This document shows positions 1 through 64,000 of a stretch of 64,000 bases of DNA, one piece after another. The notes under the pieces were generated by a model. The model did not search any database. It was not told the origin of the DNA and saw only the letters and a program-made list of their open reading frames with translations. Numbering within the stretch: position 1 is the first letter of the stretch; each line of letters opens with the position of its first letter. The stretch lies in the NCBI GenBank assembly GCA_037951105.1, contig JBAMJV010002091.1, forward strand, positions 62,001-126,000. Direction: 5' to 3'. Source of the DNA: Echinarachnius parma. Lineage: Eukaryota > Echinodermata > Echinoidea > Clypeasteroida > Echinarachniidae. A program made the position numbers and the translations under genes.

Positions 1-59
1 TATATTCTCATCCATCGTGTTACTGTTGTTGTTAAAGGATTTATGCTCGGAGTATTCCA

Positions 60-312
60 TTGTTAAAGATCCAAGTGGGTATCAAACTGCAGGCTTAATT
101 CAAGTGATTTTATCCAATGGAAAAGAAGGTTTAGTTCATGGTAGTTTAAAAAAGTATAAACACAGTTAAAGATTCAAAAATACTGCAGGCTTTCAGCAAT
201 TATAATCCAATGGAACAGTCCGTTTGCGTCATAATAACATTAAAACATCTATAGACATGGTCGAAGATCCAAGAACACTGCAGACATTAAGTTATATCCA
301 AGATAGAAGCAC
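60..312. repeat. decayed tandem repeat, about 100-bp unit, 3 copies
   Basis: Three diverged copies of a unit built on 'aagatccaag..actgcaggc...atccaatgg' start near 62, 164 and 261. They differ by many substitutions and small indels, so the array is old. It is the first of the chain of unrelated local arrays that make up the window. No gene is seen in it. Confidence 0.6.
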
Positions 313-860
313 AAGCCTTATGTCGTCAATACCAGACGTGTATCACAAACAAAAACACAAACACAAGTGAAGAGCAGAAGTGCTGACTCCACCATCAGTA
401 TGTCAGTACAACATCAAACAACATACTGTCACACGAGCGCTCGCAAAGGGCCGTACCGTTTCGCTTGCAGTCCCCTAGCGTGAATGAAGCTGCTCCAAAT
501 GACTTCACCAGCCCCTTACTATTAACACATGGCGTGGGCTCGAGTGCCGATCGACCGATGATTCGTATGCCGGGCTAATCTGCTGAGCGCACGGCGGCGA
601 TGACGCTCGCTCGAGAGTAATTTTTTTCCTTCTTGTCAAGGCGTCTGCAAGTGTAATCAGTCAGATCTAGCTAGAGGTAGACCGCGGGCTAATCGTCAGA
701 GATCAATTAGGAATGTCCCGTGAGGAGGGCTGCTCGCTTGAACGGGCAGAAATCGCTGCACAGCCACGGGGCAAGGGCAAGGGAAGAGACCTGAGCTGTA
801 TAGATACAGAGTTTACTACAACACAAACAAGCTCCGAGCACCACTAGGGAAATTTAGAAC
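313..860. other. CpG-richer single-copy stretch, no gene recognised
   Basis: Between about 425 and 800 the sequence is clearly richer in G+C and CpG than its surroundings (for example 'gagcgcacggcggcgatgacgctcg' near 575-600, spread over two words here). Such islands can mark a promoter or first exon in an invertebrate genome, but I find no TATA box, splice site or protein-like frame that would fix a gene on either strand. It could equally be unmethylated spacer. Confidence 0.3.
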
Positions 861-862
861 GT

Positions 863-1115
863 AAGATGCTCTAAATATTTCCTGGGTTGCAAACAAGCTT
901 AGTCAACCGCAAGGGGAAATGTTGAATGCTAGATGTTATGAATACTTTCTGCTAAATGTTTACTTGCGAGCTCAAAGTTGAAAACAAGTCTGATGCACTA
1001 CAAGGCAAATCGAGAATGCTCCGAATACTTGCTGCTAAATGTTTACAATCGATACAGGGTTGAAGCACCGTGGGGCACATCTAAAATCTGAGATGCTCTG
1101 AATACTTTCCTGCTT
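863..1115. repeat. decayed tandem repeat, about 66-82-bp unit, 4 copies
   Basis: The words 'gatgctctaaatatttcctg', 'gatgttatgaatactttctg', 'gaatgctccgaatacttgctg' and 'gagatgctctgaatactttcctg' recur near 865, 931, 1013 and 1090; two copies are followed by 'ctaaatgtttac'. The spacing is uneven, which points to an old array with indels. Confidence 0.55.
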
Positions 1116-1529
1116 TTGAAAAAACAGCTCCGCGTATCATCAATTCCTTGTCCTCAGGTAGAGCAGGCCCCACATCAATATCAGTCAAGCGGGATTAAAG
1201 GGCTGGTATGCACTTAACTCTCTAAATACCAAGCGATGACAAACGCATTGAGTTAACACACGTTAAATCCACCCCCTTTGGTAGTGACAAGGTTAAGCCC
1301 TGCAATCACAGCGCAAAATCTGATCAGCGAACGTGAAACGAGATCACCCACACGGCTGTATTGATGTCTCTCTGATATTTTCTCTGCCGGTGGGTAACAA
1401 GCAGCTAATTGACGCACAGACCGCAAAATGACACTTGAAGTTGATACGCGATAGCGGGGATGTATGTACCTGTGCTTGCAGCTGCACAGGTAAACGAATG
1501 CGGACTGTTGTTATCGATTGCAACACAGT

Positions 1530-1672
1530 TATGCTAAATACAATATTTGTTGCGGCACAGTTACGCTCAGAATCGGATCATTTGTTCCATAGACACAAGG
1601 TATGCTAAATACAATATTTGTCCTGGCACAGTTACGCTAAAAGTCTGACCGCTTCTTCCAAAGACATCAGAT
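1530..1672. repeat. 71-bp direct repeat, 2 copies
   Basis: 'atgctaaatacaatatttgt' occurs at 1531 and again at 1602, each followed by a related 'ggcacagttacgct..aa..' tail. The period is exactly 71 bp. The first copies are well conserved, so this duplication is younger than the flanking arrays. Confidence 0.75.
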
Positions 1673-2090
1673 ACAAGTAGGTCTCTTGGTGTCTCGACGA
1701 CGCCAAACAATGTGGTTGGGAATAAGACACAGGTAAGCTTAGTACAGTAAACAAGTGGCACCTAGCTATAATGCTTTCATCCCGTTTTATCCACCACAGC
1801 TTTGCTTCTTAAGCCCGGATTGCAATCGACTTTGTGCGACGCCAGCCGAACACTATGAATCAGATGGAAGCCACGAACGTGCCGGCACCAAAACAAAGAA
1901 CGCTGAAGAATGGCTCACTGTCACGCTGCAATGCAAAACAGACGACCGACAGCCGATGCTACGATGGCAAACAGTTGGTTAACAAGTTTAACGCTCTCAA
2001 TGCGACACCGAGAAATGAACGGGCCACTGGGTTATCGCTCACATTACCATGCCAAGGGTAATTAGGTGTTCAAATTACTTAATTAGTTCT
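1673..2090. other. single-copy sequence without a supported gene
   Basis: Short overlapping frames exist on the plus strand (1755-2061), but two frames are open over the same bases, there is no recognisable domain and no convincing splice sites flank them. I treat them as chance frames. Confidence 0.3.
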
Positions 2091-2460
2091 TCCACTGCAC
2101 TGGCTAATGATGCGCTCTCTCTCTCTTGCTAATGGTGCAGATTCTTGCAATTAATGATGCGCCGTTTTGTTTTTTAGGTCTCCTTTGTATCTTGTGGTCT
2201 CTCGTGTATGATGAGGCGTAAATAACGGCGGTCTCTTGATAAGGATATGTTCTCTGTTTATGATGTGATGTCATTAAACAGAAATCTGGTACGCTAGATT
2301 TACGCTTTCTCTTGTCAATGATGCTGTCTTTGTTTATTATTAGGTTCAGTTCATGATGTCATGCGTAACAGAAATCTGTAACGCATTCTCTTCTTAATGA
2401 GGCGGACTTTGTTGATGACTAAGTTTTTAAGTTTGTGATGTGATGTCAATAACTTGAGTA
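2090..2460. repeat. degenerate 'taatgatgcg / gatgtgatgtca' tandem block
   Basis: Words of the type 'taatgatgcg', 'tctctt', 'gatgtgatgtcat', 'aacagaaatctgtaacgc' and 'cttgtcaatgatgc' recur irregularly with CTCT-rich spacers. The unit cannot be fixed by eye, but two sub-blocks near 2255 and 2350 share the order 'gatgt..aacagaaatctg.tacgc'. Confidence 0.4.
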
Positions 2461-2488
2461 GGTTACGCTTGATGGCAGGAACTACGAC

Positions 2489-2905
2489 GTTACTGGCTAG
2501 CAGGAAGCAAGGTGTAGCGATGACGTAACGTAATTGGTCGACAGGACGCAAGCTGGAGAAGTGAAGATGACGTAACTGCACACCCACTCACATCCAGAGA
2601 AAGGCGCTGATGAGGGATCTGAAATGAGAATAAAACAAAAAGGGACAAATTAAATTATGCTTGCATTGTTTAAACTTTAAAACAGCACAGCAAAATATGA
2701 TGTGGGATCTGGAGAAGAAAGAAACAGAAAAGGAAAACTGCAATGTTAATGGCTAGCAGGACACAAGCGATGATGTAACGTAATTGGTCGACAGGACGCA
2801 CGGTGGAGAAGTGAAGATGACGTAACTGCACACCCACTCACATCCAGAGAAAGGCGGTGATGAGGGATCTGGAATGAGAAGAAAACAGAAAGGGAACAAA
2901 TTAAG
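2489..2905. repeat. 250-bp direct duplication carrying CRE-like words
   Basis: About 160 bp are repeated: 'taacgtaattggtcgacagg' occurs at 2526 and 2776, and both copies continue through 'ggagaagtgaagatgacgta', 'cacccactcacatccagaga' and 'tgatgagggatctg'. The period is 250 bp. Each copy has 'tgacgtaact' plus a second 'tga(c/t)gtaacg', which resemble bZIP/CREB half sites. A regulatory role is only a possibility. Confidence 0.7.
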
Positions 2906-3194
2906 TTAAGGAGCATTGTTCAAAACTCTAAACTTTAGAAAAAAGGGGAAAAAAGGAAAATTTTGGGGTATTTTTTGCTTCACAAATCTGAAATAAACAC
3001 AGAGAAAACAACAACAAATCAAAGCAGTGTAATAAACAAACAATTGAGATTTCAAATGTATGAAGATAACTATTGATATATAAAATTCTCAAGATTTTAT
3101 CATCCGAAATGGGCCTTAGAATAGAACTATTAACCTAGTGTGGTTTTAAGAATATACAATGTAAGCCCGACATGTTAAAACCACACATTGCATA
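2906..3194. other. AT-rich spacer
   Basis: A- and T-rich sequence with no open frame, no tandem structure and no recognisable element. It separates two unrelated arrays. Confidence 0.4.
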
Positions 3195-3990
3195 CCCGCA
3201 GCTAGATCAGGTCTACAATCCTTTCATACTGACGAGTGACATTAAATCCTTCACATTGCATGTGTGAACTGAAAGAACAACGCAAACATAGATCCACGTA
3301 ACCAAAGACGAAGAAAGAAAAACTTAAACACTCAGTGTCAGTGACCACATAAAATGGTTTTGTCATGTCAGTCCCAAGTAGAAGAGAGATCACCCTTTGC
3401 TTTGTACTGAAAATCCAATCACTTTTAAAAAGCTTGATCCATGCTCAGACTTTAATCCTTTAACTGATATAGCCAGGCTTCACATTGCATTTGTGAACTG
3501 GAAGAAGTATGCAAACAAAAATCCATGTAACAAGGACGAGGACAAAGAAAGAAAAACCTCAACGCACCACTTAAATTAGTTCTGTCATGTCAGTCCAAAG
3601 TAGGAGAGAAATCACTATTTGTTTTGTACTGAAAATCCTATCACTTACGTGAAACAGTTGTTTTAAGAAGCTTGATCCATGATCAGACTACAATCCTTTA
3701 ACCAACATTTACAAGCCTTCACATTGCATGTGTGAACTGATTGAAGTACGCAAACATAAATCTATGTAACCGAGGCCGAAGAAAGAAAATCTAACTCAAT
3801 GCACTTACAAGAAACAGTTGTTTTAAAAAACTTGATCCATGATCAGATCAGAGGACAATCATTTTACTGACATTTACAAGCCTTCACATTGCACGTAACC
3901 GCCGACGAGCGAAGAAAGAAATTTACCTAACTCAATGCAGCACTTAGCTCTGTCTGAAGTACGAGGGAGATCACTATTTGTTTTGTACAC
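3195..3990. repeat. tandem repeat, about 230-bp unit, 4 copies
   Basis: 'tcacattgca' followed by 'tgtgtgaactg' starts at 3251, 3480, 3719 and 3883 (the last copy is internally shortened). Each unit also has 'cttgatccatg.tcaga', 'gaagaaagaaa' and 'ttttgtactgaaaatcc' in the same order. Copies differ by roughly a tenth to a fifth of positions by eye. Short frames within it arise from the repeat. Confidence 0.8.
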
Positions 3991-4144
3991 AGAGCCAAGT
4001 CAATCATTCTGCTGTGTAGCGATTACTGGTGATAAGAAGACAAACGGATGACTGATATCTCAATTATATTCATAACCGTCAGACAGATAACTAGACGGAA
4101 TGCATACAAAATGACTACACTGACTGGCAGTATCTTTACTTTAT

Positions 4145-4215
4145 CTGTTCCCTACTAGACTTTGCAATCCCCATAGAGTTAATACAGGACGCACCTGGCT
4201 CCTGTAGGCAATGGG
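4145..4215 (+). mobile_element. 71-bp TTAA-type miniature element
   Basis: The unit begins CTGTTCCCTACTAGA, contains 'ccccatagagttaataca' and ends GTAGGCAATGGG directly before TTAA; the left duplication has decayed to TTAT. Seven related units of 71-78 bp occur elsewhere in the window. TTAA plus CCC..GGG ends are typical of piggyBac-type elements, but at 71 bp no transposase could be carried, so this would be an extremely short non-autonomous derivative. The class assignment is inference. Confidence 0.6.
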
Positions 4216-4459
4216 TTAACAATGCAGACCACATTGTGGATGTGTAAGGTTGCCAACATACATTTAAAAGAGAAACTAAAGTACTGAATTCACAATAAAA
4301 AATAAAAAAAATCATTGAAATGGGAAGGGAATATAAAACAAGCTGAAAAGTGCGCAAATCAATTTGCTTTATACATGTACCTAGGAGGCAGTTACATAGA
4401 AATTCATTTAATGATCCTAATTACGACTGATCCGTCAGGGGTAACAAACTATGTACCAC

Positions 4460-5960
4460 AACAAGACGTCTTTGGGCACTCGAGGGACGTGTATGTGTGT
4501 GCCTGCATGTGTAGCTGCCCAAAAGACAATCGGAACAGAAAACCAAAGCAATTTCTTCAAGAACTGATAACCTAATTTCATCCATAATTGCAAGGCAGAG
4601 GAGAAAATGTAATGCATAATGACCAAGATATATGTACTAATGATTTTTGTGTGGCACCAATGTCTTCTGGCTAATGTGTGCACATAAAGTCAGCATTTAA
4701 CAATAACCTAATAACCTAATTTACCTAATTACAAAAACCCAAATGTAGATATATGCATCATGTCCAAGAATTTTTTTAATATTTGTGTGGTACATGTACA
4801 TTGTCTTTTGGCTCACATGTTCATGTATCATGTAGTTGCTAGAATAAATTCAAAACAGAAACCACAAAGTAATTTAATTGACAATTGATAACCTAATTAC
4901 AAAAAACAAAAGGTACAGTAGTAGATAAGTAAAAAGAAATAGAAATTGCCAATAAATAACAATGCTATTTGTGTGGCACATTATGTGTCTTGTGGCTCAT
5001 GTGTCATGTAGCTACTAGAATACATATAAATTCAAAACAGAAACCACAAAGTAATTTCATTGACAATTGATGGCCTCATTTCATGTACTCTCATAACCAA
5101 AGCGAGAATATAAAGTAAAAGAATAACAACCAAGAATATAAACAACATGGATATTTGTGTGCTATGAGTTTTCTGAGCATACGTGTCCTCATGAAGAGTT
5201 GCCAAAAGACATTTGAAACAGAACCCAATTTCTGGGACAATTGATAACCCAATTACAATTCAGACTGAGATGCAGATGACCAAGACTATAACAAGTAAAA
5301 TAACAATGAAGTTTATGAGCACACTGTGCATGAAAAGTAGCCAACAATCCACTCAAAACAGAAATCGAGGTAATTTGATTTAATGACAAAACTGTTTAAA
5401 TTGAAACTAGGTGAGTTACAACTGAAACACGGTGCACAATTCAATTCATTTGAACACATTTGAATAACCCATTGCCTACATGGGAACCTAGTAGGTCTTG
5501 TATTAGCTCTATGACTATGGGTTTGCAAAATCTAGTAGAGAACAGATTATAGACTCATTGCTGAAAAACAGACAGAAATAGCATCACTTACCAGGAGTAA
5601 TAAATGACATGTACATGTGTCTTTGGATGCATGTGTGCACGTAGAGTTGACAGAATACAATCCAAACAGAAACCAAAGTAATTCCTTTGACAAACTACCG
5701 ATAAATCCTTTTTAAATAAGTAGTCCTCAACAGCTCGAAACACGTGCACCAAACCAATTTATGAGACAATCTGTGAATATGACGCGACGGTGATTGAAAT
5801 GCTAGCTCGCAGACCAAATAGAACCCAAAGCAATTTCTTCCGCACGATCAATTAACAAATCTATTGAAAGGGAAAGAACTAAAGATACAAAAGATTGAAC
5901 ACAAAGGGAATTTCTCTTGACAATAGGCAATGAGTGCAGACGACCACCCATTTTGAAATG
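4460..5960. repeat. decayed tandem array, about 140-180-bp unit, about 7-8 copies
   Basis: 'acagaaaccacaaagtaatt' and its variants recur near 4534, 4855, 5037, 5219, 5358, 5668 and 5818, followed in many units by 'gacaattgataaccyaatta' and preceded by a 'tgtgtggcac..ttgtgtctt.tggct' block. The 182-bp spacing of the three best units gives the original period. The array is interrupted by a TTAA-type miniature element at 5468-5545. Confidence 0.75.
5468..5545 (-). mobile_element. TTAA-type miniature element (72-bp family), inverted copy
   Basis: The reverse complement reads CTGTTCTCTACTAGATTTTG..TGTAGGCAATGGG, matching the unit at 4145-4215. The flanks (ATAA and ATTA) look like decayed TTAA. 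It is about 7 bp longer than its relatives and lies in the about 180-bp tandem array. Confidence 0.55.
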
Positions 5961-6109
5961 TACGCAAAAACAGAAACCCCTAACAAAAAATGAGAACTAG
6001 AGAGGAGCTGTAAAACAACACCATGGATGATTGCTCCACCGACTTTATTGTTCCATTTTTATCTCTTTTAGTGTGATTTTATTGTTTGGTTTCTCTCTCT
6101 CGGGGTGTA

Positions 6110-6440
6110 AGGAGCATCGAGATTCAGTTCATTGGACCACGCCGTCACAGTGCCGTGCCAAGCAAATTGGACCAAACCAACTGATTTTCCAGCGTCATTT
6201 TCCACTCTTGTATTAAATTAGCAGTATAGCCAGATTCAACCAGGATGAAGGTGGGGGTGGGGGCAAGTTTTGTCATCAGAAGGGCAACATGAGGATATTC
6301 TTTTTTATCTCTTATTAAAAGAAACAAAAACAATTTAGGTGTAAGGATACAGTTCACTGGACCCTGGCATGCCAAGCAAAGTGGACCAAACCAACTGATT
6401 TTAGGACAGGGTTCTCTGGATAATGAGGTAACATAGAAAG
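6110..6440. repeat. 214-bp direct repeat, 2 copies
   Basis: 'gccaagcaaattggaccaaa' at 6157 and 'gccaagcaaagtggaccaaa' at 6371 are each preceded by 'ggtgtaagga..a..ttca.tggacc' and followed by 'ccaactgatttt'. The similarity starts near 6112. Confidence 0.7.
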
Positions 6441-6548
6441 GGGTATGTACACCTGTGAAAGGCGGTTCCAATTTGTAATTTGTGGCACGCACAGTGCCAT
6501 CTTCCTAATGCCTTGTGCATGATGTGTTAAACACACTGGCCTAGTTAA

Positions 6549-6619
6549 TCCTTTCCCTACAAGAGTTTGAAATCCCCAAAGACTTTGTACAAAGCCATGC
6601 AGGTTCCCATAGACAAGGG
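6549..6619 (+). mobile_element. 71-bp TTAA-flanked miniature element
   Basis: It starts TCCTTTCCCTACAAGAG and ends GACAAGGG, with intact TTAA on both sides (6545-6548 and 6620-6623). The internal 'aatccccaaagactttgta' matches the copies at 55734 and 57402. See the family description at 4145. Confidence 0.7.
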
Positions 6620-6762
6620 TTAAGATTGTTCAGAGTCTACACCCCCATGCATTCAGACAATCTTTATTAAAATGGGTAGGATTTTACCAACAATTTCTAC
6701 AAAATATTCTGGGAAATGTTCTCCTCTTTTCCCAACAAGTAGGATAACATGAGGAAAAACAA

Positions 6763-7015
6763 GGGGGGGGGGGGGGGTTATATGTAAAAGGGGGTGGATG
6801 GGGGGGGGGGGCAAGAACCTAATTAGGGGGTAACTGCCCCCTTCCTCCTCCCTTTCCTACCTTTTAGAGTATGGAACATCACAAATCACTGGATTGAAGC
6901 AAACTACTGAGTAATTGGACCACGTACTTCCGCGCCCATCAAAGGGGGGGGGGGGGGGGCATGAATTCCGAAGAGGGGGTAGTTGCCCCCTTTTCCCTCC
7001 TACCTATAGAAGCCA
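6763..7015. repeat. G-tract cluster with a repeated 'gggggtarytgccccc' motif
   Basis: Runs of G15 (6763-6777), G12 (6800-6811) and G16 (6944-6959) lie within 200 bp. The second and third are each followed by a similar block ending 'agggggta(a/g)(c/t)tgccccc' and then a C/T-rich stretch, so the block itself is duplicated with a period of about 147 bp. The G runs could form quadruplex or triplex structures in principle. Confidence 0.7.
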
Positions 7016-7383
7016 CGCTAGATGTCTGAGTACCAACCAGTGGATTAGGAGGACATAGCGTGGAGCAATCCAACCAGACTTCCACGCCCCTTTGTTGGAA
7101 TACATGGCCCAATGGTCCAGTGAGTTACAACGCACAATCAAAACCTCAAAACAGCCTCTACATGTGTATCTCCCATCAATAGGATTGCGAGAAGGAAATG
7201 AAAGATAATCCTATGATTTCTGAAAACAAAAGTATTAAGTTGAGCAACCTCTTTTGCACCAAAAGTGGGACAACTTATTAGTTGAGTGGGCATACTTAAA
7301 TCATCCATATTGTAAGCCTTATCGTGGCATTTAATCCATTCAGAACAGGTCCTGAAAAAAAAAAAACCCACCAATTTATAATC

Positions 7384-7610
7384 GGGACTCGACACTAGCA
7401 CTTGCCCTATTGCCCGGGGCAAGTTAAAATTTATGTCAGGCAAGTAACATTCATAAATGGCCTACCAGTTTGGTTGCCCGAGTCGATCCGGCAACTAAAT
7501 TATTGGTCAATTATGAGAGAATTATGTAATTCGTCGGGTTTATAGCTCATCTTGAAGTAAGTGGGTAAGAAAATGTTTGGTTTGGGCAAGTAAAATTTAG
7601 AAAGTTAAGG
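7384..7610 (+). mobile_element. 'GGGCTCGACACTAGCAC' repeat family, copy 1
   Basis: It starts GGGACTCGACACTAGCACTT, followed by 'gcccggggcaagt' and several later 'gggcaagt' words. The same head is found at 39967, 53620 and 57522. The right end is not clear in this copy. In the best copy (57522-57909) the ends are inverted repeats, so this is probably a decayed DNA transposon fragment. Confidence 0.5.
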
Positions 7611-8573
7611 AAAAAGGTTAGTTTGGAGGTTTGTTATAATGCTAACCAAAATGTGGTCAATGCATGTATGTATAGACTTATTCTCACCCATCCCTCGACT
7701 TTGAGTTGAAGTTAGATCAACAGCTGTATTTCTTGAGTTTACACTTCACAACTGAAGTTCAAACAATGACAAGAGATCACTTGACAAGAAATTATGAAAA
7801 ACCATGCATGCCTTTTAAACACTGTGACCAACTGCTACAACGTATTACAGTTCCTTACGTTTAGTTTTTCAAGTTGCTGTACATCCAGTCAGATATGAAT
7901 ATTTTCAATGAATTGACTTGATTCAATGACATTTTCAAGAACCACAATTTAGTTCAAATGTGGCAGGCAAACCGAAAGATGTCCCTGATCCTTAAGAATT
8001 CTGAAAGCCCCTTGCCATTTCAGTGTTATGACTAACTGCTAACACCCATTACAATTTCTTCCATTTATTTTCCTCATAAATACTATCCTGTGTTCTCACA
8101 CATGCAAATGCATACTTGCCAACATTTGAAAGTCAGAAAACTGAACACCCGATTGCGAGGGAGCGGAGCGACCGAGGGGGGGGGGGAGGGTGTCCCCCCT
8201 CCCACGGTAGGGAGCTTTTGCATTTTTGGACTTACAATTGTGCAATCTGGTGCATACTAGGGCTGTAGTGAAACGGTTACACGACGGTTAACCGACCGGC
8301 ATCGGCAAAAACGTTTTAATTTTCACGTTTTTTTTTTTTTTTTTTTTTTTTTTTCCTTCCCCATTCTATAGATTCGGTCAGAAAATGGCACATTGAACCC
8401 TGCCAATCTATTGCTAAAGTAAAGGTATTTTACATGTAACAAAATGTTCAAATAAACAAATGGTAAGAGGATTAATGAATAGATTAAACCTGGTAAGAGC
8501 CAAATTTAGAAGAATCATTTGTGATGAGATATCTGAAGGCTATCATCTTGACAGCGGTTTGTAGACTAACATG

Positions 8574-8717
8574 CAGGGATGCCAGTGACCTGCAAGTCGA
8601 GAGCCTGAAAATGTAGTCTTTGTACCTTGTTTGTATGCAAAATGGTACAATTGAGCCTGAATGTGAAGGTGCCCAGGGCCTGAAATTCAGGCTTTTGCCT
8701 GAAGACTGGCATCCCTG
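8574..8717. mobile_element. 144-bp nested TIR element with 6-bp duplication AACATG
   Basis: Perfect 13-bp inverted termini CAGGGATGCCAGT / ACTGGCATCCCTG are flanked by AACATG on both sides (8568-8573 and 8718-8723). It lies wholly inside the 850-bp element and is therefore younger. The termini share the CAG-GG-TGCCA pattern and the 6-bp duplication with the elements at 8111 and 23462, so all three probably used the same kind of transposase. Internally 'gcctgaaattcaggc' is palindromic. Confidence 0.85.
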
Positions 8718-8793
8718 AACATGGCACTGCCCTGCTGATTCCAATTGAAAAAACGGACAGATATCGGATAGTACATATGTATATCCGAGAAGG

Positions 8794-8841
<48 letters not shown>

Positions 8842-8842
8842 G

Positions 8843-8876
<34 letters not shown>
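8794..8876. repeat. A46 - TCGATGA - T30 fold-back
   Basis: A run of 46 A is followed by TCGATGA and a run of 30 T, so one strand can fold into an almost pure A:T hairpin with a very short loop. It lies inside the 850-bp element, just left of 'aacgggacaattccg'. A near-palindrome centred on ACATATGT (8766-8788) immediately precedes it. Run lengths this long are prone to assembly or sequencing error. Confidence 0.9.
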
Positions 8877-8881
<5 letters not shown>

Positions 8882-9179
8882 GGAACGTTCCGTTTTTTAT
8901 GGCTATAAAAACTTTAAAAACGGGACAATTCCGTTAAAAACGGAACGGTTGGCAAGTCTGCAAATGTTATATAATTTGACTTGATTTAGTGGCATTTCCA
9001 AGAACCATAATGTGGTCTATAGTGGCAGACACATGTATACACCAAAATATGTATGTCCTGGTCCTTCCACAGTGTGTCTTGAGGTTAAAACTGAAGTTCA
9101 AAAAGTTGCAAGAATTTTGACTGAAATTATTTCCTTCCATTTATCTTCCCCATAAATCCTGTACTTTCAGACATGCAAA

Positions 9180-10050
9180 TGTTCAATAATTTGACTTGCT
9201 TTAATGACATTATCAAGAGCCACAATTTGTATGACCAAAATATGTTGCTGGTCCTTCCACAGTGTGTCTCGAGGTAAAAACTGAAGTTCACAAAGTTTCA
9301 AAAACTTTGAGACTGAAATTATTTCCTTCCATTTTAATATCTTCCCCATAAATCCTGTACTTTCAGACATCCACAAGTTCAATAATTTAACTCGATACAG
9401 TGACATTTCCAAAAACTAAATGTGGTATGTGGCATAGCACATAAATCACTCAAAAGATCTAATCTTTTGACTATGATTTTAGTCATAAAATCATCACATC
9501 ATCAGTGTTCCTTGAGGTTAAAACTGAAGTTCAAATAGTAACAAGAGATTACTTAGCAAGAATCCCGAAAGCCCCCTGCCCTTTGAATGTAGAGACAAAA
9601 TGCTTCATTTTATTTATTCAATTTCTTTAATACATTCATCATCTTCAAAGTTGCTGTACATACAGTCAGGCATGACTATGTTCAATAACTTGACTTGCTT
9701 TAATGACTTTATCAAGAGCCACAATTTTTATGACCAAAATATGTTGCTGGTCCTTCCACAGTGTGTCTTGAGGTAAAAACTGAAGTTCACAAAGTTGCAA
9801 AAACTTTGATACTGAAATTATTTCCTTCAATTTATCTTCCCCATAAATCCTTTACTTTCAGACATACACAAGTTCAATAATTTAACTCGATACAGTGACA
9901 TTTCCCAAAACTAAATGTGGTAATTTATATGTGGCATAGCATATAAATCACTCAAAAGATCTAATCTTTTGACTATGATTTTAGTCATAAAATCATCCCA
10001 TCATCAGAGTTCCTTGAGGTTAAAACTGAAGTTCCCTGCCCTTTGAATGT
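9180..10050. repeat. 500-bp higher-order repeat, 2 copies
   Basis: Within the 5-kb array a block of about 500 bp is duplicated. 'gaccaaaatatgttgctggt' occurs at about 9231 and 9732, and 'aaaagatctaatcttttg' plus 'ttttagtcataaaatcat' at about 9452 and 9953. The copies differ by few substitutions, so this duplication is younger than the basic array. The conserved part contains two small palindromes. Confidence 0.8.
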
Positions 10051-10519
10051 AGGGACAAAATGCTACAACTTATTAAAATTTCTTACATTTATCCTCTCAA
10101 AGTTCCTGTACAGTCAGACATGAAAGTGTTCCATAACTTGAATAGATTTAGTGAAGTTTCCAAGAACCCACATTTAATCCATTTACGGCAGGGCTCGAGA
10201 AAAAGCAATGTTACTTGCTACAAAATGCATTCACATACTTTTTATTTCTGAATTTGTGTTGTAATGTTGACATGAATGATTCTATACAATTTTAATGTCA
10301 TTTTAAAACCTGAGATACAATCTATTTGTTGGAGGGCACAGGAACCACAAAGTCCACAATGTTAGTTGCTACCTCATTAAAAAAATTACCAGCTAAAGAC
10401 AACCTTCTACTGTGTAAATGTTGAATAATTTGACATGATACGGTGCAATGTCATGAACTATGTGACGTATTTGCGGCAGTGCATGCACTAAAAAACACCC
10501 AAGTCATGTGATACCTTTA

Positions 10520-10673
10520 CCGTATTTGTCGGTGTATTAACCGCTCCGGTGTATTAACCGCACCCCTAAAAAAAAAAAAAAAAAAAAGTGCGGTTAATAC
10601 GGTCGTGTATTAACCGCACCCCCTTTTTTTTTTTTTTGGAAAAAAGGTGCAGTTAATACACCAGCAAATACGG
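10520..10673. mobile_element. 154-bp TA-flanked fold-back element
   Basis: The left arm CCGTATTTGTCGGTGTATTA and the right arm ending TAATACACCAGCAAATACGG are inverted repeats, with TA on both sides (10518-10519, 10674-10675). The interior is further 'ggtgtattaaccgcacccc' repeats around an A19 run and a T15 run, so almost the whole element folds on itself. A longer relative lies at 31542-31926. Confidence 0.8.
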
Positions 10674-11274
10674 TATGTGACACCTTATGACCGGCTATAG
10701 CAAAACCCTGCACTTTTCGGTAGAAAATCAAAATGTAGATTTTCATCCCATTAGGAAGGCCTCATCACAAGCTTTCATTTGATGCTTTGTTCTAACCAAA
10801 TGGTCAATAATTGCCGAAGATATGATAGTTTCAATTTTACAATCATAAGTCTTTTAAACACATTATGTGAACTTAAAATGCCTATTTCTCAAAACATGAA
10901 TTACCAACAAGTTCAGGGTTTTGCTACAGCCAGTCACATATGTAACACATTTGTTTTCATGTAGCTGGAAATATTTAATGTGCAAATTTAATGCTGAATA
11001 ATTCCACATGCTTCCACACCCTTTTCATGACGTCAAAACGTTTTAATTTTTTATTTGGTGGCACATTAATCACCAAGGAAATTGCTACCATGCTCTCATA
11101 AGAAACCATTTACGTAAGTTTAATATTACAAATTTTGAACAATTTGACATGATTTTGTTGCCTTTATCTATTTAGGATGAGGCACATAATCCTTGAAAAA
11201 ATGTTATGGTTGCTTCCTTCCCTCAAGTCCATTTACTATTTGACTAAATTTGATAACATTTGTGTGAACTTTAA

Positions 11275-11817
11275 AGGGATAGTTGAGTTCTGGTAAGGAG
11301 AGTACAGTTTTGGTGAAACTGAATTTTAGTAACCAAAACCTGCATCATTACATTACAAACTAATAGTTATAACTAGAAAGGAACACAAAATTACAAATGA
11401 CGTAGTAAAGATCATATTATCATTCAAAAAGAGCCGTTAAAACGTAAGAGGGCGTTCTCTGAACACTCATCGGTTTCAACCATTTTGAATAAAATATTGT
11501 GCATGTGATGCTTTGTTGAAATAGTGATTAGATATAGAAATAACCAACAACTATTTAAATACCTATTTTGTAACTTTTTTAAAAGAGGAAGCATTTTTTT
11601 GAATTTTTAACGGCTGGTTCAAAATTCTCTAATAAACCTGGGGCCCCAGCTTTATTACAAATTGTTATATTTATGGATATTTCAGCCGTCTCTGAACCGA
11701 TTTTGATCAAACAAAGATGATTTTATAATTTAAATATTATGCTCTTTCAAATTTTACACTCAGTTTTTCATTACCTCACAAAAAAAAAAAGTACTCTACC
11801 AAAACTCAACTATCCCT
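11275..11817 (+). mobile_element. 543-bp TTAA element, family a
   Basis: Starts AGGGATAGTTGAGTTCTGG and ends with the inverted repeat ..CCAAAACTCAACTATCCCT, with TTAA directly outside both ends (11271-11274, 11818-11821). Related copies: 15388-15923, 28155-28690 and 62106-62660 (inverted), and a partial copy at 48714. Conserved interior words are 'agtaaccaaaacctgca', 'actaatagttataact', 'agagggcg' and a palindromic 'ggggcccc' centre. No frame is conserved. TTAA-duplicating families with AGGG-type ends include Kolobok-like elements; this is inference. Confidence 0.85.
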
Positions 11818-12320
11818 TTAAATCAAATTAAGTCGTGGCTAGATACCAATACTACATGTAGTTACTAATTTGACTAAAGTTTTCTCAAAATGTTAAATAA
11901 CTTGAGAAGATTATGTGCCATTTTATGAACCCAACATATAATCTATTTGGGTTAAGGCACAAAATCCTAGTATAATACTTCATGGTTGCTACAAAATTTA
12001 TATTATGGCTTCAAATTCATAATTTGACATGATTTAATGACATTTCATGAACCCAAATTACCTTATTTGTGGCAAGGGATATAAACCACAAAGTATTAAA
12101 TTGCTGACAATCCTCCAAAATAAAATAGGTCACCGGAAACTTTTGACCCTGAATTCATATGCCATATGTGAGACCATACTGTTACATTGATTCACATAGA
12201 AAGGTTGATAGGAATTAAGGATTTAATATTTTGAATCATTTTTATTTAAACAAATCTGATAATGAAGCTTCCATATCTCATATCGTTTGTGGCAAGGGAC
12301 ATAAACCACAAAAGTATTAA

Positions 12321-12478
12321 AGGTACTTCAGATTCGTCAAATCAGATGCGCGGCGCCATCTTAAGTACACGTTGCGCACGGTGCGTGATGCACGTTAGCT
12401 CAGTGTCATGCGGTGCGCGCAAACTGGCCCAGTTCAAAATGGCGACCCGCTGTGTAGCATCCCCACGCTTGATGCCCT
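12321..12478 (+). mobile_element. 158-bp TTAA element, family d
   Basis: Begins AGGTACTTCAGATTCGTC and ends GCTTGATGCCCT between TTAA copies (12317-12320, 12479-12482). Its GC- and CpG-rich body ('gcgcggcgccatctt', 'ttgcgcacggtgcg') contrasts with the AT-rich host. The uninterrupted target is the neighbouring tandem unit at 12091-12112, 'aagtattaaattgc', with a single TTAA. The copy at 48480-48637 is inverted, also exactly 158 bp, and about 94% identical by eye. Confidence 0.9.
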
Positions 12479-12625
12479 TTAAATTGTTAGAATCCTCCAA
12501 AATAAAATAGGTCACCAACAAATTCTGACCCTGAATTCATATGCCAGATGAGACAATACAAAAAAGGTTGATAGGATTTCTGAAATTGTTTTTATTTTCA
12601 AACTTTCTTAGGTAAACATATCTAA

Positions 12626-12885
12626 CCCATTCAGGACTGACTGATTTTGCTATAACATGTATTCTCCATACACCCAAGCCTTAATATTTTCAGGACCAGT
12701 CCTGAGCCCATGAGCGCTTGGAAGGAATGCTCCCCAGGGAGTGGAGATGGTGCAAACAATGTGTGCTGGTTTGCATTGTATCCTATGACCGGGGGTAATA
12801 TTATCATTGTAAAGCGCTTAGAGATGATTATCAATCATTAGGCGCTATATAAATCAAGTATATTATTATTATTATTATTAATGGG
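12626..12885 (+). mobile_element. TTAA|CCC miniature element split by a SINE-like insertion
   Basis: The left part CCCATTCAGGACTGACTGA..CAGGACCAGTCCTGA and the right end ATGGG|TTAA belong to one short element; the 85-bp copy at 60430-60514 is uninterrupted and inverted. The left flank CTAA is a decayed TTAA. About 175 bp (12706-12880) of a SINE-like repeat sit between 'agtcctga' and 'atgggttaat'. A third copy lies at 54066-54342. Confidence 0.7.
12706..12880 (+). mobile_element. SINE-like repeat with (ATT)n tail
   Basis: The body contains 'aatgctccccagggagtgga', 'ccgggggtaat', 'gtaaagcgctta', then 'ggcgctatataaat' and an ATT-repeat tail. This arrangement is a common 3' end of SINE/LINE-type retroposons in marine invertebrates (established in general; the exact family is not identified). 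Minus-strand relatives are at 46062-46250 and 38303-38405. Confidence 0.65.
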
Positions 12886-12900
12886 TTAATGATTGATTCA

Positions 12901-13420
12901 CCAAATGTAATCTTATATGAGAAAATTTCCCCAAAATACAACAAATAATTAGTTCCAATATCCTTCATATAATAACAGATCACCAATACCTCTTGATCCT
13001 GCCACATGCGACTACATAGCTAGATGACTAGCAGTAATTGTGTATTCTTACCAAAAAAAGAAAAGAAGAATTGTAGATTTATTCAACCATTTTCCATTCA
13101 TCTTCATGTTCTGGACATTGCAACTTGATAAGCACGATTTGAAACATGTAAATTAATCAGGGATATATTTAAAAGAAGACGTTGTAAAATAAATGTTTTC
13201 TTCTATTTTGAGGAAAAAATTAAGTTTAATTAAATGAAATATTTGTTTAAGCATCTAACAACAAAACAACAAAAAGGATTTCCATAAACCAGGTCACTGG
13301 CATATAAATGCCAGCCCAGGGCAGTAAAAATAGCATGGTTACAACCTCAAATGAATAATTTGCAGTTCCCTAACAACCAAAATCGTAAAATCCCAAGCTT
13401 ACACAATAATAATCAGGGTA
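12901..13420. other. AT-rich stretch, nothing recognised
   Basis: No tandem structure, terminal inverted repeat or protein-like frame was found here on either strand. Confidence 0.4.
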
Positions 13421-13603
13421 TCAGACAGTCCCATCATCACATAACATCCTGTAATCCTTGTTTTCATCCACGCAGATACAATAATGTTCGTGAGATCCCG
13501 CCACAACCCGGAGTCTAATTAATGACTTAATCCCAACACTTGGCCCATTACTTGACAGATTACAGAGTTTTAGAGCAACATTTTTGCAAGGATTAATCGT
13601 CAT
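13421..13603 (-). CDS. protein-like minus-strand frame, possible exon (weak)
   Basis: A 60-codon minus-strand frame ends TGA at 13421-13423. Its second half (key residues R-L-R-V-V-A-G near codon 30, then H-Y-C-I-C-V-D-E-N-K-D-Y-R-M-L) reads like folded protein, and the DNA is richer in G+C than its surroundings. By eye the R-x-R-V...Y-I-C pattern faintly recalls a beta-trefoil strand of FGF-type growth factors; I would not name it on that. No good donor follows and the stop comes shortly after, so it may be a broken exon or chance. It neighbours two similar frames at 13854-14039 and 14153-14400. Confidence 0.22.
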   Translation of the reverse strand: MTINPCKNVALKLCNLSSNGPSVGIKSLIRLRVVAGSHEHYCICVDENKDYRMLCDDGTV

Positions 13604-13853
13604 GATGAATGTCTACTGACATTATTAACATTTCAGCTACTTTACCAACATTTATTTTAGGAAGGGGGTGAAACAGCTGTTACCAGGGGTGTATCCAGGT
13701 TCCAATTTTAAAGGGTACCACCACCCAAAAATAATATTCTTATAAATGAAAGGTAACATCTTTAGTAATCCATTCCATCAACAAGTTCACAAAAATATGT
13801 TCCCAGAAAAAAAAATGTAATTGGAAAACACATCGCCATTCTAAAGCATGCTT

Positions 13854-14039
13854 TCATGGGTCTGCAATTACGAAGACTACATGTACTTGGTCCAGAGCGA
13901 ACAAATCGTCCGTGATTCTATTATCTCCAAACGTACGCGTGAATAGCATTGGCGCACTCGTAAATGTTTGGCCCATACGGAACCAGGAAATATCAATAGA
14001 CAACCCTTTGCAAAATGTTGGGTATCTATTTGATATCAC
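13854..14039 (-). CDS. protein-like minus-strand frame, possible exon (weak)
   Basis: A 61-codon minus-strand frame with balanced, CpG-containing codons and protein-like composition (residues M-G-Q-T-F-T-S-A-P-M-L-F-T-R-T-F-G-D near the middle, then D-D-L-F-A-L-D-Q-V-H-V-V-F-V). No domain is recognised. It ends TGA at 13854-13856, and neither end has a clear splice site. It lies between two units of the non-coding array. Confidence 0.2.
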   Translation of the reverse strand: MISNRYPTFCKGLSIDISWFRMGQTFTSAPMLFTRTFGDNRITDDLFALDQVHVVFVIADP

Positions 14040-14152
14040 AAAACGGTTCCAAATGATATAATTATGTGTTGTTCTTTGCCTTTAATGCCCTTTGTATGAT
14101 TATGTATCCTACAGGATGTAATCTAATATCGTCTTTTTTCAATTTGACGGTT

Positions 14153-14400
14153 TCAAATTTTCAATTCGCTTGGGCTAATTTGTTCGGGATTAATGTTACA
14201 TTTTAATAAGCGGGAACAACTCAAAATCTGGGTTTCAAATAAGATAATGGCAGCCTCCAAGCTGTACGCGATGAATGGGACAAACCCGTACTGCTCACTG
14301 TGAATCACTTTGTATGATGCTCCTCTCTTGCTCACAGGGCCAATGTAGAAATAATTTGCATGACATTGTGTTTTGAATGTGTAGAGAACATAATCAATGT
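14153..14400 (-). CDS. protein-like minus-strand frame, possible exon (weak)
   Basis: A minus-strand frame without an ATG start runs from about 14376 to its TGA at 14153. The part from 14350 to 14230 (residues Y-F-Y-I-G-P-V-S-K-R-G-A-S-Y-K-V-I-H-S-E, then G-F-V-P-F-I-A-Y-S-L-E-A-A-I) is about half G+C, unlike the AT-rich array units on both sides. No domain is recognised and no good donor follows. Together with the frames at 13854 and 13421 it could be debris of one minus-strand gene. Confidence 0.22.
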
Positions 14401-15387
14401 TCCACTGTGCATCGATGTTCCACTTTAAAATGCCGTTTGTCTGATTATGTATCCTAGAGAAGATAATCTAATTCTTTCTCACGTCTAGTGGGAGTAATTT
14501 GAAATCTCAGTCTTAAAGATTTCTTGCTAATGTATGCCTACTAACTTTATTGACATTTTCAAATAGTTTTTTAGTGCTAAGAAGAAAGAGTGGTGGGGGT
14601 GTAACGCTTGTTACCCAGAGTGCTTCAAAATTCCACTTGTAACACCCTTCGTCTGAGTATGTATCTACTATCCTGTAGAGGAAATGTTGCACTATAGGGG
14701 CTAAGTAGTATTATTGGTTTCTTGTTAATGAACTTGTCTTGACCAGACCACATACAAAATGTTAACTAAATTTAGTTTACTAAAAAGTGTTATGAGGAAA
14801 GAAGGACTGGGGGTGCTCGTACGGTTCCACTTGTTACACCCTTCGTCTGATTATGTATCCTATAGAGGAGTTGTTTTGCTAGTAGTTTTGCATGGGCTAA
14901 GTATTGTTATTTGTTTCTTGCTAATGAACTTGTTCCGACCACAAACAACATTTAAACTAAATTTAGTTTACTAAAAGTGTTATGAGGAAAGAAGGGGTGT
15001 GAAACTTGATGGTCCAGGGGTGCAGCGATGTTCCACTTTTAACCCCCTTTGTCTGATTATGTATCCTAGCGAGGATAATCTAATTCTTTCTCACGTCTTG
15101 TGGGAGTAATTTTTTTAGGATGTAGTGTTATTGATTTCTCGCTAAGGTACATCTTCTCACTTCCCTATTTATTTCAAACTAGACTTTTCAGTGTTAAGCG
15201 GACGGAGGGGGAGGGACACCCGGCCTTGGGTGCCTAGATGTTCCAATTTGTTCACCCTCTGCCTGATAATGTATCTTATATGAGTCATTATACATTGTAC
15301 ATGTAGGGGCTAAGTAGTGTTTGGGGTTTTCTTGCTAATGGTTGTGCATTTACACTTGAACTAGTAAAAGAAGAAGGGTTAGTTTAA

Positions 15388-15923
15388 AGGGGTAGTACAG
15401 TTTTGGTAAGGCTGAACTTTAGTAACCAAACCTGGACAGTAACATTATAAACTAATAGTTATTACTCCACCATGCTCGAAAGGTATACAAAATTACAAAC
15501 AACTAAGTAAAAAGCCTGTTATCATTCAAAAAGAGCCATTAAAACACAAGAGGGCGCTTTCTAAAAAGGCATTGGTTTCAACCATTTTTCATACAAAATA
15601 ATGCATGTGATGTTCTATTTAAATAATGATTAAGTAGTTGGATCATCAACAACTATTTAAAAAACGCTTTTGAAAATTTTTGAAAAAGTGTAAGCATTTT
15701 AAACATTTTTTGAAAAAATCATCTAATTATTTGGGCCCCCAAATAATTATAAGATCAAATATATTTATTGATATTTCAGCCATTTCTGGACCGATTTTGA
15801 CCAAATAAAGTTTATTCTGCCATTAAAATTGCATGTTCTCTCAAATTCGACACTCAGTTTTTCATTATCTCACAAAAGAATTGTGATGTGCAGTGCCCTC
15901 TCTACCAAAACTAAACTACCCCT
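15388..15923 (+). mobile_element. 536-bp TTAA element, family a
   Basis: Starts AGGGGTAGTACAGTTTTGG, ends CCAAAACTAAACTACCCCT, with TTAA at 15384-15387 and 15924-15927. It splits a unit of the tandem array between 'agtaaaagaagaagg' and 'tatggaatgcttgttggccc'; intact units nearby (about 16095 and 16440) join these words directly. Very similar to the copy at 28155-28690, including 'ctcaaattcgacactcagtt'. Confidence 0.88.
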
Positions 15924-16834
15924 TTAATATGGAATGCTTGTTGGCCCGGGGTGCCTCGGTGTTCCAATTTTGTTACACCCTATGTCTGATAATGTATCCT
16001 ACATGTATATGAGTCAATATAGGAGCAAAGTAGTGTTTTGGGGGTTTCTTGCAATGTACAATGTGAATCTTGAACTAGTCAAAGAGGAAGGAATGTTATG
16101 GAATGCTTGTTGGCCCGGGTGAGTCGATGATCGAATTTTGTGCACCCTATATGGCGGATAATGTATCCAATACGAGTCAATGTACAGTAGAGCTAAGAAA
16201 TGTTTTGCGGGTTTCTTGCTAATGGTTGTATGTTGACTCTAATAACACTTGAAATAGTTTACTAGAAAAGAATGGTGTGAAATGCTTGTCGGCCTAGGGT
16301 GCCGCCATTTTCCATTTTCTTTACACCCTACTTCTGATAATGTCACCTAGGTGAGTAGGGGCTAAGTATCGTTTTGGGGTTTCTTGCTAATGCATGCCTG
16401 TTGACTTTAATGACACTTGAACTAGTAAAAGAAGAATGAATGTTATGGAATGCTTGTTGGCCCTGGGTGCCGCCATGTTACATTTTGTTTACACCCTTCA
16501 TCTGATAATGTTTCCTAGGTGAGTAAATATAAGGGCCAAGTAGCATTTTGGGGTTTCTTGCTAATGTATGGCTGTTGACTTTAATGACACTTGAACTAGT
16601 AAAAGAAGAAGGAACGTTATGGAATGCTTGTGGGCCCTGGGTGCCGCCATGTTCCATTTGTGTACACCCTACTTCTGATAATGTTTCCTAGGTAGGTGAG
16701 TAAATATAGGGGCTAAGTAGTGTTTTGGGGTTTTCTTGCTGATCTAGTCTGTAAGTGGCTCTTTATAACATTTATAATTTCAGCTATAGTTTAACCTGTT
16801 CTATACTAGAATTTGCAGTTCTCATATCTTTCAT

Positions 16835-17762
16835 TATTACCCACGCCGATGAAATCGGCAGGGGGTTATGTAAAGGGTTCCGTATGTTTGTTTGTTTGTT
16901 TGTTTGTTTGTTTGTTTGTTTGTTTGTCTGTTTTTTTTTTTTTTTTTTTGTTTGTTTGTGTACAAGATAACTAGAGAACGGGTGAACGGATTTGCACCAA
17001 ATTTTCAGGGAATGTTTGGATAGTGACATGGAAGAATCGATTAGATTTTGGTGATGATTGGTTGACCCCTGCAAATTCTGTGGAACCTTGAAGTTTGAGT
17101 ATGTATTTAATGCACGTGTGTGCCTAAATAATATCTGCACGTTATAGGCGCGGTACGGTAACCTCGCTGAATCCAATCGAGCAGCAACTAACAAGTTTAG
17201 TCCAGGTGTGCATCGCGATCGCGCGCACGGTACCATATGTTATGGTACGGTACTTTCGATTCCGGGTTAATTAATACGGAACGGAATTGAATTGCAACAC
17301 GCTGATCTGAACTTTGAAGCGCCAAGAAATTGGTAAGTTTCCGAAAAATACATTTATTTATTTAATAATTATTATTGACCCGACACTAATGTGAAGATGA
17401 ACAGATGTTCATTTTTACATATTGAATACATCTAGACTGGTTAGAATCAGGAAAATAGGGGAAAATGGATTGATTATACAAAAGTAAAACAGTGTGCAGT
17501 CTCATTGTCAATAATTTTGTACACTGCCTCGCCATGGGGCTGCCGCGCCGCAAGCAAGCGGCCTACACCCTGGCCTAGGCATTTTCACCAAATCGTGCCT
17601 AAAACGCGCTGGTTAGCCTGCTGTATGCACTCGTTCTGTTCAACGGTTGATCACTATGTTTTTAGGATGCATCGGTAAGCAAAACAGGGTTGAGGCCGAC
17701 GAAGGGGTAGAACAGGGCTAATGGGAGGCGTGGGTATGCTGACTTTGTCGGCCTTCTAGTTA
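16835..17762. mobile_element. TTTG-rich dispersed repeat, about 930 bp
   Basis: It begins 'attacccacgccgatgaaat', runs through a (TTTG)n plus T19 tract and 'agataactagagaacgggtg', 'acggatttgcaccaaatttt', and ends 'gggtatgctgactttgtcgg ccttctagtt'. Repeats with this order ('..gttatgt..(TTTG)n..aagataact..acggatttg..' and '..tatgc..ttctagt') are, from general knowledge, widely dispersed in marine invertebrate genomes. The interior (17100-17340, 17520-17700) is GC-richer and not understood. It splits the last units of the tandem array. Confidence 0.6.
16885..16949 (+). repeat. (TTTG)n microsatellite and T19 run
   Basis: About eleven TTTG units end in 'tgtctg' followed by 19 T. It is an internal part of the dispersed repeat, and the open frames that cross it on both strands are artefacts of the repeat. 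Confidence 0.95.
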
Positions 17763-17934
17763 ATACATGTACATGGTATGCCAGTTCCCCCTCGTAAGGA
17801 ATGGGGTAAAAGGAAGGAATGCTTGTTGGCCCAGGGTGTATCCAATCTATCCATGTTCCAGTTTCTTACGCCCTATGGCTGTTAGTTCACATCCTAAATG
17901 GGCTAATCTCATTAACATTAATGCTCCAGATGGA

Positions 17935-18330
17935 GCATTTGAGGTCAATGGATTTTACGCTAAAGGTCATCAATAAACATGGGACAAATGAGTCAAAAGA
18001 GGGGTTGAAGAGATTCAGGAAATAAAATATATCTCTTTGAGCTAGATTCCTAGAACTGTACTCCACCAACAACAATAATAAATTCAGTTAGCATGAGTAA
18101 ACTAAATCTTTAATAACAGCTGATATTCCTTGTCCCAAACATAAGAGCTTTAGAGGTCAATGGTTTTTAGGCTAAGAGCTATCCAAAAATGGGACAAATG
18201 GGATGGAAATGAGGTTAAAGACTGCATGACCGGAAATTGACTATCACTTTGAAATAGATTCTTATTCTAACTGTACCGACGAATAATGAATACAGTTAGA
18301 ATGAGCATTCAAAATGCGGGATATCAGCTG
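17935..18330. repeat. 212-bp direct repeat, 2 diverged copies
   Basis: 'gaggtcaatgg.ttttacgct' near 17941 and 'gaggtcaatggtttttaggc' near 18152 are followed by 'gggacaaatg', 'ggggttgaagag..' and 'acagttag(c/a)atgag' in the same order. Confidence 0.6.
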
Positions 18331-18592
18331 AGAAAACTTGTCAATTCCATAAAAAAAATCAGCATAAGTTTGCAACTTTACTCTCGATTGCTCACAACAT
18401 ATTATCTAAATAAAAAGGGAATTCCGAGAAAAGACCAATTTGATGCATGTATTGAGTTAGGAAATTGTATCAATGTGGAATTTCTAAGCATTACTAACAC
18501 TACAGTGGCACAAGCCATGACCCTAAAGGGGGCAGCACAAATTAGAAATCAAACACTGAATTATGGTAACAGCTGAATTGATATTAATTTAA

Positions 18593-18954
18593 TGGGGACA
18601 ACTTTAAAGTTGTACCAAGGCTTATAACTTGTCTTTTACTGTATGAAAATTTAACGTCAAAAGATGTTATATGGCCAATAAATAAGCGAAAATGCCAAGT
18701 GGCATTTGCTAACTCATTGCCCTGACTTTGAACAGTTATAACTTTCTAGTGGATAATTAAAAATCAGAACACGTCAATCGTAAATTTCTTTAAATAACAA
18801 AATCGTTAATTTCTTTAAATAACAAAAGGGAAATTTAAAAAGGCAAAACCTGATCCATGCTTCTATTGGCAATGCAAATACCACAACAAGGTATGAGAGA
18901 GCCACTAGGGTTCTAAGTAATTTGTTTGGATTTGGACAATGTTACTAGATCACT
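18593..18954 (-). mobile_element. TTAA element, family b, old inverted copy
   Basis: The right end 'tggacaatgttactagatcact|TTAA' (read in two words: 'tggacaatgttac' and 'tagatcact') and the inner words 'aatttaacgtcaa', 'atatggccaataaataagcg' and 'caacaaggtatgag' place it in the family of 29885-30272. The left end is diverged (TGGGGACAAC after TTAA 18589-18592), so that boundary is less sure. Confidence 0.6.
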
Positions 18955-18983
18955 TTAAAAGGACAAATTAGAAATTGCCATTA

Positions 18984-19205
18984 CAGAAATCTAAGTGTGT
19001 TGCAAGCCAGCGACTAGCTAGCAGCAAGCTTAATAAGCGATCTCTGCCCAAATTAAGCTTGCAAAAATTTATCTGCACGCTTGAAATTTGCTGCATGCTC
19101 ACAATTTTATCAGAGATCGCTTATTAGGTTTGTGGCTAGCTAGTCACTAGCTAGTCACTAGCTAGCCAAGCTAGCCGCAAGCTAGTCACTGGCTTGCGGC
19201 ACGCG
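18984..19205. mobile_element. CTAGCTAG-rich fold-back element (TA class), expanded copy
   Basis: The left arm CAGAAATCTAAGTGTGTTGC then 'aagccagcgactagctagc' is mirrored on the right by 'gctagtcactggcttgcggc', around 'aagcgatctctgc...cagagatcgctt'. TA precedes the left end. The right arm carries about three extra copies of 'ctagctagtca', a local expansion not seen in the relative at 62981-63169, and its last bases are lost. Confidence 0.7.
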
Positions 19206-19439
19206 GGGTGATCTATCCAGTGGGAGTGAGTTGCAGTACAGGGGATCACATGTAGTGGCCACTGTAGGCAGATTGGCTGTTTGAAACAGGTTGGCCTGTA
19301 TTTCAGAAGGACACACTGGAAATAGAATGATCGAGTTAGCGCAACCGAGTAGGAGTGAGTTAGCATAACTGATGTTGGATGCGTACTCAGGATACATATC
19401 GCCCAGCCTCAGACAGTGTGTGGGTGTGTCTGTCAAGAA

Positions 19440-19860
19440 AGATGCACCCTACCACTGAAACATATTCCTGCTGATACGGACACTAATGACATTTGGATAT
19501 GACAAACTGAGTTAGCAGCAACATATCACTGAAGGCCTATTAATGTATATCGTTGCTGCGTGGAATAATTGCAACAAGAATTGTCTTGAAATTACAGGGT
19601 GGAAACCTATTCCTGCTGATGGTGCCGACACTAATGACATTTGTATATTAATGTATATCACCCCAACACACATCTGACAGAATGAGTTATTAGATATAAG
19701 TTAATGAAGACCCATCCCTATAGAACAATCTCTCTTCTACCATAGAATAATTGCAACAAGAATTGTCTTTGATTTACAGGGTTGAAACCTGTTGATAGTG
19801 CTGACACTAATGCCATTTGTATATCTCACCAACACAGGTCCGACACAATTAAGTTTCTAA
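19440..19860. repeat. tandem repeat, about 155-170-bp unit, 3 copies
   Basis: 'gacactaatgacatttg' near 19479, 19631 and 19801 follows 'ctgatg.t.c' in each, and 'ataattgcaacaagaattgt' occurs twice. Copies differ by indels. Confidence 0.65.
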
Positions 19861-20739
19861 TTTTAGGCAACCCAAATTCAACTGGCCTATAGATTTTAAA
19901 GGCCCAACTTGGCATTACACCACAGCATGAAGTTAATTTTTGTCATTATTTATACTATACATGTCCAAATCAAGTTTGGTAAGATATTTCTGATGATGGT
20001 AAAAATTGGTAATCGTCATTGATGCAAGTTATGATGTAAAAAAAATGTATCATTCAGTTGTTTCCAAGATCACAACAGTCACAATATACCATAACCATAG
20101 TTCAATGTATGTTACTGACACCTTTAAACTTTGTAAGAAGCTGCATTTCTTGTTTATTTTAATTTCAAAGAAGGAGGATATGGGTGACCTACTCTGATCA
20201 TAATCTCGATATGGTCTACGGAAAACAAAAGACAGTGAATAGTATACTACTGGTAGTAAGTGTTTACAAGTCGCTGAAACGTATCACTCAATGTCACAGT
20301 CACAAGAATTCTGTAAAATTTGCAAGTAAACAAAACTCTGAAGAGATAGGCGATATATCACACCATACTAGAGACACACAACACAGGGAGGTATCATTGT
20401 CCCAATTTTGTAAAAATATTTTGTATTTTTGTTGTTGTGTTTTTGTTTTTTTTGGTTGGGGGGGGGGGGGGGGGGGTCATTTTCTTTTCTTAATTTTGTT
20501 CTGAATGTATTCCCTTTGTTTTTCTGTTTTTTGTTGTGTGTGGCCGCAAACCTGAATCGGGTGGCCCCCAACAAAGAAAAACATTTACAAATGTTGTATT
20601 TAATTGCCCATTCGGGCCAGTAGAATAAAGCACCAATTACATTTTGTGGCCCCATGCTAAATTTGAGCATGGCTTATTGGGTTCCAATAATAACTTTCAT
20701 TATTGGGGATTTATTCAGAACAAAGAAATTAGGTCTAGG
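19861..20739. other. single-copy stretch with a G19 run
   Basis: No supported gene. G19 stands at 20458-20476 in a T-rich context (TTTTTTTTGGTTG before it). Frames crossing the run on both strands are products of the homopolymer. Confidence 0.5.
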
Positions 20740-21420
20740 TTAAACAACTTCATGTAGGTCATCACACCCTTATCATGGACAAACAATCATATTTGACTAT
20801 AATATGAACTTATTATTTTGAGGAATTTGAGACATACATGATATCTAGGTGATATGTCAAACAGTATAATGGACAAGCAAGCATCTTTCACTGCTGGATG
20901 AACTTGAACTACTAAATTGCTTTCTTTTCTTTTTTGTTCCAAAAGTGATTTTGAGGAATTTGGGACATAAACATAAGATAAAGGTGACATATCTCACATA
21001 CCAGAGTGGAAAAACAAGCACGCTGAACTATAATCATGAACTTGAAAATTGAAATATATTTACTTTATTTTGTTAATGGAAATGTTTTGAGGAATTTGGG
21101 ACATAAATATTACATCTAGCTGACAGACAGGTCACACCTTTAATACCAAATACAAATACACAGCAAGATAACAAAAAAAATGTCATGAAATTCATTTGTT
21201 TCAAGGAAAATGTTTTGAGGGATCTGTGACATAAACATTAGATCTATAGGTGACACATCTAACCTACCAGAGATAAACACACATCTGTTGCTATGGTCAC
21301 GAACTTTGAAAAACAAAGATATTATTTGTTTGTTTGAATGAGGAATTTAGGACATAAATATGCGATATGTGACAGGTCATGCATAATCTAGATAAATAAA
21401 ATAAACTAAATAAACTTTGA
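20740..21420. repeat. tandem array, about 130-bp unit, 5-6 copies
   Basis: 'ttttgaggaatttgggacat' and variants stand near 20815, 20949, 21087, 21216 and 21339; each is followed by 'aaa(c/t)at..gat..aggtgaca' and then 'acca.a...aacaagca'. Spacing is 134, 138, 129 and 123 bp. Confidence 0.8.
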
Positions 21421-21482
21421 AGTTGTCTTCATGTGTAGGTTCATTGACAAGCTAACCACTTTCAAGGAATTGAAATAGAGCT

Positions 21483-21794
21483 GGGGGTGTTTCACAAAGA
21501 TCCTAAGTTGAACTTAACACTAAGTTGGACTTAAAAAGTATGGAAAGCCATTTGTAGCCTTGGAATAACATATATTCCAATGCAAAAATACAAGTATTTT
21601 AGACTTTCATACATTTTACATGAAGAACATGGAATCTACTTGATAAAAGAAAATATTATTATAATTTTAATCAACATTTTATGCCTTTTAAAAGAACTTT
21701 TAAAACATTTTTGCAAAGAAACCAATGGCTTTCCAGAATTTTTAAGTCCAACTTAGAGATAAGTTCAACGTAGGATCTTTGTGAAACACCCCCC
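21483..21794. mobile_element. 312-bp fold-back element 'GGGGGTGTTTCACAAAGATC'
   Basis: The left end GGGGGTGTTTCACAAAGATC and right end GATCTTTGTGAAACACCCCC are inverted repeats, and pairing continues inwards for about 65 bp ('taagttgaacttaacactaa' against 'ttagagataagttcaacgta'), ending with 'aaagccat' / 'atggcttt'. The interior is AT-rich. This is a typical miniature inverted-repeat element; the 'GTTTCACAAAG' end is common in deuterostome repeats. The target duplication is unclear. Confidence 0.85.
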
Positions 21795-21882
21795 TGATCT
21801 TTCTGGACAGTTGGTCTCTGGAGCAGGTTCCATTATTCTGAGACAAGTTTTATACCAGAGATGCGTTTTATTTTTATTTTGA

Positions 21883-21953
21883 GATTGAAAAAGAGCAAAG
21901 AAAATGGGATTCCAACGGGATTGGAGTCCCATTTTCTTTGCTCTTTTTCAATC
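21883..21953. other. 71-bp near-perfect hairpin (33-bp arms, 5-base loop)
   Basis: The left arm 21883-21915 starts GATTGAAAAAGAGCAAAGAA and the right arm 21921-21953 ends TTCTTTGCTCTTTTTCAATC. They pair at 32 of 33 positions (the exception is a T/G) with loop CGGGA. No target duplication or terminal motif marks it as a transposon. It could be a cruciform, a fold-back scar, or a small-RNA hairpin; pairing is more perfect than in most animal miRNA precursors, which argues against a classical miRNA. Confidence 0.9.
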
Positions 21954-22620
21954 ACATTATATATTTTTGGTCAGTTTCTTTATGTTGAATTATTTATTTT
22001 AATTTTATGATGCATCTGAATGTGACTCATCAATGGCGAGACATAACATTTTTGGCAGCAGACAATAAGAGTATTACAAAAACACAACAGCAACAGTGGA
22101 CACCTTCACCACTCACCATGTAGAATCAAGATTTGCTTTCTTTTGCCAATTCATGTAATTTCCACCCGTAAGTATTGATTTCCACTCCTAATTGAGTACA
22201 TGGATATTCCCAAATGTTCAAGACACAAGACAACGATTGCCAAAAATATGTGGAGGTGTTCTGGTCCATTTCCAATTTGACTAGAATTAAACCCCGTTGT
22301 CTGCACTTCATATCGTATAGACTCCCAGATGATCGAAGCACATGAAAATGATTGCTAAATACGAATCTGGATAAAAGTCAGGTGAGAAATTGTCCAGGTA
22401 GTCTGCTCCATTTCAGTTGCCAAAGCACGTTTGCTAAACATAATTCTCCAATGACTCTTCTTTGAGTGAGAATGGAGAAGAGGAAAGCTGGAAAGGGGTT
22501 AACCAGAAATAACAGTTTGTTTTGTAAGATATGAATGTCACCAGGTGGCTGGGAGGGGCTGGGGGGGGGGCCCCAACGTGCTTTCCAACAAAAAATCATG
22601 GTTATGGTAAAAAAGATTAA

Positions 22621-23172
22621 AGTCATACCTGTAAAGTGTCCAAATCCACGGAAATTACTTGGAGCTTCCTAATTTCTCTTCTACCGTGTTGTTTAGCTTA
22701 TGGTAAGAGAAGAATAAAATAGGGTTTGATGTTTTCAAATGTCCCTTTAGTATGAAGATAATTATCATTGAAAATCATTATTCCAAAAGCGTTAATCAAC
22801 GCAATTGAAAAAAAAGTACAATTGTTGTAGCTAAACGCGTCCGCATTGCAGCACGCATGGGAACATTCCGGAGATTGAACTTTGAACCCAGCGAGCACAA
22901 ATTCCATGAATTCTGTACTACGTCTGTAACGTAATCATACACGGGTGCGAATATCTCAAACGGCTAATTATTACTGTGATAAATGTATGGCAGACCATCA
23001 GTATTCGGTGATAAAATATGAACTCAATATTCGTTTTTTTCACTAGGTAAACAGTGTTCGTTTTCTTTCAAACTTTCACAAATCTTTCAATTGTATTTTA
23101 CAATGATATTGATATAGGATTGAAGTCTCAAATGTCATTTTGTGCAATATCTGACACTTTACAGGTATCACT
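22621..23172 (-). mobile_element. 552-bp TTAA element, family c
   Basis: Ends AGTCATACCTGTAAAGTGTC and GACACTTTACAGGTATCACT are inverted repeats with one mismatch in 20, flanked by TTAA (22617-22620, 23173-23176). A close inverted copy lies at 33533-34011 and a diverged one at 45406-45802. Relative to 33533 it has about 74 extra bases near 22872-22947. A 69-codon minus-strand frame (22907-22698) is nearly identical to one in the other copy, which follows from their similarity and is not evidence for a protein. Confidence 0.9.
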
Positions 23173-23251
23173 TTAACTTCTTATTGTGGCAAAATCATAC
23201 AATTTTGGCAAAACGATTGCACAACTGAACCAATGGTTTTGGTCATGGTCA

Positions 23252-23286
23252 CCCCCCCCCCCCCCTCCCCCCCCCCCCCCCCCCCC
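23252..23286 (+). repeat. C14-T-C20 tract
   Basis: Two C runs of 14 (23252-23265) and 20 (23267-23286) separated by one T. The minus-strand frame with a polyglycine stretch across it is an artefact. Confidence 0.95.
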
Positions 23287-23334
23287 ACACTGGCTACTGG
23301 CAAAACAGAACCAATGAAAAATGCAAGGCTCACC

Positions 23335-25740
23335 TGGCTCATTTGCTTGTGAAATATCACTCCATTCTATGTAAATAGATCTATGTAAATAGAATACGGT
23401 AGTGTGAGGAGCCATGCTTAATTGTGCCCATAACTCCTAAATGCATCAATCAATCAAGACTCAGAGCTGCCAACCTCTAGAACATGAATTCAGTACTCTC
23501 AAGGCTCAAAATCAGTAATTTGGGGAAGAAATCAGTAATTTCCTACGCGGCTCTATGAACCTCAAAAACCAGCACTACAACACTGCGCGGACGCGGTGCG
23601 CGCATGATGCAATTAGCTTCGTCACATACTGCATGCCATGCATAGCTGCCAACATTTGGAAGCTCTGGGGTCCCAGATGCTCTCTGGTGCAATCTGAGCC
23701 TATTTTAAGGATCATTTCCCCTCAAATTCAACCCAAGTTTAAAATGGGTAAAAAAAAAAAAAAACAGTCGGTGGAACAATAAATTAGTAAATTAAAAGAA
23801 AGTAAAAATATATCAAGGTATCAACATCATTTTCAGAAAAGGAAGGGGGTAAAGGGAGAGAGGGAATGATGAGTTGCCCTAAATAGAAAATCAAATAACA
23901 GTCTACAACAATAAAATAACCAGAAAAGTTTAAGAAGTTGATTTATTTCTGATACGCCCCAAGCTTATCCTTTGTAGCCTACGGCTACGCTGATAAATAA
24001 AACAAGACAAATAAAAAAATTCACAGGATAAACATGATAAACAACAATAAAAAATAATATAGGGAGCCCCTAAATGTAGTGCTAGGATAAGGGTTCGGGT
24101 TCGGTTGTCCAAGTTAGCGATCAAAAATAATTTACACCACTAAAAACTAAGTTTAAACCACAAAAATACTGATTTCAAAATCATAGTTGTGCGACTACAT
24201 CACCATCACTAGGCATCAGTACACACCCTGCATTTCCCCTACAACTCCAGGCATAGTAAACTATGCTGACTGGGTATGCCTGCAGGGAGGGCTTGAAAAT
24301 GCCGACATCTGTCCAATTTATTGGCGATAAATGTAACATAAATCATGAATTCAAACAAAATAAACTATTACAAACAATAACAGATACCTTATCTTCCTGA
24401 TTCTGCAAACTTTTATGTCCATTTCTCTTGCATAAATATGATTTTAGATCTTTTCATGACAGCTATCTGCCGATTCGCACGTGTTTTTACTAGCTGCCTG
24501 TGTAGTATAGATATGCCTAATATTTATGCATTGCAATATGCACAACACATTACATGCGGGTGTGTACTATGTGTAAGTACATCTATTGGCATGGCGTGTG
24601 CGCCACGTTGTTTTCTTGAAATGATTTGAGACGGGAGAGACGAGGAGAGACTAGTGTGAGAAGGGAGAGGAGAAGAGAGACTGTGTGTGTGTGATAAGTA
24701 CATTAGTGCGTGTGTGCCATCGCGATCGCACGGAGCACAAATAGAAATGCATAGACGGTAGTGCATTATCGGATTTCCCAAAATCCGTAACATTTCAGCG
24801 CCATTCCGTACTCCCGTAATTGTTGTCAATTTCCGTACCAATTACGGAAAATCCGTACTAGTTGGCAGCTCTGAAGACTGTCTTCTAAACTTCTAAAATA
24901 GGAACATTTTCTTACCAATCGGTATGATATTCCAACATCATTGTCTCTTGAACGTGATCTGTTCGGTTCATTACTTTTTTGGTTCACTAAACTTTGTCAC
25001 TTTACACACACCAGTTCCATTTGATTGTCAAATATCACTCCATTCTATGTAAATATGGAGTGTAGAGTCATGCTCAATTGTGCTTGTTACTCCTAAATGC
25101 ATCAATCAATCAATCAATCAATACTGTCTTCTGAACTGCTACAATTTGCACTCTGTAGTAATATTTTCTTCAAACCAATCTCTTACCTAAAGTAAATGTA
25201 GATGTAATATTCTAACATAATCTCCAATTCTCTCCCTATTAATTCCTTCAAAAATGTGATCCGCTTGGTTAACTATTTTGGGAGTTCACCGAAATATGTC
25301 ACTGGTGTACACACCATTTAGATTCAATCGTCAAATATCACTCCATTCTATGTAAATACAAAGTGAAGAGCCATGCTCAATTGTGCTTGTAAAATTCACG
25401 GATTGATCATCATCTAAGAAGATCTTTTAAACTTACTTCTCTCTCAAGAAAAAGATTCCTTCAAAGCTCTTTTTAAAAGTAGATATTATTCAATACCTAT
25501 TCATTCACACCCCCCCCCCCCCCCTCCCGAACAATATGACATTTGCAGATCTATGCTAGTTGTTCAACTCATTATTTTTTGTTGGTTCACCAAAAATTGT
25601 CACTTCACACACAATTTCGATTTGATTATCAAATATCACTCCATTCTGTGTAAATACAGAGTGAAGAGAGTCATGCTCAATCGTGCCTGTAACTCCCCCA
25701 TTCATCTGTCAATCATTGTCAGCGACCTTCTAAATTAACG
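23335..25740. repeat. tandem array, about 300-bp unit, 4 copies
   Basis: 'aaatatcactccattctatg' followed by 'taaata' stands near 23351, 25029, 25330 and (as 'ctgtg') 25628; each is followed by 'gccatgctcaattgtgc..taactcc' and 'catcaatcaatc'. Unit spacing is about 300 bp once the 1.4-kb insertion at 23462-24873 is removed. A C15 run is at 25510-25524. Confidence 0.85.
23462..24873. mobile_element. 1.4-kb TIR element with 6-bp target duplication AAGACT
   Basis: Perfect 13-bp inverted termini CAGAGCTGCCAAC / GTTGGCAGCTCTG are flanked by AAGACT on both sides (23456-23461, 24874-24879). The tandem unit at about 25119-25140 ('caatactgtcttctgaac') shows the uninterrupted target. Near the right end 'ttccgtaccaattacggaaa' is a palindrome-like subterminal motif, and 'cgtccgta'-type words recur; near 23640 'agctgccaacatttggaagc' repeats the terminus. 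No transposase frame was found. Termini and duplication length link it to 8111-8960. Confidence 0.9.
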
Positions 25741-25744
25741 TCCC

Positions 25745-26400
25745 CTGTCTGAACAAACATTTGTGTAATGGTTCATTGTCAGAGGTTATTCCAGTACATT
25801 TCACCCCTCATAAGAATGAAGAGACTCACTGCCTAACACCCCTTTCATGCTGCACTGATTTTCATCAGATGCGTCCGGACGCATCTGATAAAACGGCCAC
25901 TCTGAATGGCGTAGAGGAGAAATATCAGGGGAAATAGGCGATGAAATTATGCTGCTCAAGAGCAGAAGAAATTCTCTTTCTGTCTGTGTGACTCCTATCG
26001 GTATATTTCATCAGTGTTTTTTTTAATCATATAGAGGCACTCTGAAAAGGGTATGAGACTGGGTATCAGTCTAATAACCTGCCCACAGAGACCAAAATCC
26101 CCTTTAAAACTGCATTCTCCCGAGTCCTGTCTAAACAAATATTTGTGCAAAGGTTCACTGTCACAGGTCAATTCTTCAGGAAAGGTTATTCCAGTATAAG
26201 AGAAGGAAGATGATCTCTGAACAATCATAAAGTATCAGTCTAGATAACCTGCCAATAGAGACCACTTGTCAATAAATACCAAATCCTCTGTAAAACTTGA
26301 TTGCCTGTCTAAACAAAATATTTGTTAAAAGGTTTATTGTCACGGTTCAATTCTTCAGAAGAGGTTATTCCAGTACATTTAACCTCCCAAAAGAAGAAAA
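25745..26400. repeat. decayed tandem repeat, about 180-bp unit, 3 copies
   Basis: 'tgtctaaacaaatatttgtg' with 'aaaggttcactgtcacaggt' and 'ggttattccagta' occurs near 25747, 26127 and 26308; the first copy is furthest diverged and is separated by the palindrome-bearing stretch at 25840-25960. Confidence 0.65.
25864..25889. other. 26-bp perfect palindrome
   Basis: ATCAGATGCGTCC is followed immediately by its reverse complement GGACGCATCTGAT, with no spacer. One mismatch further out, TT/AA pairs continue. It stands alone in an otherwise unstructured, AT-rich stretch. Candidates are a recombinase-type or dimeric protein site, or the centre of a lost fold-back element. Confidence 0.9.
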
Positions 26401-27160
26401 AGAAGAAACAGAAGAAATGAATTAATTAAAGAAATGAATTGATCCCTGTTATCTGATCAGTACTTAGTGTTAGCCAATCACCTGCATATAAAGACCCCTT
26501 GCCTGCAAAGACCAAAAGCTTCTAAAACAAACAAACATTTACAGTATAGTGTACATACCATTAGTTAGTGTAAGGACCGGCACATTCTCAATGATCAATA
26601 TAAAGACAAACATTTTCAACTTCTCCTTTTAAGAGGAAGGCTTAATTTTGGTATCTCTTGAATATGTCGATATACTAAATGACACTTTTATCTTTCAATC
26701 TTGATCCATTGCAAAGTGGGAGTAAATTTAAATGTTTAGTTGGGCTCAGTCCTCTAAATGTCTAAAATACGCTTCATTTAAATTACATGAATCATCTATC
26801 TCAAGTCGGGGTGACTCATGAAACGTACTGCACGTACGTCCGCCATCACGAAAAGAAGAGAAAAAAAAGGCAACAGGAAAGTCACATTTGTAACATTTTT
26901 GTGCATCGCAATTTGAATTTGACACCTTCATGCATATGAACAAACATAACACATCGGAAATTAACCATTAAAGTTACCTTTTTCTTCTCTCTCTTTCTCA
27001 ACCCTTCCTAGTTCGTAAGTCTATTTTTACACGTCGCGTCTAGACGACTCCTAGGGACCGCATTAGAGGGTTGATGGGAGCATGATCGAGACACCTGTTT
27101 CCGAGCTCAAGACACATTATTATTCTCCAACTCCTAATCTCAAGTACATTTATTCCCCCT
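26401..27160. other. single-copy AT-rich stretch
   Basis: No tandem structure, element ends or supported gene seen. A CpG-containing pocket lies at 27030-27075. Confidence 0.4.
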
Positions 27161-27163
27161 TAA

Positions 27164-27546
27164 AGGAATCTAGTAACATTGTCCTAATCCTCAAAATTTA
27201 CTTGGAACTCGAGCGGTTCTCTCAAATCTTGTTGTATTCGTATTAACAATAGAAGCATGGGACAGGTTTCGGTTTTTCAAATTTCCCTTTCATTAAAAAG
27301 ATATTTACGATTGAAGTGTTCATACTTTAAACTATCCACTGGATAGTCATAACCGTGTACAACGTAAGTGCAATGAGTTAGTGAATATCACTTTGCATTT
27401 TCGCTTATTGCTCGGCCATATAACATCCATTTAACGTGAAATTTTCACACATTACTCAGTGGACATAACAGATCACAACAATATACATTGTATCAACCAC
27501 TCATCACTTTCTGCACAATCATGTCAACAGAAGTTACTAGATCCCT
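27164..27546 (+). mobile_element. 383-bp TTAA element, family b
   Basis: Starts AGGAATCTAGTAACATTGTC, ends GTTACTAGATCCCT, with TTAA at 27160-27163 and 27547-27550. Typical inner words are 'acaatagaagcatgggacag', 'caaatttccctttcattaaa', 'agatatttacgattgaagtg', 'ctcggccatataac' and 'tgaaattttcacacatta'. Five further full-length copies occur in the window. Confidence 0.9.
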
Positions 27547-27789
27547 TTAAAAAGTCTAAATCACATTTTTCTCTTTATTTGGCAGTCTATGAGCAATTTC
27601 TCCCCCCCTTCAAACTCTCAGTCCCAATATCCTGAAACGGACGACAGTTCTCGTTTCTGCCCGCAACGTGAAAAATGTCTCCGCGTCTCTCCATCACGTC
27701 TAATCAATTCGTGGAATTCCCGGGGCGAGCGTTAATCCCAATCTATAATGCGGGTACAAATCACGACCACCTGAAGTTACCCCCCTTCA

Positions 27790-28020
27790 TCCCTAACTCC
27801 TACAACTTAAAATGTTAATAACTATCCTTTTCATACCAAAATCCTAAATATAGGCCGTTTTAGAATGCTGTACAACCTCAAATGTTAATAACTAACCTTT
27901 TCATACCAAAGTCTAATGAGCTGTTTTAGAATGGTGCACTTTCAAATTACTGTTGATATCTATCCTTTTCATATCTGAGTTCTATAAAGTATAAACTGTT
28001 CCAGAAATGATGTCAAGGGT
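27790..28020. repeat. tandem repeat, about 67-bp unit, 3 copies
   Basis: 'atgttaataactatcctttt' plus 'cataccaaa' recurs near 27812 and 27879, with a diverged copy near 27949; each is followed by 'gttttagaatg.tg'. Confidence 0.75.
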
Positions 28021-28154
28021 TTGGTACAGTATGTCCTTTTCTGATTGCCTACAGGTCTTCGTTATTGATTCCAAGGCATTCAAACTGTTTATGGTACCCC
28101 CCCCCCCAAAAAAAAAAAATAAATAAATTAAAAAAATAAAAAAATAAAAAATAA

Positions 28155-28690
28155 AGGGGTAGTTTAGTTTTGGTAAGGCTGAACTTTAGTAGCCAAAACC
28201 TGCACAGTAACATTATAAACTAATAGTTATAACTCCACCATGCTCGAAAGGTATACAACATTACAAAGGACTAAGTAAAAAGCCTGTTATCATTCAAAAA
28301 GAGCCATTAAAACACAAGAGGGCGCTTTATAAAAAGGCATTGGTTTCAACCATTTTTCATACAAAATTATGCATGTGATGTTTTATTGATATAATGATTA
28401 AATAGCGAGATCATCAACAACTATTTAAAAAACGCTTTTGAACATTTTTGAAAAAGTGCAAGCATTTTAAAAAAATTTTCTAAAAATCATCTAATTATTT
28501 GGGCCCCAAATAATTATAAGATCCGATATATTTATTGATATTTCAGCCGTTTCTGGGTCGATTTTGACCAAATAAAGTTTATTCTGTCATTAAAATTGCA
28601 TGTTCTCTCAAATTCGACACTCAGTTTTTCATTACCTCACAAAAAAATTGTGATGTGCAGCGCCCTCTCTACCAAAACTAAACTACCCCT
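28155..28690 (+). mobile_element. 536-bp TTAA element, family a
   Basis: Starts AGGGGTAGTTTAGTTTTGG, ends CCAAAACTAAACTACCCCT; TTAA follows at 28691-28694 and ATAA (decayed TTAA) precedes. Closely similar to 15388-15923 and the same length. It is preceded by a C11/A12 tract and an A-rich stretch (28097-28150). Confidence 0.88.
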
Positions 28691-28794
28691 TTAACACAAA
28701 ATTAAAAATTAAAAATACAAAATACAAACAAAAAATGAAAAAATGAAAAGAAAAGAAAAGAATAATTATAATAACTGTAATTCTTTCCCTGCAG

Positions 28795-28860
28795 TCTCTC
28801 CATATGAAAAGCATGTACATCTTGAGCACTACATCTCTACTCCTACTGTTCCTCTGTGAT
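28795..28860 (+). CDS. candidate first coding exon: signal peptide of a small secreted protein
   Basis: A pyrimidine-rich acceptor 'ttctttccctgcag' is followed by 9 bases, then ATG at 28804 and 19 codons (MKSMYILSTTSLLLLFLCD) up to a strong donor GTGAGT at 28861. The peptide is a textbook signal sequence: lysine near the start, a run of leucines and a cysteine before the likely cleavage site. The exon would contain the end of the 5' leader, so a further upstream exon is expected. The donor leaves phase 0, and plus-strand exons at 32244-32300 and 32403 are open in the matching phase. This is prediction from sequence only; splice signals of this quality also occur by chance in 64 kb. Confidence 0.42.
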
Positions 28861-29432
28861 GTGAGTCAGCAAGTTTGTTTCAACATCTTATTTTTGAATG
28901 ACGTTTATGTTTATTGGATTTATGAAGGACATAAATATGTAGATAACTGAGAAAAGTGAGACTCTATTGAATGACTTGAATTTTGTGATAAATGTTTATC
29001 TTAGATAGAATGTCTTAAAGTAAAATTATGCAATTTACACAGAGAAACTCAAAGAACAACAATTTCAGCACACATTATAACCCCTTCTTCTTTTAAAAAC
29101 TTTATATTATTTGATTTATTCATTTTCAAAGTTTCCTCAAAGTAAAATAACATGTTTTTACAACTTATTTGTGAAACAATTCTACTGGACAGTTCTAATC
29201 CACCAAATGTCAAGGTGAAAGCATATCCCCTGTGTCTTCCTCTTCAATTTCCCCTCATCAATTACAAACTTAATGATTTGTTTATTGCAATTAATTGCAC
29301 TGGACAGAGTTTTTTAAAACTACATTTGTAAATGTCAGGGTAATTAAGGTGTGTCTTCTTTTTTTCTTTTTTTTTGGCGGGGGAGGCACACAATTGAAAC
29401 AAAGACATTCAACGACTTTTGGGGGACCTATA

Positions 29433-29648
29433 CCGTAAAACTTCGCCTATAGGCGCTACTATCTCACAATATTAGCAGGTATTAATCAACAGCCCCAGCC
29501 GCGTCCACAAGGATCTAGTATAATGAATATGTATCTAGCCCTTTGTCAACGATCTTCGAGCAGGTCTTAATGAATATTCATGATAGCATAATCATGTAAA
29601 GTTGAGACAACCCTATTGAACCGGTACCGCCTACGTTATTCGTACGGT
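29433..29648. mobile_element. possible TA-flanked element, CCGTA ends, decayed
   Basis: TA|CCGTAAAACTTCGCCTATAGG on the left and ..GCCTACGTTATTCGTACGG|TA on the right are partly inverted. CCGTA-type ends with TA duplication recall the clear element at 41578-42181. 'cgcctataggcg' is a 12-bp palindrome. The match is imperfect, hence the modest confidence. Confidence 0.4.
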
Positions 29649-29884
29649 ATTCCAAGTCCCAACCCAACGCCCACAAGAATATGAGTAAGATTTTCTGATT
29701 TTCACAAGTTGACTTTGATAATTGTGTGTGTACATTATCTTCTTTCTTTAATTTAAGCAAGTTGTGAAAAACCTATTACTAAGAAATAATATTTTTGTTC
29801 ATTTCCCTTCAACCGTTTTTTTTTTAAACAATAATTCTAAGTTTGTTTATTGACCAATGATTTGTTTCCCTTTTCTCCTTTTAA

Positions 29885-30272
29885 AGGGATCTAGTAACTT
29901 TGTTGAGATGTGCAAAAACTGATGAATGGTTGATGCAATGTATACTGTTGTTATCTCATATGTCCTCAGGGTATTGTGTGAAAATTTCAGGTCAAATGGA
30001 CAATGTATGGCCAAGTAATGAGCGAAAATGCAAAGTGATATTGGGTGATATTCACCAACTCACTGCATTCACTTTGTACAGGGATGAAAATCTCGCCCGG
30101 AGATTTTCTTATCTAAATACTTCAATCATACATATCTTTGTAATGAAAGGGAAATTTGAAAAACCGAAAGCTGTCCCATGATTTTATTGTTAATACGAAT
30201 ACAACAAGGTATAAAGGAACCGCTAGAATTACAATTTTATTTTGAGGATTTGGACAATGTTACTAAGTCCCT
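29885..30272 (-). mobile_element. 388-bp TTAA element, family b, inverted
   Basis: TTAA at 29881-29884 and 30273-30276; ends AGGGATCTAGTAACTTTG and GACAATGTTACTAAGTCCCT. A plus-strand frame of 93 codons inside it is an accident of the repeat. It carries a small palindrome 'aaaatctcgcccggagattt' also present in the copy at 60608-60985. Confidence 0.9.
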
Positions 30273-30779
30273 TTAACTAAATAACACTTATTAAAGAACA
30301 CTTTATTATTTAAGATGTTCATATTTATTCAAATCACACTGGACAGATGTAATCTACAAAATGTCAGGGTCAAATCACATCCCTTGCATCTTCCTTATCA
30401 ATTTCCCCTTAACAATTACAATTGTGGCAAGTTTTTACAAGTTGTCACCAAAAGATTTGTTGATTTCAATTAATTGCGCCGGACAGAGATTTATCAAACT
30501 AAAATGTCAAGGCAAAATTGTGTGTCAACAATTATAATCTAGACATACATGTTTAACTACTCCTACTCCTATATATATCCTCCAACGCAGCAAATTTTAT
30601 GTAACTTGTTATCTTGGACGTATGACTTGACCTTTTTTCTTTAATCATCTTGAGATGTTTCTGTTTATGGTCTCTTCTCCTTCAATTTCCTTGATACAAA
30701 TGCTAGTTGTTGAGAAAAATTGTTTTAATTGTGTTGAGCCATGTTCATTATTTTCTCCTGGATAGAGATACAGTAGCCT

Positions 30780-30905
30780 GCAATAAAATGTAAAGCTACG
30801 AGGCATAATTATGAGAACCACTAGAGCTGTAAAAGAGTTTAGTTGTTTTAGACAAAATCACAGTTACTAGATCCCTTTTTAATAAAGGGATAAAAGGGAT
30901 CTAGT
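30780..30905 (-). mobile_element. remnant ends of family b, back to back
   Basis: 'gttactagatcccttttta' is followed after a few bases by 'aaaagggatctagtaatgat', so two family-b termini face each other. The left one continues for about 90 bp as a diverged family-b end ('gcataattatgagaaccact'); the right one fades within about 20 bp. Confidence 0.6.
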
Positions 30906-31030
30906 AATGATCCCGGCAAAGAAGAAGAAGTATGATAAACTTTTCTCTACAAAACTCTTTTTAAATCCAAACATAGGGAAACTGATCTTCAGATATAAAT
31001 TTGTGTAATGTAATGTATTATCTTTTGCAG

Positions 31031-31123
31031 TTTCAGCACCTTATTGCTGACCAATTCAGCTGGAGAGCGATGACCACCTCATGTGTCCTAAGAAGGGAGC
31101 TACTAAGTCTAAGTTTAAGTTAG
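31031..31123 (+). CDS. alternative candidate terminal exon (weak)
   Basis: 'tattatcttttgcag' is a fair acceptor. The next 30 codons are open in the phase left by the donor at 28861 and end at TAG 31121. The predicted residues (F-Q-H-L-I-A-D-Q-F-S-W-R then ..V-L-R-R-E-L-L..) match nothing I know. If used, it would replace the exons at 32244 and 32403. Thirty open codons are expected by chance about one time in four. Confidence 0.15.
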   Translation, partial: FQHLIADQFSWRAMTTSCVLRRELLSLSLS

Positions 31124-31541
31124 TACTGTTTGCAATGGAGATATACTGTATCATGCCTGAACTTACCTTTTGTTTTGGTGACTTTGAACCAAATGAGTAG
31201 CGATCAATAATTTTTGAGGGTTCAGCAAATTATCTGTACATGGAAAAATTAAAAAATGCAAAATGAGAATTAAAATTCTGTATTAAAATGAGATTAAAAG
31301 ATATCACATCAAATTTTAAAAATACAATCAACAATTTTGCTCAAGCTGAAATTATGAGGCTATTTAACAGTTCTAACAGTTCGTCCTTTGATTCAGCCTT
31401 TTTAAAGTGGGTTGGAGCTGGTCGATTGCACATTTATGGCTTGCCTGACATTGTTTATAACCATTACTCATGATAATGAATAGCTGTGACGTCACACTTC
31501 TGTACTCTATCTTTATTTAATCCTCACACACGTTTCGCATA

Positions 31542-31926
31542 CTGTATTTGCTGGTGTATTAACCGCACCTTTTTCCATACAGAAGAACTTGAATAAATGG
31601 GGGAGCAGTTAATACACAGAGATAGAGAAACATATCAGGAAAATACCACATGGCTATAATATCACTTTATGTGGAGTGAAAAGCTTGATGGGCTTTTCTG
31701 TTATGAATTGAACTCAAATCAGAAACAAGTATGTGACTTGTGCTGTTGTTGCTGTTTTGTGTACTATAAAGTTTCCAAAGTTAGAGGCAAATCATGGAAT
31801 TTGATTATAGTGCTATGATTCCCAGCACAGTTTTATTATCCAGAAAAAGTTTTTCCTCTTCAATGACAATCCAAAGTTGGGGGTGCGGTTAATACACAGG
31901 TGCAGTTTATACACCGGCAAACATGG
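31542..31926. mobile_element. 385-bp TA-flanked element, 'TATTTGCTGGTGTATTAACC' arms
   Basis: The left end CTGTATTTGCTGGTGTATTA and right end ..TATACACCGGCAAACATGG are inverted repeats, with TA at 31540-31541 and 31927-31928. 'ggtgcggttaatacacag' is repeated near the right end. It is a longer relative of the fold-back at 10520-10673; the interior shows no frame. Confidence 0.75.
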
Positions 31927-32243
31927 TAGCTCAAAGCAAGATCAAGTATACAGTAGCTTCAAGATAAAGGATGCAACAAACGGCTTGTGTTTAACAAGAC
32001 AACCTAGAATCTAGTTAGCAATCGGGCCTGTTTCCGCTTAACACTATTTTCAGGAAAGGTTTGTCACTTTTGGAGTTGCCGAAAATAGGCGACGGAAGCG
32101 GGGAATTGGGTCGGCCGTATTAAGGCTTATGTTCGCAGGATATATAGGGTTCTAGGTCATTGTGACTGAACACATATCACATGTATCCACGTTTCTCACA
32201 CTATTCACAATCTGTGTCTAATTTTGTCTCCATTGCTCTCCAG

Positions 32244-32300
32244 GCTTACTTGAAAATAGATCAGCTGAAATCAGGTTTTGGAAGGCCGGGATCAAATTTG
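32244..32300 (+). CDS. candidate second coding exon (57 nt, phase 0-0)
   Basis: A long pyrimidine tract 'tttgtctccattgctctccag' (written in full positions 32222-32243) precedes 57 bases that end at donor GTGAGC (32301). Read in phase 0 they give AYLKIDQLKSGFGRPGSNL, with no stop. The length is a multiple of three and the phase fits both the signal-peptide exon at 28795-28860 and the next candidate exon at 32403. The acceptor is among the best in the window. No homologue is recognised; the G-F-G-R stretch could be a processing region of a peptide precursor, but this is speculation. Confidence 0.38.
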
Positions 32301-32402
32301 GTGAGCGAGTGGTCATCTGTTGCATGTTCGAGTTATAAGACAGCTGACATCAACAACAAGAAATCCTGTCAGTGATAATTGTCCTGTTTTGTTTTTTACC
32401 AG

Positions 32403-32456
32403 AGTCAGAGTACGTATGTGAAGTACCAGAAAATTCATGGAGAAGCAATCGTATGA
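32403..32456 (+). CDS. candidate third/terminal exon of the same gene
   Basis: 'cctgttttgttttttaccag' (32383-32402) is a strong acceptor, 102 bases after the donor at 32301. Reading on in phase 0 gives SQSTYVKYQKIHGEAIV and a TGA at 32454-32456, which would complete a secreted peptide of about 55 residues. Alternatively GTATGA at 32451 could act as a donor and the gene continue. No AATAAA was seen close downstream, which weakens the terminal-exon reading. Confidence 0.33.
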   Translation, partial: SQSTYVKYQKIHGEAIV

Positions 32457-32487
32457 TCAATTTTCAAAAGGGTCTAATCGTCTTTAA

Positions 32488-32852
32488 AGGGACTTTTTAG
32501 TAACATTGTCCCAATCCTCAAAATCCAATTGGAGTTCTAGCGGTTCCCTCATACCTTGTTAAAAGCATGGGACAGTTTTTGGTTTTTCAAATTTCCCTTT
32601 CGTTAAAAAGATATTTACGATTGAAGTGATCAGATGTTAAATTATCCACTGGACCGCGAAAACCATGTACAAAGTGAGTGCAATGAGTTAGTGAATATCA
32701 TTTTGCATTTTTTGCTCATTACTCGGCCATATAACGTCCATTTAACTTGAAATTTTCACACAACACCCAGTGGACATATCAGATAACAACAATATACATT
32801 GTATCATCCACTCATCACTTTTTGCACATGTCAACAAAGTTACTAGATCCCT
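32488..32852 (+). mobile_element. 365-bp TTAA element, family b
   Basis: TTAA at 32484-32487 and 32853-32856; starts AGGGACTTTTTAGTAACATT, ends GTTACTAGATCCCT. It lacks about 18 bp of the 27164 copy (in the 'tattaacaa' segment). It begins 31 bp after the candidate stop codon at 32456. Confidence 0.9.
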
Positions 32853-33119
32853 TTAAGCACTTATTTTGTCATGGAAAGGTGTGTGACTTGATGTTTGTTA
32901 GATCTGTCAACTGAGTCCAGGAAAAGAAATATTGCTTTTGTAAAGTGTACATATGTTTATACTGGGGAAAAGTGTATATTTATATAAGCCTCACTTCACA
33001 CACTAGGTGAAGACAAATCTTTGGCTGCACCCCAACCTCAATCCATCATCAAATAAGGAAGTCAAACGCACACATTCAGGGAAGTCAACAGGACATTTTG
33101 TTCCGTTGAGAATGAGAAG

Positions 33120-33500
33120 GGCGCTATAACTTATAAGCCACTTTTCGTACTGGAGATATGATCGCGTTTAAAGGTTAGGAGCACTGTAGAAACCAAAATT
33201 AGCTCTCTTATTTTTTTTTTATTAATACCTCAAAAAGAGAGATAATAATGATAAAATTGGGCATTATGTAGAGGGAGCTACGGTATCTTTAAGATTCCAG
33301 CAGTTGATAAAGAGCCTACATTTGGTGCTAATTCACATATAGTACTGGACAGATAATCATGTTTAAAGTTTAGAAGAACTGAAAAAACCTGAATTATCCC
33401 TCTTATGTTTTGTATTTATATTTTTGATAGAAAGAATCATTATATCCACAAATATTGCATCATATAGAGGAAGCTTCAATCTGCAAGATGGTACGCATAG
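33120..33500. repeat. about 195-bp direct repeat, 2 diverged copies
   Basis: 'tactggagatatgatcgcgt' then 'ttaaaggttaggagcact' near 33150 parallels 'tactggacagataatcatgt' then 'ttaaagtttagaagaact' near 33340; both continue with 'tatgtagagggagct' / 'tatagaggaagctt'. Confidence 0.55.
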
Positions 33501-33532
33501 CATTAGCTCGATTCAGCCCAAAACGGACTTAA

Positions 33533-34011
33533 AGTGATACCTGTTAAGTGTCAGATATTGCACAAAATGACATTTGAGACTTCAATCCTATATCAATATC
33601 ATTGTAAAATACAATTGAAAGATTTGTGAAAGTTTGAAAGAAAACGAACACTGTTTACCTAGTGAAAAAAACGAATATTGAGTTCATATTTTATCACCGA
33701 ATACTGATGGTCTGCCATACATTTGTCACAGTAATAATCAGCCGTTTGAGATATTCGTCTCCGGAATGTTCCCACGCGTGCTGCAATGCGGACGCGTTTA
33801 GCTACAACAATTGTACTGTTTTTTCAATTGCGTTGATTAAAGCTTTTGGAATAATGATTTTCAATGATAATTATCTTCATACTAAAGGGACATTTGAAAA
33901 AATCAAACCCTATTTTATTCTTCTCTTACCATAAGCTAAACAACACTGTAGAAGAGAAACGAGGAAGCTCCAAGTAATTTTCGTGGATTTGGACACTTTA
34001 CAGGTATGACT
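33533..34011 (+). mobile_element. 479-bp TTAA element, family c
   Basis: TTAA at 33529-33532 and 34012-34015; ends AGTGATACCTGTTAAGTGTC and GACACTTTACAGGTATGACT. Close to the inverted copy at 22621-23172 apart from a 74-bp length difference. A 90-codon plus-strand frame reflects the repeat. Confidence 0.9.
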
Positions 34012-34309
34012 TTAACACCCTTTTCATTCTCAGCCAATGCTTTGTATTAAGGAAGTCAATAGAGAACACTAGGGAAGTGTCAACGCCCAAGCTATCCACA
34101 CAAGCATTCAAACATTCCATCCCTCGGGTTTCAAATCATACAAAAACTCCATGGTTTCCAGAAAAGTCACTTTCACAGCTTGGAAAGACAGTATTTTGAC
34201 ATACACTTATTATTTATATTGACTATACACACTATTCCTTTTACAGTGACATCTATGTTTTGTAAATACACGGAAACCTTTATACATATACAACAACATT
34301 TAAGTAACT

Positions 34310-35300
34310 TTAGGACTTTATTCACAAAGATCTTGTTAGGGATAAAAATGTGAATACAAAAATCCAGAAATTATTTGAAAGAGTAATGTTCAGTGAAAGT
34401 CCTTTTTCTCTTTCTGCAAGCTCCAGAAATTCTCTTTGTAATGATTTTCTTCAAACGTACTAGACGATAATAAAACAGGTCTGGCATTTACCTGTCCTGG
34501 AAGGCCCAGACGTATACACACTTTCATGAAGAAAAAAGAAAAGTTACTTGTGGGCTTTTAAACAAAAATCTTGTCAGAATTCAAAAAGTGAGTACAAAAT
34601 TGAAAAAAGTATTTGAATGAGTAATGGTACAGTATGTGAGTAATGTCACTCTTTAATATCTGCAAGCTCCAGAAATTCTCTTTGTTGCCATTTTCATCAA
34701 ACTAGATGATACGCATACACGTCTGGCTTTTACCCACCCTGGGAGGTTGGGAGGAGTACACACTTTCATGAAGAAAAAAATCAAGTAACTTTAAAAGGAG
34801 TTTTGTCACAAAAGTCTTGTCACAAATCAAAATGTGAATACAAAAATGAAGAAAGTATTGGAAATTTGGAAGAGTAATGGTGTGTGAGTGATGCTCCACT
34901 TTTTGTTTACTATCTGCAAGCTCCAGAAATTCTTTGTGTTACCATTTTCATCATTGCCGGTGATAATGCATCATGTCTGGCTTTTACTTACCCTAGGGCG
35001 AGTACATACTTTCATGAAGAAAACAAATTACGTGTAGACTTATCTAACAAAAATTTTGTAATGAAATCAAAACCTGAATACAAAAATGAAGAAAGTATTT
35101 GAAACTAGAAAGAGTAATCGTGAGTGAGTAATGCCCCACTTGTTTACTATCAGCAAGGTCCAGAACTCTTTTTTCTACCATTTTCTTCAAAAAGACAACA
35201 TTTTTTTGTATACAACATGTCTGGCCTTTACCTAGATACCCTGCGGCGGCGAGTACATACGTTCATGTTCTCTCAGAAGAAGGTCTTCGGAAGTGTCGCA
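34310..35300. repeat. tandem array, about 245-bp unit, 4 copies
   Basis: 'tctgcaagctccagaaattc' stands near 34414, 34659 and 34913, with a variant near 35150. Each unit has 'tcatgaagaaaa', 'acaaaaatcttgtca', 'tgaatacaaaaatgaagaaa' and 'tgtctggc.tttacc'. Spacing is 245, 254 and 237 bp. Confidence 0.85.
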
Positions 35301-35612
35301 ACGTGACTAACATCCCTTCTAATCATCTACAAAAGGCCTGTATCTCCCATTTTTGTCGATACCCGTAATGCTTTTTTTATGATGACACACCTACAGTCAA
35401 ACCTGTCCATAATGACTACCAAGGGAATAAGGGAGACAGTAATTTGAGTAAAAGTGGCCTTTATTCACAGGTGGTCTTTATAGACAGTAACAACGTGACT
35501 AATATCCCCTCTAATTATCTACAAACGGCCCGCATCTCCCATTCCTCGTGATCGATACCCCCAAACGCATTTTGTTTTCATGACAATACAAATACATACA
35601 GGGCAATTCCAC

Positions 35613-37738
35613 GGTAACGGAAGGACATTCAGACACAATTTTGGAACTTCAATCAAATAATTCCAGGATCCTGCTTTTGATTTTTTATTCTAAATGGCAT
35701 GTCTTTGATCCTTGTTGGGACACCTTTGATTTCCACTATTTCTAAAATTTTGACCGCATTACGTAAATTAGATATGGACACTAATGAGGCCGGTAACGGA
35801 AGGACGCCAAAATGGACATGGATTTTCAAGTTTTTTAGTTATAACCCAATCTCTGTGAAGTTACGAGGTTTATCATGTTAAGTTGGCTACTAGTCAATTC
35901 CTTATGTTCACATAGTATAACACCACATTTTAAGAAAAATATCTACATTGGTATATTAATTATGAGAAATTAATTACTCCAGTGTTCGGTAACGGAAGGA
36001 CGGTAACGGAAGGACCTCTGAAAAGTCTATTGGAATTGTACAATAAAATTAATTTTGAAATTTAAAGACCATTTATGAGAAGGAAACATCTCTTTTGTGG
36101 TCTAAAATGAGTTTGTATCATAGATAGCATATGGACATCACAACCATTTACATTTCTATTTTTTTCTTACTATATTTCATGCTCCATTGGCTCTTATTCA
36201 TGGTCAATCCATGGTAACGGAAGGACACTCAGACACAAATTGTCAACTTTAAGAAAGACATTTTTAAATACTTGTGTTGTTAGAGCAGTCTATTTTGATA
36301 ACAATACTTCCAAAACATACAGTTTTAAGGTCCCATAATTGTTTTGATTTTTTTAATCTCCGCACATTATTGAATATGCATACAAATGAGGTCGGTAGCG
36401 GAAGGACACTAAAATGGACAAGGTTTTGTTATCAAATCAGTTTTAACTAAAACTCTGTGATATTAAATAATACAAAATATTTTAAGGGTACACATTTCAT
36501 TCTCTGAAGGGTTAAGAAGAATTTACTTGTTCTTTGATTAAAATTTGTCCGCAGATATTTGAGTTATTTCACACAAAGCGGACCAATGTTCGGTAACGGA
36601 AGGACTTAATGGACTATAATGTATGATATGACACAGTAGGGTCATTCCATGTCAAATCACCTTTAAAAAAATTGAAAATTCTCATCGCAGCCCCCTTCAA
36701 ATTTGCTAATATTTGGTATGTATGATATTTCAACCTTTAAAAGCGCAAATATTTAAGTTTTAGCCCAATCCGCCCAATGGTTTTGGCGCTATGGTCGATT
36801 CTTATGGGGGAGTTTTGTAAGAAATGGGCGTGGGCACCATATTTCACATGGCCATTGTCCATTAACCGTTGGGTCAATTTATTTTGTAAAGGTGCCATTG
36901 GACTGGGGATGTTATGTGCAATCCATTTATGCCATTTGTGTTCATGCATGAGCGAGTTTGGTTACGATAACCTTTGACCTTAGATTTTGACCTTCCGTTT
37001 TACCTCGTGGATCAAATAATTTTGAGAATTTTTTTGATTAAATCTTGACTTGATATAATTTCTACAACATATGAAAGAATTGGAGATATATTATTTCTTG
37101 CTTTTTCTACAGCCTTGTTTTTAGTTTGCAAATGTCATGTAAAATTTAATTATTTTAGACCTACACCCATGTCCAAGAATTCTATAGGGGTGTATTGTAT
37201 AAAAAAAAGACCTATTCAAAGTCATGATCAGAGCCTATTCACACCCTGGCTCACCACAGTTAAATAGACCTACTAATCCCCATACAATAGAAATCCAGAC
37301 AAATGGCATCATGGTATAAGGGCCCTGTTGCAAAAAGAGATAAAATCAATTGTGAGCCAGATCAAATGTTCTAAATGCACAAATCTGATTGGTTGAAATA
37401 CAGAAAATTACTAGTCTGACCAGCTACGCCACTGATAGATGGCCATTGCAGGTATTGTCTCATTATTTTGGGTTTTCATATATGAGAGACCAATTTTTGA
37501 ACATAAATTTTGTCATAATATGTAATATGAGGTACCTTGTCCATCTGTTACCATGTGTATGGTAACGGAAGGACATTTTCTTTTGTTATTTATTAATTAA
37601 CGAAGAAACAATGAGTAATACAATTGTTAGCAATGGGAAGGCCTACTTGAACTTGCTTTGCACTGAAGATTGGTCTGCTCTCTAACAATTATGTGAGCCA
37701 CAAAATTAAAAATATTGATTTTTCGGTAACGGAAGGAC
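35613..37738 (+). repeat. nine dispersed copies of the 14-mer GGTAACGGAAGGAC
   Basis: Copies start at 35613, 35792, 35988, 36002, 36213, 36394 (one change, GGTAGCGG), 36592, 37561 and 37725, all on the plus strand and all inside the 2.5-kb element. Three pairs are explained by the 600-bp duplication, but at least five independent positions remain, with unrelated flanks. The conservation of the 14-mer against diverged flanks suggests selection as a protein-binding site, possibly for the transposase. Confidence 0.9.
37318..37410. mobile_element. fragment of the 'GTTGCAGAAAGAG' fold-back family
   Basis: 'ccctgttgcaaaaagagata' followed by 'tgttctaaatgcacaaatct' and 'gattggttgaaa' matches the reverse complement of the 111-bp element at 56094-56205. 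It lies inside the 2.5-kb element. Confidence 0.65.
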
Positions 37739-38302
37739 ATTTTCATAGGCTGAAAATAAGAAGTCATTGAAGCATAACAAATCAAATAAATCATACAAAT
37801 TTACTATTTTACGAAATGGTCATATCTCGGGAGTCAGAATAATGGATTTTAGGCTTAACTGGGGAAATATAAAACAAACACAGGATCAAAACACTTTTTC
37901 ACCAAAATATCAAATTTGTGGGGTTCAATTATGGTTATAAAGTTATTATAAAAAAACAACTAAAATTATGTAAAACTAAAATGTTCTCATTGAATTCCAA
38001 AAATATAGAATTTAAGCTTTGATTTGATACCAAATTTGTATCATAAAAATGCTTGTAAAATTTTTGGTCAAATGTCCACTTTGGCGTGGAATTGCCCTAC
38101 AGTCAATCCTGTCCATAATGACCACCCAAGGGACAACAGGAGACAGTAAAAGTGGTTTTTATTTGCAGGTGGTCTTTATAAACAGTAACAACGTGATTAA
38201 TATCCCTTCTAATTATCTACAAAAGGCCCGTATCTCCCATTTCTTTTGATACCTGTAACGCTTTTTTTAAATGATACACCTACTGTCAAACCTGTCCATA
38301 AT

Positions 38303-38405
38303 CATAATAATAATAATACATTTTTCTTTTAAAGCACATTTCAAAACCGGAGGAATTCTCAATGCCCTTTACATGATAAAAACATATAATCTACATTTTA
38401 CATTT
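38303..38405 (-). mobile_element. SINE-like 3' piece with (ATT)n tail, minus strand
   Basis: The reverse complement reads 'gtaaagggcattgagaattc ... gtgctttaaaa..atgtattattattatt', like the tail at 12706-12880. It splits a 190-bp array unit between 'ctgtccataat' and 'gactaccaaggga', which are joined in the other units. Confidence 0.65.
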
Positions 38406-38524
38406 GACTACCAAGGGACTACGGGAGACAGTAAAAGTGGTCTTTATTCACAGGTGGTCTTTATAGACAGTAACAACGTGACTATTATCCCCTCTAATTA
38501 TCTACAAAACGGCCCGTAGACCAT

Positions 38525-39140
38525 AGAGTTTGTTGCTACAGACGTTGCTATTCAAACAAGTTTCTGCTACAGAGAGGCGATTGCTACACAGGTGGCTACT
38601 GCAGAGGGGTGGTTGCTATGGAGAAGTAGCTGCTAAAGACAGGTTATAAATTATGTTTTCATCTCAGGAACAATCAACAACTGCTTGGGAGAGATCGATC
38701 TTCAGCGAGTAAACTGACAGCGAGCTTTTGTTGTCACGGTACCGGAATGCACCTGTAATCTCAATAGCAGCTGCCATTCCCAAGTGTTCAGACATTTGCC
38801 CTCAGGAAATCGCCATTGTTCCTGCGCGTTGCCAACGAAACTAGGTACTCGACTTCTAGCGTGACTTTACACAATTCTCTGGTGCAAAAACGAGGAACTT
38901 GTCTTTTAGCGCGACTTTAAAAATTCTCCAGCGTAAAAACTAGGGACTTCACAAAATTCTTCATTGAAAAATCTTAGGACAAGTTTGTCTTTTAGCGAGA
39001 CTTCACAAAATTCTCTGGTGTAAAATATAGGGACTTGTCTTTGGGTGGGACCTCACAAAACTGTCTGATGAAAATTAGCAGCTCATGACTTCACACAATT
39101 CCTTCATAAGAGAGCAGGAACTCAACTTTTGGTGCAACCG
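38525..39140. repeat. two minisatellite-like blocks
   Basis: 38525-38650 repeats a 15-20-bp word of the type 'ttgctacagagg(t/c)gg'. 38840-39140 repeats a unit of about 50-60 bp, 'gggacttgtcttttagcgcg' plus 'actt.acaaaattctctggtg', about five times. Between them (38650-38840) is GC-richer single-copy sequence with no gene recognised. Confidence 0.65.
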
Positions 39141-39365
39141 CAAACAATTCTTTTCCAGATACTACATGTATGTTCAGTCAGATTATTCACACGCATACAT
39201 GTACATGTAGTACGTGTGAATCAACATCCCAAGCCCAATCCACACAGGACATAGTTTCCATGTACATCATGGCTTCCTGACACACTTAAGGCTGACACAA
39301 CGATTCTTGAGGACTCTGGAGATCTAAACCCAAATGCTGAAAAACTGCAACCTCCCCTCCATAAA

Positions 39366-39602
39366 GGCCCGGTCACACATCGACAGATAGCGTAAACGGA
39401 TGCCCGGCGGAGAGTAACATTTTTAATCCGTTCGTATGCGTTTCTTGTCCGTTCCTTGTCAGGCGATATGTACGTTGTTCTATCCAGTGGAATGTTTTGT
39501 GCGTGAAGCAATGGAGACGACTTTCACCACTGGATAATTTGATTTTGCAAATTGCCTATTCTTTGGGCGTTGACGCTATCCAGTGATATGTGACCAGGCC
39601 TT
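39366..39602. mobile_element. about 237-bp TIR element 'AGGCCCGGTCACAC'
   Basis: Left AGGCCCGGTCACACATCGAC plus 'agatagcgt' and right 'acgctatcc' plus AGTGATATGTGACCAGGCCT are inverted repeats (about 30 bp with several mismatches). The flanks fit either a TA or a T-W-A duplication. The interior has 'ctatccagtgg' repeats. No frame. Confidence 0.7.
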
Positions 39603-39966
39603 TAATAAAAGAATGTAAAAAGATGTCAGGATCAATCACCCTACAATTGCACTGGGAATCATACCCAGGAAATATCTTAAATTGTTGGGCCTGGATCTGT
39701 GTAGTGTGGGGCCCCATCATACAATTTTATCAGATTTTATCACATGAAACTGTCGTAAATTTGCTGAAAATTCCTTTGTTCAAGTGCGAAGGGAATTACA
39801 TCTTGAAAAGGAGACAGTTACATAAAAGCCTGTACAATTTTTGTTTTGTTTTAGGACGACCACAAATTGAGCTGAGGATATTTTGTTTACTGGTGTGGCT
39901 GAACAACTCTAAATATATGTAATATGCAGCCCTGCTCAATGACAAACATATCAACAGAACTGAAGG

Positions 39967-40303
39967 CATGGCTCAACACTAGCACTGGCCCACTGGCCAG
40001 GGGCCAGTGAAATAGCACTTCGGGCCAGCAAAAATGTATAAAAGTCCTATTTTGGTGGCCCGATCGAGCAAGCAGATTTTCAACCTGACATTGACAAAAT
40101 TAGAAACATTTTCTTCCATGTCATGCTTCATCTCTAATCACAGGTTTGATCAGGAAAGAGTGATATTTGCATAGTAAAAAGTTTACTCATGAAATACAAT
40201 TTTCGGGCCAGTAAATTTTTCTTTCGGGCCACCAGATAAGGGGAAGAAATAATTTCACTGGCCCGACCGGGCCACTGATAAAAAGGGTAAGTGTGGAGCC
40301 CTT
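39967..40303. mobile_element. 'GGGCTCGACACTAGCAC' family, copy 2
   Basis: The head 'ggctcaacactagcactggc' and tail 'aagtgtggagccct' are inverted, enclosing 'cgggccag' words. The body from 'aaaatgtataaaag' to 'gataaaaagg' is closely similar to the copy at 57522-57909. CTGAAGG/CTAAAGG at the edges may be a decayed target duplication. Confidence 0.7.
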
Positions 40304-40529
40304 CTAAAGGGCTATAATGGCCTAGTCCGACTATACCATATATCCTTCCGTTTCCTATCCGGAAGGTTACTAGCAAAAACAAAATGAAGCAGACCAAGTT
40401 CAGATTGAACTAGTAGGAAACTTTTCATTCGGCTCCGTTCGCATGAAACGTCATGGAACTTCAAAATGTGCAAGATACTGACCGTTTCGCCATATTTTGG
40501 TCGGATAGGAAGCGGAAGGAGAAACGGTA

Positions 40530-42350
40530 CAATATGACTAGGCCATTACCAGCCATGTCCCTCAAACTATATATAGTCGTACCTAACTGAGAATGGCAGC
40601 CAAACATATGATTAAATTAATACTGTCGGACTGGGCCACTAGAAAATAGAAGTTATAATGTGGAGCCCCCCTATTACCCAATGGTTTTATTAACACATCA
40701 ACATTTAACATGAATGAAGGCCCTAGCAGCCATGTCCCTCATGTTATGTACACAAGAGTCACATCTAATTGAGAATGGCAGCCACACATAGACTAATTAT
40801 AATCGTCAAATAAATACTGTCCGACTGGGCCACTAGAAAATAAAAGAAGTTATAGTGTGGAGCCCACCTACTCAATGGTTAAGGGTTATCAACCTAACAT
40901 GAATGAAGGCCTTACCAGCCATGTCCCTCATGTTATGTACATACAGCCACATCTAATTGAAAATGGCAGCCAAACATAGATTTATCTTTAATATAATCCT
41001 GAAATTAATACTGTCCGACTAGGCCACTAGAAAATAAAAGTTATAGTGTGGACCCCCTACTCAATGATTAAAGTATCAACATAACATGAATGAAGGCCCT
41101 AACAGCGATGTCCCTCATGTTATGTACACAAGAGTCACATCTAATTGAGAATGGCAGCCACACATGATAGACTAATTATAATCGTCAAATAAATACTGTC
41201 CGACTGGGCCACTAGAAAATAAAAGAACTTATAGTGTGGACCCCCTCTACCCAATGATTTTAAGCATATCAACAGAACATGAATGAAGGCCCTAACAGCG
41301 ATGTCCCTCATGTTATGTACACAAGAGTCACATCTAATTGAGAATGGCAGCCACACATGATAGACTAATTATAATCGTCAAATAAATACTGTCCGACTGG
41401 GCCACTAGAAAATAAAAGAAGTTATAGTGTGGACCCCCTCTACCCAATGCATATCAACAGAACATGAATGAAGGCCCTAACAGCGATGTCCATCATGTTA
41501 TGTACACAGAGTCACATCTAACTTGAGAATGGCAGTCAAACATAGACTTAACATAAATAATAATCTTGAAATAAATACCGTAAATACCGGCGAAATCGCC
41601 GCATACTTTTTCCTCGAAAAAAACCCTGCAAAGTCGGGGTGCGGCGTGTACGCGGAGATAGTCAAAATGTCACTCTTGACTGGCCTCAAAACAACACATT
41701 TCAGCAGGTGTGGGACTATTGGTTGTATTGCATTGTATTGTATTGCGTGATAAAACATTATATAGCCAAATTGTCTACGTTTACCCTGGCCTAGAATGGT
41801 TTCTCACCTTTTTTTGCTGATATTTGCGAAATCTGATACGTTTTTAACTTCAAAGTTACGAAACAAATGCACACAGCCAGCGCCGCGCTCGCCTAGCTGT
41901 CATCGATCTAGCTACGTGCATTGCATTTGCACGTACGTACATCACAGTACCTGGTTCTCTGTAGTACAGTGCAGTACAGTAGGGTTAAATTTCACCCGCC
42001 GCCGATTTCATGCTAAAATTTGGCACATTTTCCCAGCCGATTTTCTGGTTTCCCGCCGTTATTTTTTTTTGTCGCCAGTTTTCCTAGCGCACTTTTCTCC
42101 CACATTTTTTTTTTCAATTTCAATGCCCAAAGTCGGCATGCGGCGTTTACGCGGATGCGGCGATTGCGCCGGTATTTACGGTACTGTCCGACTGGGCCAG
42201 TAGAAAATAAATAAGTTATAGTGTGGACCCTCTCTACCCAATGGTATCAACATAACATGAATGAAGGCCCCTAGCAGCCATGTCCCTCATGCATGTACAC
42301 AAGAGTCACATCTAATTGAAGATGGCAGCACAACATACGCTAAGAATTCC
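40530..42350. repeat. tandem array, 190-bp unit, about 7 copies
   Basis: 'tactgtccgactgggccact' or a close variant starts near 40621, 40815, 41009, 41194, 41387 and 42182 (the last is the same unit as 41576, split by an insertion). Units share 'gaatgaaggccctaacagcg', 'tgtccctcatgttatgtaca' and 'gagaatggcagccacacat'. The spacing of 185-194 bp and high similarity make it the youngest large array here. Confidence 0.92.
41578..42181. mobile_element. 604-bp TIR element with TA target duplication
   Basis: Ends CCGTAAATACCGGCG(A/C)AAT-type: 27 of 28 terminal bases are inverted at the other side, where the sequence ends GCCGGTATTTACGG. TA stands at 41576-41577 and 42182-42183. Neighbouring units of the 190-bp array read 'aaataaatactgtccgac' with a single TA, the exact pre-insertion site. 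The CpG-rich ends contrast with the host. A pyrimidine-rich interior gives overlapping frames without a domain. TA duplication fits Tc1/mariner-like transposition; ends do not identify the family. Confidence 0.92.
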
Positions 42351-42532
42351 AATTGATGCACTCCCATATAATATTGATCATGCGCAATTATATTCCCATC
42401 TTAATCAAAGATGGAAACATGACTCGGTTGAGGTTACATCACATCCAACCAACCGATCACTCAAACCCAGCGCTAAGGGGAGACTCATCCTCATTATTCC
42501 TGTTCCCTACTAGATTGTGAAATCCCCGTAGG

Positions 42533-42705
42533 AAATATACGGGAGCTGAGGGCGAATTTGCCACCTAATTTTCAAAATAGCCCCCTGAAATCAGTAGGTA
42601 GCCCCTAAAATTAACATAGGGTATTATATGAACAATTTCTTGATATCCACTAGATTGGAAATCCCTAACTCCCTAAAATTAGAAATTAATTCCTGCATTG
42701 CCATA
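42533..42705 (-). mobile_element. dispersed repeat, inverted relative of 60243-60410
   Basis: 'atagccccctgaaatcagta' and 'ggtagcccctaaaattaaca' match the reverse complement of 60243-60410 ('tactgatttcagggggctat'). The unit ends are not resolved and no duplication was found. Confidence 0.55.
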
Positions 42706-43523
42706 GAGTCAATACAGGACCCACCAGGCTAATGTGTTTAATGGGGCAATAAAAACATTATAATACAAAGTTTAGAACAAAAACAGAAAATAGCTGAGGA
42801 AACTATTTCCTTATTTTTTGGCATTCAATGCAATATGACTAAAAGTGTGGTGAAATCTTTCTCCAATTAGAAACTTTGGTATGAATACAATGATCATACA
42901 ATAGCAGAACACAGTCCAATTAATTTCAAGTAATCAAATGGATTATACTTTATACACAATTATATTCCAATCTTGATTAAAGATGGAAACATGACTCGGT
43001 CGAGGTTACATCACATCAAAACCCATCACTCAAACCCAGCGCTAAGGAGCAACTCATCTCCATTATTCCTGTTCACTACTAGATTGTGAAATCCCCATAG
43101 AGTCAATACAGGACCCACCAGGCTAATGTGTTGAATGGGGCAATAAAAACACTATAATCAAAGTTTACAAACATCAATAGTTGATTCCCAGCAAAGCCTT
43201 TTTTTTCTTTGCTCATTTTCAATCAATAACAAGTTTTGAACAAAAACAGAAAATAGAGGGAACAATTTTCTTAATTTGTTGTCATTCAATTCAATTTAAT
43301 AAGACTCAAAATGTGGTGAAATCTTTCTCAAATCGAAATTTTGGTATGAATACAATGATCTTATTATAGCAGAACACAGTCCAATTTATTTCAAGTAATC
43401 AAATAGATTATACACAATTATATTCCCATCTTAATTAAATATGGAAACATGACTCTGTCGAGGTTGCATCACCACCAGCCCATCACTCAAACTCAGCGCT
43501 AAGGAGCAACCCATCTCCATTAA

Positions 43524-43933
43524 AGGCATATATGCGTGGGTTATTAGACGCGTGGATCCATCTTGCGCACTTTTACGCACGGTACGTAATCCCCATTGGC
43601 TCAGTTATAAGTAGCGATCGCAAACTTCCCCGCTTCCGAATACCCGAGTCAAAAATGCATTAAAAATAGTCGCGTTCGGAGATGTTTACGAGCGAAAATA
43701 TCACGTAACACGCTTCACCGCAACCGACTTCAAAGTGCCGCCGATTGATGGCTAGGTGACAGCGTGAGAAATTTGTTTGCTGCATGCAATTTCATAAGAA
43801 GGCCTTTGTTCAGATATTTTGAAGCACCTCTCTTCGATCGATCCAACATATATCTTGAGTTTACCTCGAGAGATTACGGTGGAGTCGAGTTGGAATTTGC
43901 TGACTACCCTTTATAACCCACGCATATATGCCT
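43524..43933. mobile_element. 410-bp TTAA element, perfect 21-bp TIR
   Basis: AGGCATATATGCGTGGGTTA(T) at the left is exactly inverted at the right, with TTAA at 43520-43523 and 43934-43937. The body is CpG-rich and its left part ('atcttgcgcac', 'tacgcacggtacgtaat', 'ggctcag') is related to the 158-bp family at 12321 and 48480. It inserted exactly at the TTAA of a 72-bp family unit (43938-44008). Confidence 0.9.
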
Positions 43934-43937
43934 TTAA

Positions 43938-44008
43938 CCTACTGCCTACGTGAACCTGGCCGGTCCTGTACTGACTCAATAGGATTGCAAAATTTGGTAG
44001 GGCATGGG
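43938..44008 (-). mobile_element. 71-bp TTAA miniature element, inverted, hit by another element
   Basis: CCTACTGCCTACGTGAACCT..GGTAGGGCATGGG with TTAA on both sides; the left TTAA is shared with the 410-bp element. Its reverse complement matches 4145-4215. Confidence 0.7.
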
Positions 44009-44555
44009 TTAATTGCAGAAAAATACATGTTGTTTGAAATAACTTGTTTTTATATGTTTTAAAATTTGTTTCATGATTTATAACAGATAATACTTGTATG
44101 TAGTTTGTAAAAAAATTGGTCTCAATGTTTTTAAATTTGCTTGACATATTTTGTAAGACAAATATGAAAATATAATCCAATAATTTATAGCCATCATATA
44201 TCGATCACACACAATTATACTCCCATCTTAATTAACGATGGTAACACGACACAAACGTGGTATCACAACTCATCATTCAAATCCAGCGCTACATCAGAAA
44301 TCGGACCCTGCCTGTTCAAGCAGCGAGAGAGTACATGTAGTTATTGGAGCAACCGTTCTGCAGTGCTCTACAAACCCACTCTCCCACTTGTCCAGGGACG
44401 AGTACAATTCAGTTGGGGGCAAGTTCATTTTGACTAGTCACGTGTACGACCGGGGCAAGTAATCATCGTCCACGAGTGCCCCATCCTTCGCCCACCCTGC
44501 AATCCAAAACCAAACCTAAACAACTTGGACCCTGATACAATTCACTGGCTGCAAA

Positions 44556-44867
44556 ATGTGCACGATGTTGTGTAGAAGCTGTGCTGCCTCATACGAAAGT
44601 AGAAGGGCAAGTTATTTGGATCCAAATTATTATGAGAAAAGGTTTGAATATTACACGATTATGACTTATGTGAATGAAATGAGAAAATTCTCACTTTATG
44701 ATCACGGTCCCTTGAATAAATATTTAGACATTGTAAAGGTTATTGAGGAAAAAAGTTTAATGGGTGTAAAAGTCAAAATAATATTAATAATATTTCTTTC
44801 AAAAATTTCTTTCAAAAATTCAAAAATTTGGTCTATGAATAGAAAAATCACTATGAATTACAACTAG
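44556..44867 (+). CDS. protein-like plus-strand frame (weak)
   Basis: A 103-codon frame. Residues about 14-70 (Y-L-D-P-N-Y-Y-E-K-R-F-E-Y-Y, then Y-V-N-E-M-R-K-F-S-L-Y-D-H-G-P-L-N-K-Y-L) have the hydrophobic and charged mixture of a real protein, while the C-terminal 30 residues are low-complexity. No family is recognised, and no clear splice sites or promoter were found. It could be a decayed fragment of a mobile-element protein or chance in AT-rich DNA. Confidence 0.2.
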   Translation: MCTMLCRSCAASYESRRASYLDPNYYEKRFEYYTIMTYVNEMRKFSLYDHGPLNKYLDIVKVIEEKSLMGVKVKIILIIFLSKISFKNSKIWSMNRKITMNYN

Positions 44868-45029
44868 ACACAGAATTAGTATATTGATCATCTGCAATTA
44901 TAATTTAAAATGCAATTAAAGACGACAGTGGCATTGGCAACAGGTTGCGTATAACAAGTTACTGGAGGTGACCCTGGATATAGACATAATTAATTAATTA
45001 ATTAAAGATGGCAGGGGGCCAAGCCTTAA

Positions 45030-45401
45030 AGGGACTGGGTAACTCTAACTCTAGCGGTTCCCTCATACCTTGTTTTATTCGTTATTAACAATAAAAGCAT
45101 GGGACAGGTTTTGGTTTGTCAAATTTCCATATTGTTTTAAAAGATATTTACGATTGAAGTGCTCGAATGTTAAACTACATGTATCTACGGGATTGTTTAA
45201 GCGGTATACAAAGTACATGTAAGTGCAATGAGTTTGTGAATATCACTTTGCATTGTCGCTCATTTCTCGGCCAAATAACATCCAATTAACTTGAAATTTT
45301 CACACATTACTTTCTGGACATATATATCAGATCACACCAATATACATTTTTATTAACCACGCATCACTTTTTGCACTTGTCAACAAAGTTACTAGATCCC
45401 T
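45030..45401 (+). mobile_element. 372-bp TTAA element, family b
   Basis: TTAA at 45026-45029 and 45402-45405; starts AGGGACTGGGTAACTCTAAC, ends GTTACTAGATCCCT. Its right TTAA is also the left TTAA of the family-c element that follows. Confidence 0.88.
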
Positions 45402-45405
45402 TTAA

Positions 45406-45802
45406 AGTGATCCATTAGCTTCACAAGATTTTTCCAGAAGTGTTATAGGAGACTTCAACCATACACCAATATCATTGTAAGATTCTTCCGAATGATGTGT
45501 GATACTTTCATACAAAAAGAATGCTGTTTACCTATAGCTAAAAAAGTGAAAATGATGTCAGACTTTATCCCCGTTTATTCCGTTCGCGTGGTGTATCTGA
45601 TTTTGGATACTATGGACGATCCAAAACGCTTTTGCAATTAATTAAATCCCAAATAACTCCATAATCAGGAAGATATTAAAAAAAAAATTTTAAACCCATT
45701 TCATTCTTCTGTTACCATAAGCTAAACAACAACTTACAAAAGTGTGAGAACTCTTAAATAATAGTGGTTTTGAAATTTGATTGACAAAGTTAGTGGATCC
45801 CT
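45406..45802 (+). mobile_element. 397-bp TTAA element, diverged family c
   Basis: Starts AGTGATCCATTAGCTTCAC, ends AAAGTTAGTGGATCCCT, TTAA at 45803-45806. The inner words 'caccaatatcattgtaagat', 'aatgctgtttacctata' and 'ttaccataagctaaacaaca' follow the order of 33533-34011. It abuts the family-b element through one shared TTAA. Confidence 0.75.
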
Positions 45803-46061
45803 TTAAGCATCACAAACCATCACTCAAACCTGGGGCTAAGTCAGTAATCCGACCCCGCCCACTCCAGACCTAATGGGGGCAGTCCCTCCCTCAGATTTAT
45901 CAGACAGGTGCATACATATAGAACAAGGACGAGGTATGAATGTCTTTGAACCTGTCTATACACAAGCCTTCACACTTATACTTTTTTTCTTATTGCCCCT
46001 TCAGGATATAATTTTCAAATTTTACTCGCCCGAACAGATATTTACTTAATAATTTAGTAAA

Positions 46062-46250
46062 TAATGGTGGCTACTTTAATTTATATAGCGCATGTTCCGT
46101 CTTTCGACGCTCGCGGCGCATCACTATTATTACCCCGGTCATCGGATACAAAATGCACTCAATTCAGCACACAAAGTGCACATTGTCCACTCCCTGGGGA
46201 GCATTCCAGCTAGGCAACCTTGTAGGTGCACACAGTGCTAAGTAACTCCT
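46062..46250 (-). mobile_element. SINE-like repeat, minus strand
   Basis: The reverse complement has 'atgctccccagggagtgga', 'gatgaccggggtaataatag' and 'tgcgctatataaatt', matching 12706-12880. The tail is degenerate ('attatttact'). Confidence 0.65.
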
Positions 46251-46386
46251 TCAAAAAACATTACTATGTGAAAAAAGAGAACAATTAATTGTGCTAGGCA
46301 GCTTGATCTGTTTGGCAAATGTCTCTCTTATTTGTAGATGAGATTAAAATACTCAGAAGGACATTTTACTTTTTCCCCCATTTTTG

Positions 46387-46660
46387 TCACCATTGTTGTC
46401 GTTGTCATTGTTGCATCATTGTCATTATCATCATCATCATAATCACCATCACCATCACCACCACCACCATCACCATCATCACCTTCACCATCATCATTAT
46501 CATCATCATCATTATCATTATCATCATTATCATTATCATCATCATCGCCATCATTATCATCACCACCACCACCACCACCACCACGGCACCACCACCACCA
46601 CGGCACCACCCTAATCATCATCACCATCACCATCATCACCATCACCGTTATCACTATCAT
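46387..46660. repeat. imperfect CAT/CAC trinucleotide microsatellite, about 270 bp
   Basis: Continuous ATC, ACC and ATT triplets. Overlapping long frames in several phases (poly-His, poly-Ile, poly-Asp/Gly) are pure repeat artefacts. Confidence 0.97.
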
Positions 46661-46829
46661 GTCTGCAAAAGGGATGCACTACCTTTAAGAAAATGAAGAT
46701 AGACAAGGGGTAATCTGACCGCATCTTTATAAATTATATTACAGCAAGCAAGGGGTGCAGCATAAGGGCGCAGCATACAGTATATGCCCCTATAACTATA
46801 TGATTGATGAGACAGGTGAGTGGGGTAAC

Positions 46830-47380
46830 AGGTGCAATACTGGGCGGAGCATTGACAGCTCCTTACATACCGTGCCCCTATTACCTGGCCGTGACCTGCC
46901 ATGAGTTAACACTGAATCTATTACAGGTCCTTTCAAACACTTTTGTGTTATGTTCACTAAAATTACAGGGCAAACATATATAGAAATGTTTAGATTTGTA
47001 TCTTTATAAATGTTCACTAAAACATTTACAGAAGCATTTATAAGATGTTTTTAAATCTGTATTATGTTAACTAAAAGTATGAGGCAAATATTTGCAGAAA
47101 CAGTAATGAGATTTGTATTCATGTTACATGCATGTTTAATAAATAATGGGCAGAGCATTGACAGCTCCTTACATACTATACCCCTATAATTAACTGGCCG
47201 TGACCTGCCATGCCCATGACTTGACACTGCATCTATTTCAGGTCAGGACCTTCAAACAAGTTAGATTTTGTATCTGTATCATGATAACAAATGAGGAAAA
47301 ACATGAGATTTATCTGTATTATGCTCCCTAAAAGTATTGGGAAAACATAAACATTTATGAGACTTTTATAATGTTCACTA
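46830..47380. repeat. about 305-bp direct repeat plus short 'atgttcactaaa' repeats
   Basis: 'gagcattgacagctccttac' plus 'ggccgtgacctgccatg' occurs near 46849 and 47152; between and after them 'atgttcactaaaa' recurs near 46951, 47010 and 47372. Confidence 0.7.
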
Positions 47381-47386
47381 AAATAA

Positions 47387-48045
47387 AGCCACCCTGACAC
47401 TTGCACAAATTTTGTCCCCACATTGCCACGCAATGCGTCGTGGCAAGGCGTGTCATTTCGGTGCTACATCGCGGAGCATTTGCGAACCTGTTCGCGCACT
47501 GTTTACGCAATGCGCGGCCACTAATGGGCCGCATTGGGACACTTTGACAGGCAATGACACTAATTGTTCACACATAGGTTAAGTATAGTTCGCGCATTGT
47601 TCACGTACGCCACGCATAGTTCACGCCGTCTTCGCGCATGCGTGAAGTCGTCGGGGCAATTTTGGTCACGTTTTGTCCCGCTTGGCGGCACGCTACTTGC
47701 ATAGCCTGTCGTTTCACACCTAAAACCACACTGACACTACACGCCATGCCACGCATTGTTCACGAGCTGTTCACGTTGTGTTCGCGCAAGTTTGCGCCGC
47801 ATTCACGCATGCATTAACGCAGTGTTCGCGACCAGTTTGCGCAGTGTTCACGCGAGTGCACGCACATGGTGCGAAAATTAATGCGTGCCAAATTTTTGAA
47901 CATTTCAAAATTCTCTCTACGACATGGCACGCACCCCCGCACTGCCCCGCACACTTCACACGCTCGTTCACGAAGACTTTACTCATTGGCACGACGCATT
48001 GCGTGGCAGTGCGGAAACAAAATTCCTGCAAGTGTCAGGGTAGCT
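47387..48045. mobile_element. 659-bp TIR element with TAA target duplication (Harbinger-like)
   Basis: AGCCACCCTGACACTTGCAC at the left and its inverse at the right (..AAGTGTCAGGGTAGCT) begin inverted repeats of about 57 bp that include 'ccacgcaatgcgtcgtg'. TAA stands on both sides (47384-47386, 48046-48048). A 3-bp TWA duplication is characteristic of PIF/Harbinger elements (established), so that class is inferred. The CpG-rich interior has many 'gttcacgc' / 'gttcgcgc' words. Frames inside show no domain. Confidence 0.85.
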
Positions 48046-48479
48046 TAAGAAGCACAGTGCTTCCAATAGTACATAGCTTGTTGGTAGCATTGCCATTGGC
48101 ATTTTGTATGCAAGAAAGTAAAAGCATGGTGAGTATCTAAGTTAAGATTTAACTGCTTGATTTTGTGATAGGTTACCACTTTGAGAAATAATTGGGATAC
48201 TACAGCACTACTCTTTGTATAATTTATTGGGTCTACTTGAATTTCATGTGTGGAAATAAATCTTATAAATAAATTGATAAAATAACCAAATAGTACAGGC
48301 TTATTGTGTGGATAAAGCCTTTTTCATAGATGAAGTATAAAACAACAACAAAACTAAATTGGAAGGGTTCATACAAGGATTGCGGCGGTCTTCACCTTGC
48401 AGTTTCCTATATTCCCATATCAACGAACTAAGATTCTCTGACATTCACTTAATCCATTTATTTCAATCCATTTATTTAA

Positions 48480-48637
48480 AGGGCATCAAGCGTGGGGATG
48501 CTACATAGCGGGTCGCCATTTTGAACTGGGCTAGTTTGCGCGCACCGCATGACACTGAGCTAACGTGCATTACGCACCGTGCGCAACGCGTATGCAAGAT
48601 GGCGCCGCGCATCTCATTTGACGAATCTGAACTACCT
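48480..48637 (-). mobile_element. 158-bp TTAA element, family d, inverted
   Basis: Starts AGGGCATCAAGCGTGGGGAT, ends GAATCTGAACTACCT, with TTAA at 48476-48479 and 48638-48641. It is the inverse of 12321-12478 with about nine differences in 158 bases, clustered in 'aacgcgtatgcaag'. Confidence 0.92.
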
Positions 48638-48713
48638 TTAAATTACTTGGTGCTGAGGGAGTTACGTTATGTGAAGCAATTCATTTGTAGCTGAGTGTTG
48701 TAGTTGCCTTTAA

Positions 48714-49205
48714 AGGGATAGTTGGGTTTTGGTCGAACTTAATTTTAGTAACCAAAACCTGCACCATTGCGGTACAAACTAATAGTTATAACTCCACCAT
48801 GCTCAAAAGGTATACAATACAAATGACTAAGTATAAACCCTGTTATTTTTTTTAAAGAGTCGTTACAACTCAAGAGGGTGCTCTCTAAAAACTCATTGGT
48901 TTTAACCATTTTTCATGCAAAATTGTGCATGTGATGTTTTTTTTAAATAATGATCATTAACAATTATTTAATTGATTTTGTTCAAAGAAGTCAAAGCATT
49001 TGTTGTCTTTTTCTAAAAAGTCAAGATGTCCCCCGGCAGGGTAGACTTATAAATAAAATATTTTGAAATCAAATTTTACAACTATGAGAGCATTCGAAAG
49101 AGAATGATTCTCTTTTCACATGTTTTATTCAAATTTCAATGAACTTTTAAATGGAATTAAACCAACCAATTTATTGTCATGGGGCATTTTGGGAAGTGTA
49201 CCTTT
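48714..49205 (+). mobile_element. family-a TTAA element with a foreign right end
   Basis: The first 310 bp follow family a (AGGGATAGTTGGGTTTTGG, 'agtaaccaaaacctgca', 'actaatagttataactccac'). After about 49030 similarity stops, and the block ends 'ttttgggaagtgtacct|ttaa' without the inverted family-a end. Either the right end was lost, or this is a chimera of two elements. Confidence 0.65.
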
Positions 49206-49429
49206 AATAGATGGAGCAGTCACTTAATTTGTAATACAACATATCTGCGGTTAAAACTCTGCATACATGTATGCACTGTATGTGCCTTGCGGTTAGCCCA
49301 CAGCAATCTCTCTCACTTTGATGAGATAAAGGGTCTTTGCGGCTAAGGCGGTTTGAATGGAGACAAAGACAGCCACTACAAATCGGAACAAATGTCCCTC
49401 TTTTCTTTGACTTCCTTCGATCCAGAAGG

Positions 49430-49960
49430 GAAGCAAATAAGTGGGGGAAGGTTATAAAAAAGAAGACAGCAAATAAGTGAAATAAGTTGTCAAAAAAGAA
49501 GAAAAAGGTAAGTAAGTGAAAAAAAAGTTTTAGAAAAAAAGCAAATAGATGAAGAAAAAAAAAGTTTCTCAAAAAAGAAGAAAATAGATAAGTTTAAAAA
49601 CAAGTTTTTCAAAAGAAAGCTGTACACAAACAAGCTTGTAAAAAGTTTCTAAAAGTTTCAAGTAAGTGAGAAAAAAAAGTTGTAAAAGAGAAGAAAACAA
49701 ATAATGCGCTTTTCATATTGACTTAATATATCAGTATGTCACCACACATTTCTCAACCCTTTCATAGAGCATTGCATTTATCTCCTGTTCTTTAGCAAAA
49801 GAAATTAATCCCTCTATTCTTCACACTTTCCTCCTCGCAACCTTTGATATACAATGCAGGGCACTTCTCAGGATGCATACGATGGAAATAGGGCCAATAT
49901 GAAAGGGATATTTTTGAAAATGTAAAAAAGAAGTCTAAAGCAAATAAGTGAGAAAAATGG
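49430..49960. repeat. polypurine minisatellite, about 40-bp unit
   Basis: Repeats of 'gcaaataagtgaaataagtt' and 'tcaaaaaagaagaaaaag' type between 49430 and 49700 and again at 49925-49975, almost all purine on the plus strand. The minus strand gives phenylalanine-rich frames of no significance. Confidence 0.75.
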
Positions 49961-50043
49961 TAAAAAAGGAAGGAAAGAATTAAGTGCGGAGATTTTTCTT
50001 GGGTGGCGGTGGTGTGAGAAAGCAACATGTCAGATTAGAGATG

Positions 50044-50120
50044 AGGTCTTGGAATAATAGTTTGGAGACTTGGTCTCGGAATAATAATTTGGAGACGTGG
50101 TCTCGGAATAATAGTTTGAA
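50044..50120. repeat. 27-bp minisatellite, 3 copies
   Basis: 'ggaataatagtttggagac' plus 'ttggtct(t/c)' repeats with an exact 27-bp period. Each unit holds 'gagac.tggtctc', an interrupted palindrome. Confidence 0.9.
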
Positions 50121-50368
50121 GCTGAAAATCCCATCAAGTGAGAAGGGTATTGTTGGTATACCTTTCATTAGGGATTTAAAGGGTGGTCTTATAAGATCTT
50201 AGTGACAGCCAAGAGCTGATATTTTCTCAATATCCCTGTGGAATCGAGGAGCTTGAATGTTTGAACAGTGAGTGACAAAGAGTTGATTTTGGACACTGGT
50301 ATATTTTCTGCATTAACCCCATTTTCTAGAAAAGGGGGGATGCATCCCATATTGGCACTGTTCGTTAA

Positions 50369-50521
50369 AGGGACTTCATTGTCCAAATTCTCAAAATCCA
50401 ATTGAAATTCTAGCGGCTACCTCATACCTTGTATTCTTATTAACAAAAAAAGCATGGGACAGGTTTTGGTTTTTCAAATTTCCATTTCGTTAAAAAGATA
50501 TTTACGATTGAAGTGTTAATC
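50369..50521 (+). mobile_element. family-b TTAA element, truncated
   Basis: TTAA at 50365-50368, start AGGGACTTCATTGTCC, 'aaaagcatgggacaggtttt', and a stop in similarity just after 'tatttacgattgaagtgtt'. The right half is missing. Confidence 0.8.
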
Positions 50522-50549
50522 AGTCTGAAAATTAGCATACCAAATCAAG

Positions 50550-51740
50550 AGTTCTAAACTTGGTCTATAGATATTGACCAGCAAACTCCATTTCTTCCTC
50601 TCTGCGGAGGTTTCACAAAAGTCTGTACTTTGCAAGACCCAAGCCGAGCAAGTTTTAAAATCCAGGATGTGTCAGCACCCTCCATCTGAAAAACCAACAG
50701 ACAATATTTTGCTAAGAGTTGAGAAGGGCTCACTGTCAACAGGAATGTGATGAGAGAACAACTCTGGTCCTGTCCTGGCACATACCTCTCACACAGGAAT
50801 TTCACAATAACTTCATGGTGAATTTCATCATGAAGACATTGAATCTAGAACAAAATCTCAAGTTCATCTTCCAAAAATCCGAGTTCTATATAAAATGATA
50901 TTACAATACAACAACTTCTCTTCAGCAAAAAGAAATCAAAGAAATTAACAGACAATATTTTGCTAAGAGTTGAGAAGGGATCAGTGTCAACACGAACGTG
51001 ATGAGAGAATGACTCTGGTCTTGTCCTGGGACATATTGACAGAATCTAGGCAAAATACAAATTTCTACAAATAAAGCAAGAATTTCACAATATCATCATG
51101 GTGAATTTCATTTTGAAGACATTTGATCTTGAAAAAATCTATGAAATAATATCAAGTTTATCTAGAAAACATTTGGATTTCATTTAGTAAAAACTTTTGC
51201 ATTTTCTATTCAGCAAAAAAATATCTGACAAACCAACACGCAATATTTTGCTAAGGGTTCAGAAGGCCTCACTGTCAATACGAACCTGATGAAAGAACAA
51301 CTCAGGCCCTGAACTGGCATACATTGACAGAATCTATTAAAAAGCAAAACATATATTTCTACCTCTCAACACGAATACATGTACCACAATAACTTCAAGA
51401 TGAAATTCACTATATGAAGTAATGATCTCTAATTCGATTCATCTGCAAGCATTCTGTAACTTTAATATATTTCAACAACATTGCAAGTTCTCCTCTTCAG
51501 CAACAAGAAATTTATATAAATTTATGAAAACAAAAAACAATTTCATCATTCTATGTTGGAAAATTACCTCAAATTGATGTACAATGTACGCGCTACTGAA
51601 ATGATTCAAGCAAGACCTATGCAATTTCTCCTCAGCAAAAAGAGATCTAAGAAACCAAGGGCCGAGTATGGCTTACTGTCAATAAGAATGTGAGGACAGA
51701 GTTACCTTAGGAAAGAATCTTACAAAAACAATACTTTTCT
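50550..51740. repeat. tandem array, about 260-285-bp unit, 4 copies
   Basis: 'caatattttgctaagagttg' plus 'agaagg..tca.tgtcaa' stands near 50702, 50955 and 51240, with a reduced copy near 51660. Units also share 'ctct(g)gtcctgtcctggcacat' and 'tttcacaataacttcatggt'. Confidence 0.8.
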
Positions 51741-51799
51741 ACCTTGTCAGGTGCAGAGTTTCCACTAGATGTATATCCATGCAGTTCTCTGGACAAAAT

Positions 51800-52310
51800 T
51801 ATGAAAACATATGTTTTTACCTTTCAACTAAGAATGTCACAATCTTTTCCCATGTGGAAAAGTCAGGAAAACTATGTTTCTATTTTAAGTAAAGGAACAA
51901 TCATAAAAACAAATGTATGCTCCTACCTTTCAACTGCGAATTTCACAATATTTCCCCAGGTGGAAAAAAAGTAAGGAAAACTAATTACAATTTTTTAAAG
52001 TAAAGAAACAATTCCTGAAATACATTTTGCCACATTTTACGCAAGAATATCACAATCTCTCCCTAGGCGGAAAACCGTAAGCAAAAATAATTTGCTATCT
52101 TCAAAGAAGAATTTCTAAATCGTCCAAAAAGAAAATTCTGGAAAATTGTTTTCTTCCTTTTACAGCGGGAAATGCCACACCTCCCCCTATGCCAAAAAAC
52201 AAGGAAAACTAATTTTCTTTCTCAAATAACGAAACAATTTCTAAATCTTTCTAACATGGAAAGAAGAATTTATCAAATCTTTCCACAACAGGAAATACAT
52301 GTTTTACCTT
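51800..52310. repeat. decayed tandem repeat, about 120-bp unit, 4-5 copies
   Basis: 'aagaatgtcacaatctttcc', 'gcgaatttcacaatatttcc' and 'aagaatatcacaatctctcc' recur, each followed by 'c..gg.ggaaaa..gtaaggaaaac'. Confidence 0.65.
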
Positions 52311-52719
52311 TTCATAAACAAATTATTATCATCAATTGATGGGAAACAAATCATTCCTCAAGATCTAAAAAGTAATGTATACCATTGCTTCTTAATCCAT
52401 AGCGTTCACTGCCCCTTGACTACGGGAACCGGGTTAATACAATCAGTGAATTAATTTCAGTTTCTCAGAGGAATAATCATTGCTGACAGATCTCTATTCT
52501 ACCGCTCATTATACAAAACATAAAAACAATCTTTCCACAAAAATTGCTTCTACAAATCAAATTTATACAAGGGTTTTATTTTTAATATTTAAAAACAAAA
52601 AACTCTTTTTGAATTCAATTTGGACATTCCTGGAAAAGATATCTAGAAACTGTATCCAAAATTTAAATGAGATTTTAATGCAAGGCATATTTTGGGAATG
52701 AACTTTTCAGTTAACGCCC

Positions 52720-53050
52720 TTCCGAACAAAGATATTATGACCAGTGCGTTTTGTACCCTAATCAAATCCCATGTCAACTCAAATTCACGGGATGAGAACC
52801 AAACCCCTTTGTTCTTCCCCCCTCTGGTTCCAGGACTAATTTCCAATTTTTAAAGGGGCATTGAGGCTTTTGCAAATCTTTTATATTATTTTGTATGGTA
52901 TTTAAAGGGAAAGTCAACATTTTGGAACTTCTAAAATCCCACGTCCACTTAAATTAAAACCCCTTTATTCTCACCCCCCCCCCCCCCCCCCTCCCAGTAC
53001 TAATTTCCAACTTTTAAAGGGGCATTGAGGTTTTTGCAAATTATATATTT
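52720..53050. repeat. about 165-bp direct repeat, 2 copies, with C18 run
   Basis: 'taatttccaa.ttttaaaggg' plus 'gcattgagg.ttttgcaaat' near 52837 and 53002, each preceded by 'aaatcccat/cgtc.actcaaatt' and 'cccctttgttc'. C18 stands at 52974-52991. Confidence 0.75.
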
Positions 53051-53619
53051 CCACAACAAATAAGTCAGGGTTACCAGTTACTGTGTAACTCATGTAGCTT
53101 TCTGGATATATATAAAGTATTTGAAGGGATAGTCACACTTTTAACATTCTCTCAAATATTCGCTATAGATGCGATATGCATGACTCTCACCACAATTTTG
53201 TTTAGTCTGCAAATGAAACTTCCTAGTCATTTTTTTTTTTTATCCTGCAATAGTCATTTTTAGGTCTAAAAGGGTAATTCAAACTTTTTTCAAATTATCT
53301 CAAATCTCAAAATCGACGTGCAAAAGTCTACATTGGCCTTTAATTCTCAATCTTATCTCAGACTCAGTGGACAGTCAGTCTATCAAATCCATCAATACAA
53401 AATTAGGTCAATGCTCTCCATTTCACACTGATAAGTAAAGTGTTTAAGTACAAAAAAACTGCTTTTGACCTTACTGTGACAGTGAACAGAGATACCTGGT
53501 GCCTTTCAAGAAATTGTTTATCAACATCGTGATCTTTAATTGGCTTCATTGCCATTTTAACAGTCTTTCTAATGGCTCTCTTTGGCGCAGAACAAAGAGG
53601 AAGATAGCATGTACATGTG
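53051..53619. other. single-copy stretch, nothing recognised
   Basis: No element ends, tandem structure or supported frame. A T12-type run is at about 53230. Confidence 0.35.
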
Positions 53620-53790
53620 CAGGGCTGGACACTAGCACTTGCCCACTTGCTCTGGGCAAGTAAGTTTTCATGAATTGTCCAGTTTGTGACTTTTGTAGGG
53701 CAACTAAATAATTGTTCAACTTATCTAGAAGAGGGCAAGTCAATTTTATATTGGGGCAAGTAAAGTGTCAAAATTTGTCATTTAACTCGC
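53620..53790 (+). mobile_element. 'GGGCTCGACACTAGCAC' family, copy 3 (fragment)
   Basis: CAGGGCTGGACACTAGCACT plus 'tctgggcaagtaag' and later 'gggcaagt' words; closer to the 7384 copy than to 39967/57522. The right end is not found. Confidence 0.55.
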
Positions 53791-53794
53791 TCGA

Positions 53795-54060
53795 ATGGGC
53801 CAGCTAGTACAGAAAAAAGTAAGTGGACGTATCAGATCAAAGATATACATATATATTCTATCAACCCTTCGAGGCAATTTCTGGTATAATTCTAATAACA
53901 AAAATAAGAAAGTGAACTTTGAGATGACCCCATTCGGTGAACAGGAAAGTAGGGTGTGGGATAGGTTTGACAAGTTTCTATCCTTTCAGAAGGCAAAGGA
54001 ACGCGCACGATTCCTTTTCCTACCCTCGTGGCCAATTGTGGTCGACCCCGTTTCCAAAAT
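53795..54060 (+). CDS. protein-like plus-strand frame cut by a transposon (weak)
   Basis: A 102-codon frame whose middle (residues M-T-P-F-G-E-Q-E-S-R-V-W-D-R-F-D-K-F-L-S, then F-Q-K-A-K-E-R-A-R-F-L-F-L) looks protein-like and is GC-richer than the flanks. 'tctatcctttcag' inside could be a splice acceptor. The last 14 residues lie in the TTAA|CCC element at 54066. No family recognised; minus-strand frames overlap. Confidence 0.2.
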
Positions 54061-54065
54061 ATTAA

Positions 54066-54342
54066 CCCATTCAGGAACATTTGATTTCATCATTTCAGTA
54101 TAACATAAATTCTCCATAGACCATAGCCCAAGGGAAAAAAATAAAATTAATTTTTCGGTTGCTACTTTGTCAAGCTCACCTGCATGAAATAGCACTCTAA
54201 AATTTGTTTTGCATCAATTGAACTCTAGATGCAAATTATGGGGGCTCTTTTTGGCATTTCGAGGGCTAATTCGCCTTTAGGCCCCTCATTTTTTTCCACT
54301 GCCTAGCCTAGATATTTTCTGGACCATGCAGTCCTGAATGGG
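54066..54342 (+). mobile_element. TTAA|CCC element carrying an internal insertion
   Basis: CCCATTCAGGAACATTTGAT..at the left and CAGTCCTGAATGGG at the right are the ends of the family seen uninterrupted at 60430-60514. TTAA precedes and TTTA follows. About 185 extra bases of unknown origin lie between 'accatagcccaa' and 'gatattttctgg'. Confidence 0.65.
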
Positions 54343-54345
54343 TTT

Positions 54346-55299
54346 AGTTGCAGGTGCACCAAAACTAGAACAAATTTTGACCTAAACAAGAACAAGTTTA
54401 GCCAGGCCTGAAGAAAAAGTTGTGCTGTCAGAAACCAGATTGATTGATTGAAGTTATAGGAAATAACTGACTGCCCTTGTCAAAATACGGTGTATTTAAT
54501 TATTGGATTTGGATTCTTCCTACAGTAAGAATCTAGATTATATTATGAAGAAAAATATTGATCTCCTCGGGCATACAGTCTAAAAATACTGCAACCTCAT
54601 CTATACTCATGGCATAGTCTTATTTATTTCCATCATTACCAGTAATTGCAAATGTACTGTTACAGGACCCTACTACGAAATGTCATCAAGTTTAATTAGA
54701 CATACATAATGGGTCTATAAATGAGAGGATTATTTAGGTCACATTCAATTGAATATTCTTTCATCCTTTATGTGCATGATCAGTTGCAGAACCCAAATAG
54801 TTTCTTTCTTAGAAAGAGAGAATCAATATGATACATGTCAGTCCGAGCATCTGCACATCTCCTTCATATAATTTTATGTCAACTACCATAGAAATGCTAG
54901 ACATTAATTGGCTCTTTGTCTCATCATCATTATATGAAGATAGGAGGAAGGAGAGAAAGAAGGGGTGTAGTTACCCTCATGGGGGTATTCTTGCCCCCTT
55001 CACTAACTCACTATTAGTTTAGAAATTATCAGTCTACATCAATGTAATTCATGGCATAGCTAGGCTACTGCCCCCTCCCCCAATAGGGAATTTTGCTAAG
55101 CTCCCCTCACTACCCCTAGTGTGCTATAAAGATAATTAAATATATTCATAACATCGATTGAAATAATCGCACAGGCTAGCACCCCCCCCCCCCCCCTCCC
55201 CCATTGAAACCCTTTATACCCCTCTTAGTTTGCCCCCTCCCCCATTTGTGAGTTGACCATGGCTATTCCCTTGAGAAAAGAGATATTCCTAACTAGCCC
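54346..55299. other. single-copy AT-rich stretch with C15 run
   Basis: No supported gene. C15 at 55182-55196 lies in a C/T-rich context; 'accctcatgggggtattctt gccccctt' near 54975 resembles the blocks beside the G tracts at 6800-7000. Confidence 0.4.
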
Positions 55300-55733
55300 T
55301 TTGTCCAGTCTTAATTAGCCCTTTGTCCCATCTATGCCATCTCTATTGATCCTTAGCTGTCTGTCTAGAAGCCGGAGGAGAGGTTGAAGGTCATATGAGA
55401 GAGACATACCATGACTGGGAACTTTCTGTGTCATAAGCAAGGATGATGCCTTTGGAGGAACTATAACTTAGTCCAGTCTTAATTAGCTCTTTGTTATGCG
55501 TGGTTATGAATTTAAATGATCTCTGCCAGGGAGAAAGGGTTAAAGGTCATATGGGAGAGAAATACCATGACTGGGAACTGTCATACGCAAGGACGATGCC
55601 TTAGGACGAACCAGAATAAGCCTCTTAATTAGTCCTTTGTCGTACACATTGATCTAATTAACCATCTTTTACCTACTATTGTCTGTCTGGAAGGAAAAGG
55701 TTAAAGGTCATATATCAGAGCTCTTGGTATTAA

Positions 55734-55806
55734 CCCGTTCCCTTGGAGCTTCTGAGATCCCCATAGACTTTGTACACAACCCACCAGGTTCCCTGTAGTC
55801 AAGGGG
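55734..55806 (+). mobile_element. 73-bp TTAA-flanked miniature element
   Basis: CCCGTTCCCTTGGAGCTTCT..GTAGTCAAGGGG between two intact TTAA (55730-55733, 55807-55810), inside a tandem unit. Same family as 57402 and 6549. Confidence 0.8.
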
Positions 55807-56093
55807 TTAATAAAGGACATATCATGAATGGGAGCTGTCTTACACATGTATGTACCTATGGTGCTGTCTTACGATGAACCAGAACTACAATGTAGCCCTT
55901 TGCCTATCCGTATCTAGCCCTCATCGTTCATTCTTAATTAGCCCTTTGTCCCATCTTTGTCATCTATCTATTGACATAATTAATCCCACAGGCTATACCA
56001 GCTCTCTGTCTGGGAGGAAAGGTTGAAGGTCATAGGTGAGAGGCAAAGGACATGCCTGGATAATTTCTAGATAATGCTGTATGACAGATGAGA

Positions 56094-56205
56094 GTCCCCA
56101 TTGCAGAAAGAGAAAATTTGCGCTTTCAACCAATCAGATTTGTGCATTTAGAACACATGATCTGACTTACAATCTATTGTATGATCTCTTTCTGCAACGG
56201 GGTCC
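56094..56205. mobile_element. about 111-bp fold-back element 'GTTGCAGAAAGAG'
   Basis: Left GTCCCCATTGCAGAAAGAG and right CTCTTTCTGCAACGGGGTCC are inverted repeats. The interior includes 'caaccaatcagatttgtgca' with a CCAAT-like word. A partial copy is at 37318-37410. Confidence 0.8.
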
Positions 56206-56560
56206 AGAACAAGCTTGATGTCCAGTCTTAATTAGCTCTTTAATCATATTAATCCCCTGTAAGCTCCTATAGATTGTGTCGGTTGATAGGCCCAAGAAAA
56301 AGCTGAAGTAAGCTTACAACAACAACAACAGCACCAGCAGCAGCAGCAAGCAACATCAGCAACAACATATATGACATATGAGAGAGGTATAAGTCGTATA
56401 ACAGAAAACATTATTATTCGGAACTGTCACGTAGAAGATGAACCAGAACTTACCGTGTATACACTATTGATTAGTCTTCTGTCCCATCTAACTCTCACAA
56501 TTAATGCCCCAGGCTTGAAGGTTCTGTAATGGAGGAAAAGAAATGCCATATATACATGTA

Positions 56561-57397
56561 AGACAAAGATAAAGGACATGCCATGGCTGGGAATCATCAA
56601 ATGATAATGACAAAAGGATTTGAATGATTAGATGATAATGATGAAAGGATGTAATGCCTAAGGGCTATAATGATGAACCAGGAATCCTGATCGCTCAGGA
56701 ATTATCCATATTCTTGAAAAAGAACTCTTTTTAGAGTTTCTGCCCATCTTTGGAAAACCAACATTTAAAATTTGCTATATTATTGTCTCATATTAAATAA
56801 AATATGATTAAAAGCTAATCTGAGAAGATTAGGACTTGAAAATATATCTTATAGAAATTATATTGATTTTTATAGCTCAAAACAATTTCATCAACTTGAT
56901 GTTGTGGTTCATGGAATGTCAGGTTTTTTGTTAACTTGAGGATGCCTGCACATAGCATTGTACAACATGTACAATGATGATGCCTCACAACAAAAACAAA
57001 GACCCTGATTCCTTTGTAGTAAACAAATAAGTGTCATAACTCATAAGCTGAAATGTGAGAAGATCTTTCATCATTATTTTATTTTCACAGCAATAATTCT
57101 GTCATCAAATTAGTCTCATTAGCTGAAAAGTAAACAGATCACTCAAAATGATGTGACATTAAACATCTGTACCCTTCAATTCACAAACTCGTCAAAAAAA
57201 AGAAGAAAAGAAGATAAATGAGGACAAGTCTGTCATAATCTGTTTTTTTTTTCTCGCATCTATTTTTTTCACACCAGAGATTAACAGTGAAATGGTGCAG
57301 CATTCTTTCAACACTGAGATCATTAGGAAGTATGCCCCTCCAGGCTATGCAAACTGTACACAAATCATACAGATCGTGGGAGTGAGAATTAGGGCAT
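56561..57397. other. AT-rich stretch, nothing recognised
   Basis: No tandem array, element or convincing frame. Only short A- and T-runs. Confidence 0.35.
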
Positions 57398-57401
57398 TTA
57401 A

Positions 57402-57473
57402 CCCGTTCCCTACGAGTTTATGAAATCCCTGTAGACTTTGTACACAACCCACTCGGTTCCCGTGGTCAAGGAG
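57402..57473 (+). mobile_element. 72-bp TTAA-flanked miniature element
   Basis: CCCGTTCCCTACGAGTTTAT..GTGGTCAAGGAG with TTAA at 57398-57401 and 57474-57477. 'ctgtagactttgtacacaac' matches 55734. Confidence 0.8.
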
Positions 57474-57521
57474 TTAATATTTTTGTTGATGCTATATAAC
57501 AAGAGTTACGCATACCCAGGA

Positions 57522-57909
57522 CAGGGCTCGACACTCGCACTGGCCCGCCACTCGCACTGGCCCGCTGGCCCGGGGCCAGTGAAATTGCACTTCGGGCCAG
57601 CAAAAATGTATAAAAGACATATTTTGGTGGCCCGATCGGGCAAGCAGATTTTCAACCCGACATTGACAAAATTAGAAAAATCTGGTTTTCTTCCATGTTA
57701 TGCTTCCATCTACATTATAATCACAGATTTGATCAGGAAAGAGTGATATTTTGAATAGTAAAAAGTTTACTCATGAAATACAATTTTCGGGCCAGTAAAT
57801 TTTTCTTTTGGGCCAGTAAATTTTTCTTTCGGGCCACCAGAAAAGGGGAAGAAATTATTTCACTGGGCCCGACCGGGACACTGACAAAAAAGGCGAGTGT
57901 GGAGCCCTG
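57522..57909. mobile_element. 'CAGGGCTCGACACTCGC' element, best copy, 388 bp
   Basis: CAGGGCTCGACACTCGC and GCGAGTGTGGAGCCCTG are inverted with one mismatch in 17. 'cgggccagtaaatttttctt' is locally duplicated, as is 'ccactcgcactggcccg' at the left end. No clean target duplication is visible. CAGGG-type ends suggest a hAT-like origin, but that is inference. Confidence 0.8.
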
Positions 57910-58473
57910 GAATACCATCTTGTATCTGTATGTAATTGTAACACTAGCGTGATGTCATCACTTCACTACTCTATATATTTATAGACCTACATATAGGTCT
58001 ATGATATAACCCAATGTATATTGTTTGTATCTCAACTACTTGGGTTGAGAAATGACAACAATAAATTTGTACAGTTTTCATGTAATCTACACTCTCCTTC
58101 CTATATATATACACACAAAATAAAATGCTGTTTACAACCCCAACAGTTCTAAAACTGACTATGATCGCCCACAGTTATTTGCACAAAATTTCAGAAATGT
58201 TTGCCCACGCTGGGGTGGAAATCTGTGGTGAGGGGTGTCATATTTTTGCAGGTCTCTTTAAAACAAAATTATCTTCATATAACACAACCACAGGAGTTCG
58301 AACTATGCTCGAGCCTTTAGGCAACATCTCAAAATTATTTCCAGGAAAAATCAATGGTGAAATTCCATTGATTGACTGTGGGTAAACATACAGTACATGT
58401 ATATATGTGTTATATCAGCATACCACTCTGAACACTGGGAAAAACAAGCCCTTATGAGAGGATGCCATTTTAA
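57910..58473. other. single-copy stretch
   Basis: An 86-codon plus-strand frame (58125-58385) has fairly protein-like composition but no domain or splice support; I do not call it a gene. No repeats seen. Confidence 0.3.
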
Positions 58474-58544
58474 CTTGTTCCTTACTTGATTTTGAATTCC
58501 CCATAGAGTTGATACAGGCTCACCATGTTCCCACAGGCAATGGG
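58474..58544 (+). mobile_element. 71-bp TTAA miniature element
   Basis: CTTGTTCCTTACTTGATTTT..ACAGGCAATGGG; TTAA precedes, TTGG follows (decayed). 'ccccatagagttgatacagg' is the family core. Confidence 0.7.
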
Positions 58545-58724
58545 TTGGAGCTCTCATTTGAATAATAATCCAATTTCCATATTCAATTTAATATGGGGGG
58601 CACTAATGAACATAAAAATTATACTTGCTAATTGTTGAACTTGAACTTAAATTGAACGTCAATATAAAAATACAACTAATTGAGAACATAATGAATACCA
58701 ACGGCATACTTGTTTTTCCAAATC

Positions 58725-59165
58725 TCTCTTTCAAATATTTCCTCAAATGGTGAAAACACTTCTCTTTTGTCTCAAGTGAACATGATGTAGTAAAACTTAA
58801 TTCACAGGTCTACAATTTACGCTTCTGTTTTTCCCACTACACAATTTGTATATCAAATATTTCCTCAAATGGCAAAAATACTTCTCTTTTGCTGAACAGC
58901 TCTCAAGTGAACATGTAATGATGTAGCAAAACTTAATTCAATGGTCTACAATTTATGCTTCTGTTTTTCCCATTACACAATTTCTATATCAAATATTTCC
59001 TCAAATGGTGAAAATACTACTCTCTTGTACAGGTCTCAAGCGAACATGTACATGATGCAGCAAAACTGAATTCAATGGTCTGCAATTTCAAAACACTTCT
59101 GTTTTTCCCTTCTGTTTTTCCCATTAGACAATTTCTATATCAAATATTTCCTCTTTCATTGACAG
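58725..59165. repeat. tandem array, about 125-150-bp unit, 4 copies
   Basis: 'caaatatttcctcaaatgg' at about 58732, 58855 and 58991, truncated near 59141; units share 'tctcaagtgaacatg', 'gatgtagcaaaacttaattc' and 'cttctgtttttcccattaca'. Copies are well conserved. Confidence 0.9.
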
Positions 59166-59239
59166 GCTTAGCAGGTGAAAGACTCGTTACCGACGTTAAT
59201 TGTCTCCCTTTTCCTGTGTCGTTGAACCAAGACGGATGA

Positions 59240-59662
59240 ACTTGATTCTTGCGTTCACAATCCAATGCACCCCCCCCCCCTACTATTCATTCCATACACA
59301 AGTGCATAACATGTACTACTCACATTTTATGCAGGGATCATTCAACATTCCATTGCCCCCCCCCCCACCCCCCCCCCAAAAAAAAAAAAAATTAAGTTGT
59401 TGTTATTATATATTTTAATATATTGTTGGCATTTCAAATGAGCTTGATTCTTGCAATCACAATGCATCACCCTCTAATTTTCTTTCCATAAATAAGTGCA
59501 TAAAATGTACTACAACCTATACAGCAGGGACCATTCAAAAACCAAAGTCATGTTGTGCCCCCAATCATTTGCGTGCCCCTCCCCAATCAGTTCAAAACCG
59601 CTATGCCACTGCACCAACCAGTAAAAACATTTACATGCATATACAGGCACAAAACAATGTTG

Positions 59663-59693
<31 letters not shown>

Positions 59694-59700
59694 AAAAAAT
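59240..59700. repeat. diverged repeat with three poly-C (two poly-C/poly-A) tracts
   Basis: C11 (59270-59280), C11-A-C10-A14 (59356-59391) and C20-A16 (59664-59699) are embedded in a repeated context: 'ataagtgcataaaatgtact' near 59491 resembles 'acaagtgcataacatgtact' near 59297, each followed by 'gcaggga.cattcaa'. Confidence 0.85.
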
Positions 59701-60240
59701 GAGAACAAAAAATGAGCAAAACAACATAGACAAAACAAGAGAACTTCCTGAGATTTGAATCTTTGTTGCTCCCAGCGATACCACCACGAACTTCCCTTCC
59801 GCACAAACCTACAATCAATAGTTGGCGGACAAAAGAAGACACAACGGCATAATGCATTGCGGCGTTCCATCCGAAATGAAGTTTAATGGGCCAGAAAAGT
59901 ACACGCGTAGTCATAAAGTGTGCGCTATCTCACAATCTATACATTATACTGTATTATACTACTGCTGTTTTCATGACAGAGATATATTACAGACCTTTTC
60001 TAATACTTATTCAGAATTATTAGTAAATGTCAGACGGCCAGACAAGATTTCAGGTTTCGATCATTCACAATTTGTCTCGTGGGAGACCCTTTGTGTTCCC
60101 TGAATTATCTCCTTTTTGCATCAGGTCTACATACAGACATACTACATGTAGACCCTTGTGTAGAATTAATAGACAGACTTGTGCAAGAAGATGATAGAAA
60201 GCAGAGGCTAGATTATTACATTCCAGAAACTCTACCATAC
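59701..60240. other. single-copy stretch
   Basis: A 93-codon plus-strand frame (59822-60103) overlaps a minus-strand frame and lacks splice support or a domain; not called. Otherwise nothing recognised. Confidence 0.3.
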
Positions 60241-60242
60241 CA

Positions 60243-60410
60243 ATGCAGGAATTAAATTTGTATTTTAGGGGGCTACTTTTCCAATCTGATGGATATCCAG
60301 AAATTTTTCACATAATACCCTATGGTAATTTTAGGGGCTACCTACTGATTTCAGGGGGCTATTTTGAAAACTAGGGTGCAAAATCGCACTCAGACCCCGT
60401 ATATTTCATA
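60243..60410 (+). mobile_element. dispersed repeat, relative of 42533-42705
   Basis: 'tgtattttagggggctactt' ... 'accctatggtaattttaggg' ... 'gatttcagggggctattttg' are shared, in inverse orientation, with 42533-42705. Class unknown. Confidence 0.55.
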
Positions 60411-60429
60411 CCCTGTACCATACAATTAA

Positions 60430-60514
60430 CCCCTTCAGGACTGGTCCCTAAAATATTTGGGCTGAGGTCTATGGAGAATACATTTTATAGCAAAATCTAT
60501 CAGTTCAGAATGGG
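60430..60514 (-). mobile_element. 85-bp TTAA|CCC miniature element, uninterrupted copy
   Basis: CCCCTTCAGGACTGGTCCCT..GTTCAGAATGGG with TTAA before and TTTA after. It is the reference for the interrupted copies at 12626 and 54066. Confidence 0.75.
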
Positions 60515-60607
60515 TTTAGTATAAAATGACAACCAAGAAAGAAGGCAGATTTTATCAGAATAAAGGGGGTTGAAAATATTCAGAAGATGTTCAGAATCAA
60601 TCCTTAA

Positions 60608-60985
60608 AGGGATCTAGTAACTTTGTTGACATGTGCAAAAAGTGATGAATGGTTGATGCAATGAATATTATTGTTATCTCATATGTCCACAGGGTATTGT
60701 GTGAAAATTTCAAGTCAAATGGACATTGCATGGCCAAGTAATGAGCGAAAATGCAAAGTGATATTCAATAACTCACTGCACTCGCTTTGTACACAGAAGA
60801 AAAACTCGCCCGGAGTTTTTCTTATCTGAATACTTCGATCGTACATATCTTTGTAACGAAAGGGAAATTTGAAAAACCGAAACCTGTCCCATGATTTTAT
60901 TGTTAATACGGATACAACAAGGTATGAGGGAACCGCTAGAATTAAAATTTTATTTTGAGGATTTGGACAATGTTACTAAGTCCCT
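60608..60985 (-). mobile_element. 378-bp TTAA element, family b, inverted
   Basis: TTAA at 60604-60607 and 60986-60989; ends AGGGATCTAGTAACTTTG and GACAATGTTACTAAGTCCCT. It is very close to 29885-30272, so these two are the youngest family-b pair. Confidence 0.9.
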
Positions 60986-61239
60986 TTAAATCTACAAAAT
61001 ATAACTGAAGATCAAGGAAGATTTAATTTTACAAACTACAAAAGGAAAGATGATATTGGTGGTTTGGCAAAATAAGTTCTAAGACTATAACGATTCAAAT
61101 ATTTGGAGTAATCTAGAAATGTATACTGTAAAAAAATAGCTCAGTCTATGCAAATCTGGTAGCAATAAATTAAGGTGCTTTATGAAGTAAACCCTCTGTG
61201 AAAAATAAGTCCACTTTTTAGTTCAGTTCACAGTCTTGG

Positions 61240-61640
61240 GAATGATCGAGCAATTACTTCAGCTTCTTAGCTGCACACGCTCTAGACTGTTTCGGAGGAT
61301 TGCATTGCAATTTATTTGTTTAGAACTACTAGTATCAATTACCATGTTTCCTCTCAGGTGAACCTTTCCCTTGACCATATTGAACTCGTGTCAAAATTAG
61401 TCCACTAGTTTCAGTCTCCCCATTCAGTAGATTAACCTCAAAACTGTGATCAGACAGTGGAAATTAGACATACTTCAAGCAATTACAACAGCTTCTTAGC
61501 TGCACACTCTCTAGACAGTTTCGGATGATTGTATTGCAGTTTATTTGTTTCTACTAGAGTATCAATGACCAAGCTTCCTCTCAGGTGAGCCATTCCCTTG
61601 ACCAAATTCTGTAATTAATATCCCCACTGGAGAAATTGGA
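61240..61640. repeat. 231-bp direct repeat, 2 copies
   Basis: 'cagcttcttagctgcacac' at about 61259 and 61490, continuing through 'gtttcgga.gattg.attgca' and 'ttcctctcaggtgarcc'. Good conservation. Confidence 0.8.
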
Positions 61641-61714
61641 GTTCAGTCATCTAAAGCAGGTGGATACTGACTTGTAGTTCAAATTCAAAACATCTGGGAA
61701 ACATTGGTAAAAGT

Positions 61715-61930
61715 AAAAGTGATCTAGTAGCATTGTCCAAATCCACAAATCTTACTTTAGAACTCTAGTGTTTCTCTCATACCTTGTAATAAGCATGGAT
61801 AGGTTTCAGTTTTTTTCTTTGAATTTCCCTTTCATTAAAGATATTTACGATTGAAGTGTTCAGATTTTTAATTATCCACTGGATAGGAAGAACTTTGGAC
61901 AAAGTCAGTGCAATGAGTTAGCAAAGTAGA
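61715..61930 (+). mobile_element. family-b TTAA element, truncated
   Basis: 'gtgatctagtagcattgtcc' start, 'tatttacgattgaagtgttc', 'atccactggatagg' and 'cagtgcaatgagttag' are in family order; similarity ends there. The left TTAA is lost. Confidence 0.75.
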
Positions 61931-62105
61931 TTCATTGTAGCACTATAAAAAAGCAGAGTGGTATTGCTAAAAGTTCTAAGCGCGAAGCTATAGTGAGGTC
62001 AGCATTTGGAAAATGCCAATAATGATAAAATAAGCTACAGAAAAAAAATGTCCATAAAATTGCAACTATTTCTACGAAATATGTCAATGGAGTGAGACAA
62101 CTTAA

Positions 62106-62660
62106 AGGGAAAGTTGAGTTTTGGTAGAGAGGGCGCTAGACTACTTAATTGGTTTGTGAGGTAATGAAAAACTGAGTGTAAAATTTGAAAGAGCATAATA
62201 TTTAAACAATAAAATCATCTTTGTTTGATCAAAATCGGTTCAGAAACGGCTGAAATATCCATAAATATAACAATTTGTAATAAATCCGGGGCCCCGGGTT
62301 TATTAGAGAATTTTGAACCAGCCGTTAAAAATTCAAAAAAAGCTTCCTCTTTTCAAAAAACTTACAAAATAGGTATTTAAATAGTTGTTTGTTATTTCTC
62401 TATCTAATCACTATTACAACAAAGCATCACATGCACAATATTTTATTCAAAATGGTTGAAACCGATGAGTGTTTAGAGAGCGCCCTCTTACGTTTTAACG
62501 GCTCTTTTTGAATGATAACATGATCTTTACTACGTCATTTGTAATTTTGTGTTCCTTTCTAGTTATAACTATTAGTTTGTAATGTAATGATGCAGGTTTT
62601 GGTTACTAAAATTCAGTTTCACTAAAACTGTACTCTCCTTACCAGAACTCAACTATCCCT
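62106..62660 (-). mobile_element. 555-bp TTAA element, family a, inverted
   Basis: TTAA at 62102-62105 and 62661-62664; ends AGGGAAAGTTGAGTTTTGG and CCAGAACTCAACTATCCCT. Closest to 11275-11817, in the opposite orientation, including the 'ggggcccc' centre. Confidence 0.9.
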
Positions 62661-62924
62661 TTAATATCACAAGTTGGCAGTCAAGGCAATGTGGTTGACT
62701 TTAATAGCAAATGTCTTTAATTAAGTACTTCTCTAAACATTCTAATTGACTTCTTAAACTTCATGACAACTGTGTCAGCGATGTTAATCAAAGGTTCGCA
62801 GCCAAACCAATAGAGGATATTCTGGAAATGTCAATTAGCTTATCAAGATCAGACCCTTGCCAAGTAGTAAGTACCCTGTCCATGGTGATTTGGGCAGGCC
62901 AGACCAGAAAGCGAGTTCGACAAG

Positions 62925-63365
62925 GATGCAAGTTAGGTCAGTTGTGAGTGCGTCTGACCGAGATCCTTGCCCCTATGTTACAGAAATATAAGTGCGCTAG
63001 CTAGCGGCAAACTTAAAAGGCGATCTCTGCTGAAATTGAGCTCGCGGACTATTCCGCACGCTACTAGTACTAGTATCTGAACCTGCTGCATGCTCACAAT
63101 TTCAGCAGATATCACCTAATAAGCTTGCCACTAGCTAGTTGCTAGCTTGTGACACACATTATATTTCTGTAGGGGTGGGAATGCAGTTCAAATCCCACCA
63201 TTGGAAACAGCGTATTTTGCAGAGGCTAGCACAGCTCAGTTGTGAGCATGTCTGGCCGAGAACCTTGGGAATGTACTATTTGCAGAGGTTTGTAGGCTCA
63301 GTTGTATAAAGCGCATCTGAGACCCAAGTTGCATACAGAACGCAGTTAGAATCTCACCATCGATC
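62925..63365 (+). repeat. three tRNA-like tandem units
   Basis: 'ggtcagttgtgagtgcgtct', 'gctcagttgtgagcatgtct' and 'ggctcagttgtataaagcgc' resemble tRNA D-arm/A-box sequence. The first is followed (after a transposon is removed) by 'gcagttcaaatcccacca' and the third by 'gcagttagaatctcacca', which resemble the T-arm/B-box. None folds into a complete tRNA, so these look like decayed tRNA-derived SINE or tRNA pseudogene units in tandem. Confidence 0.5.
62981..63169. mobile_element. 189-bp TA-flanked fold-back element inside a tRNA-like unit
   Basis: CAGAAATATAAGTG..and ..CATTATATTTCTG ends with TA on both sides (62979-62980, 63170-63171); the inner arms 'gcgctagctagcggcaaact' and 'agcttgccactagctagttg' also pair. 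Relative of 18984-19205. Confidence 0.85.
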
Positions 63366-63427
63366 ATGGATTCATGGTATATTTTGCCACATATGAAATG
63401 CAAATTAAGGTTAACTCATGATGTTAA

Positions 63428-63499
63428 CCCATTGCATACAGGAACCTGGTGGGCGATGTATTAAGTCTATAGGGATTTAAGAATCTCAAAGGGTATGGG
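63428..63499 (-). mobile_element. 72-bp TTAA-flanked miniature element, inverted
   Basis: CCCATTGCATACAGGAACCT..AAAGGGTATGGG with TTAA at 63424-63427 and 63500-63503. Inverse of the 4145 unit. Confidence 0.8.
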
Positions 63500-63510
63500 T
63501 TAAAACTTAC

Positions 63511-63588
63511 CTCCCCCATGCAGGAAAGGATTCACAGAAAACACCACTCCCTTGGATAGGACGATAAATACAAAATAAGTCTTATCAT
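63511..63588 (-). CDS. candidate internal exon, minus strand (weak)
   Basis: On the minus strand a perfect GTAAGT donor (63510-63505) follows 78 bases that are open in one phase (residues D-K-T-Y-F-V-F-I-V-L-S-K-G-V-V-F-S-V-N-P-F-L-H-G-G) and are preceded by a mediocre acceptor ending CTGTCAG at 63589. Length is a multiple of three. The peptide has a beta-strand-like look but no recognised family, and no partner exon was identified. Confidence 0.22.
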
Positions 63589-64000
63589 CTGACAGTTCCA
63601 ATGAAATTTAAACCACACGTACGATAGATGTGCATCAAGTCATCTAAAGATAGCGAGTCAGCAAGTATAAAACATATATTTAAAAAAAACATATTCAGCA
63701 GCTTAAATGTAATTTCCCAATATCAGCAGATATCTGACATTACAGTTCTTCAATGCTGTCAAGATCCGTGTCCCTTTTCAGCTGGACAACATAGGTTGCT
63801 AGGCATCTACCTCGTCCTGTTCCTTTTCCCCCCGAGTTGTTTCCCGAAGAATTAGTGAACTTCTGGGTGATGGGCACAGGGTGCTACAAGCCTCAACTTC
63901 AAAAAGATTTTGCACCTTGTACAAGTCGTAACCAACAAGAAATCAATACAAGCTACTAGTGTTTCCAACAGTGCTATACTACTACGGAAAGTCGAAAACC
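63589..64000. other. single-copy stretch at window end
   Basis: A 75-codon plus-strand frame (63628-63855) overlaps C/T-rich sequence and has no splice or domain support. Nothing else recognised. Confidence 0.3.

Follow-up and report, generated by a model that had tools for sequence, protein, structure and literature searches.

The window analysed here, a stretch of 64,000 nucleotides of Echinarachnius parma DNA, raises the question of why one 14-bp word, GGTAACGGAAGGAC, should recur nine times in a single small transposon. The sequence-only reading that drew attention to this locus had reported eight exact copies of the word and one with a single mismatch, all on the plus strand, in an element with perfect 13-bp inverted ends and TACA duplications, and direct reading bears this out at all nine positions and at both ends (Table 1). 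If up to three mismatches are allowed, the window contains 13 matches to the word, against a mean of 2.23 in shuffled sequence, and 13 matches were reached in none of 100 shuffles. The termini of the element are GGGCAATTCC; one further base (A/T) can be paired beyond the 13-bp ends, at the cost of breaking the target-site duplication (TSD). A neighbouring copy of the repeat into which the element is inserted carries a single TACA, in our reading just as an empty site should. A search against Rfam gave no match within the window.

Table 1. Features of the family A element in the window (window coordinates)
Feature	Position	Strand	Remarks
Whole non-autonomous element, family A	35601..38097	+	2497 bp; 1.16% from ten-copy consensus
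Left TSD, TACA	35597..35600	.	read directly
Right TSD, TACA	38098..38101	.	read directly
Left TIR GGGCAATTCCACG	35601..35613	+	13 bp; final G is first base of motif 1
Right TIR	38085..38097	-	13 bp
Motif 1	35613..35626	+	exact copy of GGTAACGGAAGGAC
Motif 2	35792..35805	+	exact
Second box AAAATGGACATG	35809..35820	+	just after motif 2
Motif 3	35988..36001	+	exact
Motif 4	36002..36015	+	exact; in tandem with motif 3
Degenerate second copy of left part	36201..36640	+	contains motifs 5-7
Motif 5	36213..36226	+	exact; A-consensus position 614, compared with a site at 611 in family D copy L117
Motif 6	36394..36407	+	one mismatch, common to L087 alone among 39 copies
Motif 7	36592..36605	+	exact
Motif 8	37561..37574	+	exact
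Motif 9	37725..37738	+	exact; 164 bp after motif 8; ends 359 bp from right end
Right-end box AAAGTGGACATT	38071..38082	-	just inside right TIR

The internal duplication that had been proposed is real but degenerate, the units at 35601-36200 and 36201-36640 being 59% identical (258/434 aligned columns). Outside the motif, 215 of 397 unit columns agree in the consensus (54%), and because shuffled units align at 45% identity on average (maximum 50% in 20 shuffles of whole units), homology there appears only just visible. By comparison, the motif pairs of the two units are identical at 41 of 42 positions in the window copy, and in the consensus element 1/43 aligned motif positions differ between the degenerate units against 182/397 other positions. 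At the end of the second unit (window 36639-36661) lies a TIR-like word, GGGTCATTCCATGTCAAATCACC, with three mismatches to the TIR, which may be a relic end or belong to another element; the internal word at 36639 reads GGGTCATTCCATG. An 82-bp stretch at 37320-37398 recurs at 56124-56205 of the window with 84% identity, and is probably another small repeat.

Across the 1.2-Gb source genome, GGTAACGGAAGGAC has 8347 exact matches (4173 + 4174), against 5 (3 + 2) for the reversed word. The first 100 matches listed all fall in 16 clusters, 15 of which are whole or truncated copies of a family, here called A, and its subfamily B; the remaining cluster is a captured 51-bp element end. An ordinary satellite word had been named as the finding that would undo the proposal, and among these first 100 matches GGTAACGGAAGGAC is a family word rather than a satellite word: instead of forming head-to-tail arrays independent of the element, the matches cluster in element copies apart from the one captured end, and the only tandem in the window is the two-copy one of motifs 3 and 4. 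A search of viral contigs with a 15-mer (the word plus its trailing A) gave 38 stretches with one match each, which we read as chance.

Family A elements are about 2.5 kb in length and differ from one another by a median of 1.8% (39 copies). Perfect 4-bp TSDs flank 35 of the 38 copies fetched, the exceptions being L087, L109 and L112. TIRs together with a TSD of fixed length in so many copies uphold the view of the host element as a transposon of the cut-and-paste type. The target is palindromic (36 sites), its A+T-rich core of 4 bp being preceded by C/G and followed by G/C (C at -5 in 21/36, G at +1 in 21/36), giving a preference of roughly RC-WNNW-GY. The consensus has nine exact motifs; individual copies have nine (20/39), eight (15/39) or seven (4/39). 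The mismatch in motif 6 of the window element occurs in two of the 39 copies, the other being the near-identical L087 (C1170:233684-234514 and flanks), which is 99.6% identical to the window copy and has no matching 4-bp TSD. Family A contains no long ORF, the longest stop-to-stop stretch in the consensus being 105 aa, and a Pfam search of eight consensus ORFs gave nothing above the cut-off. Family A is a non-autonomous cut-and-paste DNA transposon of a eukaryotic genome.

The sequence-only reading had also held that the motif is more conserved than its flanks. This stands between subfamilies, and is not clearly so among young copies of family A. When the A consensus was compared with five older or sister copies (L069, L077, L083, L071 and L080), 5/320 motif positions differed against 340/3178 flank positions, gapped positions not being counted (Fisher p about 5e-10, a value that is optimistic because the copies were found by exact motif matches and three of the five represent one subfamily or close relatives). 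Outside this count, two bases are missing from motif 1 of L071. Flank divergence in the comparison reaches 17-19% with the word kept, so that across subfamilies the word differs far less than its surroundings do. Young copies were collected by a motif-free interior probe, which gave 28 (L086 being the window element itself, and L087 left out). Variable columns in these amounted to 15/126 in motifs and 310/2374 elsewhere (p=0.79). Variant cells were fewer in motifs (16/3509 vs 662/66315), and nine random 14-bp windows were equally low in 12% of draws. Variants common to at least two copies occupied 1/126 motif columns and 76/2374 others (one-sided p=0.09); with ten more copies the figures were 1/126 and 99/2374 (38 copies, p=0.033), and with L087 included 2/126 and 112/2374 (39 copies, p=0.065), the last value being weaker because L087 has the window's motif mismatch too. 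A deficit of this kind is to be expected if single copies decay freely and the parents are mostly copies with intact words, but it is weak and does not decide the matter. A ten-copy count (1/1260 variant cells in motifs vs 259/23720 elsewhere) was set aside as evidence for selection and replaced by the motif-free samples, because its copies had been found through the motif.

Beyond anything proposed from the window itself, the element proves to be one of at least six motif families built on a common chassis, and probably one of seven. The TIR word has 4470 matches genome-wide (2169 + 2301) against 5 for its reverse (3 + 2). From the first 100 TIR matches listed, 21 loci were fetched, chosen mostly as lying outside family A. 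Three belong to A or B (L118, L134 and L136), and the others combine the same TIR with other words, except L123, where the TIR is present and no repeated word was found. The word of family D is GGTAACTGACGTTAC; L117, with TSD ATAT, has 11 exact copies of GTAACTGACGTTAC, and L133 shows the first site only. Family E has GGTAACTCGCGTTAC (L120), family F GGTTAGTAACGTTAC (five loci), family G GTAACACCGGGAC with variants (L116 and L135), and family H CGTCACGGACATTACA (six right ends), the left TIR of H being the variant GGGCAACTCCAG in 10/10 left ends. A seventh word is tentative and comes from one right end (L131). Genome-wide counts of the words against their reversed controls are 4782/1 for H, 1678/2 for F, 1164/3 for D, 591/1 for E and 425/2 for G. 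The 4-bp TSD holds in one copy each of D and F, in one of two G copies (L116 matching at 3/4 positions), and in 4/4 H copies in which both flanks were compared. Of the A or B loci, L118 (C155:177070-177423) is a subfamily B derivative cut down by deletion to 354 bp, and its only motif has a mismatch; its TSD, AGTA, is uncertain because it lies inside an AGT-rich simple repeat.

Within a family most sites carry an identical word. A and G, and likewise D and E, are related families whose words are separated by discrete steps: GTAAC-GGAAG-GAC vs GTAAC-ACCGG-GAC, and GTAAC-TGAC-GTTAC vs GTAAC-TCGC-GTTAC. The TIR followed by GTAAC-NNNN-GTTAC occurs at 215 places, against 0 for the control, and among the 100 of these listed the centre is TGAC in 89, TCGC in 8, and TGAT, CGAC and GGAC once each; the intermediates TCAC and TGGC are absent from those 100. 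Followed by RTAAC-NNNN-GGAC, the TIR occurs at 1382 places (control 0); in the 100 listed the A word accounts for 88, the G word for 9 and single-base variants of the A word for three. Because the flanks of A and G still align weakly, these two families can be seen to carry different words at the four left sites of a recognisable common chassis.

The positions of the sites are shared much more widely than the words. The first base of motif 1 is base 13 of the left end in A, B, D, E, F, G and H; in L077, whose TIR lacks one base, it is base 12. In intact left ends the start of motif 2 falls at 190-195 and that of motif 3 at 378-391, so that sites lie directly inside the TIR, about +178 and about +190 further on, and are then usually followed by a tandem repeat, placed 14-15 bp on in most cases and 23-25 bp on in H. 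Spacer lengths agree across families within 5 bp between motifs 1 and 2 and within 12 bp between motifs 2 and 3. Exceptions are L127 and L132 of F, which have no intact motif 2 (L132 is shortened by deletion), and L133 of D, which has motif 1 only. Tandem number at site 3 is one in L077 and L127 and two in most copies, rising to three in L080 and to three or more in L120. Towards the right, one full copy was compared per family: the final pair of sites is separated by 164 bp in A, 167 bp in D, 165 bp in F and 167 bp in G, and between the end of the last site and the right end there remain 359 bp in A, 367 bp in D, 363 bp in F and 361 bp in G; in six H right ends the nearest site is 293-396 bp away.

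Coordinates of the first 100 matches listed for each word give a similar picture. Same-strand spacings below 260 bp number 44 in H, 63 in D and 40 in E, and of these 13, 10 and 16, respectively, fall at 175-183 bp and 12, 20 and 12 at 184-203 bp; D has in addition 8 spacings of 160-170 bp and 12 outside these classes besides tandems, and A and F show similar classes. The single orientation seen in the window does not extend to the whole group: neighbouring sites are on opposite strands in 19/70 pairs in H, 0/77 in D and 0/44 in E (again the first 100 matches listed), and since G too carries opposite-strand sites, orientation is not strictly fixed.

Spacer sequences are another matter. Spacers of different families are mostly no longer alignable: scored against 200 single-base shuffles, family pairs gave z values from -2.0 to 2.9, apart from A-B (about 20) and A/B-G (2.4-4.4), in which homology remains. 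For 25 nt following motif 2, z is at least 2.4 in every pair; this stretch holds an A-run and GGACATG or AGACATG (box 2), found in B, D, E, F and G at the place of AAAATGGACATG in A. Box 2 also lies just inside the right TIR in A, one B copy (L083), G (L116 and L138) and L125/L129, and with one change in L124; variant forms occur at the right ends of D, F and L123, and none is evident in those of L118, L119, L126, L128, L131 and L136.

By analogy with the TNPA sites of En/Spm, the repeated words are probably binding sites of a family-specific protein, supplied in trans and needed for transposition, which would work in much the same way on other ends and another TSD. The window element is a non-autonomous member of a large cut-and-paste group sharing the TIR GGGCAATTCCACG (as its left variant in H), a 4-bp TSD and a left-hand box 2, which many members repeat inside the right TIR. 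Two layers of recognition may be pictured, in which a common activity would read TIR and box 2 and the array would serve as the family-specific address. The array-binding protein could be the DNA-binding part of the transposase or an accessory protein like TNPA; by binding the array it would help to assemble the ends and so decide which family moves. Copies with broken arrays would not be copied onward, so that the word would be kept across transposition lineages as the flanks drift; were recognition to change, the word would change over the whole array with the site positions staying as they are. The anatomy, the TSD, the target preference, the match counts, the conservation of the word between subfamilies and the presence of different words at equivalent positions in several families are observed; that a protein is involved, where it comes from, what it does in transposition and in what order a change of word proceeds are things that we infer. 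The opposite-strand sites of G and H are points against this proposal, as is the F copy read, which has no exact site near 611-614, where A and D have theirs.

A host factor would leave the same footprint as a transposition protein, and the main rival explanation is that the words are sites for a host protein (an activator, a chromatin protein or a repair factor) which the elements exploit, for example for expression or accessibility, the words of different families tracking different host factors. We consider this unlikely. The nucleosome repeat range covers the spacings of 164-212 bp, which is suggestive only; the A word contains TAACGG and CGGAAG, which we take to resemble Myb and Ets cores; and family A elements have no long ORF of their own. 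Against it, the first 100 matches listed, of 8347, place the A word nowhere but in this transposon group and the one captured end; one word adjoins the left TIR, where end recognition happens; and host factors do not easily account for one chassis with several different words at corresponding places.

It is distinctly improbable that the arrays arose by copying of the word between sites, through slippage or gene conversion, and were homogenised without function. The variable tandem number at site 3, the concerted words over an element and the lack of a clear depletion of mutations in the words of young family A copies would all fit such a process. Conversion without selection, however, would be expected to carry flanks along with the word, and under it positions would be free to shift, whereas the flanks of most families are unalignable and their spacer lengths nonetheless agree within 5 bp and 12 bp; moreover, the word outlasts the flanks between subfamilies. 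Very improbable indeed is the idea that the sites are repressor targets read by host silencing proteins, the new words being escape variants, for although the discrete differences between A and G and between D and E fit repeated escape, a silencing target should decay under selection, and here the word is kept over 17-19% flank divergence, 35 of 39 copies have eight or nine exact sites, and the tandem gains of the word in L080 and L120 go in the wrong direction.

A further and more tentative suggestion is that the families use a switchable address code, for which we would claim somewhat less than an even chance. One frozen chassis of TIR, box 2 and site positions would then carry the words of at least six families, probably seven, and the whole-array changes of word in discrete steps would record repeated changes in the specificity of a DNA-binding protein, the geometry of the complex being constant. 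Such a code may require that the word be rewritten at every site by some form of copying.

Transposons with arrays of family-specific sites are known already, for example in plants. Here a single genome holds at least six alternative words; the chassis that carries them is recognisably one, the exact sites run to thousands and their spacing is conserved. The elements behave as if each family carried its own address label, a word of about 14-16 letters, for the protein that moves it. Related family pairs differ by a few central bases throughout the array, and so allow a direct test of how a DNA-binding protein and its sites co-evolve. The families also offer a sharp means of tracking down the missing autonomous element and of asking which of the two, spacing (geometry) or word (sequence), governs mobilisation.

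Among known systems, Ac has many short subterminal sites that are needed for transposition; its word is a 6-mer, and hAT TSDs are of 8 bp. The AcademX nuclease is of the XPG type. Sola and Kolobok have 4-bp TSDs, the target of Kolobok is TTAA, and Ginger ends are TGT. The present group is like Ac/Ds and other hAT elements in its many short sites, which in hAT are subterminal and needed for transposition, as is reported for Kat1 (PMC4763223), but unlike them in its 4-bp TSD and words of about 14-16 letters. A 4-bp TSD is shared with Sola, Ginger, Kolobok and piggyBac, those of Ginger and piggyBac being given in a section of PMC10045372; unlike the TTAA target of Kolobok, and of piggyBac as stated in part of PMC5199201, TTAA forms the TSD here in 1/38 family A flank pairs (L103). 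The same section of PMC10045372 gives AcademX elements 3-4-bp TSDs, a range that includes the 4 bp found here, and a nuclease gene. The XPG_I profile finds only three places genome-wide, and family A has no long ORF.

The group resembles En/Spm (CACTA) and soybean Tgm/Tgmt elements in having conserved ends and arrays of a short family-specific word, with different words within one genome. In the passages concerned, PMC2613891 describes recognition of the En/Spm subterminal repeats by TNPA, with a 12-bp repeat in En-1, a large En/Spm protein that is the putative transposase for excision and integration, words that differ between Tgm1 and the Tgmt family, and a 3-bp TSD in Tgmt. The need of non-autonomous En/Spm and Tgm/Tgmt copies for cis sequences may be counted as a further likeness, and an array of a short repeated word is present here, its binding by a TNPA-like protein being putative. 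The differences are that the ends are GGGCA rather than CACTA/G, that the TSD is 4 bp rather than the 3 bp of Tgmt, that the sites are spread over the element at fixed positions roughly 180-200 bp apart instead of being subterminal only, and that the copies of the word along the array are identical or almost identical (with variants in G). Literature text searches for the TIR and motif words gave no transposon paper among the matches listed, as judged by title and start of abstract.

A search for an autonomous copy, which the sequence-only reading had called for, found neither such a copy nor a transposase gene in one family model, three long candidates (whole or in part) and eight ORFs, and for this reason the proposed mechanism has no direct link to a protein. 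Three candidate partners were rejected. L076 (C51) has 51 bp of the left end only, and is another young mosaic repeat with a captured end; window positions 16834-17489 and 23462-24624 are parts of this one repeat, joined in C51 at 97-100% identity, and it occurs at 18 places in the genome with a common 290 bp at 100%, including the captured 51-bp transposon end. The 5463-bp TIR pair of L116 (C21) is a family G element with no ORF over 106 aa. The candidate in C399 is a D element whose 4.7-kb gap is a nested unrelated element. This nested element (L139, C399:95470-100220) has the TIR TACCCAGGGGGCAAA and two 1.3-kb inverted arms that are 93% alike, and in our reading is apparently flanked by a 3-bp TSD, GTA; its ORFs of 270, 138 and 132 aa gave no Pfam match above the cut-off, and may resemble Academ-type proteins. 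At three long family G places, in C704, C1523 and C1699, the 5' and 3' sites are 3-5 kb apart against a usual distance of about 0.8 kb, and these are candidates for a coding member or for nested inserts.
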